This document shows, one piece after another, positions 1-64,000 of a stretch of 64,000 nt of DNA. The DNA comes from Microbotryum silenes-acaulis. Lineage: Eukaryota > Basidiomycota > Microbotryomycetes > Microbotryales > Microbotryaceae. Position 1 is the stretch's first letter. Every line of letters starts with the position of its first letter. The notes beneath the pieces are model-generated. The model was given only the letters and a program-made list of their open reading frames with translations, was not told the origin of the DNA and did no database searches. Position numbers and translations under genes: made by a program. The stretch covers positions 399,828 to 463,827 of the forward strand of contig QPFY01000019.1 of the NCBI GenBank assembly GCA_003665825.1. The letters run 5' to 3'.

Positions 1-1837
1 GTTTTACGAACAGGGAGGTAGTGAAGGGCATAGTGAGAAGGATTTGAAGGGGGCGAGAAAAATTTTGGACAAGGCGACGCAGGTCCCGTTCAAGAAGGTT
101 GACGAGTTGGCCGAGATTTGGTGCGAATGGGCCGAAATGGAGGTCCGGAACGAGTGGGTTTTGTGCGATCTCACGCGAGGAAGCATATCATTGGTTACTG
201 ACCCTCATGGTTTTTGGCTGTCCCAGGAACTACGATGAGGCGATCAAGGTCATGCAGAGGGCCACGACGATACCCAAAAAATGGAAAGAGATCTCCTTCC
301 ACGACGAGGTACGTCCATCTCATGGCGCCCATCTTTCTACACATCGTGTGTGCTAATCGTCATCTGCTTTTGGACGCCTCATGACCCAACAGAAACTCTC
401 CCCGCAAACGCGGCTATTCAAGTCGATCAAATTGTGGTCTTTCTACGTCGACCTCGAGGAATCGATCGGTTCGGTCGAGTCGACCAAGGCCGTGTACGAC
501 CAGATCTTTGAACTCAAAATTGCAACTGCGCAGATCGTGATCAACTATGCCAACTTCCTGGAAGAGAACCAATACTGGGAGGAGAGCTTCAAGGTGCGCC
601 GATTGAAGAAAAAAAAATCAACCGATTAGGAGATGTGGTTTACTTACCGTCCTTGGGGATTGATATTTCGCTCACAATCAGGTTTACGAACGAGGTGTGG
701 ATCTGTTCACTTATCCGATCGCGTTCGAGATCTGGAACGCATATCTTTCCAAGTTTATCAAACGTTATGTGCGTGCGAAATCAGGGACCCTTGCTTTTGC
801 CTTGATTGCTCACACTCCTTCCCTCTTTGCTGTTGTCATACAGGGCGGTGACAAGATTGAACGCGCACGGGACCTCTTCGAACAGGCATTACAAGACTGC
901 CCCGCAAAGTTCACCAAACCGTTGTTCTTGCTCTACGGGCAGCTGGAGGAAGAGCATGGATTGGCCAAGCGGGCGATGGCCGTGTACGATCGTGCGACGA
1001 GGGCCGTCGAGTCCAAGGATCGTATGGAGGTGCGTTCCCAACGACGGCTGGCTCTTGAGCTTGCAAAAAAAACGTGCGAAACAAACTGACCCCCCCCGCG
1101 TCGCTATCCTTGTGCACCCAGATGTTCACTTACTACATCGCCAAAGCGACCGCCAACTTTGGTCTACCCGCCACGCGGCCCATTTACGAGCGAGCGATCG
1201 AGCAATTGCCCGATCGTCAAACGGCGCAAATGTGTCTCCGTTTCGCCGCGCTCGAACGTAAATTGGGCGAAATCGATCGGGCCAGGGCCATCTTTGCTCA
1301 CGCGAGTCAATTCTGCGACCCGAGGGTCGAACCGGACTTTTGGAACGCTTGGAATACGTTCGAAATCGAGACTGGGTCAGAGGATACTTTTCGAGAAGTC
1401 AGTGATGGGGAAAATTTCCGAGCCCCCCCCCCCGTCTCTTAGTTTGCGAAGAACTTGAGGACTGAATTTTCCATGGTTTTGTTTTTCTTCGTTCGCAGTA
1501 CTTGCGTATCAAACGAGCCGTTCAAGCAGCTTTCAATACCGAAGCGTCTTATCTCGCTGCCAAGTTACAACAAGTGCAACAAGGTGGTCAGAAGGCGATC
1601 GAGGCCGTTCATGGAGGTGTCGAGGTCGATCCGATGGCAGCTTTGGATGCGGCAACGGGTCATACCCAAGCGTCTGCATCGACTTTGACTGGCTTCGTCA
1701 AGGCTTCGGGATCGGGCTTGAAGGGGAATACGGATGAGCTTTCCGGAGTGGAGGTACCCCCGACGGGCAACCAGGATGAGATCGTTATGGATGACGACGA
1801 CGACGATGATGGGGGGGAAGAGGGGGATGACGAATAA
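1..1837 (+). CDS. SYF1: Pre-mRNA-splicing factor SYF1 (XAB2 family), C-terminal part
   Basis: SYF1 is a HAT-repeat scaffold of the Prp19-associated (NTC) complex that acts in the nucleus in spliceosome activation. The 5' end lies outside the window. Seven exons splice in frame: 2-153, 227-308, 393-593, 682-768, 844-1029, 1122-1397, 1499-1837; all introns are GT-AG and phases match. The joined protein shows successive HAT helices with the W..W/Y..E spacing, for example AEIWCEWAEMEVRN, FEIWNAYLSKFIKRY and DFWNAWNTFEIETG, then the conserved YLRIKRAVQAAFNTEASYLA segment. It ends in an acidic Asp/Glu tail and TAA at 1835-1837. It converges on the next gene with a gap of about 290 bases. Identification rests on the order and spacing of the HAT motifs and the C-terminal block typical of SYF1; confidence is high. 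Confidence 0.93.
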
Positions 1838-2124
1838 GGTGCAAAGCGCCGTCCTGACTGTAGCTTCTCGTGGTGTTGGAATGAAGAGAGAGAATGGACT
1901 TGGCTAAAAGCTCAAGCCAAGCGACAAGCCAAGGGCGCGAATGATGGGGAGCTGAGCTGTTTGCAGAGAACAAATACTAACAACAGATGCCGCAACAAGT
2001 GGAACGATTACCAGACAAGCCTATGCGAGTGCAGATTCTTGCGGGTGTGCGGAGCGAAAACGGATATGCGAAAGCGAAAAACTGGAAATGCGAAGGAACC
2101 CAAAACTTGAAATAAGGCAAGAAA

Positions 2125-5100
2125 TCACCTTGAAGCCGCGCTTCCGTGCAGAGGACCGCCGAACCTCGCACTCTGGACAGTTGGCTCAGCCTGAGCGGGT
2201 CGTTGACTACCGCTCATATGGGCACCGACGATGGGGGGGCGAGGGAGGGAGAGCGGTCGGATCCCTGGAACACCCCTCGCTTTCGAACGGGGATCGACGG
2301 CACCCATGCTGGAGCGAGAATCGGTCGCTGACACGCTCGATGATGAGGTTGGGCGTGGGCTCAGCGCGGACAGCGCCGACACGTGAAGGAAGGGCGAGGC
2401 ATTCCTCTGCATCACCATGGGGATGCGGACGAGATCCTTGGCGGGCTTGTAAGCACTGGCGTGCGCCGACGACCGCGGCGTGGACGCCAAGGTGAGGGAG
2501 TGGGACAAAGAAAGTTGAAGTAGGGGACTCGGATATGCTGATGGCTGAGATACGTGCGTCGTGGGAGGGTGAGGGGAAACCGTCGCCCGAAGAGCGGGAT
2601 GAAGAGGTGCAGAGGCAAAGGGTGTATGGGTCTGCGACTGAGCGTTTGGCTGGTAGTCTGCCCATGGTTGTGGCGCAAGATGGGTGACGGGTGAGGTAGA
2701 ACGAGACCTCGGCGGGATCGCAGGATGAGCGGCGTCATTGACAGAAGGTTGCGGGAGTGTGCGATTGGCTGGCCCAAGTGGTGGCACTGTTGGTTCGTTG
2801 GGCAAGACCTTTGCCGCCACCTCGCCGGCTCGCTTCAAGCGAGGCAGTGCCGCTGGAGGAGCCAAAATGGTCGAGAATGCAGGAGGCTTAGAAGTCGATC
2901 CCAGATCAAATGGGTCCGGGACCGATGCGAAATGTGTTGGCTTTTCGTGAAGACGTGGCGGAATGAATAGTTGCCGTCGTGCGTTCGCTTGAGCTGCAAC
3001 CGCTCGACACGACTTGGCACGACCGTTGGCGTAATCCGAGCCGCTGTCCTCGGCAACTTCGCTATCCTCCATTTCGAACTCGGAATCGGTCTCGACAACG
3101 GCGCTGCCGCGTTTCTTCGACTTCTCCGCTTTTGCTGGTGGCCTGGTTTGGCTGGTTTCCCATGCTCTGATCATCTCGGGAGAGGGCGTAGGCCTAGCGA
3201 CGGCAAAAAACCTTCCGTTCATCCCGGCATCGATCTCAAGTGCTCGAGTAATTCCTCGTCTGCCTTCATCGATCCCATCCAGACGCCAGGGTGTCGTGTA
3301 ACCTTTCCCTTCTTTAAGCTCCCGGCCCACAATGGAACCTCGATCGAGCTCGGCGAAATCCTCCTCGTTGTCACTGCCGTAGTCTATCTCGAAGGAAAGA
3401 AGCTGCCTGTCAAGTTCAGGATGCCCTCGTCTGGTATTGAAGACGAAGTCAAAGTGATGGTTGGTGTCATCCTGGACGTCACTGTCCGTTCCGTCGTCGT
3501 TGTCGTCGTCAGCGCTTGACGAGGTAGACGCCGCCGCCGATGCTGCAAGCGGGGTCACGGAAAACGGAGCGGGAACATCACACGGTCGAAGAGCCTGCTG
3601 TGCGACACGCTGTGTCCTCCTCAAACCAAATGATTCGGCACTCATTAAGTCGGCAGAAGCGAACATCGAAGGGGTCGGCAGCCGCTCCTGTGGGACCGAC
3701 GACAGCGCCCGGGCCTTGCCCTTGCCTTTGTTGTTCGGATCATACGGTCGGACAGCGTATCCAAGCAAGTGGGCCGGCATTGTGAAGTACTCGAGCAGCG
3801 GATTGAATCGCGTGTCGGGCGGTGCGGGTGGCGCGATGTTGCGCAACTCGATGCCGGGAGGTCCGCCAAGTGGTCGCCAAGTGGGTCGGCCATCAATGAC
3901 AGGCGCGGCTCGTGTGACAGGTGCTACGGATGCGACGGGTGCAGCAACAGCTGTAGGTGTGGCGACAACGACGTGCGCAAAGGACCGGGCAGGCACAACA
4001 GATATAGCGGGAGCGGCCGGTGCAAGGGGAACGGCAGGCGCAACAGGAGCGATTGGTGCAGCTGGCGCAATGGACGTGAGGGGGGCGACGGGAGCAACGG
4101 GAGCAACGGGGGGGACGAGGGCGACGGGGCCAGCGGAGGCAATAGATATGATGAGCTCCACAGGTGCAACAGGTGCCAGAGGTGGCACAGGCTCGGGAGC
4201 CAAAGCCATCTCCATTTTGCGGACAATAGGCTTCGTGTCGACGACGATTGAGCCCATTCGATGATCCGTAGGCGTCGAGACCGGTGCCATCGATGTGCTA
4301 GATAACGGCGTGCTCGAAATCGACGCGCTCGACGTCGATCCACTTTGTTCCATCGCGACGCCCAGGTTCGAGCTGTCGGCAACGCCGTCGAGATTGGGCT
4401 GGATTACTGGTGAGATCACCGGGGACCGAGGGACCCTCACTTGAGGTTGATAGTCTGCCTTGCGCTTCTTGCGAGGGAGTTGCATCACTGGGACAACAAG
4501 CTCGAAGGTTGAAGAGCGTGTCGCAGACCGAGGAGGCCGGGCAGCGGTCGAGGGTTTAGGGGCCGCAGCTGGACGTGCCGCTGGTGCTGGCGCGGAAGGT
4601 GCTGCCTCGCGTTTGGGAGCAGATGTCTCAGGAGATTGGGAGGTGGGCTTGGCCTGGGGATTGCGAGCGGGTACGACACGGGAGTTGGGGGCGGATGCCA
4701 AACTCGAGGCCGGGGCCCGAGAAGGGGTGGGAGGTGGATGGAGCCTCGAAGCGGCACTCGCAGTTTGACTGATCCGCTCGTTCGCCCGAGAGGTTGAAGC
4801 GGTCGGGCCATCCCGGGCAGCTGTTGCAGAGCGATGAAACCATAAGGTTAGCTCAGGGCAGCCACCTACAAATGCCGAATATGCCCACCTCGTTGCACTA
4901 TCGGGCTACTACCCGTCAAAGTATCTCGGTCTCGGGTCAGTCCGGCTCCGGCTCTGGCAGATGGCGTCGACACCTTCTGGGGTTTGGCCAACTTCCCCTC
5001 CGCTTCCAAAGCCGACTTGAGATGTAGAGCTCGCTCCACAAGTTGGGGACGCTGTGCAGTCGCCGGCTTGCGTCGTACTGCATTTTTACTGCGGCGTGCA

Positions 5101-6791
5101 GATGCGGAAGTCGTACACGCTGCTTGTACCTCTGTCATCATCTCGGACCCATCGTTCCGGGGTAGCGTTTCGACCTTGTTGCGCTTGTAGGGGACTGCAG
5201 TTGGAGAACACTTGTGCGCTTTGATCGACTTGATGGGTCTCTCATCTTCGTTGGAAGAAGAAGAGGAGGAGGAGGGAGAAGAAGACGTGCTGTCGCTTTC
5301 CTCGTTCGAACTCTCAATGATGCGAGGGCGCTTTCTCGTCACCTTCTTGAGCGGTGGGGGCGAAAGCGCGGCCGGCGCATTCGACGTCGAAGAGCTCGAT
5401 GACGAAGTACTGGAGCTTGATCGGCCACTGCTGGACTCGGAGGAGGACGGACTTGCTTTCACGATAGGCGGTGGTGCCTTCGACAAAGCGGACGAGGCCG
5501 AGTTCGAAAGCGATTCCGAGTCCTCCAAGGAGTCTTCCAACGGCGAGGCGCTCGATGAAGGTGAAGGGGCCCGCGGTCTCTTCGTCTGGATCTGCTCCTT
5601 CTTGGTGGTTGAAGGCGGTGCGATGACCCGAGCTCGCACTTTGGGCGACATCGAGGCTCTCGTGGAGGAGTCCGAGGACGACGACTCGGAATTCGACGAT
5701 TCAGATCGAGCGATCAACCGTTTCTTCTTCGGAGGCTGCCGTGCTCGAGGAGACGACGATCCCGAACCTGACTCCGATTCCGAGTCTGATGTTGAGCCGG
5801 ATAATGACTCCGAGGATGACTCCGTGGACGACTCCGTGGACGACTCCGTGGATGACTCCGAGGATGACTCCGAGGAAGATCCATCTGTAGAGGACGATTC
5901 CATGCTAGAGTCGTCGTCGCCTCGGACGGTGCTGACGATGGTCACCTTCTTTGTCTTGTTGGATCGAGCTTTAAGGATTCGTGGTGGAGGTTTAACCTTG
6001 GCCTTGGTCTTGATGTTGATGCGTGCAAGGCGAAGTCGGGCTGAGCCTGCGCGGGAAGCAGTAACGGCGGAACCGGAGAGCTGGAAACGTCGAGACTTGG
6101 CTTTGGCCTCATGGAGGAGCAGCTCATCCTCGGACGAGGATTCTTCGTCGGACGAAGATGACGACGATGAGGTTTCGGTGGGTGTAGTCTTATCGTCTTG
6201 GAGCCGTAGCATCGAACTTGGCTGTGCTTTGACCGGTTGGGGCTTCAAAGCTGGCTTGGACGTTGAAGCCGTGGGCTGAGCTGTAGCCGGAGCTCGAGTC
6301 TGCGACCGAAAAGAGTGCGATTGGGACGGCTCTTGTCGCTTGTGTTTGGATGGCACGAGCTCGAGCGAGAAGGATGTTGACTTGAACGTCGACGGTTTGA
6401 ATACCTGGGGTGGGTCATGTGCGATGAAGAGGGCGGAAAGGAGCGAGGCAATGCGAGGCCACGAATAGAAGTATCAATACACGCGAATGCGATGGAGGTC
6501 AGTTCAGGCATGGCGGCGGGGCGCGGGGGGCCTCTTGCTCTGAAGCAGGATGGAGGTGCTCTTCACCAGTAGGCTCTGAATGACCAGATGTACCTTTGGG
6601 AACGGTCCAGACGCAATGCTGCGACTGGTTTTACCGCCGACGGACGACACGGCGTGATGAGGACGCCCACTCGCGCTCGGTCCTGCCACCGGCGCCGCTC
6701 GTGCTGCTGAAGGCGCTGAAGACGGCGAGAGCATGCGACCCTTGCCCTGGGAAGTTGAGGAAGATCCATTTGCGGGAGGCGGTCGAGGCAT
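2125..6791 (-). CDS. Large Ser-rich, low-complexity, probably nuclear protein of unknown function (1469 aa)
   Basis: I do not recognise this protein. Three exons join in phase: 6791-6594, 6404-4889 and 4820-2125; introns of 189 and 68 bases, GT-AG. The ATG at 6791 is chosen because the frame from there runs through all three exons; the upstream frame is open for a while, so a farther start is possible. Residues about 100-400 hold long Ser/Glu runs, including SSTESSTESSTESS, alternating with basic patches such as PPKKKRL and KKRKAD that look like nuclear localisation signals. The third exon has a Pro/Ala-Val repeat region, then one non-repetitive block at about residues 1030-1125 (GHPELDRQLLSFEIDYGSDN onward, ending near ARPTPSPEMIRAWE) that could be a small domain. 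A chromatin or transcription role is only a guess from composition. It is divergent from the NRPS gene. Confidence 0.72.
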
Positions 6792-7482
6792 GACCCCCAA
6801 CCCTGGCTGGGTGGGCGTTACCACAACGCGCAGGAGACGTTGCGACAGCCACGGGCAAATGTCACGAGGCAGGAGCGAGAGCGAGAAGAGACTGCAACAC
6901 AGCGCGCTGAGTACTTGACGGTCGTCGACTGCCGTGTGCTCGAGTCCGATGTGCCCAGCTTTTCCGACTGAACTTGAAGCGTACGGTAGGACCATCCTAG
7001 ACTTGCAAGGGTGTGGTACCTTATCACCTTGGTAGTTCAATATTTTACTAACTGGTACGATCGTGCGTATTCCAGCTTGTGAGCGTGGGCACTGCGTCTG
7101 AGACTCGGAGTCGCATGGTTGCAAGTCGGATTCATTTTTCATCACATTCAGTAGCGTTCACATCACGATCGCCTTCTTCGTGTTCGTCCTCCAGAAGGAC
7201 TCAAAACGTGTTTCATGATCATTTCTGATTTCACACAGCTCTCCCAGGATGCCACCCTTGTATGTCATGTCACCGTCGGATGAGCATCTTTTGCTCGTCG
7301 AAGCCTCCTGATATCCTGATGATCGCCTCCGTCCGGTCGACGTCACGTGCCGGCCGGGCATGACGAAATCGGCGCCTTGGACGGCATAATTAGCTCGACC
7401 TTCGCGTGGAGCGCTACACCTTGGATGAGTCACTCGTTGCATTTTGGCTTCCTTACAATCTGTGCGAGCGCCGACAACACCG
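6792..7482. promoter_or_regulatory. Divergent intergenic region between the Ser-rich protein gene and the NRPS gene
   Basis: About 690 bases separate the two start codons. Visible candidate sites are TTATCA at 7021-7026 (reverse complement TGATAA, an HGATAR-type GATA-factor site) and an overlapping GACGTCACGTG at 7339-7349 that combines a CRE-like and an E-box-like core. GATA factors of the Urbs1/SreA type control siderophore synthetase genes in other fungi, which makes the first site of interest, but a single match in 690 bases is expected fairly often by chance. No RNA gene or further ORF is convincing here. Confidence 0.35.
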
Positions 7483-10400
7483 ATGGCCGCTTCGGTTCCC
7501 GATTTTCCTCGACTGCCACCCCGTTATGCATACGATGCAGCGAGAATCGAACGGCTCTCGGCTCCGTGGAGGACCAGACGGGCAGCGAACGCCTTTGCAG
7601 CCGAGCAGCACGACTCGGCCGAGTACGGATCAAGTCGGGCAGATGAAGAACCACAGGATGGGAGCCTCTTGAAAGTAGCCGTAGCTATCGTGCTCTCGCT
7701 TCATGCTGGCGACGAGGGCTTCATCTTTGCTGTGCAAGCTGGTGCTGCTGCCAGTCCAGGCGACTCGGGCACGTTCACAACAACCTCGGTTGTCCGCGGC
7801 ATTGTGGATCGAAGGAATGGCAACATTGGCGATCTCTTGCGACAGACACAACATTCGGATAATACTGAGAGCTCCGGTCTCTCGAATGGCCCCCGCGTAA
7901 TGCTCAAGGAAGGAGATGCGCAAGGGTCACGTGGTGCGCCATATCCGCTAATGCTCAGCGTGATCACGGCCTCGCCAGACGTCGAGCTTGAGATCGCCTA
8001 CGATACTTCGCTGGTCCCCGAGTTGGAAGCAAGATGGATCCTCGAGCACGTTCTCGACCTTCACGACCAACTGCTCAAACTTGACGGTTCGAGCCTTGAG
8101 GTCACGCCCCTATCGAGTTTGAGAATGCTGTCTCCGTCGGATCGACAAGTGCTCGTCCAGTATGCAACTTCGGCACCCACCCTCTCGTACGAACACTATC
8201 CCGAAGCAATCACGACTCTGCATGGATTCTTTTTGCACACCGCCGATGCTCACCCCGATGCGCTGGCGCTGCAATTCGACGACCTCGTCCTCTCCTACTC
8301 GCAACTACTTCACCTCGCCGAATACCTCGCCGTCAAGGCGATCATCCCCAATTTCGGGTCGAGGTCCAACCTCGTGATCCCGATCTGCTTGGACAAGTCA
8401 CCCGAAATGATTATCTCGATGCTCGCGGTCTTGCTCTCGGGAGCCGCCTACCTCAACCTCGAACCGGCTTGGCCGGACCAACGCAAGCAGACCATCTTGA
8501 ACGAGCTGAAAGATGTCGGAGCTTTGGCAGACGTCTTCCTTGTCAAGGGCAACGACTGTGAAAATTCCAGATGGTCCGGTTGGGATCAGGCGAAGGAGAA
8601 GACTGTCGTCGATCCTGCGGAAATCGTTAAAGAGCTTCTCGGAAATCTTGGAGAAGTGAAGGACAGTTATCCGATCGAAGAGACGACTTGGCCCCCGGTC
8701 AAGGCAGAGGATTTGGCCTACGTCATTTACACGAGTGGCACAACCGGTTTGCCAAAGGGAATAGCCGTCGAGCATCGCAACGTCTCTGCTTTTCTGAGGT
8801 GAGCCAAGCAAGCCCCTGTCATGGCGGACCTTCCAACAGCGAGTTAAAACTCTGACTCGATTCTCTCGCGATACGCAGAAACTATCGAGGAGTCTTCGGT
8901 CGTGCAAAAGGCGAGCGAGTGCTGCAATTCCCGAGCTATTCGTTCGACGTCTCGGTCATGAACATCTGGGACACATTTGCCGTAAGTAATCACTGTCGTG
9001 AAACCGCCTCAGCTGAGGCCAGGTCAGATTGGCTGATCGTGCGTCCAAATTTGATCCCCCAATAGCACGGCTCGACGCTGTGCATGACCACCCCATCCAC
9101 ACTCATGTCCGATCTGGCCGGTACAATCCTGCGACTGAACTGCACGCTCGTCGATCTTACGCCGACCATCTCCTCGCTCCTCTTCGAGCACCTCGAGTCC
9201 CAACCGCTAGAAGGCGAATCCGTGCTTGAGGCTTGGCAAAGGGCTGGGTTTAAAATCAAGCAACTCAACACGGGCGGAGAGAAGGTTGAAGCTTGGATAA
9301 GGGATGCTTGGATGGATCGAGGCGTGAGGGTCGTGATTGATTACGGACCAACGTAAGTCGCTAGGGGCGAAGCTGGTCGAGCCAATCTGGCTACTGACAT
9401 TTCTTCACTCCTCAGTGAGACGACGGTGGGGGTCATCGCGAACCAATCTAAAGAACGATCGCCACCTTCAGTCCCTATCGGAAGGCCCGTCGGTGCTACA
9501 AGGATCCATGTGCTCTCACCCGATGCACTCGAAACCCTCCCACTTGGCTGCATTGGCGAGATCTGCATCGGAGGAGCACAGGTCACGCGCGGATATATCC
9601 GCTCAAAACTCAACGAAGGAGTTTTTGTCGATGTGGAGGGGCTGGGGAGGATATACCGAACGGGGGATCTGGGCCGATTTCTGGGTGACGGCAAGGGGAG
9701 CATCGAATGTCTTGGCCGAAAGGATGGTCAAGTCAAGGTCAACGGGTTGCGCATCGAGACGGGCGAGATCGAGCAACACCTCACGTCTAAAGTACACCGT
9801 GGGATTCGGAGAGGGGTTGTAGACAAACTCGAGACTGATGATGTTGCCCCGTCGCTTGTCGCGTTCTTGGATCTGTCGACCGACGAGTTTCCGACGGACG
9901 CCGATCGATCGAATGAGGCGGAGCTGGCTGTTCTCCCGTGCTCAACTTCGAACGAATTTGCCAGGGTCGTTGAGGAGGCAAAGAAGTATCTCGGAGGAGT
10001 CGTTCCGTCGTACATGGTGCCAAGGTATTGGCTACCTGTAAATCGAGTCCCAACTCAAGGAATGGGCAAGACCGATCGTAAGTCGCTTCGTCTCTTGGCG
10101 GAACGACACGATTGGAGGACGGCACGCAAAGCGATAAACGACGAAGGCTCGCGCAAGAAAACGGAGGACGAATGGCACCGAACGATGCGCCATGCTTGGA
10201 CAACGGTGCTCAAAATGGATGAAGCCGACATCGGAGATGAGGACGCGTTCACAAGGCTCGGAGGTGACTCGATCGGATTTCTCAAAGTGATCGGCAAGCT
10301 GCGGCAACAGGGGTTCACCATCTCGTTCCGCGAGTTGGTGGACTGCGCGACTCTCACGCAATGCGCAAACGCACTCGAACGTGCTTCGACATTGAACTCC

Positions 10401-12390
10401 GACGCTAGGCCTTCCCCTCGGCAGTATACCGAGTTTTCACTCTTACCTGCGTCGGTGGAACGAGATGCTGTCCTTGACGAGATCAGTGCCGAGTTGGGAA
10501 TCTTGCATGCAGACGTCGAAGATGTGCTTCCGACGGCGCCATCCCAAGATGCGCTCCTCGCAGCCTCGATCGACTCGACGCACTACTACGCCCAAGCAAT
10601 CTATTCGCTCGCTGACGACATCGAGACTGACACCATTTCCTTGGCATTGGGCAATCTGGTTCGTAGGAATGTGGTGCTCAGGACATGTTTCGGTGTACTC
10701 GAAATCACGGGGACGACGATGCAAATCGTTCTCGCGGCAGGGAGCGAGCAGGTCCGCCAGTGCGTCAAAGTGCGGAGGATCGAGGCCGACGACAGCGAGA
10801 TGGATGCTCAAATAGATGTGAGTGATGTCCTTGACGTTGGTTTGAAAACACTACGGCCTACTAAAGACGGAATCTCCGCTGTACAGGAGTGGCTTGCCAT
10901 AGATCGGGCTGCGCACGTCTTTGAATGGGGCCGGTTACTACTCAGCTTTGCGGTCTTTACAAGTCCGAGCTCGGGGAAGAAGAAGCTCGCTTGGAGTATG
11001 CACCATGCCATGAGGTAAGGCATGGTCACCTATCAAAATGTGATTTCTTCGTGATCGCTCAGTCTTTCTCCCTCTTCGTTTCAACAGCGACGGCTGGACT
11101 CTGGAGCTCCTATCGACCGACCTGCGGTGCCTCGTCCACTCGCTCGAACTCGAATCTCGCCCGTCATTCTCGTCCATCGTCAATTGGTGGTCCTCGACCC
11201 CTGCAGATGTTTCCTCGATTGAAAGTTTCTGGAAGACCTACATGGCTGGCGCCCAACCTCTCAACTGGCCTTCACAAGCCCCTTTGAAAGGCGAACAACT
11301 CTCTACGAGCTCGGCCGAGGTATTACATTGGTCCGGCGATCTGAAGGATTTGGCGAAACGAACGGGAATCACACCCGCGATCGCGTCAAGGGTCGCTATA
11401 GCTTTGGCGCTGGGAAGATTCGCAACACGCGACGAGGTCGTCCTTGGAATTGTGAGGTCGGGTAGGGACATTGAGGTTCTTCAGGCGGAGGAGGTCATCG
11501 GACCTTGCGTCTCTGTCCTTCCTTCAAGAACGAAACTGGATCCTCAGATGTCCTTATTGGACTTCGCGGAGAGGGAGACGCAAGATGATCGAAAAGCGAG
11601 AGCGAATCAACAGATTCGCTTGTCGGACTTAACTAAGGTCTGTGAACTATCCGCCCGTAAGGACCTTTTCGATATCCTGGTCACGTACCAATCCTTGGCC
11701 GAACGTGATGACGAACCGAAACATATCAAGAAATTGAGTTGGCCGATTCGACAACCGCCTGAGAAGATTCGTATGCCGACGGCTTATACGCTCTCGATGG
11801 AAGTTACGCCTCAATTGGGCGAGGCGGAGTCGTTCGAATTGGCGTGCTTTTATGATGCGAGGCTCATCGAGAGTGAGACTGTGAAAGGGGTTTTGAAGGG
11901 TGTTGCGAGAATTTTGGATTACTTTGTCGCTGCGCCGTGCACCAAAATAGGGGACGTCAAGTTGGAAGGTGGGGAGGTGCCTACCAGCAAGCGGACGAGA
12001 GAGGTTGAGGAGTTACGGGGAGAAGAAGAGGAAGAAGAAGAGGACTTGGGCGATCTGACAGAGACCAAGCAGAGGATCACTAAAGCCTGGTCGACGGTAC
12101 TGAATATGGATCTTGACGAGATTGGGGACTCGAATTCGTTCGGGTCGCTGGGAGGTGATTCGGTGCGTCCTTGCAAGAAGTCGTTGTCTCGAACAAGCTC
12201 CGTCATTCGACTTGGCTGATGCACGGTGCCATGATTTTTGCAGATCGCGATGATGCGCCTTTCGGTCAGATTGACTAAAGAAGATGTAGCGATCCCTGTT
12301 CAGGCGTTGACCAAGTTGGCAACGGTCAAGGCGCAAGCGAGGTGGTTTGTTAGGAACAAGCAGGAGAAGAAACAGGGGCGAGCGATGTGA
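7483..12390 (+). CDS. Nonribosomal peptide synthetase, (truncated C)-A-T-C-T, siderophore-synthetase-like (1485 aa)
   Basis: Seven exons: 7483-8798, 8879-8981, 9066-9352, 9416-10817, 10887-11014, 11088-12162, 12244-12390; all phases match. The start ATG (7483) is the first after an in-frame stop at 7426. Domains: residues ~70-215 resemble the C-terminal half of a condensation domain without its catalytic motif; A domain ~245-795 with YTSGTTGLPKG (A3), YGPTETT (A5), YRTGDL (A7) and GMGKTDRKS (A10 lysine); T domain with LGGDSI at ~849; complete C domain ~905-1365 with HHAMSDGW (His-His-x3-Asp-Gly) formed across a splice; a second T domain with LGGDSIA at ~1433; then stop. There is no thioesterase, reductase or terminal C domain. 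One A, two T and one C domain suit a dimeric product such as a diketopiperazine; a hydroxamate dipeptide siderophore is my inference. The 69-base intron at 10818-10886 is in frame without stops and easily mistaken for coding. Confidence 0.9.
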
Positions 12391-12500
12391 TGTGCGGAAA
12401 TAGAGACGTATGATTGCAGTGATGGAGAATACCTGAAACTGGAAAGTGAACGAAACTGCATGATACGACTTTGCAACATGAATGGTATAGTACAGCACCC

Positions 12501-14759
12501 TTAACCGATTACTCTCTTGCTCTTTACGATTTTGCGCTCCTCGACCTCCGCAGCCGACAGCTGGGAACCCGGTTCAACGTACAAGACCTGAATCAGAAAG
12601 AATCAGAAGAGGTCAACTTCAACATCGCGCAGAGAGAATCTTCTAGGAGAGACAGAGAGGACGAACCTGATACTGATCCTTGCGACTTAAAGACTTGAAC
12701 CCGACCCTGAACGTGCTCAACGATTTCACGTTCAGCCCCGTCGTGGCATTTGCCATCATCTTTGTGAAGAGGTTAGGCTCGTAAAACGGCCTGGCGTCAT
12801 CTGGGTCGGGTCTCAGACGCGCTTGAGGGGATTCAGCCCAGAACGCTTTGACGGATGGGGCGGGCGGAGCGGAAGAGGACAGGGGTCGCTTTTTGGAGCT
12901 CGAGGGAGAGGTAGAGAGAGTTGACGTGGCGTTGTCCACTTTGGACGCGGCTTTCTTGAGGCCATTTGGGACGCGTCTGGAAATTGAGAATGTGACCTTT
13001 CGGCTCAGACGAGGCTCGACTTGAAAGAGAGATCACGGGAAAGAACGAACCTCGCCGGATCGAACATCAACAAATACCCCTCTCCTTGCTCACCGTATTC
13101 GATTCCGACGACGGTCCTGGAATGACCCTGGTGTTGCAAGTACAAGGGCTGCTTGGCCGACATGATGGGTAAGAAGCTGCTTGGGAAACTCGAGGATGCT
13201 CGAAGCCGAATGTCACCGTTCGAATTGGAAACGGAGACGTAAGAAGCCTCGAGCGTGCCAGCGAAGTAAGCGACGATCCATCTGATCAAGGATGAATCGG
13301 CACCTTTCTTCGCATGAGGAAGTTTCGGGAAGTCGACGATTTGACAACTGTGGTGAAGGACAGAGGTGGAGAGCCAGGATGAGCTGGAGCGGGTAGGGGC
13401 TGGGCAGGAGCTGTTCGGTCATACCGTATGGATAGAGCTGTGAGCGCCGTGTACATCTCGGTTGCTCCGGTCCACCTCTTGCTTCCTCGGAGCCTGCCGT
13501 TGAAATAAGCGGCGCCGTTCAAGTCATGGCCTGATGATCATCGAGCGAAGCTTCAGCATTGACAAATCGAAGAATCGATCTGAAGTGCGGGACTTGACTG
13601 ACCTGCTTTCCAAGCATCCTCGATGACACCTTGTAGTTCCAAGATGGACGGAACCGGAGAAGGGCCGCTAGCTGAGGTGTTGTACTCGGGCAGATGGCGC
13701 AGGGATGAAAACAGCATCTGCGTATTACGATATCTGTAAAGTTGACGAGAGGTACGCCCGAACAGAGAGTGTGAGCAGTAGTTTCGGAGAACCAGAAAAG
13801 GTCTAGCTGGCTTACCCACAACTCCATGCCAGATCCGTTCCTCGGCCACGAATGTACTGGGTGTGTAGATCCCCGATAAGGGTGGTCCACACTGGCGACA
13901 GCTTCCGGGGGGCCATCTTGACGATCGAAGCAATCACGGCAACGAGGCCTGAGCAAGGCTCCCAGTCCGATTGAGTATTCAATCGCCAGAGAATATCAGT
14001 TCAGTACGAACCTCACTTACCTGGTATTCCTTCCGGTTCCGAGTCCCTACCGTCCAAGAGTCTCGGCTTCTTGAACGCTCCAAATCCTTTTCTACGCGCA
14101 GACGAAGATGTCGTTGCATCCGTTACCGCGAGACCATCTTCTTCGTCTTCCTCTTCCGTCTCGGAAGCCTCTGAGGAAAGTGCGCGATGCTCGAGGCATT
14201 CCCCGACGTGGGCGTCGCGTGAGCCTTGGACGGGGTCGAGTTCGATCCAGCGCCACGGCAGATCGCAGATAGGGCAAACATCCTCGTCGTCTTCACTATC
14301 CGAGACGATGAGCATCTCGACAGCGGCTCGAGGAGGTGGAACGTGATCGTCGTCGTTGATCTTGTCTTGTTTGGCGTCAAGGTCCGAGCCTGGCGTAGCT
14401 TCTTGTGAAGCGTCGAGGCCTGTCACGTGCGGGTCGTGCGCTGTCGTGCGGTCAGCGAATTGCCCGTTCGACAAACGCCCAGCCGGCGGTTCAGCGCTCA
14501 GCACAGCACACTGACATTGGTTGAGATGATGCTCAAAGACACCAACGTCTCCATTGATCACGGTGTGGCAGATGAAGCATTCTTGTAGCTGCCCCTTTGA
14601 GGAGGAGGCCGACATGATGGATTGCGAACAAGTGGACGGAGGAAGAGAACGCAGCGGGCCCGGGGGAGGACGATCAGGTCGAGGACAGCAATGGCGGCGA
14701 CCTCGTACGACGTATAGTTGGCCGGAATGAGTCTTGGCGGACTCTTCGGAAGAGGACAT
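12501..14759 (-). CDS. Zinc-finger C78 peptidase, ZUP1/UFSP-like (600 aa)
   Basis: This family comprises cysteine peptidases of clan C78: ZUP1 cleaves K63-linked ubiquitin chains and acts in genome maintenance, UFSP cleaves UFM1. Seven exons: 14759-14021, 13948-13816, 13733-13603, 13530-13425, 13347-13051, 12976-12667, 12587-12501. Two Cys/His finger-like motifs (CFICHTVINGDVGVFEHHLN and CPICDLPWRWIELD with H..C downstream) precede the peptidase. The catalytic Cys is in WSCGYRN, created by splicing exon 2 to exon 3; the presumed His is in HSRTVVGIE and the Asp in LLMFDPAR. The middle block GRLRGSKRWTGATEMY and the tail SLSRKDQYQVLYVEPG also fit the family. An alternative start is the ATG at 14615, just before the first finger. 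N-terminal fingers favour ZUP1 over UFSP, but chain specificity cannot be read from sequence. It converges with the NRPS (110-base gap) and diverges from RAD1. Confidence 0.87.
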
Positions 14760-15119
14760 TGACCAGACAGGTCGTTTGGCGTTGGGCTGAGAAAGGGGGC
14801 GTCGCCTCAGCCTTGAACCTCGTCATTGAACCAGACCAGCTGAAATGTATGACTTGAAAACGCACAATCGTTTCCACTTTGTTTCCTCACGACTTTCCAG
14901 TGCACTTCCCCAGCCTAATAGCGGCTATTAGCGGTGGCCATTCGCAGCGCCGGCCGCGACGGAGTGGGGGGGGGGGGGGGGGTGGTCCCTTTTGACATCA
15001 CGTCCCGCCGCGTCCCGCCCTCACCTGCCTTTGCCCCTCCTCGGCTCTACGCCGTAAACACACACTCTTGGTGTCAACTCAAGGACGATCGCACACTCGG
15101 CCCAGGGAAGGAAGTGGGA
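14760..15119. promoter_or_regulatory. Shared divergent promoter of the C78 peptidase and RAD1, with a G17 tract
   Basis: The 360 bases between the two start codons must hold both 5' regions. An uninterrupted run of 17 G lies at 14966-14982, flanked by GC-rich sequence and by a repeated CGTCCCGCC word at about 15001-15018. Nothing here looks coding. The G tract could be a nucleosome-excluding or quadruplex-forming element; that is inference. Confidence 0.5.
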
Positions 15120-17179
15120 ATGGCACCGGCTGCTGCTTCTCAGGAGGTGAGTCGTACCCCCGTGCATTCACGTCCCCGTTCCCGATCAGCCGTGATCGTG
15201 GTGGGTTCCCTCGGTCAACGTCGCACCGATCATGGGGTCATCCCCCAACATAGAACCCACATCACTTCCGTCCATACGCTCAGGGTTGATCATGTTGCAT
15301 GTATAGATCCTGAGAGCGACCATCAAGGATGTCAGATCGTTGGCGAGCATGCTCAGAGCCTTGAGCTTTCGTCCTGTAAGAAGGAGCTCAGATCGTGCAT
15401 CTTGCATACCATCTCGAGCTCATCCTCCTTTCTTTTCACATGCCCACTTTGACATTACGCAGACGGCCGTGGTCGAGATTCGTCAAGCCGGGATCAAGTT
15501 TACGGTTGAATTAGGCAGATCCGTGCAAGGTGAGTACGACTTGAAACTCAATCTACGCTACACCTCTCCACACGACTGATCAAAACGATCCGTCTCTATA
15601 TATCAATCAGCCAACGCCTACCTCCAAGCCGAGGCTTTTGACTCGTACCAATTCTCCCTCAACCCTCCCGGCCCGTCCGCTACGAACCGACGAGACCGGC
15701 AACTTGATACACCTTCCTCGGACTCGGACGATCCTTTCCAAGTCGAGCTGGCCGACGAAGACATTAACGGAGATCATGCACCCTTTGTCGCTTTTGGTGT
15801 CTCCATCTCGACTATATTGGAATGTCTCAACATCTTTGGTAATGCTGGATCAGGCGGGTCCACGTCAGGAGGCTCCACTGGATTTTCAGCGTCCTCGGGT
15901 CGGCAGTGGAGTGGTGGGGGTGGTGGGGGTGGGGCGGGAGCAGGCAGTGGGCAAGGTGCGGTGGGAACGGTCCAGGCTTCCGAATTTGGGACGGAGAATC
16001 GTGGTGGGGGGAGAAGGAGAGGCGGAGACCAAGATCGAGGGGAGAGGGAGGGGGGATCCGGAATTGGAGGACCTGGCTCGACGACGACGTTGGAGATGAC
16101 GTATCGCGGCGAAGGTTATCCGCTCGTGCTGTTGTAAGCTTTTCTCCTGGGGAAGCCTCATCTTACGGAGATTGAGCGTAGGGAGGAGCCGAGTGCACCG
16201 AGCGCAGACTGCTAAGGTCTGGCCTTGCCGTTGCACAGACTGGAAGAGGGTGGGATCGTGACCCGATGCGAGATCACGACTTACGAACCGGACGACTTGA
16301 TGGAACTCTTCTTTGACGATCAAGACAGGGTGATGAAGTTTATTATGAAGGTGAGAGCGTCTTGCTCGATGAAGAATCGCCATGGTCCTGGATCGAGTGA
16401 CTCAACGTACCTTTCAATACCCTCGCAGTCCGGATGGCTCGCCGACGCTTTCTCTGAACTCGACCCGTCCTCCGATCGGGTTTCGTTCTCCTTCTCGCCC
16501 TCAAACCAAGCCTCAACGCGATCGAATTATAACCGCTACGCGACCGAGGACAGGCTCGCCGATTCGTCGCAGGAGAACGAGGCGCCGTTGTTCCGATTGG
16601 AGAGCGTCGGTGATTTGGGCAGCACCGAGATGGACTATCCGAACGACAAGGACGTGCTCGAGACGTTCGAATGTCAGGGCCCGATGAGGAATTCGTGAGT
16701 TTTGGTGTTGTGATATCTTACGAATACTCTCTTGGGAAGGATGCTGGTATGCTGATGCTGCTTCGAGGGTGAACGTGTCGACAGGTACAAGTACTCGCAG
16801 ATCCAGTTAATCCAAAAAGCGCTCAACGCGTCGATCAAGACGGTAAGCTCGGCTGTGGTCCCATGAACCCACCCGTCGATCTCTTGCACTACTGATCCCT
16901 CTCGTATCTTTGTTTGAACCCAAAGTCGCTTCGCACCGCTGCGGACGGCCTGATGAGCTTCCAATTCATGATTCCAATAGGGAAGCGCACGACCGAGGCC
17001 GAGAGGGACAAGTTTGCTTTCGTTGAATTTCTAGTACGTTCTGCCCCAGGTCCCGCCTCTTCCTGACGTTGCGCTCGTCCCTGTCCGGATCGTATCAAAC
17101 ATACAGGCTGACATCGTGCTTACTCATTTGCCGGCGATGTTGCTGCTTGCAGTGCGTGGCGCAGGATGACGAGTATTGA
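15120..17179 (+). CDS. RAD1: DNA damage checkpoint clamp subunit Rad1 (9-1-1 complex), 418 aa
   Basis: Rad1 is a PCNA-like subunit of the Rad9-Rad1-Hus1 clamp loaded at damaged DNA to activate ATR/Mec1-type signalling. Nine exons: 15120-15146, 15307-15375, 15463-15529, 15611-16133, 16239-16350, 16429-16694, 16785-16842, 16926-17033, 17153-17179; phases match throughout. Conserved pieces in order: ILRATIKDVRSLASMLRALS (first clamp helix), VEIRQAGIKFTVELGRSVQ, ANAYLQAEAFDSYQF, LEEGGIVTRCEITTYEPDDL, YKYSQIQLIQKALNASIKTS and LMSFQFMIPIGK..FVEFL. A Gly/Arg/Ser-rich insertion of roughly 75 residues (about 15849-16085) interrupts the fold and makes the protein longer than the usual ~280-330. The nine-residue first exon and nine-residue last exon are the least certain parts. 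Confidence 0.87.
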
Positions 17180-17469
17180 TACTTTACGCGGCGGGTGGTC
17201 GCGGAGCTTGTTTGGGCTGAATCGTGTTGTAACATCATACGCAGTCGTAGGATTTTTATGTTGTATAGTAGGCAATTTCATGTGCAGACCAGTGTCGTGC
17301 AGGATTGGAGTCTCGGCAGCTCGCCGATCTAACTCTGGATGATGCGTTGAAGCGGTCCGAGCTCAAGCGCGCTCTTCGCAGGGTCTGAAATCGGTCTTGC
17401 GAAGGGGCGATCCCGTCCGGAGTTGGACTCGCTCGTGTACTGCATTACCAGGCCGTCCACTCGCACAGC

Positions 17470-20400
17470 ATGAGATCGGACGCCCGCCCTTCCAAAAGGT
17501 CTCGACAGACCGTCGTCGTCGCTTCGACCTCGACCTCGACCTCGACCGCCCCACCCAAGGCCAAGGCTCCTGTCGGTCGCCTGTTCGCCCCCTTCCGCTC
17601 GTTGGGCCATGTCTCGACCTCGGTGCCGCTCGTCGTGCTTTCGAGGAGCAGCAAGTACCTCGAGACACCGGCCTTGACGGTCCTCACCAGTTTGGGCAAC
17701 TCGTGGGCCATGTGGGAAGGGCAAGGGTTGAAGGTATTGTTTGTTGGTGAGTGCAGGGAGCTGCAGGAGAGGTGCGAGTAGGCCCCCCCCCTCGCTCCAG
17801 CTCAGCTCGGCTTAGCTAGGGGGCATCTCACGGTCTTATAGACTGAGTGCGGAAACTGATTTTGATCGGATGACCCGACAGGTCCCGATATGGGTTCCCC
17901 CATCACCAGTCTTGCGCTCAGTCTTGACAGCGTCTACGCCTCCACCTCTAAAGGCTGGGTCGGCCGCTTCGTCAGGGGGAAGCAGGTCGCGCACTTTGTC
18001 ATGAACGGTCATGCTAGAGAACAGAGACGGAAAACAAGAAGAGGGAAAGCATCATCATCGTCGTCGTCGTCCTCGTCATCTTCCGGCACATCGAGCGAGG
18101 ACGACGGTTCGGACACGAGCGATGATTCGGACTCGAATTCAGATTCAGATGACGACGACGAACCTGCCTCCAAGAACGATTCCTCCGTTGCCGAGGGTGA
18201 ATCCCTGCATTCAATCTGCATCTTTGGAACGACCATGCTCGCGCTCACCGCATCGGGCACCAAGATGATCGTATGGGACCTCCCGGCCTTGACCAAAGAA
18301 GCTTCCAAAGGCCCCCTGGCCCCACCTTCAGCAGACGACAAGGACGAGACAGCCAGCGTCATGAATGAGAGCAGTCACATCACACCGTATGCGACAATCG
18401 AGTTCCCAAGCGGATTTACCGCGACCAAGGTTGTGCATCCTGCGAGCTACCTGAACAAGGTCGTAGTCGGCAGTCAGGAAGGCGAATTGGTCGTTTGGAA
18501 CATCCGGACAGCGTAAGGCCGAGCTTGCTTCTCTGCTAGCGTTAGCGTGGATGCGCAGCATTCAGCTGACCAGTCTAGTTCCAATCCCCTGCAGTAATCT
18601 CGTGCATACCTTTTCGGCATCGGCACTGGCACCACTCAGCTCGCCCTCGCCCATCACCGCTCTTACCCAATCCCCTGCGATCGACGTACTCGGTGTTGGC
18701 TTGGCCAACGGCGCGTGCATCCTCTTTGATGTCAGGATTGGTCAGGTCTTGGGCAAAGTCAAGCTCGAAGGTGAAGGTGCCGGAGAAGTTGTTGGTGTCG
18801 CGTTCAGGAACGGTGCGTTCACTCTTGGGGGCTCGCTTCCAAAGAAAGGCATCGGCGAGGAAAGAGGAAACTAACGCCTCTACGTCGCTTGGCGCTTCTC
18901 CTCAGACGACATTTCGCACACCCTCGCTGTTTCATCCTCGACGGGTCACATCGCCTTGTTCGATCTCGCGGCCAAAATGCGTCTGTTGCACCTCGTTCGA
19001 GCGACTCATGAAGGCGCGGTCGGGGGGCTGGTGTGGGTTACGGGTCAGCCTTTGATGATGACGAGTGGGGGTGATAATTCGATCAAGGTGAGCGAACGAG
19101 TGGGACGCTGATTTGGACGGCACGAAGCGGGGAGAAGCTGACATCAGATCGCGTCTCTTCACGTTCTCTCTGTAGCAATGGCTCTTCGACTCGCCGAGCG
19201 CACCCCCGAGGTTACTCAAGCAGCGATCGGGGCATCAGGCACCACCCCATCTCGTGAGGTACTATGGCGAGGACGGCAAGGCCATCTTGACTGCCGGTGC
19301 GGATCATGCTTTGAGGTACACCAGCATCGTCAGGGATTCGAGGGGGTATGAATTGAGTCAAGGTGCGGTTGTGAGAGGAGGATGGCTCAAAGTCGGAGCC
19401 TTGGACTGACGACCTCTCCACTGCATCTCAGGTTCTATTGCGAGGAAGGCGACGCATTTGGGTGTCAAGCCCTCGTCACTCAAGTTGCCGCTCATCACTT
19501 CGTTGGCGTACTCAACCGCTAGGGCCAAGGAGTGGGACGACGTCGTCACTGTTTCGAGAGGGGAGGAGTTTGGGAGGAGTTGGAGCGTCATGAACAAGCG
19601 GGTTGGAAAATGGACGTTGAGCGTGCAGGGGAGTGTCAAGGTGAATCAAAATTGCAGACCGCGCCTGTGCAGGTCTGGTATTGATACTGATTAGTTTGTC
19701 GCTATGTGTCCTCGCACCATTCTAGTGCTCGGCTGTCACTGCATGCGGCAACTTTGGGCTCGTCGGATCGTCGATGGGTCAGGTAGTTTTGTACAATCTC
19801 CAATCCGGACTCAAGCGCAAAGTGTTCAAAGTGCCGCACAACGGATCCACCGACGTCCGTGGCCAACATGTCACCGGCGTCGCGACCGACGCGCTCAATC
19901 GCATCGTGGTCGCGTCGACGTTGAAAGGCGCACTGCACTTTTTCGACTTTCAGACGATGCGTTTCCTCAAGACGGTCACGCTGGGCGTGTCCATCACGCG
20001 CATTGTCCTGCAGAGGGAGAATGGTCTGTTGGTCGCTGTGTGCGATGACTTGATCTTGAGGATCGTGGACATCGAGACCAAGAAGGTTGTGAGGGAACTT
20101 GCGGGGCCGAGAGGGCAGATTTTGGATGTGGTGAGTTTTCTCTTCCCGTCCTCACTCATCATCGGTCGACTTAGCAATGGACGGAAAGTGTGGACTCGAG
20201 AACAACTGTGCTGATGTGCGATCTTGCTCTCGTACATAACAGGCATGGTCCCCTGACTCCCGCTGGCTTATCGCGACTTCCCAAGACTCGATCATTCGAA
20301 CATACGACATCCCCACGGGGAACCTCATCGACGCATTCCGCACCTCGACCGTCGCGACCTCACTATCCTTCTCCCCGACCAACGACTTTCTCGCAACGAC

Positions 20401-21476
20401 CCACGTGGGAAGCGTCGGTGTCTACCTATGGGCCAATCGCGCGCAGCTTTCCGAAGTCGCGCTCGGGTTGTTCGATGAGGACAAGTTGGGCGTCGAAGAG
20501 GTTGGGTTGCCGAGCCTGCAAGGTGTTGCGGAGGATGAGAGTGAGCCAAACTATCCGGGGAACCTGAGGGGGCTCATTTGTTTGGGAAAGAAAATGAACT
20601 GATCATCTTGCTGCGTCTTCCGTAGACTTGCCGGAATTGATGGCGCCGACAAACTGGAGCGATTTGCCGCCATTCACGACGCCAGATCAACTGAGCAGCG
20701 AGCTGTTGACGCTCTCGCTCATGCCGAGGTCGAGGTGGCAGACCTTGCTCAACCTCGACACAATCAAGGTCAGTTGAAGACGAAGCGGGCGAAAGAGGAT
20801 GTGGGACTCGGACTTATTGCTTCTTCCTGCTTTTCCTTGCCAGCAACGCAACAAGCCAAAGGAGAAGCCGAAAGCGCCTGAACGAGCCCCCTTCTTCCTC
20901 CCCACACTCCCAGGCGTGAGGAATCGCTTCGACCTCGGAGCGGACGGGAAAGAGAATGCGAAGGACGACGATCAGCTGCAGAAGAAAAAGACCAAGCTCG
21001 ACTTTTTGTCGGCCATGAGCGTCGAGACCGAGTTCATGAGGAGACTTTCAGGCGATGATCCAACGGGGAATTGTGAGTTTGCATTTGTTTGTGCCTCACA
21101 TGCGTCGTAAAATCTGATCCGATTCGTTACGCCGCGGTCGTATTCGATAGACGAATCTTTTTTCACCTACCTCAAGGCCCTGTCCCCTTCCTCGACCGAT
21201 CTCGAGATCCGGTCGCTCACGCTCCTGCCACATCTCTCGCTGTTCCTCTCGGCGCTGAACCGTCGCCTCGCGTCGCACCGCGATTTCGAAGCCGTACAAA
21301 CGTACCTCTCGCTCTTCCTCCGAATTCACGGCGATGTCGTCGTCCAGAACACAGAGCTGCTCGAACCGCTGCTGCGGATCGACGCGATGCTCAAGCAGGA
21401 AGGCGACAGGTTGGTCGAGCGGACCGCGAGGGCCCTGGGCACGCTCGCATTCTTGAGGAGCGCACCGGTCGTCTAG
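17470..21476 (+). CDS. UTP21: U3 snoRNP protein UTP21 / WDR36 (1034 aa)
   Basis: UTP21 is a nucleolar tandem WD40 protein of the UTP-B subcomplex of the small-subunit processome, needed for 18S rRNA maturation. Eleven exons: 17470-17746, 17882-18512, 18595-18812, 18906-19087, 19176-19362, 19432-19640, 19726-20130, 20243-20540, 20626-20768, 20844-21072, 21151-21476; all phases agree. WD repeats are visible, for example SGTKMIVWDLP, EGELVVWNIRTA, DNSIKQWLFDSP and AWSPDSRWLIATSQDS. After the propellers comes the UTP21 C-terminal domain, from LMAPTNWSDLPPFTTP through KKTKLDFLSAMSVETEF to the helical end. An Asp/Ser-rich acidic loop (about 18090-18190) interrupts an early blade. Length is close to that of other UTP21/WDR36 proteins. 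No linkage in function to its neighbours is evident. Confidence 0.94.
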
Positions 21477-21631
21477 GCTACCCTGTGGTGCCTGTCTCTC
21501 TCTGATTGTAATTCTTCCTTCTTTGTGTAACGGATGTTGCGTCGATTCGTGTGCATTGCATCGTGCTTTTACCAACAATAATCCTCCCGTGCTGTGGTTG
21601 CGTTCGTTCGTTCGTTCCGGACCAGCTTCCC

Positions 21632-22312
21632 TCAAGACTGCCTCGCTACGATCTGTTGTATCCGCTGGCAAAAGAGTTCGGTATGACTCGGGTCCGATGG
21701 AAGTTGGCACAGGAAGCCCTATGAAGAGGAAAGGGCAGTCGTAGGAGGATGAGTCTCGTTGTGTAGAAAGAGGGGTTCTGGAAGAGGTCGGAACGCACCT
21801 GCTTTTGCATCAACGCAAACACTTTGGTCACTTGTTCGTGCACCTGTGTAGCGCATCATAGCTGATTAGTCTCTACCCGAGTTCGGTTGATGGTCACTCG
21901 ACCGTTTGCAGTGTCGGTGCGTCGTAAAAGTGGTGCTTTGCCGCGGGGGTGACGTCACGAGCGCCCGCCTAGCAACGAGCAGTTCGGGTCGGGCGTCCAC
22001 TGCAGCCGCACGTAACGCTTACTTGGACACACTGCGTCTGCCCATTGGGACCTAGTCGACACAGATCCGTCTATCAGACAGCACAGCAGAAGGAGAGGAG
22101 GTCAGTCACCACGCAACGATGGGGATCCGAGTTCGACGGCGGCCCTCGGGCTGCGAAACTAGACTGGACTGCAACTACCAACAACCACTGACCAGAGCTT
22201 GGCCGGCCACGCGTTCGTTGAGCGTGTAGTTCGAATTCGGCGACTGCGATACGAACGAGGTGATGGGTGCCGCGGCTTCGGTCGAAAGAATGGTGGGGTC
22301 GACGGGCGGCAT
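21632..22312 (-). CDS. Small four-exon protein of unknown function (99 aa)
   Basis: Not recognised. Four exons, 22312-22193, 22070-22023, 21843-21799 and 21718-21632, join with every intron in phase 0 and with good donors (GTCAGT, GTAAGC, GTGCGT) and acceptors (ATAG, ACAG, ATAG). The product starts MPPVDPTILSTEAAAPITSF, has a central amphipathic helix-like stretch (VHEQVTKVFALMQKQG) and a second one near the C-terminus (HTELFCQRIQQIVARQS), then TGA. Two short helices in a protein under 100 residues suggest a small subunit of a larger complex, but nothing identifies which one. It converges with UTP21 (155-base gap). Because each exon is short, the model depends on the shared phase and on the absence of stops. 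Confidence 0.6.
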
Positions 22313-22722
22313 GATGAGATGAGATACGTAGATAGTTAGGTCGTCCGAGGTCTTGGTCGGCGTGCGGTTGCGGAATCGGGGCAGCAGTCAATCGAAACCC
22401 CCGCGCGGGGGAACCGAATACTCTGCGAATCCGTGAGCCGATTTCAATCCCACTCCCCACACGGGGTCAACTCCGACTTTATCATTCTCCGAGTAGTAGA
22501 GTAGCGCAATTTTTGAATCATCAGGTGCACTCCTAGATTATAGTACCTACTACAGAACGAGAGATCGCCCGCGTCGAGAATCGCGCCACTCCGAGGAAGC
22601 TACTACGAGAGAGTCGCATGATTCGCGCTCGACTTTGATTCGACTCTGTTGCACCTCACTCGCTGTCCCTGTTCTGATCATAGATCCTAAATCATTACAA
22701 ATTGTGAACGGGACTTGAGGAA
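22313..22722. other. Intergenic region upstream of the small gene, to the retrotransposon
   Basis: About 410 bases with no convincing ORF or RNA gene. It should contain the promoter of the 99-residue protein gene. Its right edge is the CTTTA that became the target-site duplication of the copia element. Confidence 0.5.
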
Positions 22723-22727
22723 CTTTA

Positions 22728-22862
22728 TCTAGAATCTCGGCGTCTGATTCGAGGTGGTTCAATACGTTAGAACGCTCGAATCAGAAGGAAGCTAAGAGAA
22801 AGCCCGCGCGCGCTCGCGCTCATGTAGCCTACAGAGTGTACTCCTCACGTGTCAACTCGACA
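22728..22862 (-). repeat. 3' LTR of the copia element (135 bp)
   Basis: On the minus strand it begins TGTCGAGTTGACACGTGAGG and ends GATTCTAGA, so it lacks the usual CA end. It matches 27008-27142 base for base by eye. The target duplication CTTTA is at 22723-22727. LTRs this short are at the low end for copia elements. Confidence 0.93.
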
Positions 22863-22876
22863 CCCCCCCTCGCTCT
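22863..22876 (-). other. Polypurine tract of the copia element
   Basis: On the minus strand AGAGCGAGGGGGGG directly abuts the 3' LTR, the position and composition expected for the plus-strand primer. Confidence 0.8.
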
Positions 22877-22881
22877 AAGGC

Positions 22882-25800
22882 CTACATAATTCCCATCCCT
22901 ATGGCCGCCCTATGCTTCTCTAGTGCCGGTCTCGGCAACGCCTTCGTAAACATGTCGGCGAGCATCTCGGCGGTTGGAAGATAGTTAACGACGATGTCAC
23001 CTTCTCGTACCCGTTCTCGAACGAAATGCTCGGTCAGGCGTAGGTGCTTAGTTCGATCGTGGAACACCGGATTCTTTGTGAGAGCTATCGCGCCTTGATT
23101 GTCGCCTTTCAGCTCGATCGGGCCACAAATCGTGACCCCCAATTCCGCGAGCAAATTCCGCAAGAACTGACACTCTCGAGACGCATGAGTAAGGCCGATG
23201 TATTCCGCTTCCGTTGATGACGTCGCCACTCGGCTCTGGATCCGAGAACTCCAAGAAATTGGCCCGTCAGCCAGCTTGAAGACATGCCCCATCGTAGATC
23301 GGGACGTGTTGATGCAGGAACCCCACGTATCCAACCAACGAATCACGTTTCGTCTTGTAGACAATGCCGAGTTCGAGAGTTCCCTTGATGTAGCGTAGAA
23401 TCTTCACAACTGCCGCCCAATGGTCACTGCCCGCCTTGTTCGTGAATCTTGCCAAATACGACACCGGGTATGCAAGATCGGGCCGAGTTGCAACGACGGC
23501 GTACATCAATGATCCAATGGCCGATCTGTACTGTGTCTGTAACGAGGGATCCGGAGTGTCGCAGGGTTTGAGCTGAAGACCCGGTTGCATTGGTAATACA
23601 CTTTTGTTAGCATCCGCCATGCCGAACCTTGCAAGTACATCAAGCAAATACTGTCGTTGCGACAACGCAATCCCATCCGCTTGACGAATGAGCTGGACGC
23701 CAAGGATGTACTCTGCATTGCCGAGACGTTTGACTCCGTACAATCGATCCAATTCGTCGAGCACGCGATCAATTTCGGATAAGTCGGGACCGACAAACAG
23801 CAAGTCGTCGACGTAAACCGCGATGTAATAATCGTCTTTGCCAAGTGTCCGACGATAGACACACTCTTCGCTCCGAAGACGATTGTAACCAAGCTTGACG
23901 AGGGTCTTATGGATCGTCTCGTTCCATACCCGGCCGGCCTGCTTGAGACCGTAAATCGAGCGTTGCAACTTGAGACAGACATCGTCGGGAAGTCGGACTC
24001 CCTCCGGTACGCGCATGTACAATTCCTCTTCAAGTTCGCCATGCAAATAGGCTTTGTCAATGTCCGCTTGGATGATATGGTAACCCCGGGCGACCGCCAA
24101 CGCGATGAGAGTACGAATTGAGACAAACTTCGCTGTCGGTGCGAACGTCTCTTTGAAGTCAATTCCCGGCCGTTGCGTGAAGCCTCGTGCAACAAGTCGA
24201 GCTTTGTACGAAGTCGGCCGACCATCCTTGTCCCGTTTCGTTCGGAAAACGAATTTGGACCCGAGAACCTTGGCGCCGGCGGGAAGCTCGTCTCGTTTCA
24301 TAATCGTAAGGACTGAGCAATCGTCACGCAATGACTCGAACTCATCGATTGTACCTTGCGCCCATTCGTGAGACTTGTGGTGTGCCATGGCTGCCTTCCA
24401 AGTCGTGGGATCACTAGTCGGCAAAACAAACGGACCGTCTTCCTCGTCGGAATCGGCGACGGCTACGAAGGCCTCCGGTTCGAAACGCTCAGGTGCCCTA
24501 CGATCCCGCTTTCCGACCGGTGCTGCCCAAGCAGGTCCAGGGGCGTCAAAACGCAACTCCTTTGGTACATCTTCCACAATTGGTGCGTGTTGCTCGGCGG
24601 GGTCAACGTCGTCAACCGGGTTTTCCTCCCGGGCTTCTACCTCGACCTCCGGGGCCTGGTTCGCAGCGATCGGCTGTTGCGCAGCTTCATGTCGATCCGT
24701 CGCAACTGGTCGAGGTACGACTACTTCGATCGCCTCAGTCCTCGGTGCTGGCGCGCCTTCACGGGCCGGGAACTTGTCCTCGAAGAACGTCACGCTTCGC
24801 GATAACGTTAACCGCCCCCTCACCGGGTCCCATAGTCGGTAGGCTTTGGATTCTAGGTCGTATCCGAGGAAGATCATCGGAAGGCCCCGTGGCTGGAGTT
24901 TCTTACGTTGTTCGGTATTCGCCGTGTGCCAAGCTCGACATCCGAAGACCCGCAAGTGATGAACGTGCGCAGGTTTCCCGGTCCATTCCCGAAATGGCAC
25001 CTTGCCACCAAGAGCAGAATGTGGGGAACGATTCTTCACATACACGTATGTAGCCACGGCTTCGGCCCAAAACACCGTGGGCAGACCGGATTCATACAGC
25101 ATCGTTCGAGCTGCTTCCGAAATCGAGCGGTTGGCCCTTTCGGCGACACCGTTTTGCTCGGGCGTGCTGGGGATCGTGAGTTGTCGCGACAAACCCGTGT
25201 CGTCCAACCATCGCTTGAACTCCGTCGAAAGAAACTCGCCACCGCGGTCCGAACGGACAACTTTCAAAGTGTGCCCTGACGACAGCTCGACCCGTAGTTT
25301 CCACGTTTTGAACCTTTCAAAGGAGTCCGACTTCCGCGGCATCGTCAACACCCACATGTACCGCGTACAATCGTCAACGATAACTAGCGCGTAGCAATGA
25401 TTTGCAAGTGACAGCTCGCCGTCGAAGGACAAGAGATCGATGTGGACGAGATCGAGGGGTTTTTCGGCTAGCGATTCGGAGTTTGGGAACGGCTTGTGCG
25501 TAGCTTTGCCGGCCAGACATGATTCGCATTTCAAGTCACTGCGAGACTTCATGTTCAAACCTATCACAGCGTCAGACTTGGACAGCTGGTGAAGGGAACG
25601 GCAGTGTAGATGAGCGAAACGTCCGTGCCAGATGTGGAGAGGCACTGCCGTCAGAGCTGTGGCTGACGCACATTCATGGGGTGAACTCCGAGCTTGAACC
25701 AACTTGAGGTCCAGACGGTACAACCCCGAATTGAGCTTCTGTCCCGTGAGTAGGATGTCGTCATTTCCGGCCACCGTGAATCGCCCGTTTTGAATGGTGA

Positions 25801-26941
25801 TCTTGCGACTATCACGATCGGCTCGATGCCCGGCGAAGAGATTGGCGGGGGCGCTAGGGACGAAGATGCTGTTGACCAAGTTGTACCTCTTGCCGTGCTT
25901 GTCTTCGACGCAGGCCGTGCCTACTCCCATAATGGTCTTTCCGTCACCATTGATGCCCTTTAACGAAGACGGAGCTGTCGCCTTCAGGTCGGCGAACGCG
26001 GCAGGATTATTGATGACGTGATGAGTCGCTGCCGTGTCGTAGAGGATCATTTCTCGAGAGTGTCCTTTTGGTAATTGCGTGAAAAACGCGCCAACGGAAT
26101 CGGTCCCCAGAATGTCTTCAACCGAAGGGAGCGCCAAATTTGCCATCGGTTCCTCGCCTTTGGTCGTCTTGCGTCGTGGAAACTTTATCTTCTTCGGCTT
26201 GGAACAGTTTTTGAAGTGGGTGTCTTCACCGCAGTTCCAGCAGGGGCCGGGTGGCTTCGGTTGGGCACCAGTCGTGGCCAACAACGCCGTCGCAGCGTTC
26301 CCAGTATCTTGACTCAAGTTTGCTGGAGCTCGACCTGCTGCGATCACTGTGTCGACAGTTGGTATCGCATCGACGTCTTTGGAGTCGAACTGATCCAGAT
26401 ACGACGGTCGTCGAGCGCCCACAATCGCAATGAGGTGGCATGCAACCACTTGGTCGAAGGTCAACTTGTGAGCCCGTAGGTCAGTTGTGAGGCGAGTGAT
26501 GGATCCGGCCCAAGGAAGATAATCGTCTTCCTGTGCTGGTGGCGGTCCGACCGAGAATAACTTTCCAATTTGCGTGATAACGCCGCGAAGGGAAGACCGA
26601 CCCAGGTGCTTTCGAAGGTATTCCACCGTCTGCTCCGGCCTCAGGTCGTAGCAGCTGACCAGGAGATGCGCCACACTTTCTGAACAGGTTTGATGCATTG
26701 CCCTGTGCACCGCATCATGAGCTCGATCGAGTTCATCGTCGTCCTTGCATTTGGCGGATGGGTACTGCTTGGGAAAGGAGAGCTGCCACTGACGCCTGTC
26801 GACGGTGAAGCGAACGTGATCGAGCCATACGTCGATGTTGTTGTTCTTCAAAATCGCAAATGCCGGGAAACGCGAAGTTTGCGAGTGTGTTGGAGGGTCT
26901 GCGTCGACGGACTTGTCGATGGTTGACTGTTCGCCAGTCAT
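22882..26941 (-). pseudogene. Copia gag-pol polyprotein, frameshifted in RNase H
   Basis: The frame opens at ATG 26941 and stays open to about 23315. Visible parts with rough residue numbers: gag zinc knuckle CWNCGEDTHFKNC at ~235 (one residue short between His and the last Cys); protease DTAATHH at ~300; integrase HHCC finger ~430-480, then acidic residues in VHIDLLSF, SDRGGEF and EQNGVAERANR; reverse transcriptase ~890-1080 with YVDDLLF at ~1040; then the start of RNase H. After LVGY the reading frame changes and the rest of RNase H (INTSRSTMGHVFK, SSTEAEYI, KGDNQGA, DRTKHL) continues in another frame to 22882. The block that normally carries the first catalytic Asp of RNase H is missing at the break. 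Protein ends before the polypurine tract. Confidence 0.9.
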
Positions 26942-26995
26942 GGTGGAGCGTTCGGGTGAACCGTTGCGACGTGGCAGCAGCTGTGCGAAGTCGTT

Positions 26996-27007
26996 GGGCT
27001 TATAACC
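26996..27007 (-). other. Primer-binding site resembling half-tRNA(iMet)
   Basis: Directly after the 5' LTR the minus strand reads GGTTATAAGCCC. This differs at one base from GGTTATGAGCCC, the complement of the conserved initiator-tRNA anticodon arm, as used by copia-type elements that prime from a half tRNA. Confidence 0.65.
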
Positions 27008-27142
27008 TCTAGAATCTCGGCGTCTGATTCGAGGTGGTTCAATACGTTAGAACGCTCGAATCAGAAGGAAGCTAAGAGAAAGCCCGCGCGCGCTCGCGCT
27101 CATGTAGCCTACAGAGTGTACTCCTCACGTGTCAACTCGACA
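27008..27142 (-). repeat. 5' LTR of the copia element (135 bp)
   Basis: Same sequence as 22728-22862. It is followed on the plus strand by CTTTA (27143-27147), the second copy of the target-site duplication. Confidence 0.93.
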
Positions 27143-27147
27143 CTTTA

Positions 27148-27838
27148 GGCCATGGGTAAGTGGCCACTGAGGCAGTGCACGGCCCACGTCCGAGTCATCG
27201 GCCAAGGGCCCAAGTCACGAGGAACACCACAGTCTCCGCCGCAATGGCTTGGTTCTGGTGCTGAATGCGCACAGAGGAGACTCCGCAGTGCATCGGAAAT
27301 CCAAGACGGTAGGCAGCTGAGGTGTCACGCCCCGTTTAGGAGGTCAAGTCCTGCGCCTCTGCTTCCCTGCATCTGAGAAGAGTTCGTCGACTTCTATTCG
27401 AGCTCGGCGTGAGCCCGGATCCGATGCGCTCTGGCGAGTTATTCCGAGTGACGTTTGCTGTCGGCGATTAGAGATCCGTATTCACTGCTGACAATGTGAT
27501 CGGCGAGACAAGACTCGGATCCGCGGTTGGCGCGCGCCTCGCAGTCTAAACGTCAATGGCGGAGTCCGGACCCCGGCCCCCGGCACGTTGCGATCTGCAA
27601 AACTCGATCCACTCGGCACGACGGCGAAGGCAGCGGGGTTCAGGGTGAGACTTACAAAGGGTTTATGCTTCGACATGGCAAGAGCTTAGGCCGCGGCGCA
27701 GGACTCGGGACTCGGGAGCCAGAACCGTAGTCCCGTTGAAGTCGGGATTGTAAAATTGACTAACCTCGTCAAGTTGGCCTTCAATTCTCTCTTCTCCTTT
27801 CCGTTCCTCTTCCTCCCTCGTTAAACTTCCGGCAAAGA
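27148..27838. other. Intergenic region between the retrotransposon and the protease gene
   Basis: About 690 bases. Short open frames exist on both strands, but none has a splice partner or a recognisable product. It should include the protease promoter; no specific element is convincing. The copia element landed at its left edge. Confidence 0.45.
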
Positions 27839-30800
27839 ATGGTTTTTGGCTCGGTCTCGGTAGTTGGTTCTGTGTTGAGCCTCGCCCAGCTAGCGGCGAC
27901 GCTCTCGGTCTCAAAGAACAACTTCGGCAACTCGAGCACGGAGCAACCGGGGCCGATCGCGGCACCGAAGTACAACATCGCTTTCCGCGGCGTTACGGAC
28001 AAGAATGGCTTCATCGTCCCTGAAAAGTTGATGGTAAGTCACCAAGTATTTTCATGCCTCTAGGCTTCACCGTCCGCGACTTTTTTCGTGGGCCTTGAAT
28101 ACTCGGAAACATCATCGTCGTGTTAGTAGCTAGCTGTCTCGTCGGCGGTTGATCGATCTCGCACGCACGCGTCTCGACGTGACTTGGCTGCCGGCGTCGG
28201 CTTAGCTTCGGGAAGCTTCCGGTGGTCTCGACTTCAAGTTTGCTCTCCGCTGGTCTCAGTTCAGTGAACACACTTGATTGTGAGAGCTGACCCCGCCGCG
28301 CACTCGCATCACCATCTCGACGATGATGATCAACAACAGGAGGATTTGGATCGGCTCAACAAGAGGTTCAACCACACGATCGTCGACATTGAGGCACTCC
28401 ACCCTCTCGCCGCTTCGACGGCAGCCCCTATTCCTGATGGCCCGCACCGCTTTGTCAGGCGTGCACCGGCCGTGACGACGACGTCGGCCACACCTCTGCC
28501 AACGTCCAAGGGCAAGAAGTGGTGAGTGGGGTGCCGTGCATGGTGGCTCAATTGGATGCGAAAGTTCTTGCTGACAGACTGACCACTTTCTTCACCTCCG
28601 CGCTTGCGTTTGGCTTTCGGCCGTAGCTCGCCCGGCTTCTTGAACCAGACTGCGTGCGTCAAAGTCTGCCCCGACAAGTTGCTCGCCGATACAAAAGCAG
28701 CAAACTGCGTCCCATGCCCTGCCCAGGCGACGTGCAAGCAAGGCCTCGTCACCACCTGCCAGTTCGTCGTCTACTCCACTGCTCTCATCCCTCTTTCAGC
28801 TACCGAACATGACGTACTGACTCGGCATAGAACCTACTGCTGTGTTGTGAACCAACAGGAGTGGGTGGTTGATCAACCCGACTAAGACCGCTTGCATCGC
28901 GTGCCCGATCCACGCAGTCTGTCGGAACGGCGTCGTCTCGAGCTGCGAGTGAGTTCTACGAGTGGCGTACTGCGGAGTTTTGGTACCTTTCATCCCCGAC
29001 TCTCTCTCTGACACCTGTGCATATTTCCGTGTAGCACCGGCCTCCTGATCAATGCCCAACAAACGGCATGTGGCGCTTGCCCTCGCCGAACGATCTGCAC
29101 AGGCGGCAAGATCACGTCTTGCCAGTTGAGTTCATCTGTGCATGTGCTCCGTTGCCGCCTTGTGCCCACGAGCTGACACTCGCTGCATCTTCTTACATTC
29201 TTGATATCGTACAGAGCAGGACTCTTGCTTGATGCTGCCAAAGCCTGTGTCGCCTGCCCCGCTAACGGTGTCTGCTCCAACGGTGCTCTCGCGTCGTGCA
29301 GGTCAGTTTTTGCTCGTGTGTTCTGCCACGGTCCACGACCGTTTCAACTGACGGCACTCTGCAACCATCTCCTTCAACTCCCACCTCTGCTCAGCGCGGG
29401 CTTTGTCTTGAATGGTGCCAAGACGGGTTGCAAAGCCGTCCCGGTCGTCACAACCAAATCTACGACTTCGTCAACCACATCGTCAGCCACTCGCACTTCG
29501 ACCGCGTCGTCAGCCACCACCTCGGCCGCTGTACCCACGTCAAAGTCGACCACATCTTCCACAATCTCTGCCACAGTTCGGACTTCGTCGTCCTCAGCTA
29601 CTAAGTTGACATCGAGTTCGACAACACCGTCCTCGACCACCTCACCCGCGGTGACGACTCCCTCTACGACGCCGAGCACCACTTCGGCCTCTTCAACGAC
29701 CAAGAGCTCGTCTACCCCCTCGACTACTTCCTCAACGACCAGCTCGTCGATCTCGCCCTCGATCACGACATCATCTCGTACGACGTCATCCAGCTCCACC
29801 GCGGCCACCACGTCCAGCAGCTCCAGTTCGACCCCATCGGCTTCTCCTAGCGCCGGCTCGTGCCCCAAGAACACCTGGTCGTACTACGTCGACTGGTACC
29901 TTAAAGGCGGCTCTTACCATGGTCCCGGCTACGTGAACGCCAAATGTGTCGAGATCGCAGCGGGCAGTCAAGGGTCTTCTGATCCAGTCAACGCCGTCTC
30001 CTACACCGATGGCTACTGTGTTGTGCGACAAAGCAGCTCCCTCGGTCCGTCCGACTTGGGATCAGGTAACCCCGGCTGGGAGTCGTTCGTGGTAGGGTGC
30101 TGCCCGGACAACGGCCTAAAGGGAGCGCCCACGAAGGCGACCAAGGTTTGCCGCAACATCCTTGTGACAAGCTCATCCATCTCTGAGGCGGACGGGTCGA
30201 CCTTCCTTGGGCGTGCCTACAAGGCGCCTAGCACTCCCCCCGTCGCCGGAACTGCCTCTATTCCTCTTCAGTACCCGGATCACACCACGAGCTTGACCAC
30301 TGGCGGCTTCATGTTCCTTTCGAAGGCGTCGGCCGGCACCCCACCTCAGGAGTTCACAATTCTGTGGGATACCGGATCGCCACTCTTCTGGGTCGACGGG
30401 ACGACCTGCGTTGATGGCACGTGCAATGGTAAGCGGAAATACGACAACACGTCTTCGTCGACGTACGAGGACATCGGTGGAACTGCCAGTAGGATCACGT
30501 ACGGCGATGGGACCTGGGCTTCGGTGACTCCTTTCCGCGACACGGTCACCGTCGGTGGCGTGAGTGCCACTGATTTTTACATGGCTCAAGCAGATGTGAG
30601 TTTCGAGTAGGGCCGATTGCCCTTTTCATTCAAGTCATAATTGCGCGAGTTCAGCCTTACTCATGCCCTGGCCTGTGGCGGTCACGTGCAGACCCAATCG
30701 CCCGGATGGAGCCGAGGCGCAACCGACGGACTGTTTGGAATGTCTTTCAATGGTCCGAACTCGGGGCACAAGTATGAGGCAACGGTGATCCAACAGGTCC

Positions 30801-31583
30801 GTTTCGTGCGACGCCCAGTCCCGTCTCTTTTTTCTCGATAGCCGAGCTGATACTGTCCCGCTTGCCTGCTGCGCTTGTTTTTGGACACCCCAAACAGCTC
30901 AAGGCTCAAGGTGTCGTCAACGCGGGACAGTTCTCGATGAAGTATGCGTACGATTCAAGCGCCGAGCTGCTCTTGGGTGGTCTCAATCCTGACCTCTACG
31001 TGGCTGGTACGACCGAATGGACGAGTGTGGTATGTCTAGTCGATTGTCGATCGAGGCCCGGTCTTGTATGCGCTCGTATCCCCTTGGGCTTATGTTTCTC
31101 TTTGTTGCGTCGTTCTTACTCCTACGCATCCGATAGACCAACAAGCGCAGCCTCTTCTGGGGAGTCCAAACGACGATGCAAGTCAATGGCGTCACCATCG
31201 GCGGCAACAACGCTGACGCCATCGTCGACAGTGGTACCGTTTATATGGTCATGGTTGACGCCGTGGCCGCTGCGGCCTTCGCTTCGATCCCCGGCTGGGG
31301 TTACTACCAGAACAGCACGGCGTCCAAGATGTACACCTATCCTTGTGCAACCCCTCCCGTGTTCACTTTCTCGTTCCCGGGCGGATCGACGGCGTGGACC
31401 ATCTCCGAGGACACCCTCAACTTGGGCCAAGTCGACGACACGAACTGTTTGGCCAGCGTGATGGGTGGCGCCGATGCAGCGGCCGGAGGTGCGGGCCACA
31501 TCTTGGGCGACGCTTTTATGCAGAACGTTTACACGACCTTCGATTCCGACAATGCGCGTGTTGGCTTTTCCCAGTTGAGCTAG
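27839..31583 (+). CDS. Secreted aspartic protease (A1 family) with N-terminal Cys-rich repeats and Ser/Thr linker
   Basis: Residues 1-25 (MVFGSVSVVGSVLSLAQLAA onward) look like a signal peptide. Exons: 27839-28033, ~28285-28521, 28627-28761, 28859-28948, 29035-29124, 29215-29301, 29395-30595, 30692-30796, 30898-31029, 31137-31583. The junction between the first two exons is unresolved: the phases do not match with the best sites, so a small exon may be missing. Exons 3-7 encode tandem units of a C..C-P..C..G..C pattern, almost one per exon, followed by about 130 residues rich in Ser/Thr, likely O-glycosylated. The catalytic domain then carries WDTGSPLFWVD and VDSGTVYMVMVDA, the two active-site Asp motifs of pepsin-like enzymes, and ends GFSQLS. 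Extracellular or wall-associated proteolysis is expected from the family; the substrate is unknown. The 3' third is duplicated, broken, at 38421-39170. Confidence 0.85.
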
Positions 31584-32209
31584 ATACAGGCTAGAGTGTG
31601 TCAAGAGTGGCCCGGGGCGCGGTCCAGTGTTCTTTCGTACTTTCTTATGCTGCGCCGAGGGGCTTGGAGTCGTTTTGTCATTTGGGGCTTTATTCAGTGT
31701 GTAGCTCTCTGATATTTGTCTAGAGTTACGATACAAGAGGTTAGGGTGGGTGTGAATACAGGGTGGATTTCTAGAGCGCCAAAACGCCTTTGGTCGAGGG
31801 GATGTCGTCGGAGCCATCGGTTTGAATTGCTTCTCGGATCGCCAAGGCTAAGCTTTGAAGGCGGATTCAGCTCTGTGCTTGTTTAGATTGAGGTGTCTGT
31901 CAGCATGCTGCCCATGTGTTTTGCGCAGAGACAGTGGTTATGGAAAGGTGGAGGCGAGCCAACGTCGGGAGGAACTAGCCTTGCACCTGTCCTGTCGAAC
32001 TCAACTTGTGGTGATCGTTCTCGCCTCTGATTACATCCACGTGAAGCGTCACCCCTGCACTTTGGGCAAACGACTGGAAGACGTGCGGAATCATCTCGCA
32101 CGACAGGTCCCCGATCTTTTTCCGCTTGAGTTGAAGGTCGCCGCAGAAGTAAGGCCGCGACGAGATGTCGAGCACGGCTCGAGAGAGGGCCTGTCGGTCG
32201 GCAAAGTTA
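30991..32209. repeat. Left copy of the protease/HIS3 segmental duplication
   Basis: This tract matches 38421-39796 from the GACCTCTACG end of protease exon 9, through the 3' UTRs of both genes, to just past the exon 3 boundary of HIS3. Divergence is moderate, with scattered substitutions and small indels, plus one 152-base insertion in the right copy. Here the protease is complete and HIS3 is only a tail fragment. Confidence 0.9.
31771..32209 (-). pseudogene. HIS3: HIS3 3' fragment (exons 3-4 only), broken
   Basis: On the minus strand the fragment keeps an exon 3 like that of the intact gene ([33 protein letters not shown]) and part of exon 4. The first two exons, with the start codon and the WIDDHHT metal-binding motif, are absent. 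In exon 4 a short deletion after the conserved FKA brings TAG in frame. The fragment lies tail-to-tail with the intact protease. It cannot make an active enzyme. Confidence 0.9.
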
Positions 32210-32470
32210 GAGAGACGATATCAAAGCCGATCTCGATCAGGTCCACGCGGCTCGTGCCCGTGTACGACTGCGCAAGAGCATGAATAAACGATCCTTTCTG
32301 TGAGCTGGGTTACAGGGGGCTAGGAGGGGAGCAGCATGGTAGAGCGCGTGACACACCATCATAGACCAGTGCGCGTTCGACAAGCTGGCATTGATTATGA
32401 ACCCGCGATCTTGAACTACGGTGATCGATTTCGACGGGAGGCGCGAGCTGGAGAGCGGCGAGATCATAGG
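32210..32470. other. Sequence between the HIS3 fragment and the inverted repeat
   Basis: About 260 bases with an open minus-strand frame that continues through the right arm of the inverted repeat (PHPVRLRGVQFVDTGGDE), but with no start, splice partner or known motif. Possibly a fragment of a lost gene. Confidence 0.3.
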
Positions 32471-32616
32471 ACTTCAATTCGTCGATACAGGAGGGGACGA
32501 GAAAATGCGAGTCACAGGCGTCAACGGGTCGGATAAAAGATCGGATTGCAACTCCCGACCCGTTGACGCCTTTAACTCGCATTTTCTCGTCCCCTCCTGT
32601 ATCGACGAATTGAACT
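32471..32616. repeat. Inverted repeat, 62-bp arms with a 22-bp spacer
   Basis: Left arm 32471-32532, right arm 32555-32616. The arms are complementary except for about four positions near the middle. Each arm encodes QFVDTGGDEKMRV in its own outward frame, so this looks like an inverted duplication of a gene fragment rather than a transposon end. Confidence 0.9.
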
Positions 32617-32819
32617 CCACGGAGACGGACGGGGTGAGGATCCTTGGCTTGAGCTAGCGGTAGTTGGCCTGCCAGTAGCCCCAAAGAACGAGCACCGGTG
32701 TCGTCGGCCGACGTCTTCTGAGCTTTTTGGACCCGCGCGGAGGGATCATAGTCACAGTCCGAGTCCGGCTCGGAGCGAGGTCGAGGCCGATTCGGAGGTT
32801 GGGACCGGGCACCGAGCAG

Positions 32820-34190
32820 TTAATCGACGACGGCTTCGTCCGGCTTGAGGACTTCGTTCACGGCTGTGAAAGCCAGGGCGATGAAGGACACGATGAGTGA
32901 CCGTCGTGGAAGATCGGTGCCAAGTGTTTCGGCAGCTTCTGGGCTCAAGGTAGTCGGAGAGGGCTCGACCCATCGGGCCAGCTCTTGTAGAATCAAGCTG
33001 CAACTTGCCTTGGGGGAAGTTGCCGGCAAGTAAGCCGTCGCAGCCGACATTGAGGCCGACGAGGCTGAGGTTGACGCTACGGGATCCCTTGCCGTTGCAG
33101 CATGCGTTGACTGGTGCTGGACTGTGGGTGAGCGACGAATGGCCAAATTAAGGCCGCATGATCGCATGCATCAGTGGGGCCCGGAAGGTTTCGACAGGTG
33201 TTGGTGAGTTCAAAGATGCGGCGTACCCGAATTCACCGATTTGGAAGAACGGAATCGACACCAACAAAAAGAATCGACTATCGCTGGAGACGCATTGAAT
33301 GATGGCCTTCACGGGCATGTGAAATGACAAATGAGTAAACACAGAGCGCCAATATTCGAAGCCGGATCGCGAAAGGGTATGTCCAAGCCTGCAAGATGCA
33401 TGCCTCACCTTGGTCGCCACAGCATCTGCACCCTCCGACGTTTCTTCCTTTAAATCCTGAAGCGGCATAGGGGCCCTGTGGTTGAGTATGGGAAAATGCG
33501 AGAGGGCGCCCTCCTGGCGTACCTTGGCCAAGCTATGATGTACGTCGTCCCGCTTGTATTCGATCGAGATACCTAAAACGATGTTGCCAGCCCCACGTTG
33601 AACGTGGAGGACAGCATCGCCCTGCGTGCGGAGAGCACTTTCAGGGTTGACCAACCGAACCGAGTACCGGGGTCTCGTCGCGGGGTAAATGTGGAAGCGG
33701 AAGAAGTTCCGACGGTCTCGGTGATCGCCGCATGATGATTGAGCAACGCCGCCGTTGCAGATCGTAGACCGCCAAAGAAGAGGTCTTCGAACGAAAGTCT
33801 GACGTCGTCCTTGCTCTTCCGAGCCATCTCGCTGCAAGGAGCATTGCTGATGGCGTCCAGATTCTCGGGGAACAGCTCCAGCAATGATGGGGGTTGCTCA
33901 AGTACGTCGAAGAAAGAGCTGAGAACCCTGAAGCCAGGTGACGCGGGTGTGCCCCATTTCAATCCTCCCAGCCGTGCGACGCAATCGTAGGCGGTCGTCC
34001 CAGCATCGGCTTAACGCGCGAAGCAGTTGAGTGACACGCTCTACCTTGATCCGGTGGCGGGAGTCTGGAGAAACCAGCTGGATGGAGCACAAGTAGCGAG
34101 GATTCGGGTGAGCGTTGGTGGCCGAGAGTCGGTGGAAACCATTGGCGTCGCTTCGTTGGAGGAAGCCATACAGAGCGAGACGCTGGAGGT
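32820..34190 (-). pseudogene. Decayed protein gene of unknown family with an ExK motif
   Basis: Long coding-like stretches follow one another on the minus strand in different frames. From 34190: SLYGFLQRSDANGFHRLSAT to about 34010; GGLKWGTPASPGFRVLSSFF to about 33720; IYPATRPRYSVRLVNPESAL and VLGISIEYKRDD to about 33160; then CGLNLAIRRSPTVQH to 32820. The changes of frame near 34010, 33720 and 33160 have no clear GT-AG pair, so frameshifts are more likely than introns. GDAVLHV followed by GISIEYKRDD has the D..ExK spacing of PD-(D/E)XK nuclease folds, but this is weak. The 5' end is cut where subtelomeric repeat sequence starts (34199). An intact gene with unusual introns remains possible. 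Confidence 0.45.
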
Positions 34191-34198
34191 AGAATTAC

Positions 34199-34730
34199 AC
34201 TAGTCGTTGTGGCTTCGGAAACACGCGACTTTGGGCTACTTTGGGAGGACCCCCGAAAGCCCAGCCAGAGGCGCATGCGGAAAAATGCCCCTTTTTGGCC
34301 TTTTTGTCAAAGTTTTTTACCCTATTTTGGCCCCAAAATGTCAAAATTTCACATGCGCCTCGGAAATATTATCAAAATGTGTTCTACATGCTCCAAAAAT
34401 CGCTCAAAAGTCTTCGAAAACGCGTTCCGAGCGTTTGCGGGCGCGCGGCGGCCTATCGAAAGTGGCTTGCGGCGTCGCTTCGGCTGGTGTTGCGCGTGGC
34501 TCCAGGCTTCAAACAAGCCTTCCTTGCTTTGCTGGCTGGCTCGCTGCTTCGTTGTCAGACTTTCTTTTTGCTGAAGTTGAGCTCCTTGTTTCCGCGGTGG
34601 CATTGGTGCGACTTGTAGAGGTTCTGCCGGCGGCATCTCGCAGGCCGGGCGCGCTCCGAAGGGCGGCAAACCTTTGCTCGGCATGTGCGCTCGTGCTGAT
34701 TAGGCACTCGTCCGGGTAACATGAGGTAAG
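34199..34730. repeat. Subtelomeric repeat segment beginning ACTAGTCGTTGTGG
   Basis: The junction word recurs at about 54013 and 56717, each time at the start of a repeat block. Within the segment, AAAATGTCAAAA and ATGCGCCTC words recur and are shared with 35640-36030. I see no gene. This marks the inner edge of the subtelomeric repeat domain. Confidence 0.7.
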
Positions 34731-35254
34731 GTCCGTGGTTGAACGATATGTAGTCGTTGACGGGCCTAATGACTCGATGACCTGTCGACCATCAATCATG
34801 CGGAACGGCATAGTGCCATCAATGAGGTGTGTGGAATCGCATGCTTTCTTGATGAGGCGAAGCTCCTGTACGACGACATTTGAGAGTACAACCAACGAGG
34901 CGAGCGTGTCTTGGTTGCAGTGGTTTGTTGTCACTTTGCTGTAGATGTATCGCACTGTAGGACTAACCCTTGTTTTGAGTGGCAGTTGAGCTGTGAAGTT
35001 CTCGTTTGACACAAGTCTTGTGTCCTACAGTGCGATACATCTACAGCAAAGTGACAACAAACCACTGCAACCAAGACACGCTCGCCTCGTTGGTTGTACT
35101 CTCAAATGTCGTCGTACAGGAGCTTCGCCTCATCAAGAAAGCATGCGATTCCACACACCTCATTGATGGCACTATGCCGTTCCGCATGATTGATGGTCGA
35201 CAGGTCATCGAGTCATTAGGCCCGTCAACGACTACATATCGTTCAATCACGGAC
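34731..35254. repeat. Large inverted repeat: 233-bp arms, 58-bp spacer
   Basis: Left arm 34731-34963, right arm 35022-35254. By eye the arms are complementary with a single mismatch near the outer end. Each arm carries an open frame reading inward-to-outward (YIYSKVTTNHCNQDTLASLV onward to about 75 residues) with no known motif. Near-identity implies a recent origin or ongoing correction between arms; a transcript would fold into a long double-stranded hairpin. Confidence 0.93.
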
Positions 35255-35474
35255 TAACCCCCGCGTCTCTGGTCTGAAGAGTCGGGTAGGGTAAGGTCGA
35301 ATACTGGGTGGGCTCGTCTTTGGACAACTCGATGTGAAGAGACGCGTCGGCGGGAGCGACATCGAAGGCGAGGAGCTCGGCAACCGTCATGTTGGTGAGC
35401 GGCGATAATCGATCGAAGTCATCGTCGTGCAAATAGTAGTCCTGATCTTCGTCGAGAAACAAGCATGGAATCAT
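35247..35474 (-). CDS. Possible small ORF or gene fragment (75 aa)
   Basis: An ATG at 35474 opens a frame reading MIPCLFLDEDQDYYLHDDDF, then LSPLTNMTVAELLAFDVAPA, to a stop at 35247, overlapping the right inverted-repeat arm by eight bases. Composition is protein-like (acidic, with a plausible helix), unlike the surrounding repeats. There is no known motif and it may be an exon of a truncated gene. Confidence 0.3.
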   Translation of the reverse strand: MIPCLFLDEDQDYYLHDDDFDRLSPLTNMTVAELLAFDVAPADASLHIELSKDEPTQYSTLPYPTLQTRDAGVSP

Positions 35475-35639
35475 TTCGTCGTGCTATGCTCCAGTGTCAG
35501 AACGAAGTGAAGCGGAACGGAACCTCAGGGGCCCCGTCAATATCAGCAGTGGGAAGTTATTTTTATTTTTATTTTACTTGATAGGGGTACCTAATCCCTA
35601 ATATTCTCTAACAGCCACTGAACTAAAGTGATTACCGAA

Positions 35640-36030
35640 AATGGCTAGTGACTTGTTCAAGCGCGAGCATTGCGAAGCGCGTTTCGAAGCGAAGGCAAAC
35701 GGGCCCAAAGCCATGCCGTAGGCTGCTCAGGGTAGGCCAAAATTGGGCCGACTCACGGGAAAATGTCAAAATCTGGACATGCGCCTCGGGGGCGAAACGT
35801 GTGTTTCGTCCCAAAATGTTAATTTTTTGCAATGCGCCTCGACGATTTTCAGGATTTTGGGTCCTCAAAATGTCAAAAAAAAAATGCGCCTCCGGCTGGG
35901 CTTTCGGGGGTCCTACTTTGGGGCGCGCGCTGCACTCGCGCGGCCTCGCGCGGCCCTGGGCGGCCCACTGCTCCAGACTGCTCCTTGGCCTCCGGCCGCA
36001 ACAGATGTACGGACATGTTCGTCTACTTAA
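35640..36030. repeat. Subtelomeric repeat segment with ATGCGCCTC words
   Basis: AAAATGTCAAAA and ATGCGCCTC recur about every 60-80 bases. The segment GGCTGGGCTTTCGGGGGTCC (35894-35913) is the reverse complement of the start of the 34.2-kb segment, so the two are inverted relatives flanking the large inverted repeat. No gene is visible. The preceding 35475-35639 is AT-rich with no feature. Confidence 0.65.
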
Positions 36031-36149
36031 CTTTGGGTACATAACCGAACCAGATCCTGAGGCTGTCGAAAAATCGTATACTCACTTTGAGTTTGCAAGG
36101 AGAACATGATAGCACGTGTATTGCGGGACTTATGATGATTCGAGATTCT

Positions 36150-36266
36150 CATGTCCGTACCGCAGATTTCGTGCCCGTACCGCAGATTTCGTGTCCGTAC
36201 CGCAGCCCCATGTCCGTCCATTTCTCGGTCGCGATTGCGGACACGGCGGTCTGCGGTACGGACATG
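36150..36266. repeat. Tandem 20-bp repeat inside a hairpin-forming block
   Basis: GTCCGTACCGCAGATTTCGT repeats three times, imperfectly, from 36153. CATGTCCGTACCGCAG (36150-36165) pairs with CTGCGGTACGGACATG (36251-36266), a perfect 16-bp inverted repeat. A diverged version with a single unit is at about 56934-57010. Confidence 0.85.
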
Positions 36267-36379
36267 GCCGGGAGATGTCCCGGCCGGCCGCACATGACGG
36301 CATCCGACTGGCAACGCTTCCGAGGCGCTCGCTCCGAAGTCGACTGTGACAGAAGAGTCCGTCGTCGGACAATCAAGCC

Positions 36380-38330
36380 TTTTTGCCGACAGTGCTAATT
36401 GGACCTTTCTCTCCGCACCATTACCAAATCCCTGTACTGTTTCAAACGAGGACCTTTTTACCGAAAAGAGTCGTCAGATCGACCTCACAGAGCATTGCAA
36501 TCATCGTCGAAGGCTTCCGAACTATACTAGCTTGTCCGCAAATGACTCGAAGACGGCGGTGCCGACCGCCGCATTTTTTCATCGAAGGAGGGAATTTACT
36601 CTCGATCAGGATTCACGCCGTCGGATACCATTTGCAAGCCTAGCTTATCTCTTCATGCATTTCACAGCATTGCGGTCCGCAAGGGACGGAGTCGTGCTTC
36701 CGGGACACGCCGGGCGTGACTCTTAGGCCTCGTCGGAGTCTACCATTGAGTCGCGCGATGATCATCTTGCTCGTAATCGGACCAAAGGTTTGCTCCCGAA
36801 TACGATGTCTTTCTTTCAGATGTTCCGACACACCCCGTCTACATTTTGAGAACAGACTTTGAGTAAAGAAATGTCAATTGTACAGGCGTGCTCAGTGTCA
36901 GTGACCTGGACGATCGACCTCCTCGCCACGTCGGACGCCGGCGAACTCGACCGAGTCGTTCAACGACACACGCGCAGACCACGGAGGTACTCGCTCTCTC
37001 TAGTCTTGTAGTCTTCTCACATTCCTGTTGTATCTTCACAAAACTTTGCAGCTGAGATTCTTGGATAGCAATTGCTCGACCGGACTCGAGCAAATCGGAG
37101 ACCGAGATCCCGAAGCTGAGCGCGCTCGGCGCATGGTGGCGCTTGAGTTATTAGTAGATTGGCTCGGCTCCTATGTCAGGTTCGCGCGCGCCAACGCTCC
37201 TTTCCCTCTCCCAACTCACTCGTTGACCCGACTCGACACGATTCGGCTCTGGTCCCATTACACCACAACGCTATCTCTATATAACCCAATCAGCGAGATG
37301 CAGCTTGGCCGCTTTCGACGGACGCTCGACGGGTCCCTTCGCGCCGGCTGATGCGGGCACGGAGCGACGTCGCACGACACGACTATCAGCGACTCCAACA
37401 TCGTCATCTTTGACACGATACGATGGGAAGCTGGATATGAGAGGGCTTGGTTACGCTCATCAGCGTCTGAGCATACGTCGATGCCTCTCTCGCTCGAGCG
37501 TTCTCGGTCGGAGGCGTGCTCGGTCACTGAATCGCCTCGATCACCCCGATCGCCGGATCGCCGGATCGCTACTCGACAGCTGAATGTGGTGAGTTCTTCA
37601 CTCAGATAGTATCCAGCGGTCACCACATTCGCTCACCTCATGTTCGTCTTTGCTGTTCATCGCTCTAGGTCAGATCGCGCGTTGGCCGACTCGCTGACAT
37701 CCGAGCTTCGCACCAAACCGCTCTGTGACTTGTATGACCATACTCTGCGATCACAATGCACAATCCACATCAGCACCATCGAAGAAATGCTCAACTTTCC
37801 TGAGGTCTCGAATCGATGCACACCTCACTCAATCCTCGTCGCCCCACCTCGAACACCACTGTCGACCTGTGAGGATCTCCTCCGCCACCCCCACATCGTT
37901 CACCCGCGTCGTCAACGTCGACCGAGCACTCGAATGCAATCACTTGCCGTCACATCTCTTTCTTGATCGAATCGACGGGTCTCATCGACGGGTTCTATCG
38001 ATGGGTCTTATTGACGGGTCTCATCGACGCGGCAAACTCGGAGTCCGTCGGAAATATGATGCTCGACTCGGCGAACATTTGATCGACGCCCATCCGCACT
38101 TCGCGCTCCATCGGTCGACCGACGGAGCTGACACACCTCTGCAGCTTGGTCTCCCCTTGTCCGTGGCCATCTCGTCACCACGCGTGCAAAGTCACAATCC
38201 GCTCGCCCCTCGCAATGGCCGCCTCGACCGTCGACCTTTCGCCGGACTCGGCTCACTGTCATCAATTGACCTACTCAACGTGAATGCCTATTCCACAATC
38301 GCTTCATTCTCGACCCATCTGCCAAGTTCG
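36380..38330. repeat. Subtelomeric S unit, copy 1
   Basis: Shares a fixed order of landmarks with copies at 41.6, 54.0, 56.7 and 60.8 kb: TTTTTGCCGACAGTGCTA, CGCGCGCGCCAACGCTCC, CGATGC..CTCGCTCGAGCG, GTTCAGATCGCGCGTTGGCC-like, GAGGATCTCCTCCGCCACCC and GGTCTCATCGACGCGGCAA. Rich in TCGA/CTCGAC words; frames break differently in each copy, so I regard it as non-coding apart from the small ORF discussed under findings (37640-37966 here). It ends where the duplicated protease tail begins. Confidence 0.85.
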
Positions 38331-38420
38331 CCTATTGACACGAGAGTATGGGACGGAAATCCGGGGTGGGTGGGTGTCGCTCGACGCCAGTCTCTTTGTT
38401 CGATGGCCAAGCTGGTGCGT

Positions 38421-39170
38421 GATATCTACGGGGCTGGTATAGCCGACTGGACGAGTGTGGTATGTCTAGTCGATGCTCGATCGAGGCCCGGTCTTGTGTG
38501 CGCTCGTACGCCCTTGGGCGCATGTTTCATCTTTCCTTTCGGCGCATTTACTCCGTACGCACCCAATAGAACAGCGAGCGAAATCTCTTCTGGGGAATCC
38601 AAACGACAATGCAATTCAATGGGGTCCCCATCGGCGGCAACAACGCCGACGCCATCGTCGACAGTGGTACCGTTTACATGGTTATGGTTGACGCCGTGGC
38701 CGCTACGGCCTTCGCTTCGATTCCCGGCTGGGGCTACTGTTAGAACACACAGCACGGCGTCCAAGATACACACCTACCCTTGTGCAACCCGTCCCGTCTT
38801 CACCGACTCGTTTCCCGGCGGATCGACGGCGTGGACCTCTCCGAGGATACCCTCAACTTGGGCCAAGTCGACGACACGAACTGCTTGGCCAGCGTGACGG
38901 GTGGCAGCACAATGACCCTTCTTTCTTCTTCCGCTCTGTCGTCCCAGTGCTGAGTAGAAGGTCGTTCACAATAGTGCGGTCTGGTCACTCGCCCCTGTAG
39001 AGCCAGTGTTCCCAGCTTCTGCCTTGGGAATACACGGCCCCTCTTCGTCTCGCGACTGGTGGCGCCAATGCGGCGGCCGGAGGTGCGGGCCGCAATCTTG
39101 GGCGACGAGAACCTTTACACGACGTTCGATCCGACAATGCGCCGGTTGGGTTTTCCCAGTTGAGCTAAGT
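38421..39170 (+). pseudogene. Broken 3' copy of the aspartic protease gene
   Basis: Matches the end of exon 9, the last intron and exon 10 of the protease at 27839-31583. The catalytic-domain piece GNNADAIVDSGTVYMVMVDA is recognisable in one frame, so the second active-site Asp is retained. TAG interrupts it after GWGYC, several small indels shift the frame, and a 152-base insertion lies at 38906-39057. Exons 1-8, including the first active-site Asp and the signal peptide, are absent. The left edge directly joins S-unit sequence. Confidence 0.92.
38906..39057. mobile_element. 152-bp insertion with a 6-bp direct repeat, in the protease pseudogene
   Basis: Compared with the intact protease, 152 extra bases (starting AGCACAATGACCC, ending TCGTCTCGCGACT) sit between two GGTGGC copies at 38900-38905 and 39058-39063. 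The uninterrupted gene has GGTGGC once. This is the signature of a target-site duplication, but the insert has no obvious terminal inverted repeats, coding capacity or poly-A tail. Confidence 0.6.
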
Positions 39171-39354
39171 ACAGGGTAGAGTGTGTCTAGAGTGGCCGGG
39201 GCGCGGTCCGACCTTCTTTCGTACTTTCTGATGCTGCGCCGAGGGGCTTGGAGTTGTTTTGTCTTTTAGGGCTTTACTCGGTGTGTAGCTTGCCACCGGT
39301 TGTCTAGAGTTACAGTACGAGATGTTAGGGTGGGTGTGAATACAGGGTGAATGT

Positions 39355-40336
39355 CTAAAGCGCCAGAACGCCCTTGGTCGAGGGGACATCGTCGGAACCA
39401 TCGGTTTGGATCGCCTCTCGGATCGCCAAGGCCAAGGCTTTGAAGGCGGACTCGGCTCTGCGCTTTTTGAAATTGAGGTGTCTGTCAGCATGCTGCCCAC
39501 GTGTTCTACGCAGAGAATATGATCATGGAAAAGTTGGAGGCGAGCGAACGTCGGGAGGAACTAGCCTTGCACCTGTCCTGTCGAACTCAACTTGTGGTGA
39601 TCGTTCTCGCCTCTGATTACATCCACGTGAAGCGTCACCCCTGCACCTTGGGCAAATGAATGGAAGACGTGCGGAATCATCTCGCATGACAGGTCGCCGA
39701 TTTTTTCCCGCTTGAGTTGAAGGTCGCCGCAGAAGTAAGGTCGCGACGAGATGTCGAGCACGGCTCGAGAGAGGGCCTGTCGGCCGGCAAAGGTAGTGCG
39801 CCGCGATGTCAGTGCGGGTGGAGTAAGACGGATGAAGCACTAGCTGCTGGACAAACCTCGTCGAGTGGTGCGAATCCTGTACCGTACCTCCTAATCCCCT
39901 TGCGTTCACCGAGCGCGAGCTTGAACGCCTCGCCGAGCGCGAGCGCACTGTCCTCGGCGGTGTGGTGGTCGTCGATCCACAGGTCGCCTTTGCATTTGAT
40001 GGTGAGCGACATTTTGGAGTGCTTGGCGAGCGCATGGTACATCTGGCGTATCGGCGTCGCACTCCGTGGTCACGGTACACGGAGCAGATCGCAATCGCGA
40101 TGGAAGTTGATGCACGAGGGACGAGAGATGAGGCAGGGCGGAATCGACGTCAGCGTGCAGAAGCGATAGTATGCGGGATTACTGCATGGCAAGCTCACAT
40201 GGTCAAGAAATCCGATGCCTGTGCTGATGTTGATCTCCTGCGCGGCGCCGACCGCGACGTCGAGCGTGAGCGTTATGGCGATGTCGGTCTCGTTCGTCTT
40301 GCGGTAGATCGAAGCGCTTCGTATTGTTCTAGACAT
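39355..40336 (-). CDS. HIS3: Imidazoleglycerol-phosphate dehydratase (203 aa)
   Basis: Catalyses dehydration of imidazoleglycerol phosphate to imidazoleacetol phosphate in histidine synthesis, as a Mn-dependent 24-mer in the cytosol. Four exons: 40336-40199, 40042-39857, 39776-39592, 39457-39355, phases matching. Motifs: [15 protein letters not shown] near the start; [17 protein letters not shown] across the first splice; [19 protein letters not shown] with the metal-binding His/Asp/Glu residues; [36 protein letters not shown] across the last splice, the second metal site. Length is normal for a monofunctional fungal enzyme. A nearer acceptor in the last intron (at 39481) would add eight unusual residues between HHK and AES; the farther site restores the conserved motif. 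The exon 3-4 region is duplicated at 31771-32209. This biosynthetic gene sits about 24 kb from the telomere among repeats. Confidence 0.95.
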
Positions 40337-40904
40337 GGTCAGGATGCGATGTTTGATCTAAAGCAGAGGCAGAGGGGAGACGGCGCCGGCGCGGAAGGAA
40401 GCGAGGCCGAGAGCAAGCGCGGCGCGGTCGGACGGGTGCTACGCGCGCGTCGTTCTCGTTCTCAGCAATTAGCAAATCAACCAAAGACTCGAACTCGAGA
40501 GTAGTGTGAGCTATCGGCTACACACAAGGTCCGACCCGAGTGATGCATGATATAGCTTCTCTCACTTCTCCTCCACTTCTCTCGGCTATGGGTCAACGTT
40601 GGGACTGATAGCCCGTTCTGTTTGACGATGAAACAATAGGGGCTAGTGAAATTAGCCGGACACGTAACCGTCGCGCCCCCGCCCCACTGACCTTTACCAT
40701 GCCCACGCCCATTCGTCGTCGATAAACCGCTTTGGCGGTTCACCCTCTACCCACATCGAGCTTTTAGAGCCCTCAGTCGACTTTGGTGTGAGTAGACCTT
40801 GTTGCACTGCTCAACAAGTATAACGTATCATAGGTGGGGTACAGCGCAATTACGGGTTACATTTTTGATTAGAACCCCAAATCCCCAGTGAAAATGAAAA
40901 GTGA
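40337..40904. other. Upstream region of HIS3
   Basis: About 570 bases without a convincing ORF. It should hold the HIS3 promoter. I did not see a clear Gcn4-type TGACTCA site. Confidence 0.4.
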
Positions 40905-41163
40905 CAGTGCAGGGGGAATTGCTCGTGCACTGATGAAATCCATTCATTCGGCAAAACCGCCAAATCGCAGTGCACGGGGAATTGCTCGTGCACTGCTGAA
41001 ATCCACTTTTTCGACGCTGGAGGGCGACACGGGTCAAAAACCGCCAAATCGCAGTCCACGGGGAATTGCTCGTGCACTGCTGAAATCGACTTATTCGACG
41101 CTGGAAGGCGACACGGGTCAAAAACCGCCAAATCGCAGTGCAGAGGGAATTGCTCGTGCACTG
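40905..41163. repeat. Tandem array of hairpin-forming units
   Basis: Four related units contain CAGTGCA-G-GGAATTGCTCGTGCACTG, spaced about 70-85 bases. The best unit has perfect 10-base arms, GCAGTGCACG and CGTGCACTGC, around a short loop. The intervening sequence (CGACGCTGGAGGGCGACACG, then GGTCAAAAACCGCCAAATC) is also repeated twice, nearly identical. No gene. The array could extrude as serial cruciforms. Confidence 0.88.
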
Positions 41164-41635
41164 AGAGATGGCAGTGCAGCATGAAACTCCGTGCACCGAG
41201 TAAGCCTGAGCTCAGCGCTCAGAGCGCTGAACCGAGATCGGATCCGAAACGAGATTCCCATTCGGAAATGATCGGAAATCGTCGGGGCGCGGCCTGGCGC
41301 GGTAGACTTGGATTGTGTGCAGGTCAGATCGAAGCGGTCGCTTCTTGCCGGCTCTGTAGAAGATGTGTCATGCTCGCCCACTCGTTTGTAAATACTATAT
41401 AAACGCCTCAGTCAACCTGATAAATACGAGAAAATCGTACTCGGGCTGTAGCTCGATTTTAGTGGTCCAGCAAATGCAGAAATGTTGGTACATGACGTCT
41501 GGTCGGGGCGACGATACTACAGGCGGCATGGACAGACTCAAAAGTGTGCTGGTACATTCACCACAGGGCGGCAATACAGTCAAAAACTGCGGTTTTAGAT
41601 ACATGGCTTTGGGATTTCGCGCTTAATCAGTTGAC
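41164..41635. other. Spacer between the hairpin array and S copy 2
   Basis: About 470 bases. No gene, RNA or clear repeat is visible apart from short inverted GAGCTCAGCGCTC-like words near 41208. Confidence 0.4.
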
Positions 41636-43885
41636 TGGCTCAACTTCAGGTTCGCGCGCGCCAACACTCCTTTCCCTCTCCCCACTCACTTCTCACTCGG
41701 ACCACTCGACTCGGACTCGGCACTGATCGCACCACGCCACAACTCGACTTCACATCGTTCACATGCGCCATTCAATCTGCAAGACGCAACTCGACGTCTC
41801 TCAACTACAGCTCAACGTGTCACCTCAAGCCGACTGAGGCGGGCACGCTGCGACGTCGCACAACCCGGTTAACAACACTGCCATCTTCAACACGATACAA
41901 CTAAATCCGCGAGCTGAGAGGGCGCGGTCGCTGTCAGCAGCGTGCTAGCTTACGTCGATGCATCGCTCGAGCGTTCTCGGTCGCACACGTGCTCGGTCAG
42001 CGTATCGCCTCGATCACCCCGAACGCCCCCTCGCTACCCGACCAATGACTGTGGTGAGTTCTACCTTCACATAGTAGTGAGCTCTCACCCCATTCGCTCA
42101 GCTCATGTTTGTCGTTGCTGCTCATCGCTCTAGTTCAGATCGCGCGTTGGCCGACTCGCTGGCATCCGAGCTTCGCACCGAACCGCTCTGTGACTTGTAC
42201 GACCATACTCTGCGATCACAATGCCACGTCCTCGTCAGTAACATCAACGTGATTGTCCCCCCTTCCTGAGGCCTCGCATGGATGTACACATCACTCGACC
42301 CACATTGCCGCACTGTCGGCCTGTGAGGATCACCTCGGCCACCCCCACATCGTTCACTCGCGTCGTCAACGTCGACCGATCGCTCGAATGCAATCACTCG
42401 CTGTCACATCGGGTCTCTTCGACGAGTCTCACCGACGTGGCAAGCTCGGAGTTTGTCGGAACATCTGTTGCTCGACTCGGCGACCATTTGATCGATGCCC
42501 GTCCGAAGCTTCGCACCCATCATCGACCCTCGGTCCGATCGACCGATCAACCGACCGAACTGACAAACCTCTTCCGCCCGATCTCGCGCCCGCCCCGTCC
42601 GTGCTCATCCCATCACCACGACGTGCGAAGTAACAACTCGTTCGCCCCTCGCGATGGCTTCCTCGACCGCCTCAACCGTCGACCTTCCACCGTACTCGTG
42701 CTCGATCGCCATAGACTCATTGTTATCAACTGACCTGACCTACTCATCATGAGCGCCGACCCCACGATCGCCCCATTCTCGAATCCTATGGCAATTCACC
42801 TATCGATACGATTCACCTCACCCCATGTTGTTCTGTATCGCCGCACCCGAGCTCGACACTATCCCGTGATCTTCACTTCCACACCGGCGGGTCAGCTCGA
42901 TCAATCAGGACCCCAGTCTGGTATGCTCTCCTCTGCAACCCGGGTCTCCATTGTCTCGAGTCCCTACAATACTGATGCTTTTACAAACACTCATCTGTGT
43001 TTCACAGCATTGCCCCGACATTTAGATCCGACTCGCACGTCGCCATCCTCAGCTTCGCACCGACTTGGTCACACATCGCCCCCACCCCATGCCACGAGCT
43101 TGTGATTCAATATTACGATCGCCAATACGACTTCGCTCGACCCGAGTTCTGTCATTTTCTTGGGATCAGCTTGACTCTTCGGCGCTCTTTTTGGCTGGCT
43201 CGGCACTCGAGCATTTCATCGAGCAGCTTCGTCTCGGCTCGAACCGTTCGGCACTCCGATGATCAGCTGGACCCGTCCATCTCTCAGGCAACTTGCTTCG
43301 GTTATACCGAAGCGACGATCAAGCACCAACTGACATGGGTCCGCCTCGATGTGCCCACCCTGCCCGAATCGCCACTCCAACTCGCTCGGTCAACTCGAGC
43401 TCTAACTCAACCATACTTCGAACATCGACAGCCCTTCCTTTCTGACAGCCGTCGCGACGGGACCACGTGCTCGACCACCGACGACGGGCTCAGACCGCCC
43501 ACAGTGCACAGTGAGCCATCCGATCGGAGCCCTCGCTTGCGACTTGCACTCTTTGCTGATGCGATCAAGATCTGTCGCGTCACTGCACAGTGTAGACCGT
43601 TGGTCACGAACGACCCGGACTAGGAGCGCTCCTTCGAACGGAACTTCGCAGCGATGCTTACAAGCTCGTACACCCAGCATTCGAGCCCGCAGATCACCAT
43701 CCCTCGGTACCTCTCGCCACCAGTTTGAAGCACGAGTGCGTCAATGTCGAGATGGGAGACCCGCATTGCCTCAAGCACTATCACCCCGTCTCGACCCCGT
43801 CTCGACCCCGCCGCGACTCATTCAATCGCCGGCCCTCGTGATCCGGCTCGTCGAGTCATCCGTCCACACCACTGAGCGCTGCCCT
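41636..43885. repeat. Subtelomeric S unit, copy 2
   Basis: Same landmark order as copy 1, from CGCGCGCGCCAACACTCC at about 41653. From about 42745 on it is most like copy 5 near the telomere; 42970-43660 and 62970-63655 differ by only a few bases. It stops abruptly where Helitron coding sequence begins. Confidence 0.87.
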
Positions 43886-43888
43886 AAC

Positions 43889-45486
43889 CCGAGACCGATC
43901 GACTTAACTATATCCGCCTTCGTCAAGAAAACCTGCGCCTCACCACGGCGCAGGGCATCACCGACGCCGTTGCCAACGGTTTGACCTCGGATCAAATCGG
44001 ACGTTCGGTGATATTGGGGTCGACGTTCAAGAATAGCCCGCGGGAGGTCACGCAACGTTACCAAGATGCGATGGCGTGCGTCATCAAGTATGGGAAGCCT
44101 TCGCTATTCATCACGGTGGCGTGCAACCCCGAATGGCCGGAAATCAAGGCTGCACTGGGGCCGAACGACAAAGCATGCAACCGTCCGGATCTCATTGCAC
44201 GAGTGTTTGAAGCCAAGCTGAACCAACTCTGCGACGACGTTTTTGGCAACAAGCAACGTGCAGGCTGTTTTGGCGTGGTTCTGACGCATACACATGTGAT
44301 TGAGTATCAGAATCGGGGCCTGCCACATGCCCATATCCTCATCACCCTCGCGCCGGACGATCATCCTTTGTCGACGGAAGCGATCGACAAGATGATCTCG
44401 GCCGAGATACCCGATCCTTCGCGCTATCCTGATCTCCACGAGACCGTCACAAAGCACATGCTGCATGGCAAGTGTGGCGGAAACTCGACTCAGCCCTGCA
44501 TGGAGAAGGACAAGTACGGTAACCCGAGGTGCAAGCGCCATTTTCCTCGCGAACAGAACCCCCACACCCGCATGCACCCTGAGGGCTACCCGTTGTATCG
44601 CCGACGCTTTCGCCACGCCGTTGTCAAGGGGGTTGTCATCTACAACGATGGTGACTGCGTGTCGTACTCGCCTTATCTCTGCGCCAAGTACAACGCGCAT
44701 ATCAATGTGGAGGCTGTGACAACGATCGGCGCGATCAAGTACCTCTTCAAGTATGTGTACAAAGGTCCGGATCGAGCTGTGGCGCGTGTTGAGCATGCAG
44801 CGAACTGTGAAGGGGCCCGCGAGGAGGAACCGGTTCGAGATGAGATCAACGAGTTCGTCGAAGGTCGCTACATCAGTGCTCCAGAAGCGGTCCACCGCCT
44901 ATTCGGATTCTCGACCGGTAGAGTGTGGCCGCCCGTCAATCGACTACCGGTCCATCTGGAGCATCAACAATCTGTGCAGATCAATCCCGACGAACCGCTG
45001 CCCCTCGACACTCCGCCCACTCGCTCCAAATTAACCGGCTTCTTCGACCTGTGCGCCGCAGCTCCCGACGGCGAGCTCACTGCCACGTTGCTCTACACGA
45101 ATGTTTCCCGCTACTACTCCTGGAATAAGGAGAAGCTGCGCTGGAAGCGCCGAGTTCGTGATCGCAATGTCATCGGACGAATCTACACTGTTTCACTGCG
45201 TAGTGGGGAGCGCTTTTACCTCAGACTGCTTCTCGAGGTTGTCATGGGTCCCACGTCGTTTGCGGATCTGCTCAAGTATGAAGACGCCGTGTATCCTTCG
45301 TACCGCGCCGCTTGCGCCGCTCGCGGACTTCTCGCCGATGATGGCGAGCATCACATCTGTCTTGGGGAAGCTGCGCAGATTGAGACCGGTGACCAACTAC
45401 GCCGATTGTTCGTGTTCATGCTCATCCATGCGACGGTTGCCAACCCGCCAGCTTTGCTGGATCGTCGGGGGTGGAATGGCGCCTGA
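43889..45486 (+). pseudogene. Helitron Rep (HUH) domain, truncated
   Basis: The frame opens without an ATG at ETDRLNYIRLRQENLRL, showing that the N-terminus is missing. It runs through SPREVTQRYQDAMA and GKPSLFITVACNPEWPEI to the HUH motif in EYQNRGLPHAHILI and the Tyr-containing motif AIKYLFKYVYKGPDRA. These are the metal-binding and catalytic parts of Helitron-like Rep proteins. After FMLIHATVANPPALLDR the frame runs into a stop at 45486, at the deletion junction. Not functional as read. Confidence 0.9.
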
Positions 45487-46045
45487 ACTGATTTCGCCAG
45501 AGTATCTACATTCAATCAACCCATCCAACTTCCCCGCGCATCACTTGCGTCTCAAGGAAGGGATCCCCGTCGTTCTTCTTCGCAATTTGGACCCAGATGC
45601 GGGCCTCTGCAACGGTACCCGCCTGATCGTGTCGCACGCAAGATCGCGAGTCATTCAAGCCATCATCTTGACCGGAGATCGAGCGGGCACCACGGTCTTC
45701 ATCCCTCGCGTGCGACTTGAGACAAATGCGACTAGCAGTCGCCAACTTGGTTTCACTATGCGCCGGCTCCAGTTCCCGCTTCGAGTTGCCTTGGCCATGA
45801 CGATCAACAAAGCCCAAGGCCAATCACTCGATCGCGTTGGTGTCGATCTCTCCCTATATCCCGTCTTCACTCATGGGCAGCTGTATGTGGCATTGTCTCG
45901 AGCCATGAGTGTTGATCGAATCAAGGTGCTACTGCCTTCTCGAGACCCGCCGATGATGACGACGACCTACAAGCCGTTGATCGAGCGGCAGCCGCAGCCA
46001 CCGCGACCCCAAACCCAGTATTCCACGCTGTTCTCAGGGCAATGA
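45463..46045 (+). pseudogene. Helitron PIF1-like helicase, C-terminal fragment
   Basis: In another frame than Rep, from about 45470: NPSNFPAHHLRLKEGIPVVL, LCNGTRLIV, then the late helicase motifs ALAMTINKAQGQSLDRVGVD and HGQLYVALSRA, and a stop after LFSGQ. Walker A and B and all motifs before them are absent, so several hundred residues were lost between Rep and this fragment. Confidence 0.9.
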
Positions 46046-46239
46046 ATGGAGAATAGTTTTGATGCTGTCCTTTGTATTGTGTGTTTTACCTTCCCTGAGA
46101 TAATAAACCGTTTAATACTCCTCTCATCATTCCGGATCTCACTGTAACTATTTTACATCTGCTGAGTTCATGCACAGTATACCGTTCGATTCTGCTATTT
46201 AATTTTCATCCTCCCGTTAATTTAACGGGTTCCCACTGG

Positions 46240-46733
46240 TAGATATATATATTCCCAGCTCCCAGTTACAAAACTTAAGCTACAAAGTGTCAAGTGATTG
46301 CTATTCGAGTGCAATCTGAAGGCCCTCCGGCAAGAGGTCACGCCAAAGGCTGCTGAAATTAGGCTAAAATTGTGTCGACCTACGGAAAAAAAAATGTCGG
46401 CAAAGCCGCCTCACCTAAAAAACATGGCTTGGGTCCCAGAATCTCGACTTTCACAAAGGCGCGTCGACGAGATTCTGGGTCCTAAACCGGTCCAAACCGC
46501 GCGTGCGCCTAGAAATGAATTCGGCCCAGCTGCAGAGTAGCTGCAGTTTGCAGGCTGCAGCGCGACAGAGCGCGACGGACTGCGATGGCGGAAGCCGACC
46601 TGCATCCCTTCCTTTGACCAGCCACTGCAGTACATCTTCGCGCTCCCCCATCCGAGGTCCATCCACATTCTTCGTCCGTGTGTGAATCTCAGAGCTCCAA
46701 GTGGATCGACAGTCGACATCAACAGTGAGTCAA
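46240..46733. other. Region between the Helitron end and the FunK1 gene
   Basis: About 490 bases. A 15-bp imperfect inverted repeat (46432-46446 with 46468-46482, GGTCCCAGAATCTCG-type arms) and several CTGCAG words at 46520-46560 are visible. It resembles the 34.3- and 35.8-kb repeats in its short words only. It should contain the kinase promoter. Confidence 0.4.
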
Positions 46734-49283
46734 ATGCCCTCCTACTGTTCGTTCCGCGTGGTCTGGCTGTTCAGTGTTGACCCAACATTGACCCATGGAC
46801 TGGACCCGATGGCAATTGCAGTGCCTAGTCAGGACGCCCGGCGCTCGGACCAGTCCATCTCGGGCGAGGCGTCGTCGGGGCCCAAGATCCGAAGAAGCGC
46901 GCGACTGATGCAGATGCCCAACGCCGCGCCCCCCGCCCAAGCGGAATCGATGCGCGTCAACGCCAGAGATCGCGCGCCACGCCCGTCGGTTGGCACGTCT
47001 GCTCTTGCGCCCCCCGCCCCCGCCGCCACCCAATCGCTGCCGACACACCTGCCCAGTTCGTCGGCTCGCGCCCCATTAACGCCGATACGCGGGCCCATCA
47101 TCCACGACAAGACTCGGCCAGGGCGAGCAGGTCGCTCAAGCGAGGCCGTAGGCCTGTCAGGCATGTCGGGCCTCGTCGATGCTTTACCACGCTCGAGTCC
47201 GATGAAGTCGAGTCCCGTTGTGTCGATGTCGGCCACGGCGGAAGCGAGGGAGCAACAGCTCTTTGCCCACATGGGCAAACCTCGACTCTCGAAGGCGATG
47301 GACAAGTACTTTCTTGCCACGCCTTCGAAGTACGAGGCCAAGGTCCCCCAGCCCACCAGACAATTGGGGACGGAGGCTGCGATGAGAGAGATCGCTAACG
47401 CGATCAAGGATGTGGTGAGTGCCCCGATGCTATCGCTTGGCTTCGACCGCACGAGTATGACTGACCACTGTGTCCCGATCATTGATGGACCCGGGTGTAG
47501 ACTGGTGATCGACGTCTGGTCGGATGCGGCAACTCGGGTAGCCTCATCAAGCTGGCGCCCGATCGCGGGGAGCAGGAGAAGACGCCCGACGCCGTCATTT
47601 TAACGCATGCGGCGGTGGCCGCTGCCCCCGATCTTCCGTTCGTTTGGGCGCAGTCAGAGCACCCAACGTCGATGGAAGGCACGCCCCCGTCGCCTCAACG
47701 CGCATACTCGCAGATTGCAGTGGCGATTGAGGTGAAAGAGAGCGACACGAAGAGCGCAGAAGCGCGTAACCAAGTGCTTAGGCGGCTACACATGATCTGC
47801 ACGACCGCACTCCGCGCCCACGCGATCGGGGTCACCCTTTGCGGGGACGTGCTTCAAGTCTACCTCGTCAACGCGTGTGGGGTGTTCACGACGAGCGCCC
47901 GCAAGTGCGGTCAGGAAGCCGTGCTGCTCCGGCGCGTGCTGTCACACCTCATCGAACTCGACGACAACGGGCTCGGGATGCTGGCCTCGACGAACGAGGT
48001 CGACGATGGTTTCGGCAATTTTGTCGTCTCGGACAAGTTTCTCCCACCCCGCGCCCACGACTTCGAGTCCGAGCTCGGCGATATCTCAGATCTCGAGATC
48101 CAGGAGCTCCTCTTCCGACGTCGAAGCTGCACGGGTCGTGCAACCTCCGCTTTCCGCGTTACCGCAAGACACGCGCCTGTCGACCCCACGTCGATCAGCT
48201 TGCCTACATCTGCCACCGAGTACGCCATGACAGTCGCATGGGTCGAGCAATCCCGCCTCGACGATGCGATTGCCCTACGTCGCAATATGCACGCCGCGTC
48301 TCGTGCCGACACCGAGGGTTTAAGCCTTAGCGCCGGCATCTACCGGGACGACTTCCGCACGCTTCCGACCTTCTTCGGTGATGATGAAAGCTTCGATGAT
48401 ATCGGGCCCCGGGCACTCGAGGTGGTCTTTCACCGACAGTGTTATCGGCCCCTCAACACGGCGACCACGACCAAGGAACTCGCCCAGGCCGTACTTGGAG
48501 GCGTCAAAGGTGAGCACAGGGATCAATTGGGCGGCCTTGCGTTTGCGCTCCCTAGCCGACACGCCCATTCCTATGACAATGCAGGACACCGAAACCTCTA
48601 CAGGCTGGGGTATATTCACCGGGATATTTCGTACGGCAACGTCGTCATCGACCGCGACGGTTTCGGCGTCCTTATCGACTATCACCTCGCCGTCCCGCAT
48701 GATCGGCCTTGCACCGAGCTGCACCACAGAATACGATCCGTGCGTCCTCCCCTCTGTATGTTCCCCCAAATAAAGTTTCTGACCAGCACTAACCTTTGGA
48801 CTATACGACGTCTGACAGGGCACCTGGCCCTACCTCGCCTGCTCGATCCTCGCCCAGCCACAACAGCCGCTCGGTGTCGTCCACGAACGGTGGCACGACA
48901 TCGAGTCGCTGTTCTACGTCGTAATGGAATCTTCGTTCCGCGAGCCGTACAAGGGCAACGAGGAAGTCCTCGTAATGACGCCGAAGGGTGAAACCATCTG
49001 GCGGCGCTGGAACAGCCCAGAAGCGGACCAAGTCTATGTCTTCAAAGTTGTGCTTCGCATGGATCCGGCATACCGACCTGTACTCGAAGGCTGTGCACAT
49101 CGATGGACAAATATCCGGCTACTCATCGACATCTTGAGACGCAATTGCGGCCTCGATAGCCGGTTCCTTGGTCTCGAGGTGGCTGCGGAAGAGGCCAAGC
49201 TGGGGGAGTTGTGGGGTCCATCCAAGGCGATGTCGCACGAGTCCATCATCTCGGACATTGAGCAGCTGCTTCCCTTGCTCTGA
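46734..49283 (+). CDS. Fungal-type protein kinase, FunK1 family (about 769 aa)
   Basis: FunK1 kinases are a fungal expansion of protein-kinase-like proteins with largely unknown substrates. Exons: 46734-47414, 47501-48509, 48585-48739, 48819-49283, all phases matching. The N-terminus is Ala/Pro/Ser-rich; the middle (VTGDRRLVGCGNSG..IAVAIEVK) matches the region before the kinase lobe. Kinase motifs are GYIHRDISYGNVVIDRDGFG (HRD loop), VLIDYHLAV (in place of DFG), GTWPYLACSIL, and HERWHDIESLFYV, the last typical of the family. Start is uncertain: ATG 46734 or 46809, or an upstream exon. The 75-base intron 48510-48584 is in frame and lacks stops. The gene looks intact although it lies among decayed repeats, about 500 bases after a Helitron end. 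Confidence 0.85.
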
Positions 49284-49589
49284 AGTGACCACCTTTGCGC
49301 TGGGCTTAAATATAGTTGCTCGTTGTCAGTTTCGATTATTGCAATAGATACCCAAGGTCACTTTCCGTCCGTTGCAGTATAATTCCAGGCTGGAAATAAG
49401 ACTGCGCCAGCGGTGCCTTCATTCGGCTCGACTGTGCAGAGTTTCTGGCCTAAGTCGTAATCTGGGAGGGCCCTTACATCATTCACGTTTTGCTCATAGG
49501 AGTGTTGTTTTTGGAAATGTATCAGGTTTATTGCCCTGTCCCATGTACCAAAACGCGTGGCCTTGAACCAACAAAATGAAATCCATAGC
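49284..49589. other. Downstream region of the FunK1 gene
   Basis: About 300 bases, AT-richer than its surroundings. No gene or clear repeat seen; likely the 3' UTR and terminator of the kinase gene. Confidence 0.4.
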
Positions 49590-51185
49590 CCCGCACCAAA
49601 ATCCTGTCTTTGATCTCACTGACCTCTCGAGATTGGCCACACAACACCACCTCATTGCTTCATATCTTACTCGAAATCGATCCTATGGTGCACACGTTGG
49701 ATCATACAGTCACGACTCGGGCTTCTCCGAGTCCACACCATTCGGCGTTGGACCGTGACGATCTTTCGCACTCTCAATCGATCTCGGCGATTCGCTCGAC
49801 CAGCTTCATACGTACGATCAGCATCCCACATATGCAAGTTGCAAGATCATACACGCGGCAGCAAGCTTGGTCATTTGGTCGTGGACTGCGCTCAGCGTCG
49901 CACGGTGTTCCATCTCCTTTCGCTTCGCTTCTTCTTGCACTCACCTCGCTTGGTGTCGACAAACTCGTTTGGCATGTACTAAGCGAGCACGTGTCCGAAA
50001 GGTCAGTGCGTGCCTTCAACCTAAGGGACTTCGCTTCCTCCACACCTTGTGTTGCAAATATGTGCACTCTTGCTTATGTACGACTTTTCATTTGCTCCAC
50101 CAGGTCTCAGATTCCGGCATGCGCTTAGATCGACTCTTTAGACTCCGACTCGCTCCAAACCGTTTCTCGCTCTCATGGATGAATGATCATCGTCTTTTCC
50201 AATTGAGGATCCAGACTTCTTCGGCGGGACTTGCTCTGCGCGACTTTGATCTCCTCTCTATCGACCCGGACCTCAACCCAACTTGGTGCGACCGATCGCT
50301 CGTCAATGAGCATGCAGGCTCTCATCTTTGCCGCTGCTGTCTCCGCCACCCAAGACTTGACATTCGCCGATGATCTGTGTGAGGAGGCTTCTCCAACCAT
50401 CCGAACTCTTCTGGGCCACCCACGCCCTGTCCGCTCTCCTCGAGATTGAGAACGAAGGACCACCTTGACTCTTTGCGAGCAACGTTCCTCCTTCCTTCTT
50501 TCCCTACATATCTGACGTACACATATGTCAATATGTGCTCCTTGATGCAATACCATTTGGTCTTTGAGCTCATATGTGCGTATCTGATCTTCTTGACCCA
50601 TCCTTGCCGGGTTTTCCTGCGGCCTCCGATTTGGTGCTTCCGGGCAGGACCTGAACGGAATGTTCTTGTATTGAATCCAACACGAGAACTGGACTACTGA
50701 CTGCTGAACGCAATAAAAACTGGATGCCTGAGCACGTTGCAGTGATCTCTGCGGAGTCACTGGATCGATTGTACTCCTCGCCGCTCCGAGTCACGCCGAC
50801 CGAGCTGATGGCATGCTGCCGTGGTCCATTCGGAGTTGGCTTCAACCTTGTAGTTGCATCCCTAGCCTTCTTCTATAGGCTCTTTCGGACTCTAGCACTT
50901 GACTTGCGTGTGTAGGAGAGCTGCTTGGGGCTGTATGCCGTGATTCGACACCGAATTGTTTCCAGCTTTCACGCTAAGCCTGGTCGAACCTGTGCGACCC
51001 GCATCCCTCACCCGACCGACGATCCTGACTGAAAGTATGCTTTAGCGCTGCAAAGCACAACATCAATTCTTCCGCCAACGCGGAGATCTTCTAATTTGAC
51101 AGTGCGTTGCGGAGCGTCGGAGGATCACTATCCGATCGACCAGCAAAAAGTAAGGAGCCGAGTTTGCGCAATCGAGAGGAGCCAA
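49590..51185. repeat. Partial S unit (distal part only)
   Basis: Matches the distal halves of S copies 3 and 4. Shared landmarks: CGCACTCTCAATCGA, TCTTTGCCGCTGCTG, TTGCCGGGTTTTCCTGCGGC and CACTATCCGATCGACCAGC, in the same order as at 59040-60430. The proximal half is absent. No intact gene. Confidence 0.85.
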
Positions 51186-51593
51186 CGACTTCGGTAGTTT
51201 GGTGGCGTCAAAGCATTCGCTCTGTAACGCCTCAATCAACGCGCAGCAGGCTTCCTGCGAAACCCTGTATTCCAGGCTCCACACGTAGATGGCCAATTCA
51301 GCGAAGGTTGGTGCAGGCACCCTCGACTCGTCACTCGCAGCCCCGCCCTGATCGTGATCGTTCTCTTCGCTCTCTCTGTCGTTCTGTCTGGTGCTGTCAT
51401 GGCCGTCGTCGTCCTCGCCGCCGTCATCGTCCCCGCCGCCGTCGTCGTCCTCGCCGCCGTCATCGTCCCCGCCGCCGTCGTCGTCATCGTCCTCGCCGCC
51501 GCTGCCGCCGCCGTCCTCCTCATCACCAGCATCATCGTTGTCCTCGTCGCCCTTTTGATGCTCCTCATCATCGCCGTCGTCATCGACGTCCAT
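51063..51593 (-). CDS. Acidic repetitive ORF, possibly an exon of a larger gene (176 codons)
   Basis: Minus-strand frame starting MDVDDDGDDEEHQKGDEDND, then a run of Asp/Gly repeats (GGDDDGGEDDD type), then a non-repetitive part with PTFAELAIYVWSLEYRVSQE and KLPKSLAPLD. The Asp/Gly part could be a simple-repeat expansion; the non-repetitive part looks protein-like. Minus-strand coding-like frames upstream to about 52209 (VTYQRALSIRTSQFELYISP; TVEEAIEVARRDWQ) may be further exons, but I could not join them in phase. The C-terminal end overlaps S-unit sequence, so the gene may be truncated there. Function unknown. Confidence 0.35.
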   Translation of the reverse strand: MDVDDDGDDEEHQKGDEDNDDAGDEEDGGGSGGEDDDDDGGGDDDGGEDDDGGGDDDGGEDDDGHDSTRQNDRESEENDHDQGGAASDESRVPAPTFAELAIYVWSLEYRVSQEACCALIEALQSECFDATKLPKSLAPLDCANSAPYFLLVDRIVILRRSATHCQIRRSPRWRKN

Positions 51594-51599
51594 CTTAGC

Positions 51600-53126
51600 G
51601 TCATCGTCGCTGGACGCGGACTATTGAAGCTGCCAAAAGTCACCTGCTCGTCAGCGAGGGCAGGGGGGACCGTGATGATTTCGCATCGATAACCTTGCCT
51701 CCTCAACCTCCATTACTTGCATGCAGTTCTGCCAGTCTCTTCGTGCCACCTCAATCGCCTCCTCCACCGTCATGCATTTACCGACGCGGGACTTTGAGGT
51801 TGATCGCCCCACATTGGGGTGGGGCAAGGTCGACTGATTGGGTGCGAGGGAGGTCGAGGTTTGGTCACTCCCAACTGAGGTCGGTTCTTTGGCACTCGAC
51901 TGGACTATGGACGCGGGAGGAGGAGGTGACATGGCTTCTGTGGGGAAGCGGGGTGACGACATCTCGTGAACGTCCTATGTCCGAGCCGTCGAATGCAGAC
52001 GCTGGAGACGACAGGAGGTGGGGTAACACCATCGTGTAAGTGCTCGGGCATGTCGCAGCGCCAGGAGATATGTACAGCTCGAACTGACTGGTCCTAATGC
52101 TCAATGCTCGCTGGTAGGTAACTGTCGTTGACGTCGCACAAGAGAGCATCGGGACGTCGGACGGCGCTGCGGCCGACCGCGCGCTGGACGCCGGTGCGAC
52201 AAAGTTCAAATCTTCGGTCGCGCTTTCGCCTTTCGCTCCTCGGGTTGCTTCACCCCCGGTCGGCCCTTCGTTGTGTCACCTGTTGTTCAGGCTCGGGGTG
52301 GGGTAGCGCGCATTAACCAAGCTCGTTTCGTTGCTCTCGATCGCTGCCCACATCACACTGAAGAGCAGATTGCAGGCCTGGTGGTGCGATGCTCCACCGC
52401 ATCCGCATGGGGCCTTGTACCGTTTCAGTAGTATACTTGCACAAACTTTGAGCAATAGTAACATAATGGTCCACTCTACCTTGCGCAATCGGCCCTCTCA
52501 CACGAGTTCTATGCCCCTATTAATCGTTGGGCATGGATCGATCCCGCGAGGATTTGAAACGCATTTGGGATCGCTGCGCCGATTTCAAATCGGGGGCCCG
52601 ATCCCGGGATCATCCCGGGATCGTCCCGCTTTTACAGACCACATGAGCTACGGTTAAATAGTGGTTACTACCCACCATAAGCGAGCGAATGAGGTCCACA
52701 ATTTCACAAGTTTCTACCCAGTTTAGAACACCATTCTCACTTCGCCTTCCCCTGTTATTTTTGGTTTGCCTTCTAATAACCTCCAATGACATTTTCTTCA
52801 GCGGTCTCCGTGATCCCGCTATTAGCGTCCTCATCCACATCGCGCCTTTCGTGCTGCTCCTCCCTCCCTCGCTTCTGACCTCCGTTCTTCGTGACCTGGG
52901 CATTGTGGTTCAGCGCTTCCTCGTCATTTGAATTCGAGTTGTCGATGTGGTGCTTTTGAATGTCCTCGGGTGCTCTCGGTCTCGCGGCCGGCTTGCGTCG
53001 CGGGCCCAAGGAACAGCGTCTCGCGCATGACCGAGCCGACGTAATCACACGTCACGAGCTACTGCCCGCGGGTGGCTTGCGAAGGCGGTGCGGGTCAACC
53101 GACCGTTGTCCTCATCGGCCTTGAGA
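51600..53126. other. Region with unassigned minus-strand coding-like fragments
   Basis: About 1.5 kb. To 52209 there are possible exons of the acidic gene. A palindrome-rich stretch with GATCCCGGGATC (about 52600-52625) follows. At 52610-52903 there is another minus-strand open frame of 97 codons without a known motif. Nothing else is supported. Confidence 0.35.
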
Positions 53127-53990
53127 AAGTATAAGGGCAAATGACCCCCCCCCCCCCCCCCCCCTAAAAAAGAGTTGGCTCTTGAGTTAGGTAGTGGCCC
53201 CAGAGGCAAAAAAGTCACGTGATATTGTGTTTTTGATCTTCATTGCATCGACTCAACATCAGCACGACCCAGTGTAGCTCGAACTTTTCGCGGTGCTGCA
53301 AAGAGATTGCGCTCGATTCCTGTTCCCGCACCGTGCGGTGCCGAAACCAGATTCTTGTTCTCGCACCGTGCGGTGCCGAATTCAGATTCCTGTTCCCGCA
53401 CCGTGCGGCGCCGAATTCAGATTCCTGTTCCCGCACCGTGCGGCGCCGAAACCAGATTCTTGTTCCCGCACCGTCCGGTGCCGAAACAGATCTCACTCGA
53501 GGGAGAAGACTGCGCTCGATTCCTGTTCCCGCACCGTGCGGTGCCGAATCAGATTCCTGTTCCCGCACCGTGCGGTGCCGAAACCAGATTCCTGTTCTCG
53601 CACCGTGCGGTGCCGAATTCAGATTCCTGTTCCCGCACCGTGCGGTGCCGAAACCAGATTCCTGTTCTCGCACCGTCCGGTGCTGAATTCAGATTCCTAT
53701 ATATGGGAAATTGTCAAATACCACGTGCCACAGAGTCCCGACAGACCCTTGCAAAGAAGCTCGCGCGAGCTTCTTGTGCTATTTGAGAGAGGGGTGGGGG
53801 CAGCCGCACTCGCAGCCTTCGGCCACCGGCGCTCGCGATCTCCGAAATGGGAAATCCATTTCGGGCTTCGGTGTATCGCTGGAGCTGAGGCACGGCAGAC
53901 TTGAGGACATGTAGACGTTGAAAAGTTTACTGCAACTCTGTCACGATCACACTTGGCTTGTATACGCTTGATTTGTGCTATTCTGCGTTG
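53127..53990. repeat. Poly-C/minisatellite element, copy 1
   Basis: Begins AAGTATAAGGGCAAATGACC and a run of about 20 C, then GAGTTGGCTCTTGAGTTAGG, a palindromic minisatellite, CCACGTGCCACAGAGTCCCG and GGTGTATCGCTGGAGCTGAG. The same succession is at 55917-56700. No coding function is evident. Copies differ mainly in minisatellite unit number. Confidence 0.9.
53315..53691. repeat. 35-bp minisatellite with palindromic core, about 10 units
   Basis: Units of the form GATTCCTGTTCCCGCACCGT + GCGGTGCCGAATTCA. GCACCGTGCGGTGC is a perfect 14-bp palindrome in most units; variants change single bases. One unit is extended by an AGATCTCACTCGAGGGAGAA insertion. Arranged head to tail from 53315 to 53691. 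Confidence 0.93.
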
Positions 53991-54009
53991 TTTTTTCAGT
54001 ATACTCAAT

Positions 54010-55916
54010 TTTACTAGTCGTTGTGGCCTCGTCTGAGGCTCGTCCGAGTCGACTTCAGCGCGCGCGCGCCAACGCTCCTTTCCCTCTCCCCACTCACTCG
54101 CCCGACCCGACTCGACTCAGCTCTGAAACCACTACACCACAACGCTCTCCCCACATCACCCACTCGGCAAGATGCAGCTCAGCCGCTCTCAACGGACGCT
54201 CGACGTGTGCCTTCGTGCCGGCTGATGCGAGCACGGTGCGACGTCGCACGACACGACTAGCAACGACTCCAACATGATCATCTTGGTACGATACGACTTA
54301 CACCTCTACCTGAGAAGGCGTGATCACTTTCAGCAACGTGCTAGCTTGCGTCGATGCATCGCTCGAGCGTTCTCGGTCGGACACGTGCTCGGTCACCGCA
54401 ACGCCTCGATCACCCCGAACGCCCGCTCGCTACTCGACCGATGGGTGTGGTGAGCCCTTCATTCAGATAGTCCTCAGCTCTCGTTCGATTCGCTCACCTC
54501 ATGTTTATCTTTGCTGCTCATCACTCTAGTTCAGATCGCGCCTATGCCGACTCGCTGGCATCCGAGCTTCGCACCAAATCGCTCTGTGACTTGAACGACT
54601 TTTCTGAGATCACAATGCGACTTCCTCATCAACACCATCAAGGAGTCGCTCATCCTTACCCAGGTCTCGAATCGATGCACATGTCACTCGACCAACATCG
54701 CCCCACCTCGAACACCACTGTTGACCGGTGAGGATCTCCTCCGCCACCCCACATCGTTCACTCGTCGACAACATTGACCGATCGCACGAGTGCAATCACT
54801 CGCTGTCACATCTCTTTCTTGATCGAATTGGCGAGTGTCATCGACGCGGCAAGCTCAGGATTTGTCGGAACATGTGATGCACGACCCGACTGATTTCGTC
54901 GATGTCGAGATCCGAGACCTGCATCGGCTCGAGCACTTTCACTCCGTCTCAACCGCCCGCGACTTACTCAACCTCCGCGCTCGTCAGCCAGCTCATCGAG
55001 TCATCCGTCCAAAGCCACTACGTCTCAACTCGTCGCTATAAATATACCACATTCCAGCTCGCCTTCCTCGCCATTCAACTTGATTGGACTTGCACGCTTG
55101 CTTTCAAGCTCGTCGATCGCATCATCCAATTGACTTTCGGGCAAAACTGTCGAGATTCGCCACGGAACACCTCGTCGCTTCACATTTTACTCGACCTCCA
55201 TCCTACGTTGCGCAGGTTGAAGCGTCAAGGCACGACTCGAACTTCTTCGGATCGCTCGAACTGGGCCTCGAACTGTGACGATAAATCGCACTCTCAATCG
55301 ACCTCGGCGCTTCGCTCGACCAGCTTGTTACGTGCGATTAGCATCCCGCCGATTTGCACGTTCGTACACGCTTCTGAAAGTCTGGTCATGCGGTCATGGA
55401 CTGCGATCGGCGTCGCATGGCGCTCCACCTCCTCTCGCTTCGCTTCTTGCACTCACCTCCCAGGGTTTCGACGAAATTGCTCGGCAGTTACTAAGCGAGC
55501 AAACGTCCGAAAGGTCAGTGAGTGTCTTCAACCTGAAGGCATAATCTTCCTCCACACCTCGCGTTGCAAGTATGTGCAGTCTTGCTCATGTTTGACTTTT
55601 GATTTGCTCCACCGGGTCTCAGATTTCTGCCTGCGCTCAAGTCGACTCTTTGGACTCCCATTTGCTCCCAACCGTTTCCAGTGCGTCTCCCGGAAGAAAG
55701 ATCGTCCACCATTTCCAATTGGGATCGACAATCTCCTGGCGAAGCTTGCTTTGCTCAACCTCGACCTCCTCTCGATCGCCCTGACCTCAAAACTCAACTC
55801 GGTGCGACCGTTCGTTGAGGAGCGTGTAAGCTCTCATCTTTGCCGCTGCTGCCTCGCCCACTTGTCATTCGCCGATCCTCGTACCACTCGACTCGACTCG
55901 ACTTTCTTTCACTGCA
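54010..55916. repeat. Subtelomeric S unit, copy 3
   Basis: Begins at ACTAGTCGTTGTGG (54013), carries CGCGCGCGCCAACGCTCC (54059) and the later landmarks of copy 1, then the distal half up to about 55915, where poly-C element copy 2 starts. No intact gene. Confidence 0.87.
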
Positions 55917-56700
55917 TGAAGTATAAGGGCAAATGACCCCGCCCCCCCCCCCCCCTAAAAAAGAGTTGGCTCTTGAGTTAGGTAGTGGCCCCAGAGGCAA
56001 AAAAGTCACGTGATATTGTGTTTTTGATCTTCATTGCATCGACTCAACATCAGCACGACCCAGTGTAGCTCGAACTTTTCGCGGTGCTGCAAAGAGATTG
56101 CGCTCATGTCCTGTCGCCGCACCGTGCGGTGCCGAATTCAGATTCTTGTTCCCGCACCGTGCGGCGCCGAAACAGATCTCACTCGAGGGAGAAGACTGCG
56201 CTCGATTCCTGTTCCCGCACCGTCCGGTGCCGAATTCAGATTCTTGTTCTCGCACCGTGCGGCGCCGAAACAGATCTTACTCGAGGGAGAAGACTGCGCT
56301 CGATTCCTGTTCCCGCACCGTGCGGTGCCGAATTCAGATCGTTGTTCTCGCACCGTCCGGTGCTGAATTCAGATTCCTATATATGGGAAATTTCCAAAGA
56401 CCACGTGCCACAGAGTCCCGAGAGACCCTTGCAAAGAAGCTCGCGCGAGCTTCTTGTGCTATTTGAGAGAGAGGGGTGGGGGCAGCCGCACTCGCAGCCT
56501 TCGGCCACCGGCGCTCGCGATCTCCGAAATGGGAAATCCATTTCGGGCTTCGGTGTATCGCTGGAGCTGAGGCACGGCAGACTTGAGGACTTGTAGACGT
56601 AAATAAGTGTATTTTAACTCTGTCACGATCCCAACTGGTTTGTACATTAGTTAGGGTAATAGGGTAAAGGCCCCATTTGTGCTATTATGCATTGTGCTTT
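55917..56700. repeat. Poly-C/minisatellite element, copy 2
   Basis: Same structure as 53127-53990, starting AAGTATAAGGGCAAATGACC with a C-rich run. Its flanks differ on the left, which suggests that it inserted into or recombined with S sequence. The right flank is S copy 4 after a short stretch containing TTAGGGTAATAGGG. Confidence 0.9.
56106..56371. repeat. Palindromic minisatellite, about 6 units
   Basis: Same 35-bp unit as at 53315-53691 with the GCACCGTGCGGTGC core. Two units carry the AGATCTCACTCGAGGGAGAA extension, against one in the other array. Confidence 0.92.
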
Positions 56701-56709
56701 GAGTATACT

Positions 56710-59700
56710 CAATTACACTAGTCGTTGTGGCCTTGACGACTTTGGGGCGCGCGCGCGGTCCACTGCTTCTTGTCCTCCGGCCAGAACAAATGTACGGACA
56801 TGTTCGTCCACTTCCTTTTAGGTACACAACTGGATCAGAGGCTGTTGAACACTTATATGAGTAGACTCACATGGATTTGCAGGGAGAACATGATAGCATG
56901 TGTATTTCAGTACTTATGATGATTCGAAATTGTCATGTCCGTACCGCAACCCCATGTCCGTCCACTTGTCGGTCGCGGTTGCGGACACGGCGGTCTGCGC
57001 TACGGACATGGCTAGGAGATGTCGGCAGACATCCGACCAAAGCCGCGGCTTCGCTCGCTCCGAAGTGGTCAGTGTGACCGAAGACAAGTGGCTGTATAGA
57101 TTGAACCTTGTTAATACATCATTACATCAACGAATACCTAGGAATCATGCTCGAGTGGTGATTTTGCAAGTCCAAGGCCATGTATTGTGAAAGTCATGAA
57201 CGCCGGACGATCGAGCCCCTTTTCGCCGACAGGGCTAAGTGGGCGATCTTCTCCGTGCCATCATCATATCCCTGTACTTTTGCAAACGAATGCCTTTTCA
57301 CGGAGGAAAAAGGCGTCAGATCGACCTCACAGAGAATTGCGATCATCGTCGAAGGCGGGCCGGGTGACCGAACTTGTGCGCAAACGAAGTGCCAACCGCA
57401 TCATCTTTTCACCGACGTTCTATTAAAGAAAGCCCAATCTCAGGCTATGTTCACGCTACCAGATATACTTATCTCTTCATTCATATCACAGTAGTGCGGT
57501 CTGCGAGAGACTGCCAGTGAGACATGCTTCCGGGACACGCCCTGCTTGACTCTGTCAGTGACTCGGAGTCTCGTCAACCATCGCGCGATGATCTCGCCCG
57601 TAATCGGATCAAAAATGTGCTCCCGAATACGATGTTTTTCCTTCAAATCTTCCGACGTAGCTCGTCTACATGCCAAGAACAGCCCTTCAGTAAAGGAATG
57701 TCAATTGTACAAGCATGCTCAGTGACCTGGACGAATCGACCAAGTTTTCGCCGCGGACGCCGGCCGACTCACTCGTTCAACGACCCCCGCCAAGCGCTGA
57801 CCTCGGAATTACTCGCTCTCTCTAGCCTTGAAACTTTCTCGCATCCCTTTTCGAATTTCAAAAAGATATACGCCTTTAAAGGTTGACTGGACCTGAGCCA
57901 ATCGGAGACCGATCTCACGGCCGAGTGCGCCGAGCTTCGGAATCTCGCGCGGTGAGCTGATAGGCTCGACTTGACGTTCGCGCGCGCCAACGCCCCTTTC
58001 CCTCTCCCTACTCACTTGCACCACTCGCACGGTGCGACGTCGCACGACACAACTACCAACGACGCCAACATCATCATCTTTGGCACAATACGACTTACAC
58101 CTCCACCTGAGAGGGCGTGATTACTTCCAGCAGCGTGCTAGCTTACGTGGATGCATCGCTCGAGCGTCCTCGGTCGGACACGTGCCCGGTCAGCGCACCG
58201 CCTCGATCACCCCAATCGCCCACAAGCTACTCGACCCATGAGTGTGGTTAGTACTTCACTCAGATAGTAGTCAGCTCTCACCCCATTCGCTCACCCCATG
58301 ATCGTCTTTGCTGCGCATCACTCTAGCTCGAATCGCGCGTTGGCCGACTCGCTGGCATCCGAGCCTCGCACCGAACCGCTCAGTGACTTGTATGATCATA
58401 CTCTGCGCATCAGCACCATCGACAAGACGCTCGACTATCCTGAGGTCATGAATGGATGCACACATCACTCGATCCTTGTTGCTCCACACCGAACACCACT
58501 GTCGACTTGTGACGATCCCCTTCGCCACCCCCACATCGTTCCCTCGCGTCGTCAACGTCAACCCATCACACGAACGCAATCCCTCACGTCTCTTTCTTGA
58601 TCGAATCAACGGGTCTCATCGACGCGGCAAGCTCGGGAGTTGTCGGAACATCTCACGACTCGACTGATTTCGTCGATGTCCAGACCGACACCTTCATCGG
58701 CTCAAGCACTTGCACCCCGTCTCGACCCCGCCGCAATTCACTCAACGTCCCGCGCCCTCATCTTGCTGTCGAGTCATCCACCCAAAATCACAGACCGTCT
58801 AGGTCCCGACTCATCGTTGCAAACATCTCGACCGTCCTTGCACACTGGCTTTCAACCTCGTCGATCACTCCGACCGATCGACTTCCCGGCAAAACTCTCG
58901 AGATGTTTCACGGCACACTCCTCATTGTTTTGCAACTTACTCGAACTCCATCCTACGTTGCGCACGTTGAAACATAAAGTCTCGAGTCGGGCTTCTCCGG
59001 ACCACTCGGCGCTCGAATCAGGCTTCGGACGGTGACGATCCTTCGCACTCTCAATCGACCTCGGCGATTCGCTCGACCGGCTGGATATGTGCGATCACCA
59101 TCCCACCTCTGCGACATGCACGTGCATACACGCGTCAGCAATCCTGGTCGTGCGGTCAAGGATTGCGATCAGTGTCGCATGTTGTTCCGTCTCTACTCGC
59201 TTCGCTTTTGGCACTCCCCGCGCTTGCTGTCAACGAACTCGTTTGGCATTTAATTCACGAGCAAACGTCTTTAAGGTCAGTGAGTGCCTTTAAACTGAAG
59301 GTTTTCCGTTCCTCCACACCGCGTGTTGCAACTCTGTGCCCTCTTGCTTATGTTTGACTTTCTTTCGCTCCACCAGGTCTCAGATTCCGGCCTGCGCTTA
59401 ACTCGACTCTTTAAACTTCGACTGACTCGAAACCGTTTCTCGCTCATGGATGAATGATCGTCGACTCTTTCCAATTGAGAATCCAGACTTTTTCGGCGAG
59501 ACCTGCTTTGCTCGACTTCGATCTCCTCTCAATCGCCCCCGACCTCAAAACTCAACTCGGTGGGACAGATCCCTTGTCGAGGAGCATGCAAGCTCTCGTC
59601 TTTGCCGCTGCTGCTTCCGCCACCCAAGACTCGACAATCGCCGATCACTTGTGTGAGGAGGCTTCGTCAACCATGCGAACTCTTCTGGGCGACCTAGCGC

Positions 59701-60540
59701 CCTGCCCGCTCGCCTTGACATTGAGAACGAAGGACCACCCGGACTCTTTGGCCAACTGCTCGAGCGACGTTTGCTCCTTTCACTTCTTCCCCTGCCTTTC
59801 TGGGGTACGAATAATTGAGGATGTGCTCTTTGATGCAATACCAGGTGGTCTTGAGCTCATATGTGCGTGTCTGAGAACCTTTGGATCTTTTTGACCCATT
59901 CTTGCCGGGTTTTCCTGCGGCCTCGGACATGGTTCTGCCGCAAACGACCTCTATGGGATGTTCTTGTATCAAATCCGACATCAACTCTGGACTACCAACT
60001 GCTGAACGCAAGCAAAACTGTGTCGGAGTATGTCAAAGTGACTCACTGGATCGATCGTATTTGTCGCTCATGCGTATGCGTCGCCCATGCCGACCGAGCT
60101 GCAGTGACATGCCGCGGTCCGTTTAGAGTGGGCTTCAACCTTGCACTCACTCGCATCCCTAGCCTTTTACTATAGCCTCTTTCCGGCTGTAGCAAGTAAA
60201 CAAGTGTGAAGAACAGCTGCTTGCAGAGGTATGCCGTGATTCGTCAGCGAGGGGCTTCCTCGGCTTTCACGCAAAGTCGAACTTTTGCGACCCGCATCCC
60301 TCACCGACGATCATGACTGAAAGTATGCTTTGACACCGCAAAGCACCCCATGGATTCTTCCGTCAAGATTGAAAAATTTCATTAAGAAAGTCCTCCTTCG
60401 AGTGTCGAAGATCACTATCCGATCGACCAGCGAAAAGTAAAGGAGCCGAGTTTGCGCGATCGAGAGCCGACCTCCTTGCGCGACTTTTCAACTCCAAATC
60501 AGCACTCGAAATTGACTCCAACACAGTGACCACCATGTGA
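56710..60540. repeat. Subtelomeric S unit, copy 4 (longest)
   Basis: Starts at ACTAGTCGTTGTGG (56717), includes a diverged CATGTCCGTACCGCA hairpin block (56934-57010), all proximal landmarks and the full distal half to about 60480. It is the most complete copy and can serve as the reference unit. No intact gene. 60541-60799 holds nothing I can assign. Confidence 0.85.
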
Positions 60541-60799
60541 TAGATCTCTCAAAAGTATTCATGTAGCTTGCAACATGCTTCGATGCGAGGTATGTGGCTT
60601 GCAGCAATGACCTGTTGGAAAGGACCACATCGACCTAAATCATGGGTGCTGCGGGATCACTTTGGCTTTGTGATCTCGAAGACCGGTCCCGATGAAACTA
60701 CTGCCTCAACAGGACCGCAATCTAGCACTGCACGCGTATGGACGACTATATTCCAATCTTGAGTGTTCTGAGAGTGAGAAACATCTATCTGCCGGATGG

Positions 60800-63700
60800 G
60801 GCTGCGAGAATGAGCCGATTACTCCTTACTTGTCTCTCGGCTCGGCAACCATCGAGCCTTTTTGCCGACAGTGCTAACTGGACGATCTTCTCCGCGCCAT
60901 CACCATATCTCTTGACTATTTCAAATGAATGGTTCTGTACCGAGAAGAAGTCCTCAGATCGATCTAACAGAGCATTGCGTTCATCGTCGAAAGCGACCGA
61001 ACTTGTCCGCACTGCAAGCGAAGTGCCGACCGCAGCGAGTTTTCACCGACGATCTGTTGGAGAAAGCCATCTCTCAAACTGTATTCACACCGCCAGATAC
61101 CCCTTGAGAGCTCAACTCATCTCTTGATGCATTTCACAGCATTGGGGTTTGCGAGAGACTAGATGCGCTTCCAGGACACGCACGCCCCCGGTTCTCCTCT
61201 CCCATCGAAGACTCATCTCGACTTCGAGTAATCGGACCAACGATCTGCTCCCGGCTCAGATGTGTTTGCCCCCGAACATTCCAAAGCACCGCGTACATAT
61301 TTTGGGAATAGCGTTTGAGTAAAAGATTGATGAGTGTACGAGTGTGCTCAGTGACCTGGACGGGTCGACCTTTTTGCCGCGGACGCCGCCGGCCGACTCG
61401 TCCGGGCCCTCGCACCGAGTTCGGAGGTACTCGCTCTCTCTAGCGTTGAAGTTCCCTCGGATCCCTGTTCGATCTTCGAGTCTTGAAGTGCAACAGGTCG
61501 AGTGGACTCGAGCAAATCGGAGACCGTCGGATCTCTCGGCCGAGCGCGCTTAATAAGCTTCCCGTCGCCGAGTCTGCCTGAGTTTGGCCGAGTTCAGCCG
61601 AGTTCGGTCAGCTCAACTTCAGAGTCGCGCGAGCCAACGCTCCTTTCCCTCTCCCCACTCACTCGCCCACTCGCCGCACTCGCCACTCGCCCACTTGACC
61701 AGACTCGACTCTGATCCCAGTATACCACACCTCCACGAAACAACGCTCTCCCTACATCACCCTCTCGGCAAGATGCAGCTCGGCCACTCGACGGACGCTC
61801 GCGGTGTCCTCTTGTGTGGGCTGATGCGAGCACGGTGCGACGTCGCACGACACGACTATCAACCACTCCAACCTCGTCATTTTCGACACGATAGGATGGG
61901 AAACTCTATCTAAGAGGCCGTCGTCACTTTCAGCAGTGTGTTAGCTTGCGTCGATGCTTTGCTCGAGCGTCCTCGATCGGACACGTGCCCGGTCACCCAA
62001 TCGCCTCGATCACCCTGTTCGCACTCTCGCTACTCGACCGATGGGTGTGGTGAGCCCTTCATTCAGATAGTTTTCAGCTCTCGTCTCATTCGCTCACCTC
62101 ATGTTTGTCTTTGCTGCTCATCACTCGAGTTCAGATCGCGCGTTGGCCGACTCGCTGGCATCCGAGCTTCGCACCGAACCGCTCTGTGACTTGTACGACC
62201 ATACTCTGCGATCACAATGCACAACCCACATCAGCTCCATCGAGGAGTCGCTCACCCTTCCCCAGGTCTCGAATCGATGCATATGTCACTCGACCCACAT
62301 CGCCGCGCCCCGAACCCCACTATCGACCGGTGACGATCTCCTCCGCCACCCCCACATCGTTCACTCTCGTCGACAAGATTGACCGATCGCACGAATGCAA
62401 TCACTCGCTGTCACATGTCTTTCTTCGAATCGAAGAGTCTCATCGACGCGGGAAGCTCTCGGAATCTGTTGGAACATGTGTTGCACGACTCGGCGAACAT
62501 TCGCTCGATGCCCGTTCGAAGCTTCGCACCCGTCATCGACCTTTGATCCGATTGACCGATCAGCCGACCGAACCGGCAAACCTCTCCAGCTCAATCTCGC
62601 CCCCTGTCCGTGCTCATCCCATCACCAAGACGTGCAAAGTAACACCCCGCTCGCCCATCGCGATGGCGACCGCCTCAACCGTCGACCTTCCCTTCAATCG
62701 ACATGTACTCACGGTCATCAACTGACCTGACCTACTCATGATGAGCGTCGACCCCACGATCGCCCCATTCTCTAATCCTCTGGCAATTCACTTATCGACA
62801 CGATTCACCTCACCTCGTCCTGATTTGTGCCACTGCACCCAGCTCTACACTCCCCCGTGATCTTCGCATTCACACCGGCGGATTAGCTCGATCAATCAGG
62901 ACCCCTGTCTGGTATGCTCTCCTCTGCAACCCGGGTTTTCATCGTCTCGAGTCCCTTCAATACTGACGCCGTTTCAAACACTCATCTGTGTTTCACAGCA
63001 TTGCCCCGACATTTTTGGCGCGCTAAATCCGACTCGCACGTCGCCATCCTCAGCTTCGCACCGACTTGCTCACACATCGCCCCCACCCCATGCCACGAGC
63101 TTGTGATTCAATACTACGATCGCCAATACGACTTCGCTCGACCCGAGTTCTGTCATTTTCTTGGGATCAGCTTGACTCTTCGGCGCTCTTTTTGGCTGGC
63201 TCGGCACTCGAGCCATTTCATCGAGCAGCTTCGTCTTGGCTCGAACCGTTCGGCACTCCGATGATCAGCTGGACCCGTCCATCTCTCAGGCAACTTGCTT
63301 CGGTTATACCGAAGCGACGATCAAGCACCAATTGACATGGGTCCGCCTCGATGTGCCCACCCTGCCCGAATCGCCACTCCAACTCGCTCGGTCAACTCGA
63401 GCTCTAACTCGACGATACTTCGAACATCGACAGCCCTTCCTTTCTGACAGCCGTCGCGACGGGACCACGTGCTCGACCACCGACGACGGGCTCAGACCGC
63501 CCACAGTGCACAGTGAGCCATCCGATCGGAGCCCTCGCTTGCGACTTGCACTCTTTGCTGATGCGATCAAGATCTGTCGCGTCACTGCACAGTGTAGACC
63601 GTTGGTCACGAACGACCCGGACTAGGAGCGCTCCTTCGAACGGAGCTTCGCACCGTTTTGCTCACACGCTCGCACAGCCCACATCCGACTTCGTGCATTA

Positions 63701-63944
63701 CAATCCCTCGGTTCCTCTTGCGACAAGGTCCCAGCCCGCAGACTAGCTTCGGCCTTCTCGCCACTGGAGATCCGCCGGAGATCCTTGCTCGTCCAGCAGC
63801 TTTCTAGCCGCTGCGTGCGAATTGCCCAATTACCCGCCCTCGTCATCCGGCTCGTCAAATCATCCCAGAACGTCTACGTTTCATCCCATGGCACCTCAAC
63901 AACCCACCTTCCCGCTCGTCTCCTTGCCGTTCAAGTTGACCGGA
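60800..63944. repeat. Subtelomeric S unit, copy 5, joined to the telomere
   Basis: Starts near TTTTTGCCGACAGTGCTA (60859) and follows the landmark order to 63655, where it is nearly identical to copy 2, then continues as a diverged distal part and passes directly into TTAGGG repeats. No gene. Confidence 0.87.
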
Positions 63945-64000
63945 TTAGGGTTAGGGTTAGGGTTAGGGTTAGGGTTAGGGTTAGGGTTAGGGTTAGGGTT
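63945..64000 (+). repeat. Telomeric TTAGGG array (chromosome end)
   Basis: Nine perfect TTAGGG repeats plus two bases, reaching the end of the window with the G-rich strand 5' to 3' outward, as at a right chromosome end. The junction is CCGGA followed by the first TTAGGG. No degenerate units are seen within the array. Confidence 0.98.

What the first reader, a model, noticed from the sequence alone, without database searches (positions are those of the whole stretch)
7483..12390. Minimal one-A, two-T NRPS that could make a dimeric (diketopiperazine-type) siderophore
Seen: truncated C, A, T, C (HHAMSDGW intact), T, then stop. Known: fungal hydroxamate siderophore synthetases use iterative T/C modules, and rhodotorulic acid is the cyclic dipeptide of N5-acetyl-N5-hydroxyornithine made by red yeasts. 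Inferred: one A domain charging both T domains and one C domain joining them would be just enough for such a dipeptide, released by cyclisation without a thioesterase. Aligning by eye to GrsA gives the specificity residues D-V-M-D-N-G-D-V-K, which share a D-V-x-D-x-G shape with codes I recall for hydroxyornithine-activating fungal domains.
Basis: partly seen in the sequence, partly recalled or inferred. Interest (0 to 1): 0.75.

Follow-up and report, generated by a model that had tools for sequence, protein, structure and literature searches.

The report
Likely rhodotorulic acid synthetase gene
A small two-step peptide-assembly enzyme in an anther-smut fungus, shared with red yeasts, is the best candidate for the enzyme that makes rhodotorulic acid, an iron-scavenging molecule known since the 1960s.

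Summary
A six-exon gene at exactly 7483-12390 (+) encodes a 1508-aa NRPS: C-terminal lobe of a C domain, A, T, C (HHAMSDGW intact), T, stop. The genome is a Microbotryum (93-94% identical orthologues). The 33 listed homologues, from Microbotryomycetes and Mixia, keep the catalytic motifs; 29 of 33 keep the code DVMDNGDVGK. Of 23 published pocket rows, the five nearest by the ten-letter code are all assigned to acyl-hydroxyornithine. The genome also holds a SidA-type ornithine N5-oxygenase and a GNAT of the hydroxyornithine-acyltransferase family; the only other C-domain match lies in a LYS2-like frame. The family's range fits known rhodotorulic acid producers. Best reading: the rhodotorulic acid synthetase, releasing its product by self-cyclisation (release inferred). 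Against: the A domain matches SidN A3 less well than many bacterial A domains, a published tree left the lone Sporobolomyces roseus NRPS unplaced and 'unknown', and Leucosporidium, a reported producer genus, gave no NRPS hit. Nothing biochemical was tested. I found no open paper naming the gene.

The parts
7483..12390 (+). Whole NRPS gene, six exons 7483-8798, 8879-8981, 9066-9352, 9416-11014, 11088-12162, 12244-12390; 1508 aa
   Evidence: Splicing and translation; same start and end in the annotated M. saponariae orthologue P0001
7483..8214 (+). Residues 1-244: orphan C-terminal lobe of a condensation domain, no HHxxxDG
8215..10124 (+). Residues 245-805: adenylation domain, code DVMDNGDVGK (spans introns 8799-8878, 8982-9065, 9353-9415)
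   Evidence: PF00501 8e-65; code; coordinates
10185..10373 (+). T1 carrier domain, residues 826-888; phosphopantetheine Ser 854 (10269-10271, motif LGGDSIGF)
   Evidence: PF00550 1.5e-11; coordinates
10566..11964 (+). Condensation domain, residues 953-1394 (spans intron 11015-11087)
   Evidence: PF00668 1.9e-34
11001..11097 (+). Catalytic motif HHAMSDGW of the C domain, split by the intron 11015-11087
   Evidence: present in 34 of 34 family sequences
12070..12345 (+). T2 carrier domain, residues 1430-1494; Ser 1460 (12160-12162) is the last codon of exon 5 (spans intron 12163-12243)
   Evidence: PF00550 9.7e-13; GGDS in 34 of 34

Best explanation
This is the rhodotorulic acid synthetase of a Microbotryum species, and its family is the rhodotorulic acid synthetase of Microbotryomycetes and Mixia. 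SidA hydroxylates L-ornithine at N5 and a GNAT acetylates it (both genes are present; their activities are inferred). The single A domain activates N5-acetyl-N5-hydroxyornithine and loads both T1 and T2 (inferred; precedent in SidD and SidC). The C domain joins the two residues into a dipeptide on T2. The free amine then attacks the thioester and the product leaves as the diketopiperazine, so no thioesterase or terminal C domain is needed (inferred). The orphan N-terminal C-lobe is probably a platform for the A domain (inferred).
For: Domain order and intact motifs. Homologues in the red-yeast genera reported to make rhodotorulic acid (genera in a paper title seen). R. kratochvilovae makes rhodotorulic acid (PMC13015310, passages), is tabulated with one NRPS cluster (PMC7823890, passages), and has a family member, P0023. 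Code: the five nearest of 23 published pocket rows are all assigned to AHO. SidA-type gene and PF13523 GNAT in the same genome. The only C-domain matches in the genome are this gene and a LYS2-like frame. One A loading several T domains is shown for SidD and SidC (PMC10192304, passages).
Against: SidN A3, an AHO-type domain, matches the A domain less well (121 bits) than GrsA (166) and others (profile 165 against 248). Bushley and Turgeon 2010 left the S. roseus NRPS ungrouped and 'unknown' (PMC2823734, passages). Bushley 2008 says the ten-letter code failed for fungal domains (PMC2644324, passages); over all 17 pocket positions only three AHO rows lead (9 of 17) and the fourth ties with three non-AHO rows at 7. 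Leucosporidium and Phenoliferia appear with SidA but not with the NRPS. The genes are not clustered: NRPS on C19, SidA and GNAT on C13. No iron-repressor site cluster upstream. PMC7823890 ties the R. mucilaginosa NRPS to cyclo(Leu-Phe) and indoles. No biochemistry was done.
Confidence: 0.8

Rival explanations
1. A hydroxamate siderophore synthetase with another product: a different acyl group, a linear dimer, or iterative use giving a trimer of the basidioferrin kind.
For: Type VI synthetases with one A domain make linear trimers (PMC10192304, passages); the acyl group cannot be read from the sequence; the GNAT's acyl donor is not known.
Against: Only two T domains and one C domain, conserved in the family, and no terminal C; rhodotorulic acid is the siderophore reported for several of the genera that carry it.
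Confidence: 0.1
2. A diketopiperazine synthetase for ordinary amino acids, such as cyclo(Leu-Phe), unrelated to iron.
For: PMC7823890 (passages) links the single Rhodotorula NRPS cluster to cyclo(Leu-Phe) and indole compounds by co-occurrence.
Against: One A domain would have to supply two different residues; the pocket is AHO-like with acidic D278 and D322; the link in that paper is by co-occurrence; rhodotorulic acid would then lack an NRPS in species with a single one.
Confidence: 0.06
3. Rhodotorulic acid is made by an NRPS-independent or tRNA-dependent enzyme, and this NRPS does something else.
For: NRPS-independent synthetases make other dihydroxamates in bacteria, and cyclodipeptide synthases make diketopiperazines (both recalled).
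Against: No IucA/IucC match in the genome, while the control rings in 2 of 14 genomes. A CDPS search also found nothing, but its control rang in no genome, so it excludes nothing.
Confidence: 0.04

Closest known systems
CsNPS2 / Cpf1 (Type VI, basidioferrin and coprinoferrin synthetases)
   Same: One A domain serves several T domains; only the hydroxyornithine part of a ferrichrome synthetase; basidiomycete
   Different: Products are three-unit peptides (PMC10192304, passages), against a predicted dimer here; this protein has one C, two T and an extra C-lobe. Sequences were not compared.
SidC / NPS2 / Sib1 / Sid2 ferrichrome synthetases (SID family)
   Same: AHO-type pocket: D278, G301 and G331 as in Sib1 A3, NPS2 and Sid2 A3; precursor supply by SidA and a GNAT
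   Different: No glycine or serine modules, no terminal C; A domain not close to SidN A3 by sequence; SID membership not shown
SidD / NPS6 (extracellular fusarinine or coprogen-type synthetases)
   Same: A single working A domain loads two T domains (SidD; PMC10192304, passages)
   Different: SidD carries a truncated A domain in module 2 and makes ester-linked products (the latter recalled); here the truncated domain is a C-lobe at the N-terminus
Sr31423 of Sporobolomyces roseus
   Same: Very likely the orthologue: the only NRPS there besides the aminoadipate reductase, and 7 Sporobolomyces proteins fall in the family
   Different: Left ungrouped and of unknown role in Bushley and Turgeon 2010 (PMC2823734, passages); its sequence was not compared here

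Membership tests
Nonribosomal peptide synthetase | A, T and C domains with intact catalytic motifs in one protein | tested here: met
Rhodotorulic acid synthetase | Activates N5-acetyl-N5-hydroxyornithine | not testable with these tools
   Pocket residues fit, but only an assay can show it
Rhodotorulic acid synthetase | Two carrier sites and one peptide-bond-forming C domain for a homodimer | tested here: met
Rhodotorulic acid synthetase | Ornithine N5-oxygenase and hydroxyornithine acyltransferase in the genome | tested here: met
   PF13434 2.8e-60 and best PDB match ornithine N5-monooxygenase; PF13523 3.5e-31. Activities not tested
Rhodotorulic acid synthetase | Present in producers, absent in non-producers | tested here: inconclusive
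   Present in several producer genera; 23 of 31 NRPS species names also in the SidA list; no NRPS hit for Leucosporidium; production in most listed species not known to me
SID family of ferrichrome synthetases | A and C domains group with SidC, NPS2, Sib1 | tested here: inconclusive
   No SID sequence in my tree; SidN A3 a weaker match than many bacterial A domains; published tree left S. roseus NRPS ungrouped
SID family of ferrichrome synthetases | C-terminal T-C repeats ending in a terminal C domain | tested here: not met
   The protein ends 14 residues after the T2 match; no domain follows
SID family of ferrichrome synthetases | Pocket of AHO type in the A domain | tested here: met
   6 of 10 code letters with Sib1 A3, NPS2 A3/A4 and Sid2 A3; 4 of 10 with three other AHO rows and with five non-AHO rows

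The most novel reading that the evidence does not exclude
Microbotryomycetes evolved their own hydroxamate siderophore synthetase: a fungal NRPS lineage outside the ferrichrome (SID) family came to activate acyl-hydroxyornithine and shrank to an assembly line smaller than the Type VI synthetases described as the most truncated, with release left to self-cyclisation and half a condensation domain kept only as a scaffold.
Probability: 0.35. Interest if true: 0.65.

Novelty: new variant of a known kind. Interest (0 to 1): 0.5.

Why it matters
Rhodotorulic acid is a classic siderophore: isolated in 1968, with a synthetase activity reported from Rhodotorula glutinis in 1972 (both seen as titles in a reference list). 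I found no open paper that names its gene. In genomes with a single NRPS one deletion settles the question. A 2026 preprint makes rhodotorulic acid the shared iron carrier between leaf yeasts and Pseudomonas (PMC13015310, passages), so a gene would allow yeast mutants in that system. It would also give a minimal case for how one A domain loads two carriers and how a fungal NRPS releases its product without a release domain.

Tried and rejected
Gene-model error as the cause of the truncated first C: rejected, because the C-domain search shows no further match near the gene and 32 of 33 homologues have an aligned start region; P0032 lacks it in its model. A SidC-type synthetase elsewhere in the genome: none seen (exons are read apart and only 3 candidates were scored, so a very diverged one could be missed). 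A gene cluster with SidA: no, SidA and GNAT lie on C13, the NRPS on C19. An iron-regulated promoter: no ATCWGATAA in the 64 kb window and one TGATAA in about 1.3 kb upstream; uninformative. Getting SidN A3 (3ite) as a tree reference through PDB searches failed: where listed, it was never among the alignments shown, and searches did not list it. The A-domain profile search (4908 significant of 7998 scored, 120 listed) gave fragments of the family itself, then mostly bacterial or unnamed proteins and one Tilletia protein; none of the 120 is named as a siderophore synthetase, which cannot show absence. NCBIfam: the NRPS reached no curated cut-off among the 25 families shown, SidA matched only a histamine N-monooxygenase model far under its cut-off, the GNAT nothing. 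The fold search with exon 1 was dominated by its A part, so I folded the N-terminal piece alone. My note says the code is identical in 30 of 33 homologues; the correct count is 29 of 33. A PP-binding search of the genome found T1 but not T2, which is cut by an intron.

Full report
What is there. The gene at 7483-12390 (+) has six exons and five GT..AG introns and encodes 1508 aa. M. saponariae (93% identity) and M. lychnidis-dioicae (94%) have the same protein, M. intermedium one at 80%, so the 29.85 Mb, 88-contig genome is a Microbotryum (Pucciniomycotina, Microbotryomycetes). Pfam finds one AMP-binding, one Condensation and two PP-binding domains. The order is N-terminal lobe, A, T1, C, T2, stop.

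Family. One search scored 7985 candidates, 3894 were significant and 120 are listed. The first 33 form a family (880 bits or more); then the score falls to 635 (Sorochytrium, 29% over 73%) and to mostly bacterial or unnamed proteins with three ascomycete ones. The 33 come from Microbotryum (3), unnamed Microbotryomycetes (3), Sporobolomyces (7), Rhodotorula (10), Rhodosporidiobolus (7), Meredithblackwellia, Pseudohyphozyma and Mixia (classes checked for the last three and for Sporobolomyces; Mixia is in Mixiomycetes). Counting the window gene, HHAMSDGW is in 34 of 34, T2 GGDS in 34 of 34 and T1 GGDS in 33 of 34. Two models differ in outline: P0029 is longer (1812 aa) and P0032 carries an extra PF03364 domain and lacks the N-terminal lobe.

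Substrate. The code is D V M D N G D V G K, identical in 29 of 33 homologues; P0024, P0032 and P0033 differ at one position and P0023 has a gap. I compared the pocket with the 23 rows of Table 2 in Bushley et al. 2008 (PMC2644324, passages). By the ten code letters the top five rows are Sib1 A3, FgNPS2 A3, ChNPS2 A4 and Sid2 A3 (6 of 10) and Sid2 A2 (5 of 10), all assigned to AHO. The other three AHO rows (SidC A3, Fer3 A3, FgNPS1 A3) have 4 of 10, level with five glycine or serine rows; GrsA has 2. Over all 17 positions the three NPS2/Sib1 AHO rows lead with 9; Sid2 A3 has 7, level with three non-AHO rows. By position, counted in that table: G331 in 7 of 8 AHO rows and 0 of 15 others, G301 in 8 of 8 and 2 of 15, D278 in 4 of 8 and 1 of 15. 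The same paper says that the code failed to predict substrates in fungi and that the assignments come from structural modelling. So this is support, not proof.

Supply of the building block. The genome has a clear SidA-type gene on C13 (PF13434, E 2.8e-60); its main exon matches L-ornithine N5-monooxygenases best in the PDB (7jvk 2.6e-46, 4b63 3e-46), ahead of lysine N6-monooxygenases (MbtG 1.4e-32). A PF13523 GNAT lies about 154 kb away on C13 (3.5e-31). Three weaker PF13434 matches (3.1e-6 to 3.8e-5) were not followed. C-domain matches: two in this gene and one in a C2 frame that also has an AMP-binding domain and is followed by frames with AMP-binding and carrier matches, which I read as LYS2. 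Three phosphopantetheinyl-transferase-type matches exist.

Co-occurrence. SidA homologues: 481 significant of 7998 scored, 120 listed. Of 31 species names with the NRPS, 23 also appear in the SidA list; 8 do not, and 9 of 32 SidA species names that I took from Microbotryomycetes and Mixia have no NRPS entry. Clustering at 90% hides species on both sides. Leucosporidium, reported as a producer genus, is among the nine. SidA also occurs in Puccinia and many Agaricomycetes, so SidA alone does not predict this NRPS.

The single-NRPS argument. PMC7823890 (passages) reports one NRPS cluster in each Rhodotorula genome it tabulates, R. kratochvilovae and R. toruloides among them; it ties the R. mucilaginosa cluster to cyclo(Leu-Phe) and indoles by co-occurrence. 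PMC13015310 (passages and outline) finds rhodotorulic acid in R. kratochvilovae supernatant; the words NRPS, non-ribosomal and synthetase do not occur in it. Members from R. kratochvilovae (P0023), R. toruloides (P0017-P0019), R. graminis (P0020) and R. glutinis (P0027) are. If the lone NRPS makes the known siderophore, the assignment follows. PMC8781417 (passages) lists rhodotorulic acid for Ustilago inflorescentiae; that this smut belongs in or near Microbotryum and that anther smuts were reported to make rhodotorulic acid is my recollection, and the name is not in the taxonomy copy.

Lineage. The A domain scores 166 bits with GrsA and 121 with SidN A3; as a profile 248 and 165, with 275 for a single-A bacterial chain. 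The C domain is nearest to bacterial elongation-type C domains in the PDB (PvdL, 65 bits) and weaker against the fungal terminal domain TqaA-CT (31 bits). A FastTree of 67 A-domain tips, picked by hand from fetched proteins (10 of 33 homologues), puts the family (support 1.0) with a Tilletia protein and a metagenome protein of unknown source (0.933) inside a clade with Sorochytrium and three ascomycete NRPSs (0.999). No SID sequence is in it, so it cannot say whether the family is SID. Bushley and Turgeon 2010 (PMC2823734, passages) state that S. roseus has one NRPS besides the aminoadipate reductase, of unknown role, and that Sr31423 did not group with any subfamily.

Mechanism. Shown: the domains, their motifs, their conservation, the companion genes. 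Known from others: one A domain loads both T domains in SidD, and SidC A3 loads T4 and T5 (PMC10192304, passages). Inferred: AHO as substrate, loading of both T domains, dipeptide formation on T2, cyclisation off T2. Release of a dipeptidyl thioester as a diketopiperazine is established chemistry (recalled) and fits the lack of any domain after T2.

Verdict. Most likely the rhodotorulic acid synthetase (0.8). What is new is the gene assignment and the minimal layout, not the type of chemistry. The search for earlier naming covers only the open library; subscription papers were not searched.

Noticed in passing
window 23270-27046 (-): Long open frame (1259 aa) of a copia-type retroelement polyprotein: GAG-pre-integrase, integrase and reverse transcriptase domains.
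   Followed up: no
window 43888-46042 (+): Helitron-like N-terminal domain followed by a frame with a Pif1-type helicase domain; next to it, at 47501-48988 (+), a fungal-type protein kinase.
   Followed up: no
window 29177-30607 (+): Start of an aspartyl protease gene (PF00026, 8.9e-19) behind about 380 residues without a match.
   Followed up: no
window 4866-6473 (-): Serine- and glutamate-rich low-complexity frame (535 aa) upstream of the NRPS on the other strand.
   Followed up: no
L013:2243-2902 (+): Beside the GNAT gene lies a frame with a weak FGE-sulfatase match (2.2e-4, under Pfam's cut-off); it looked like an ergothioneine EgtB-type gene (inference).
   Followed up: partly
own genome C3:166029-166325 (+): Two GATA zinc fingers in one 692-aa frame, a possible Urbs1/SreA-type iron regulator (function inferred).
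   Followed up: no
P0265, Tilletia walkeri: Partial NRPS of a bunt fungus whose A domain is among the nearest outside the family, with a C-lobe-like stretch before it by eye.
   Followed up: partly
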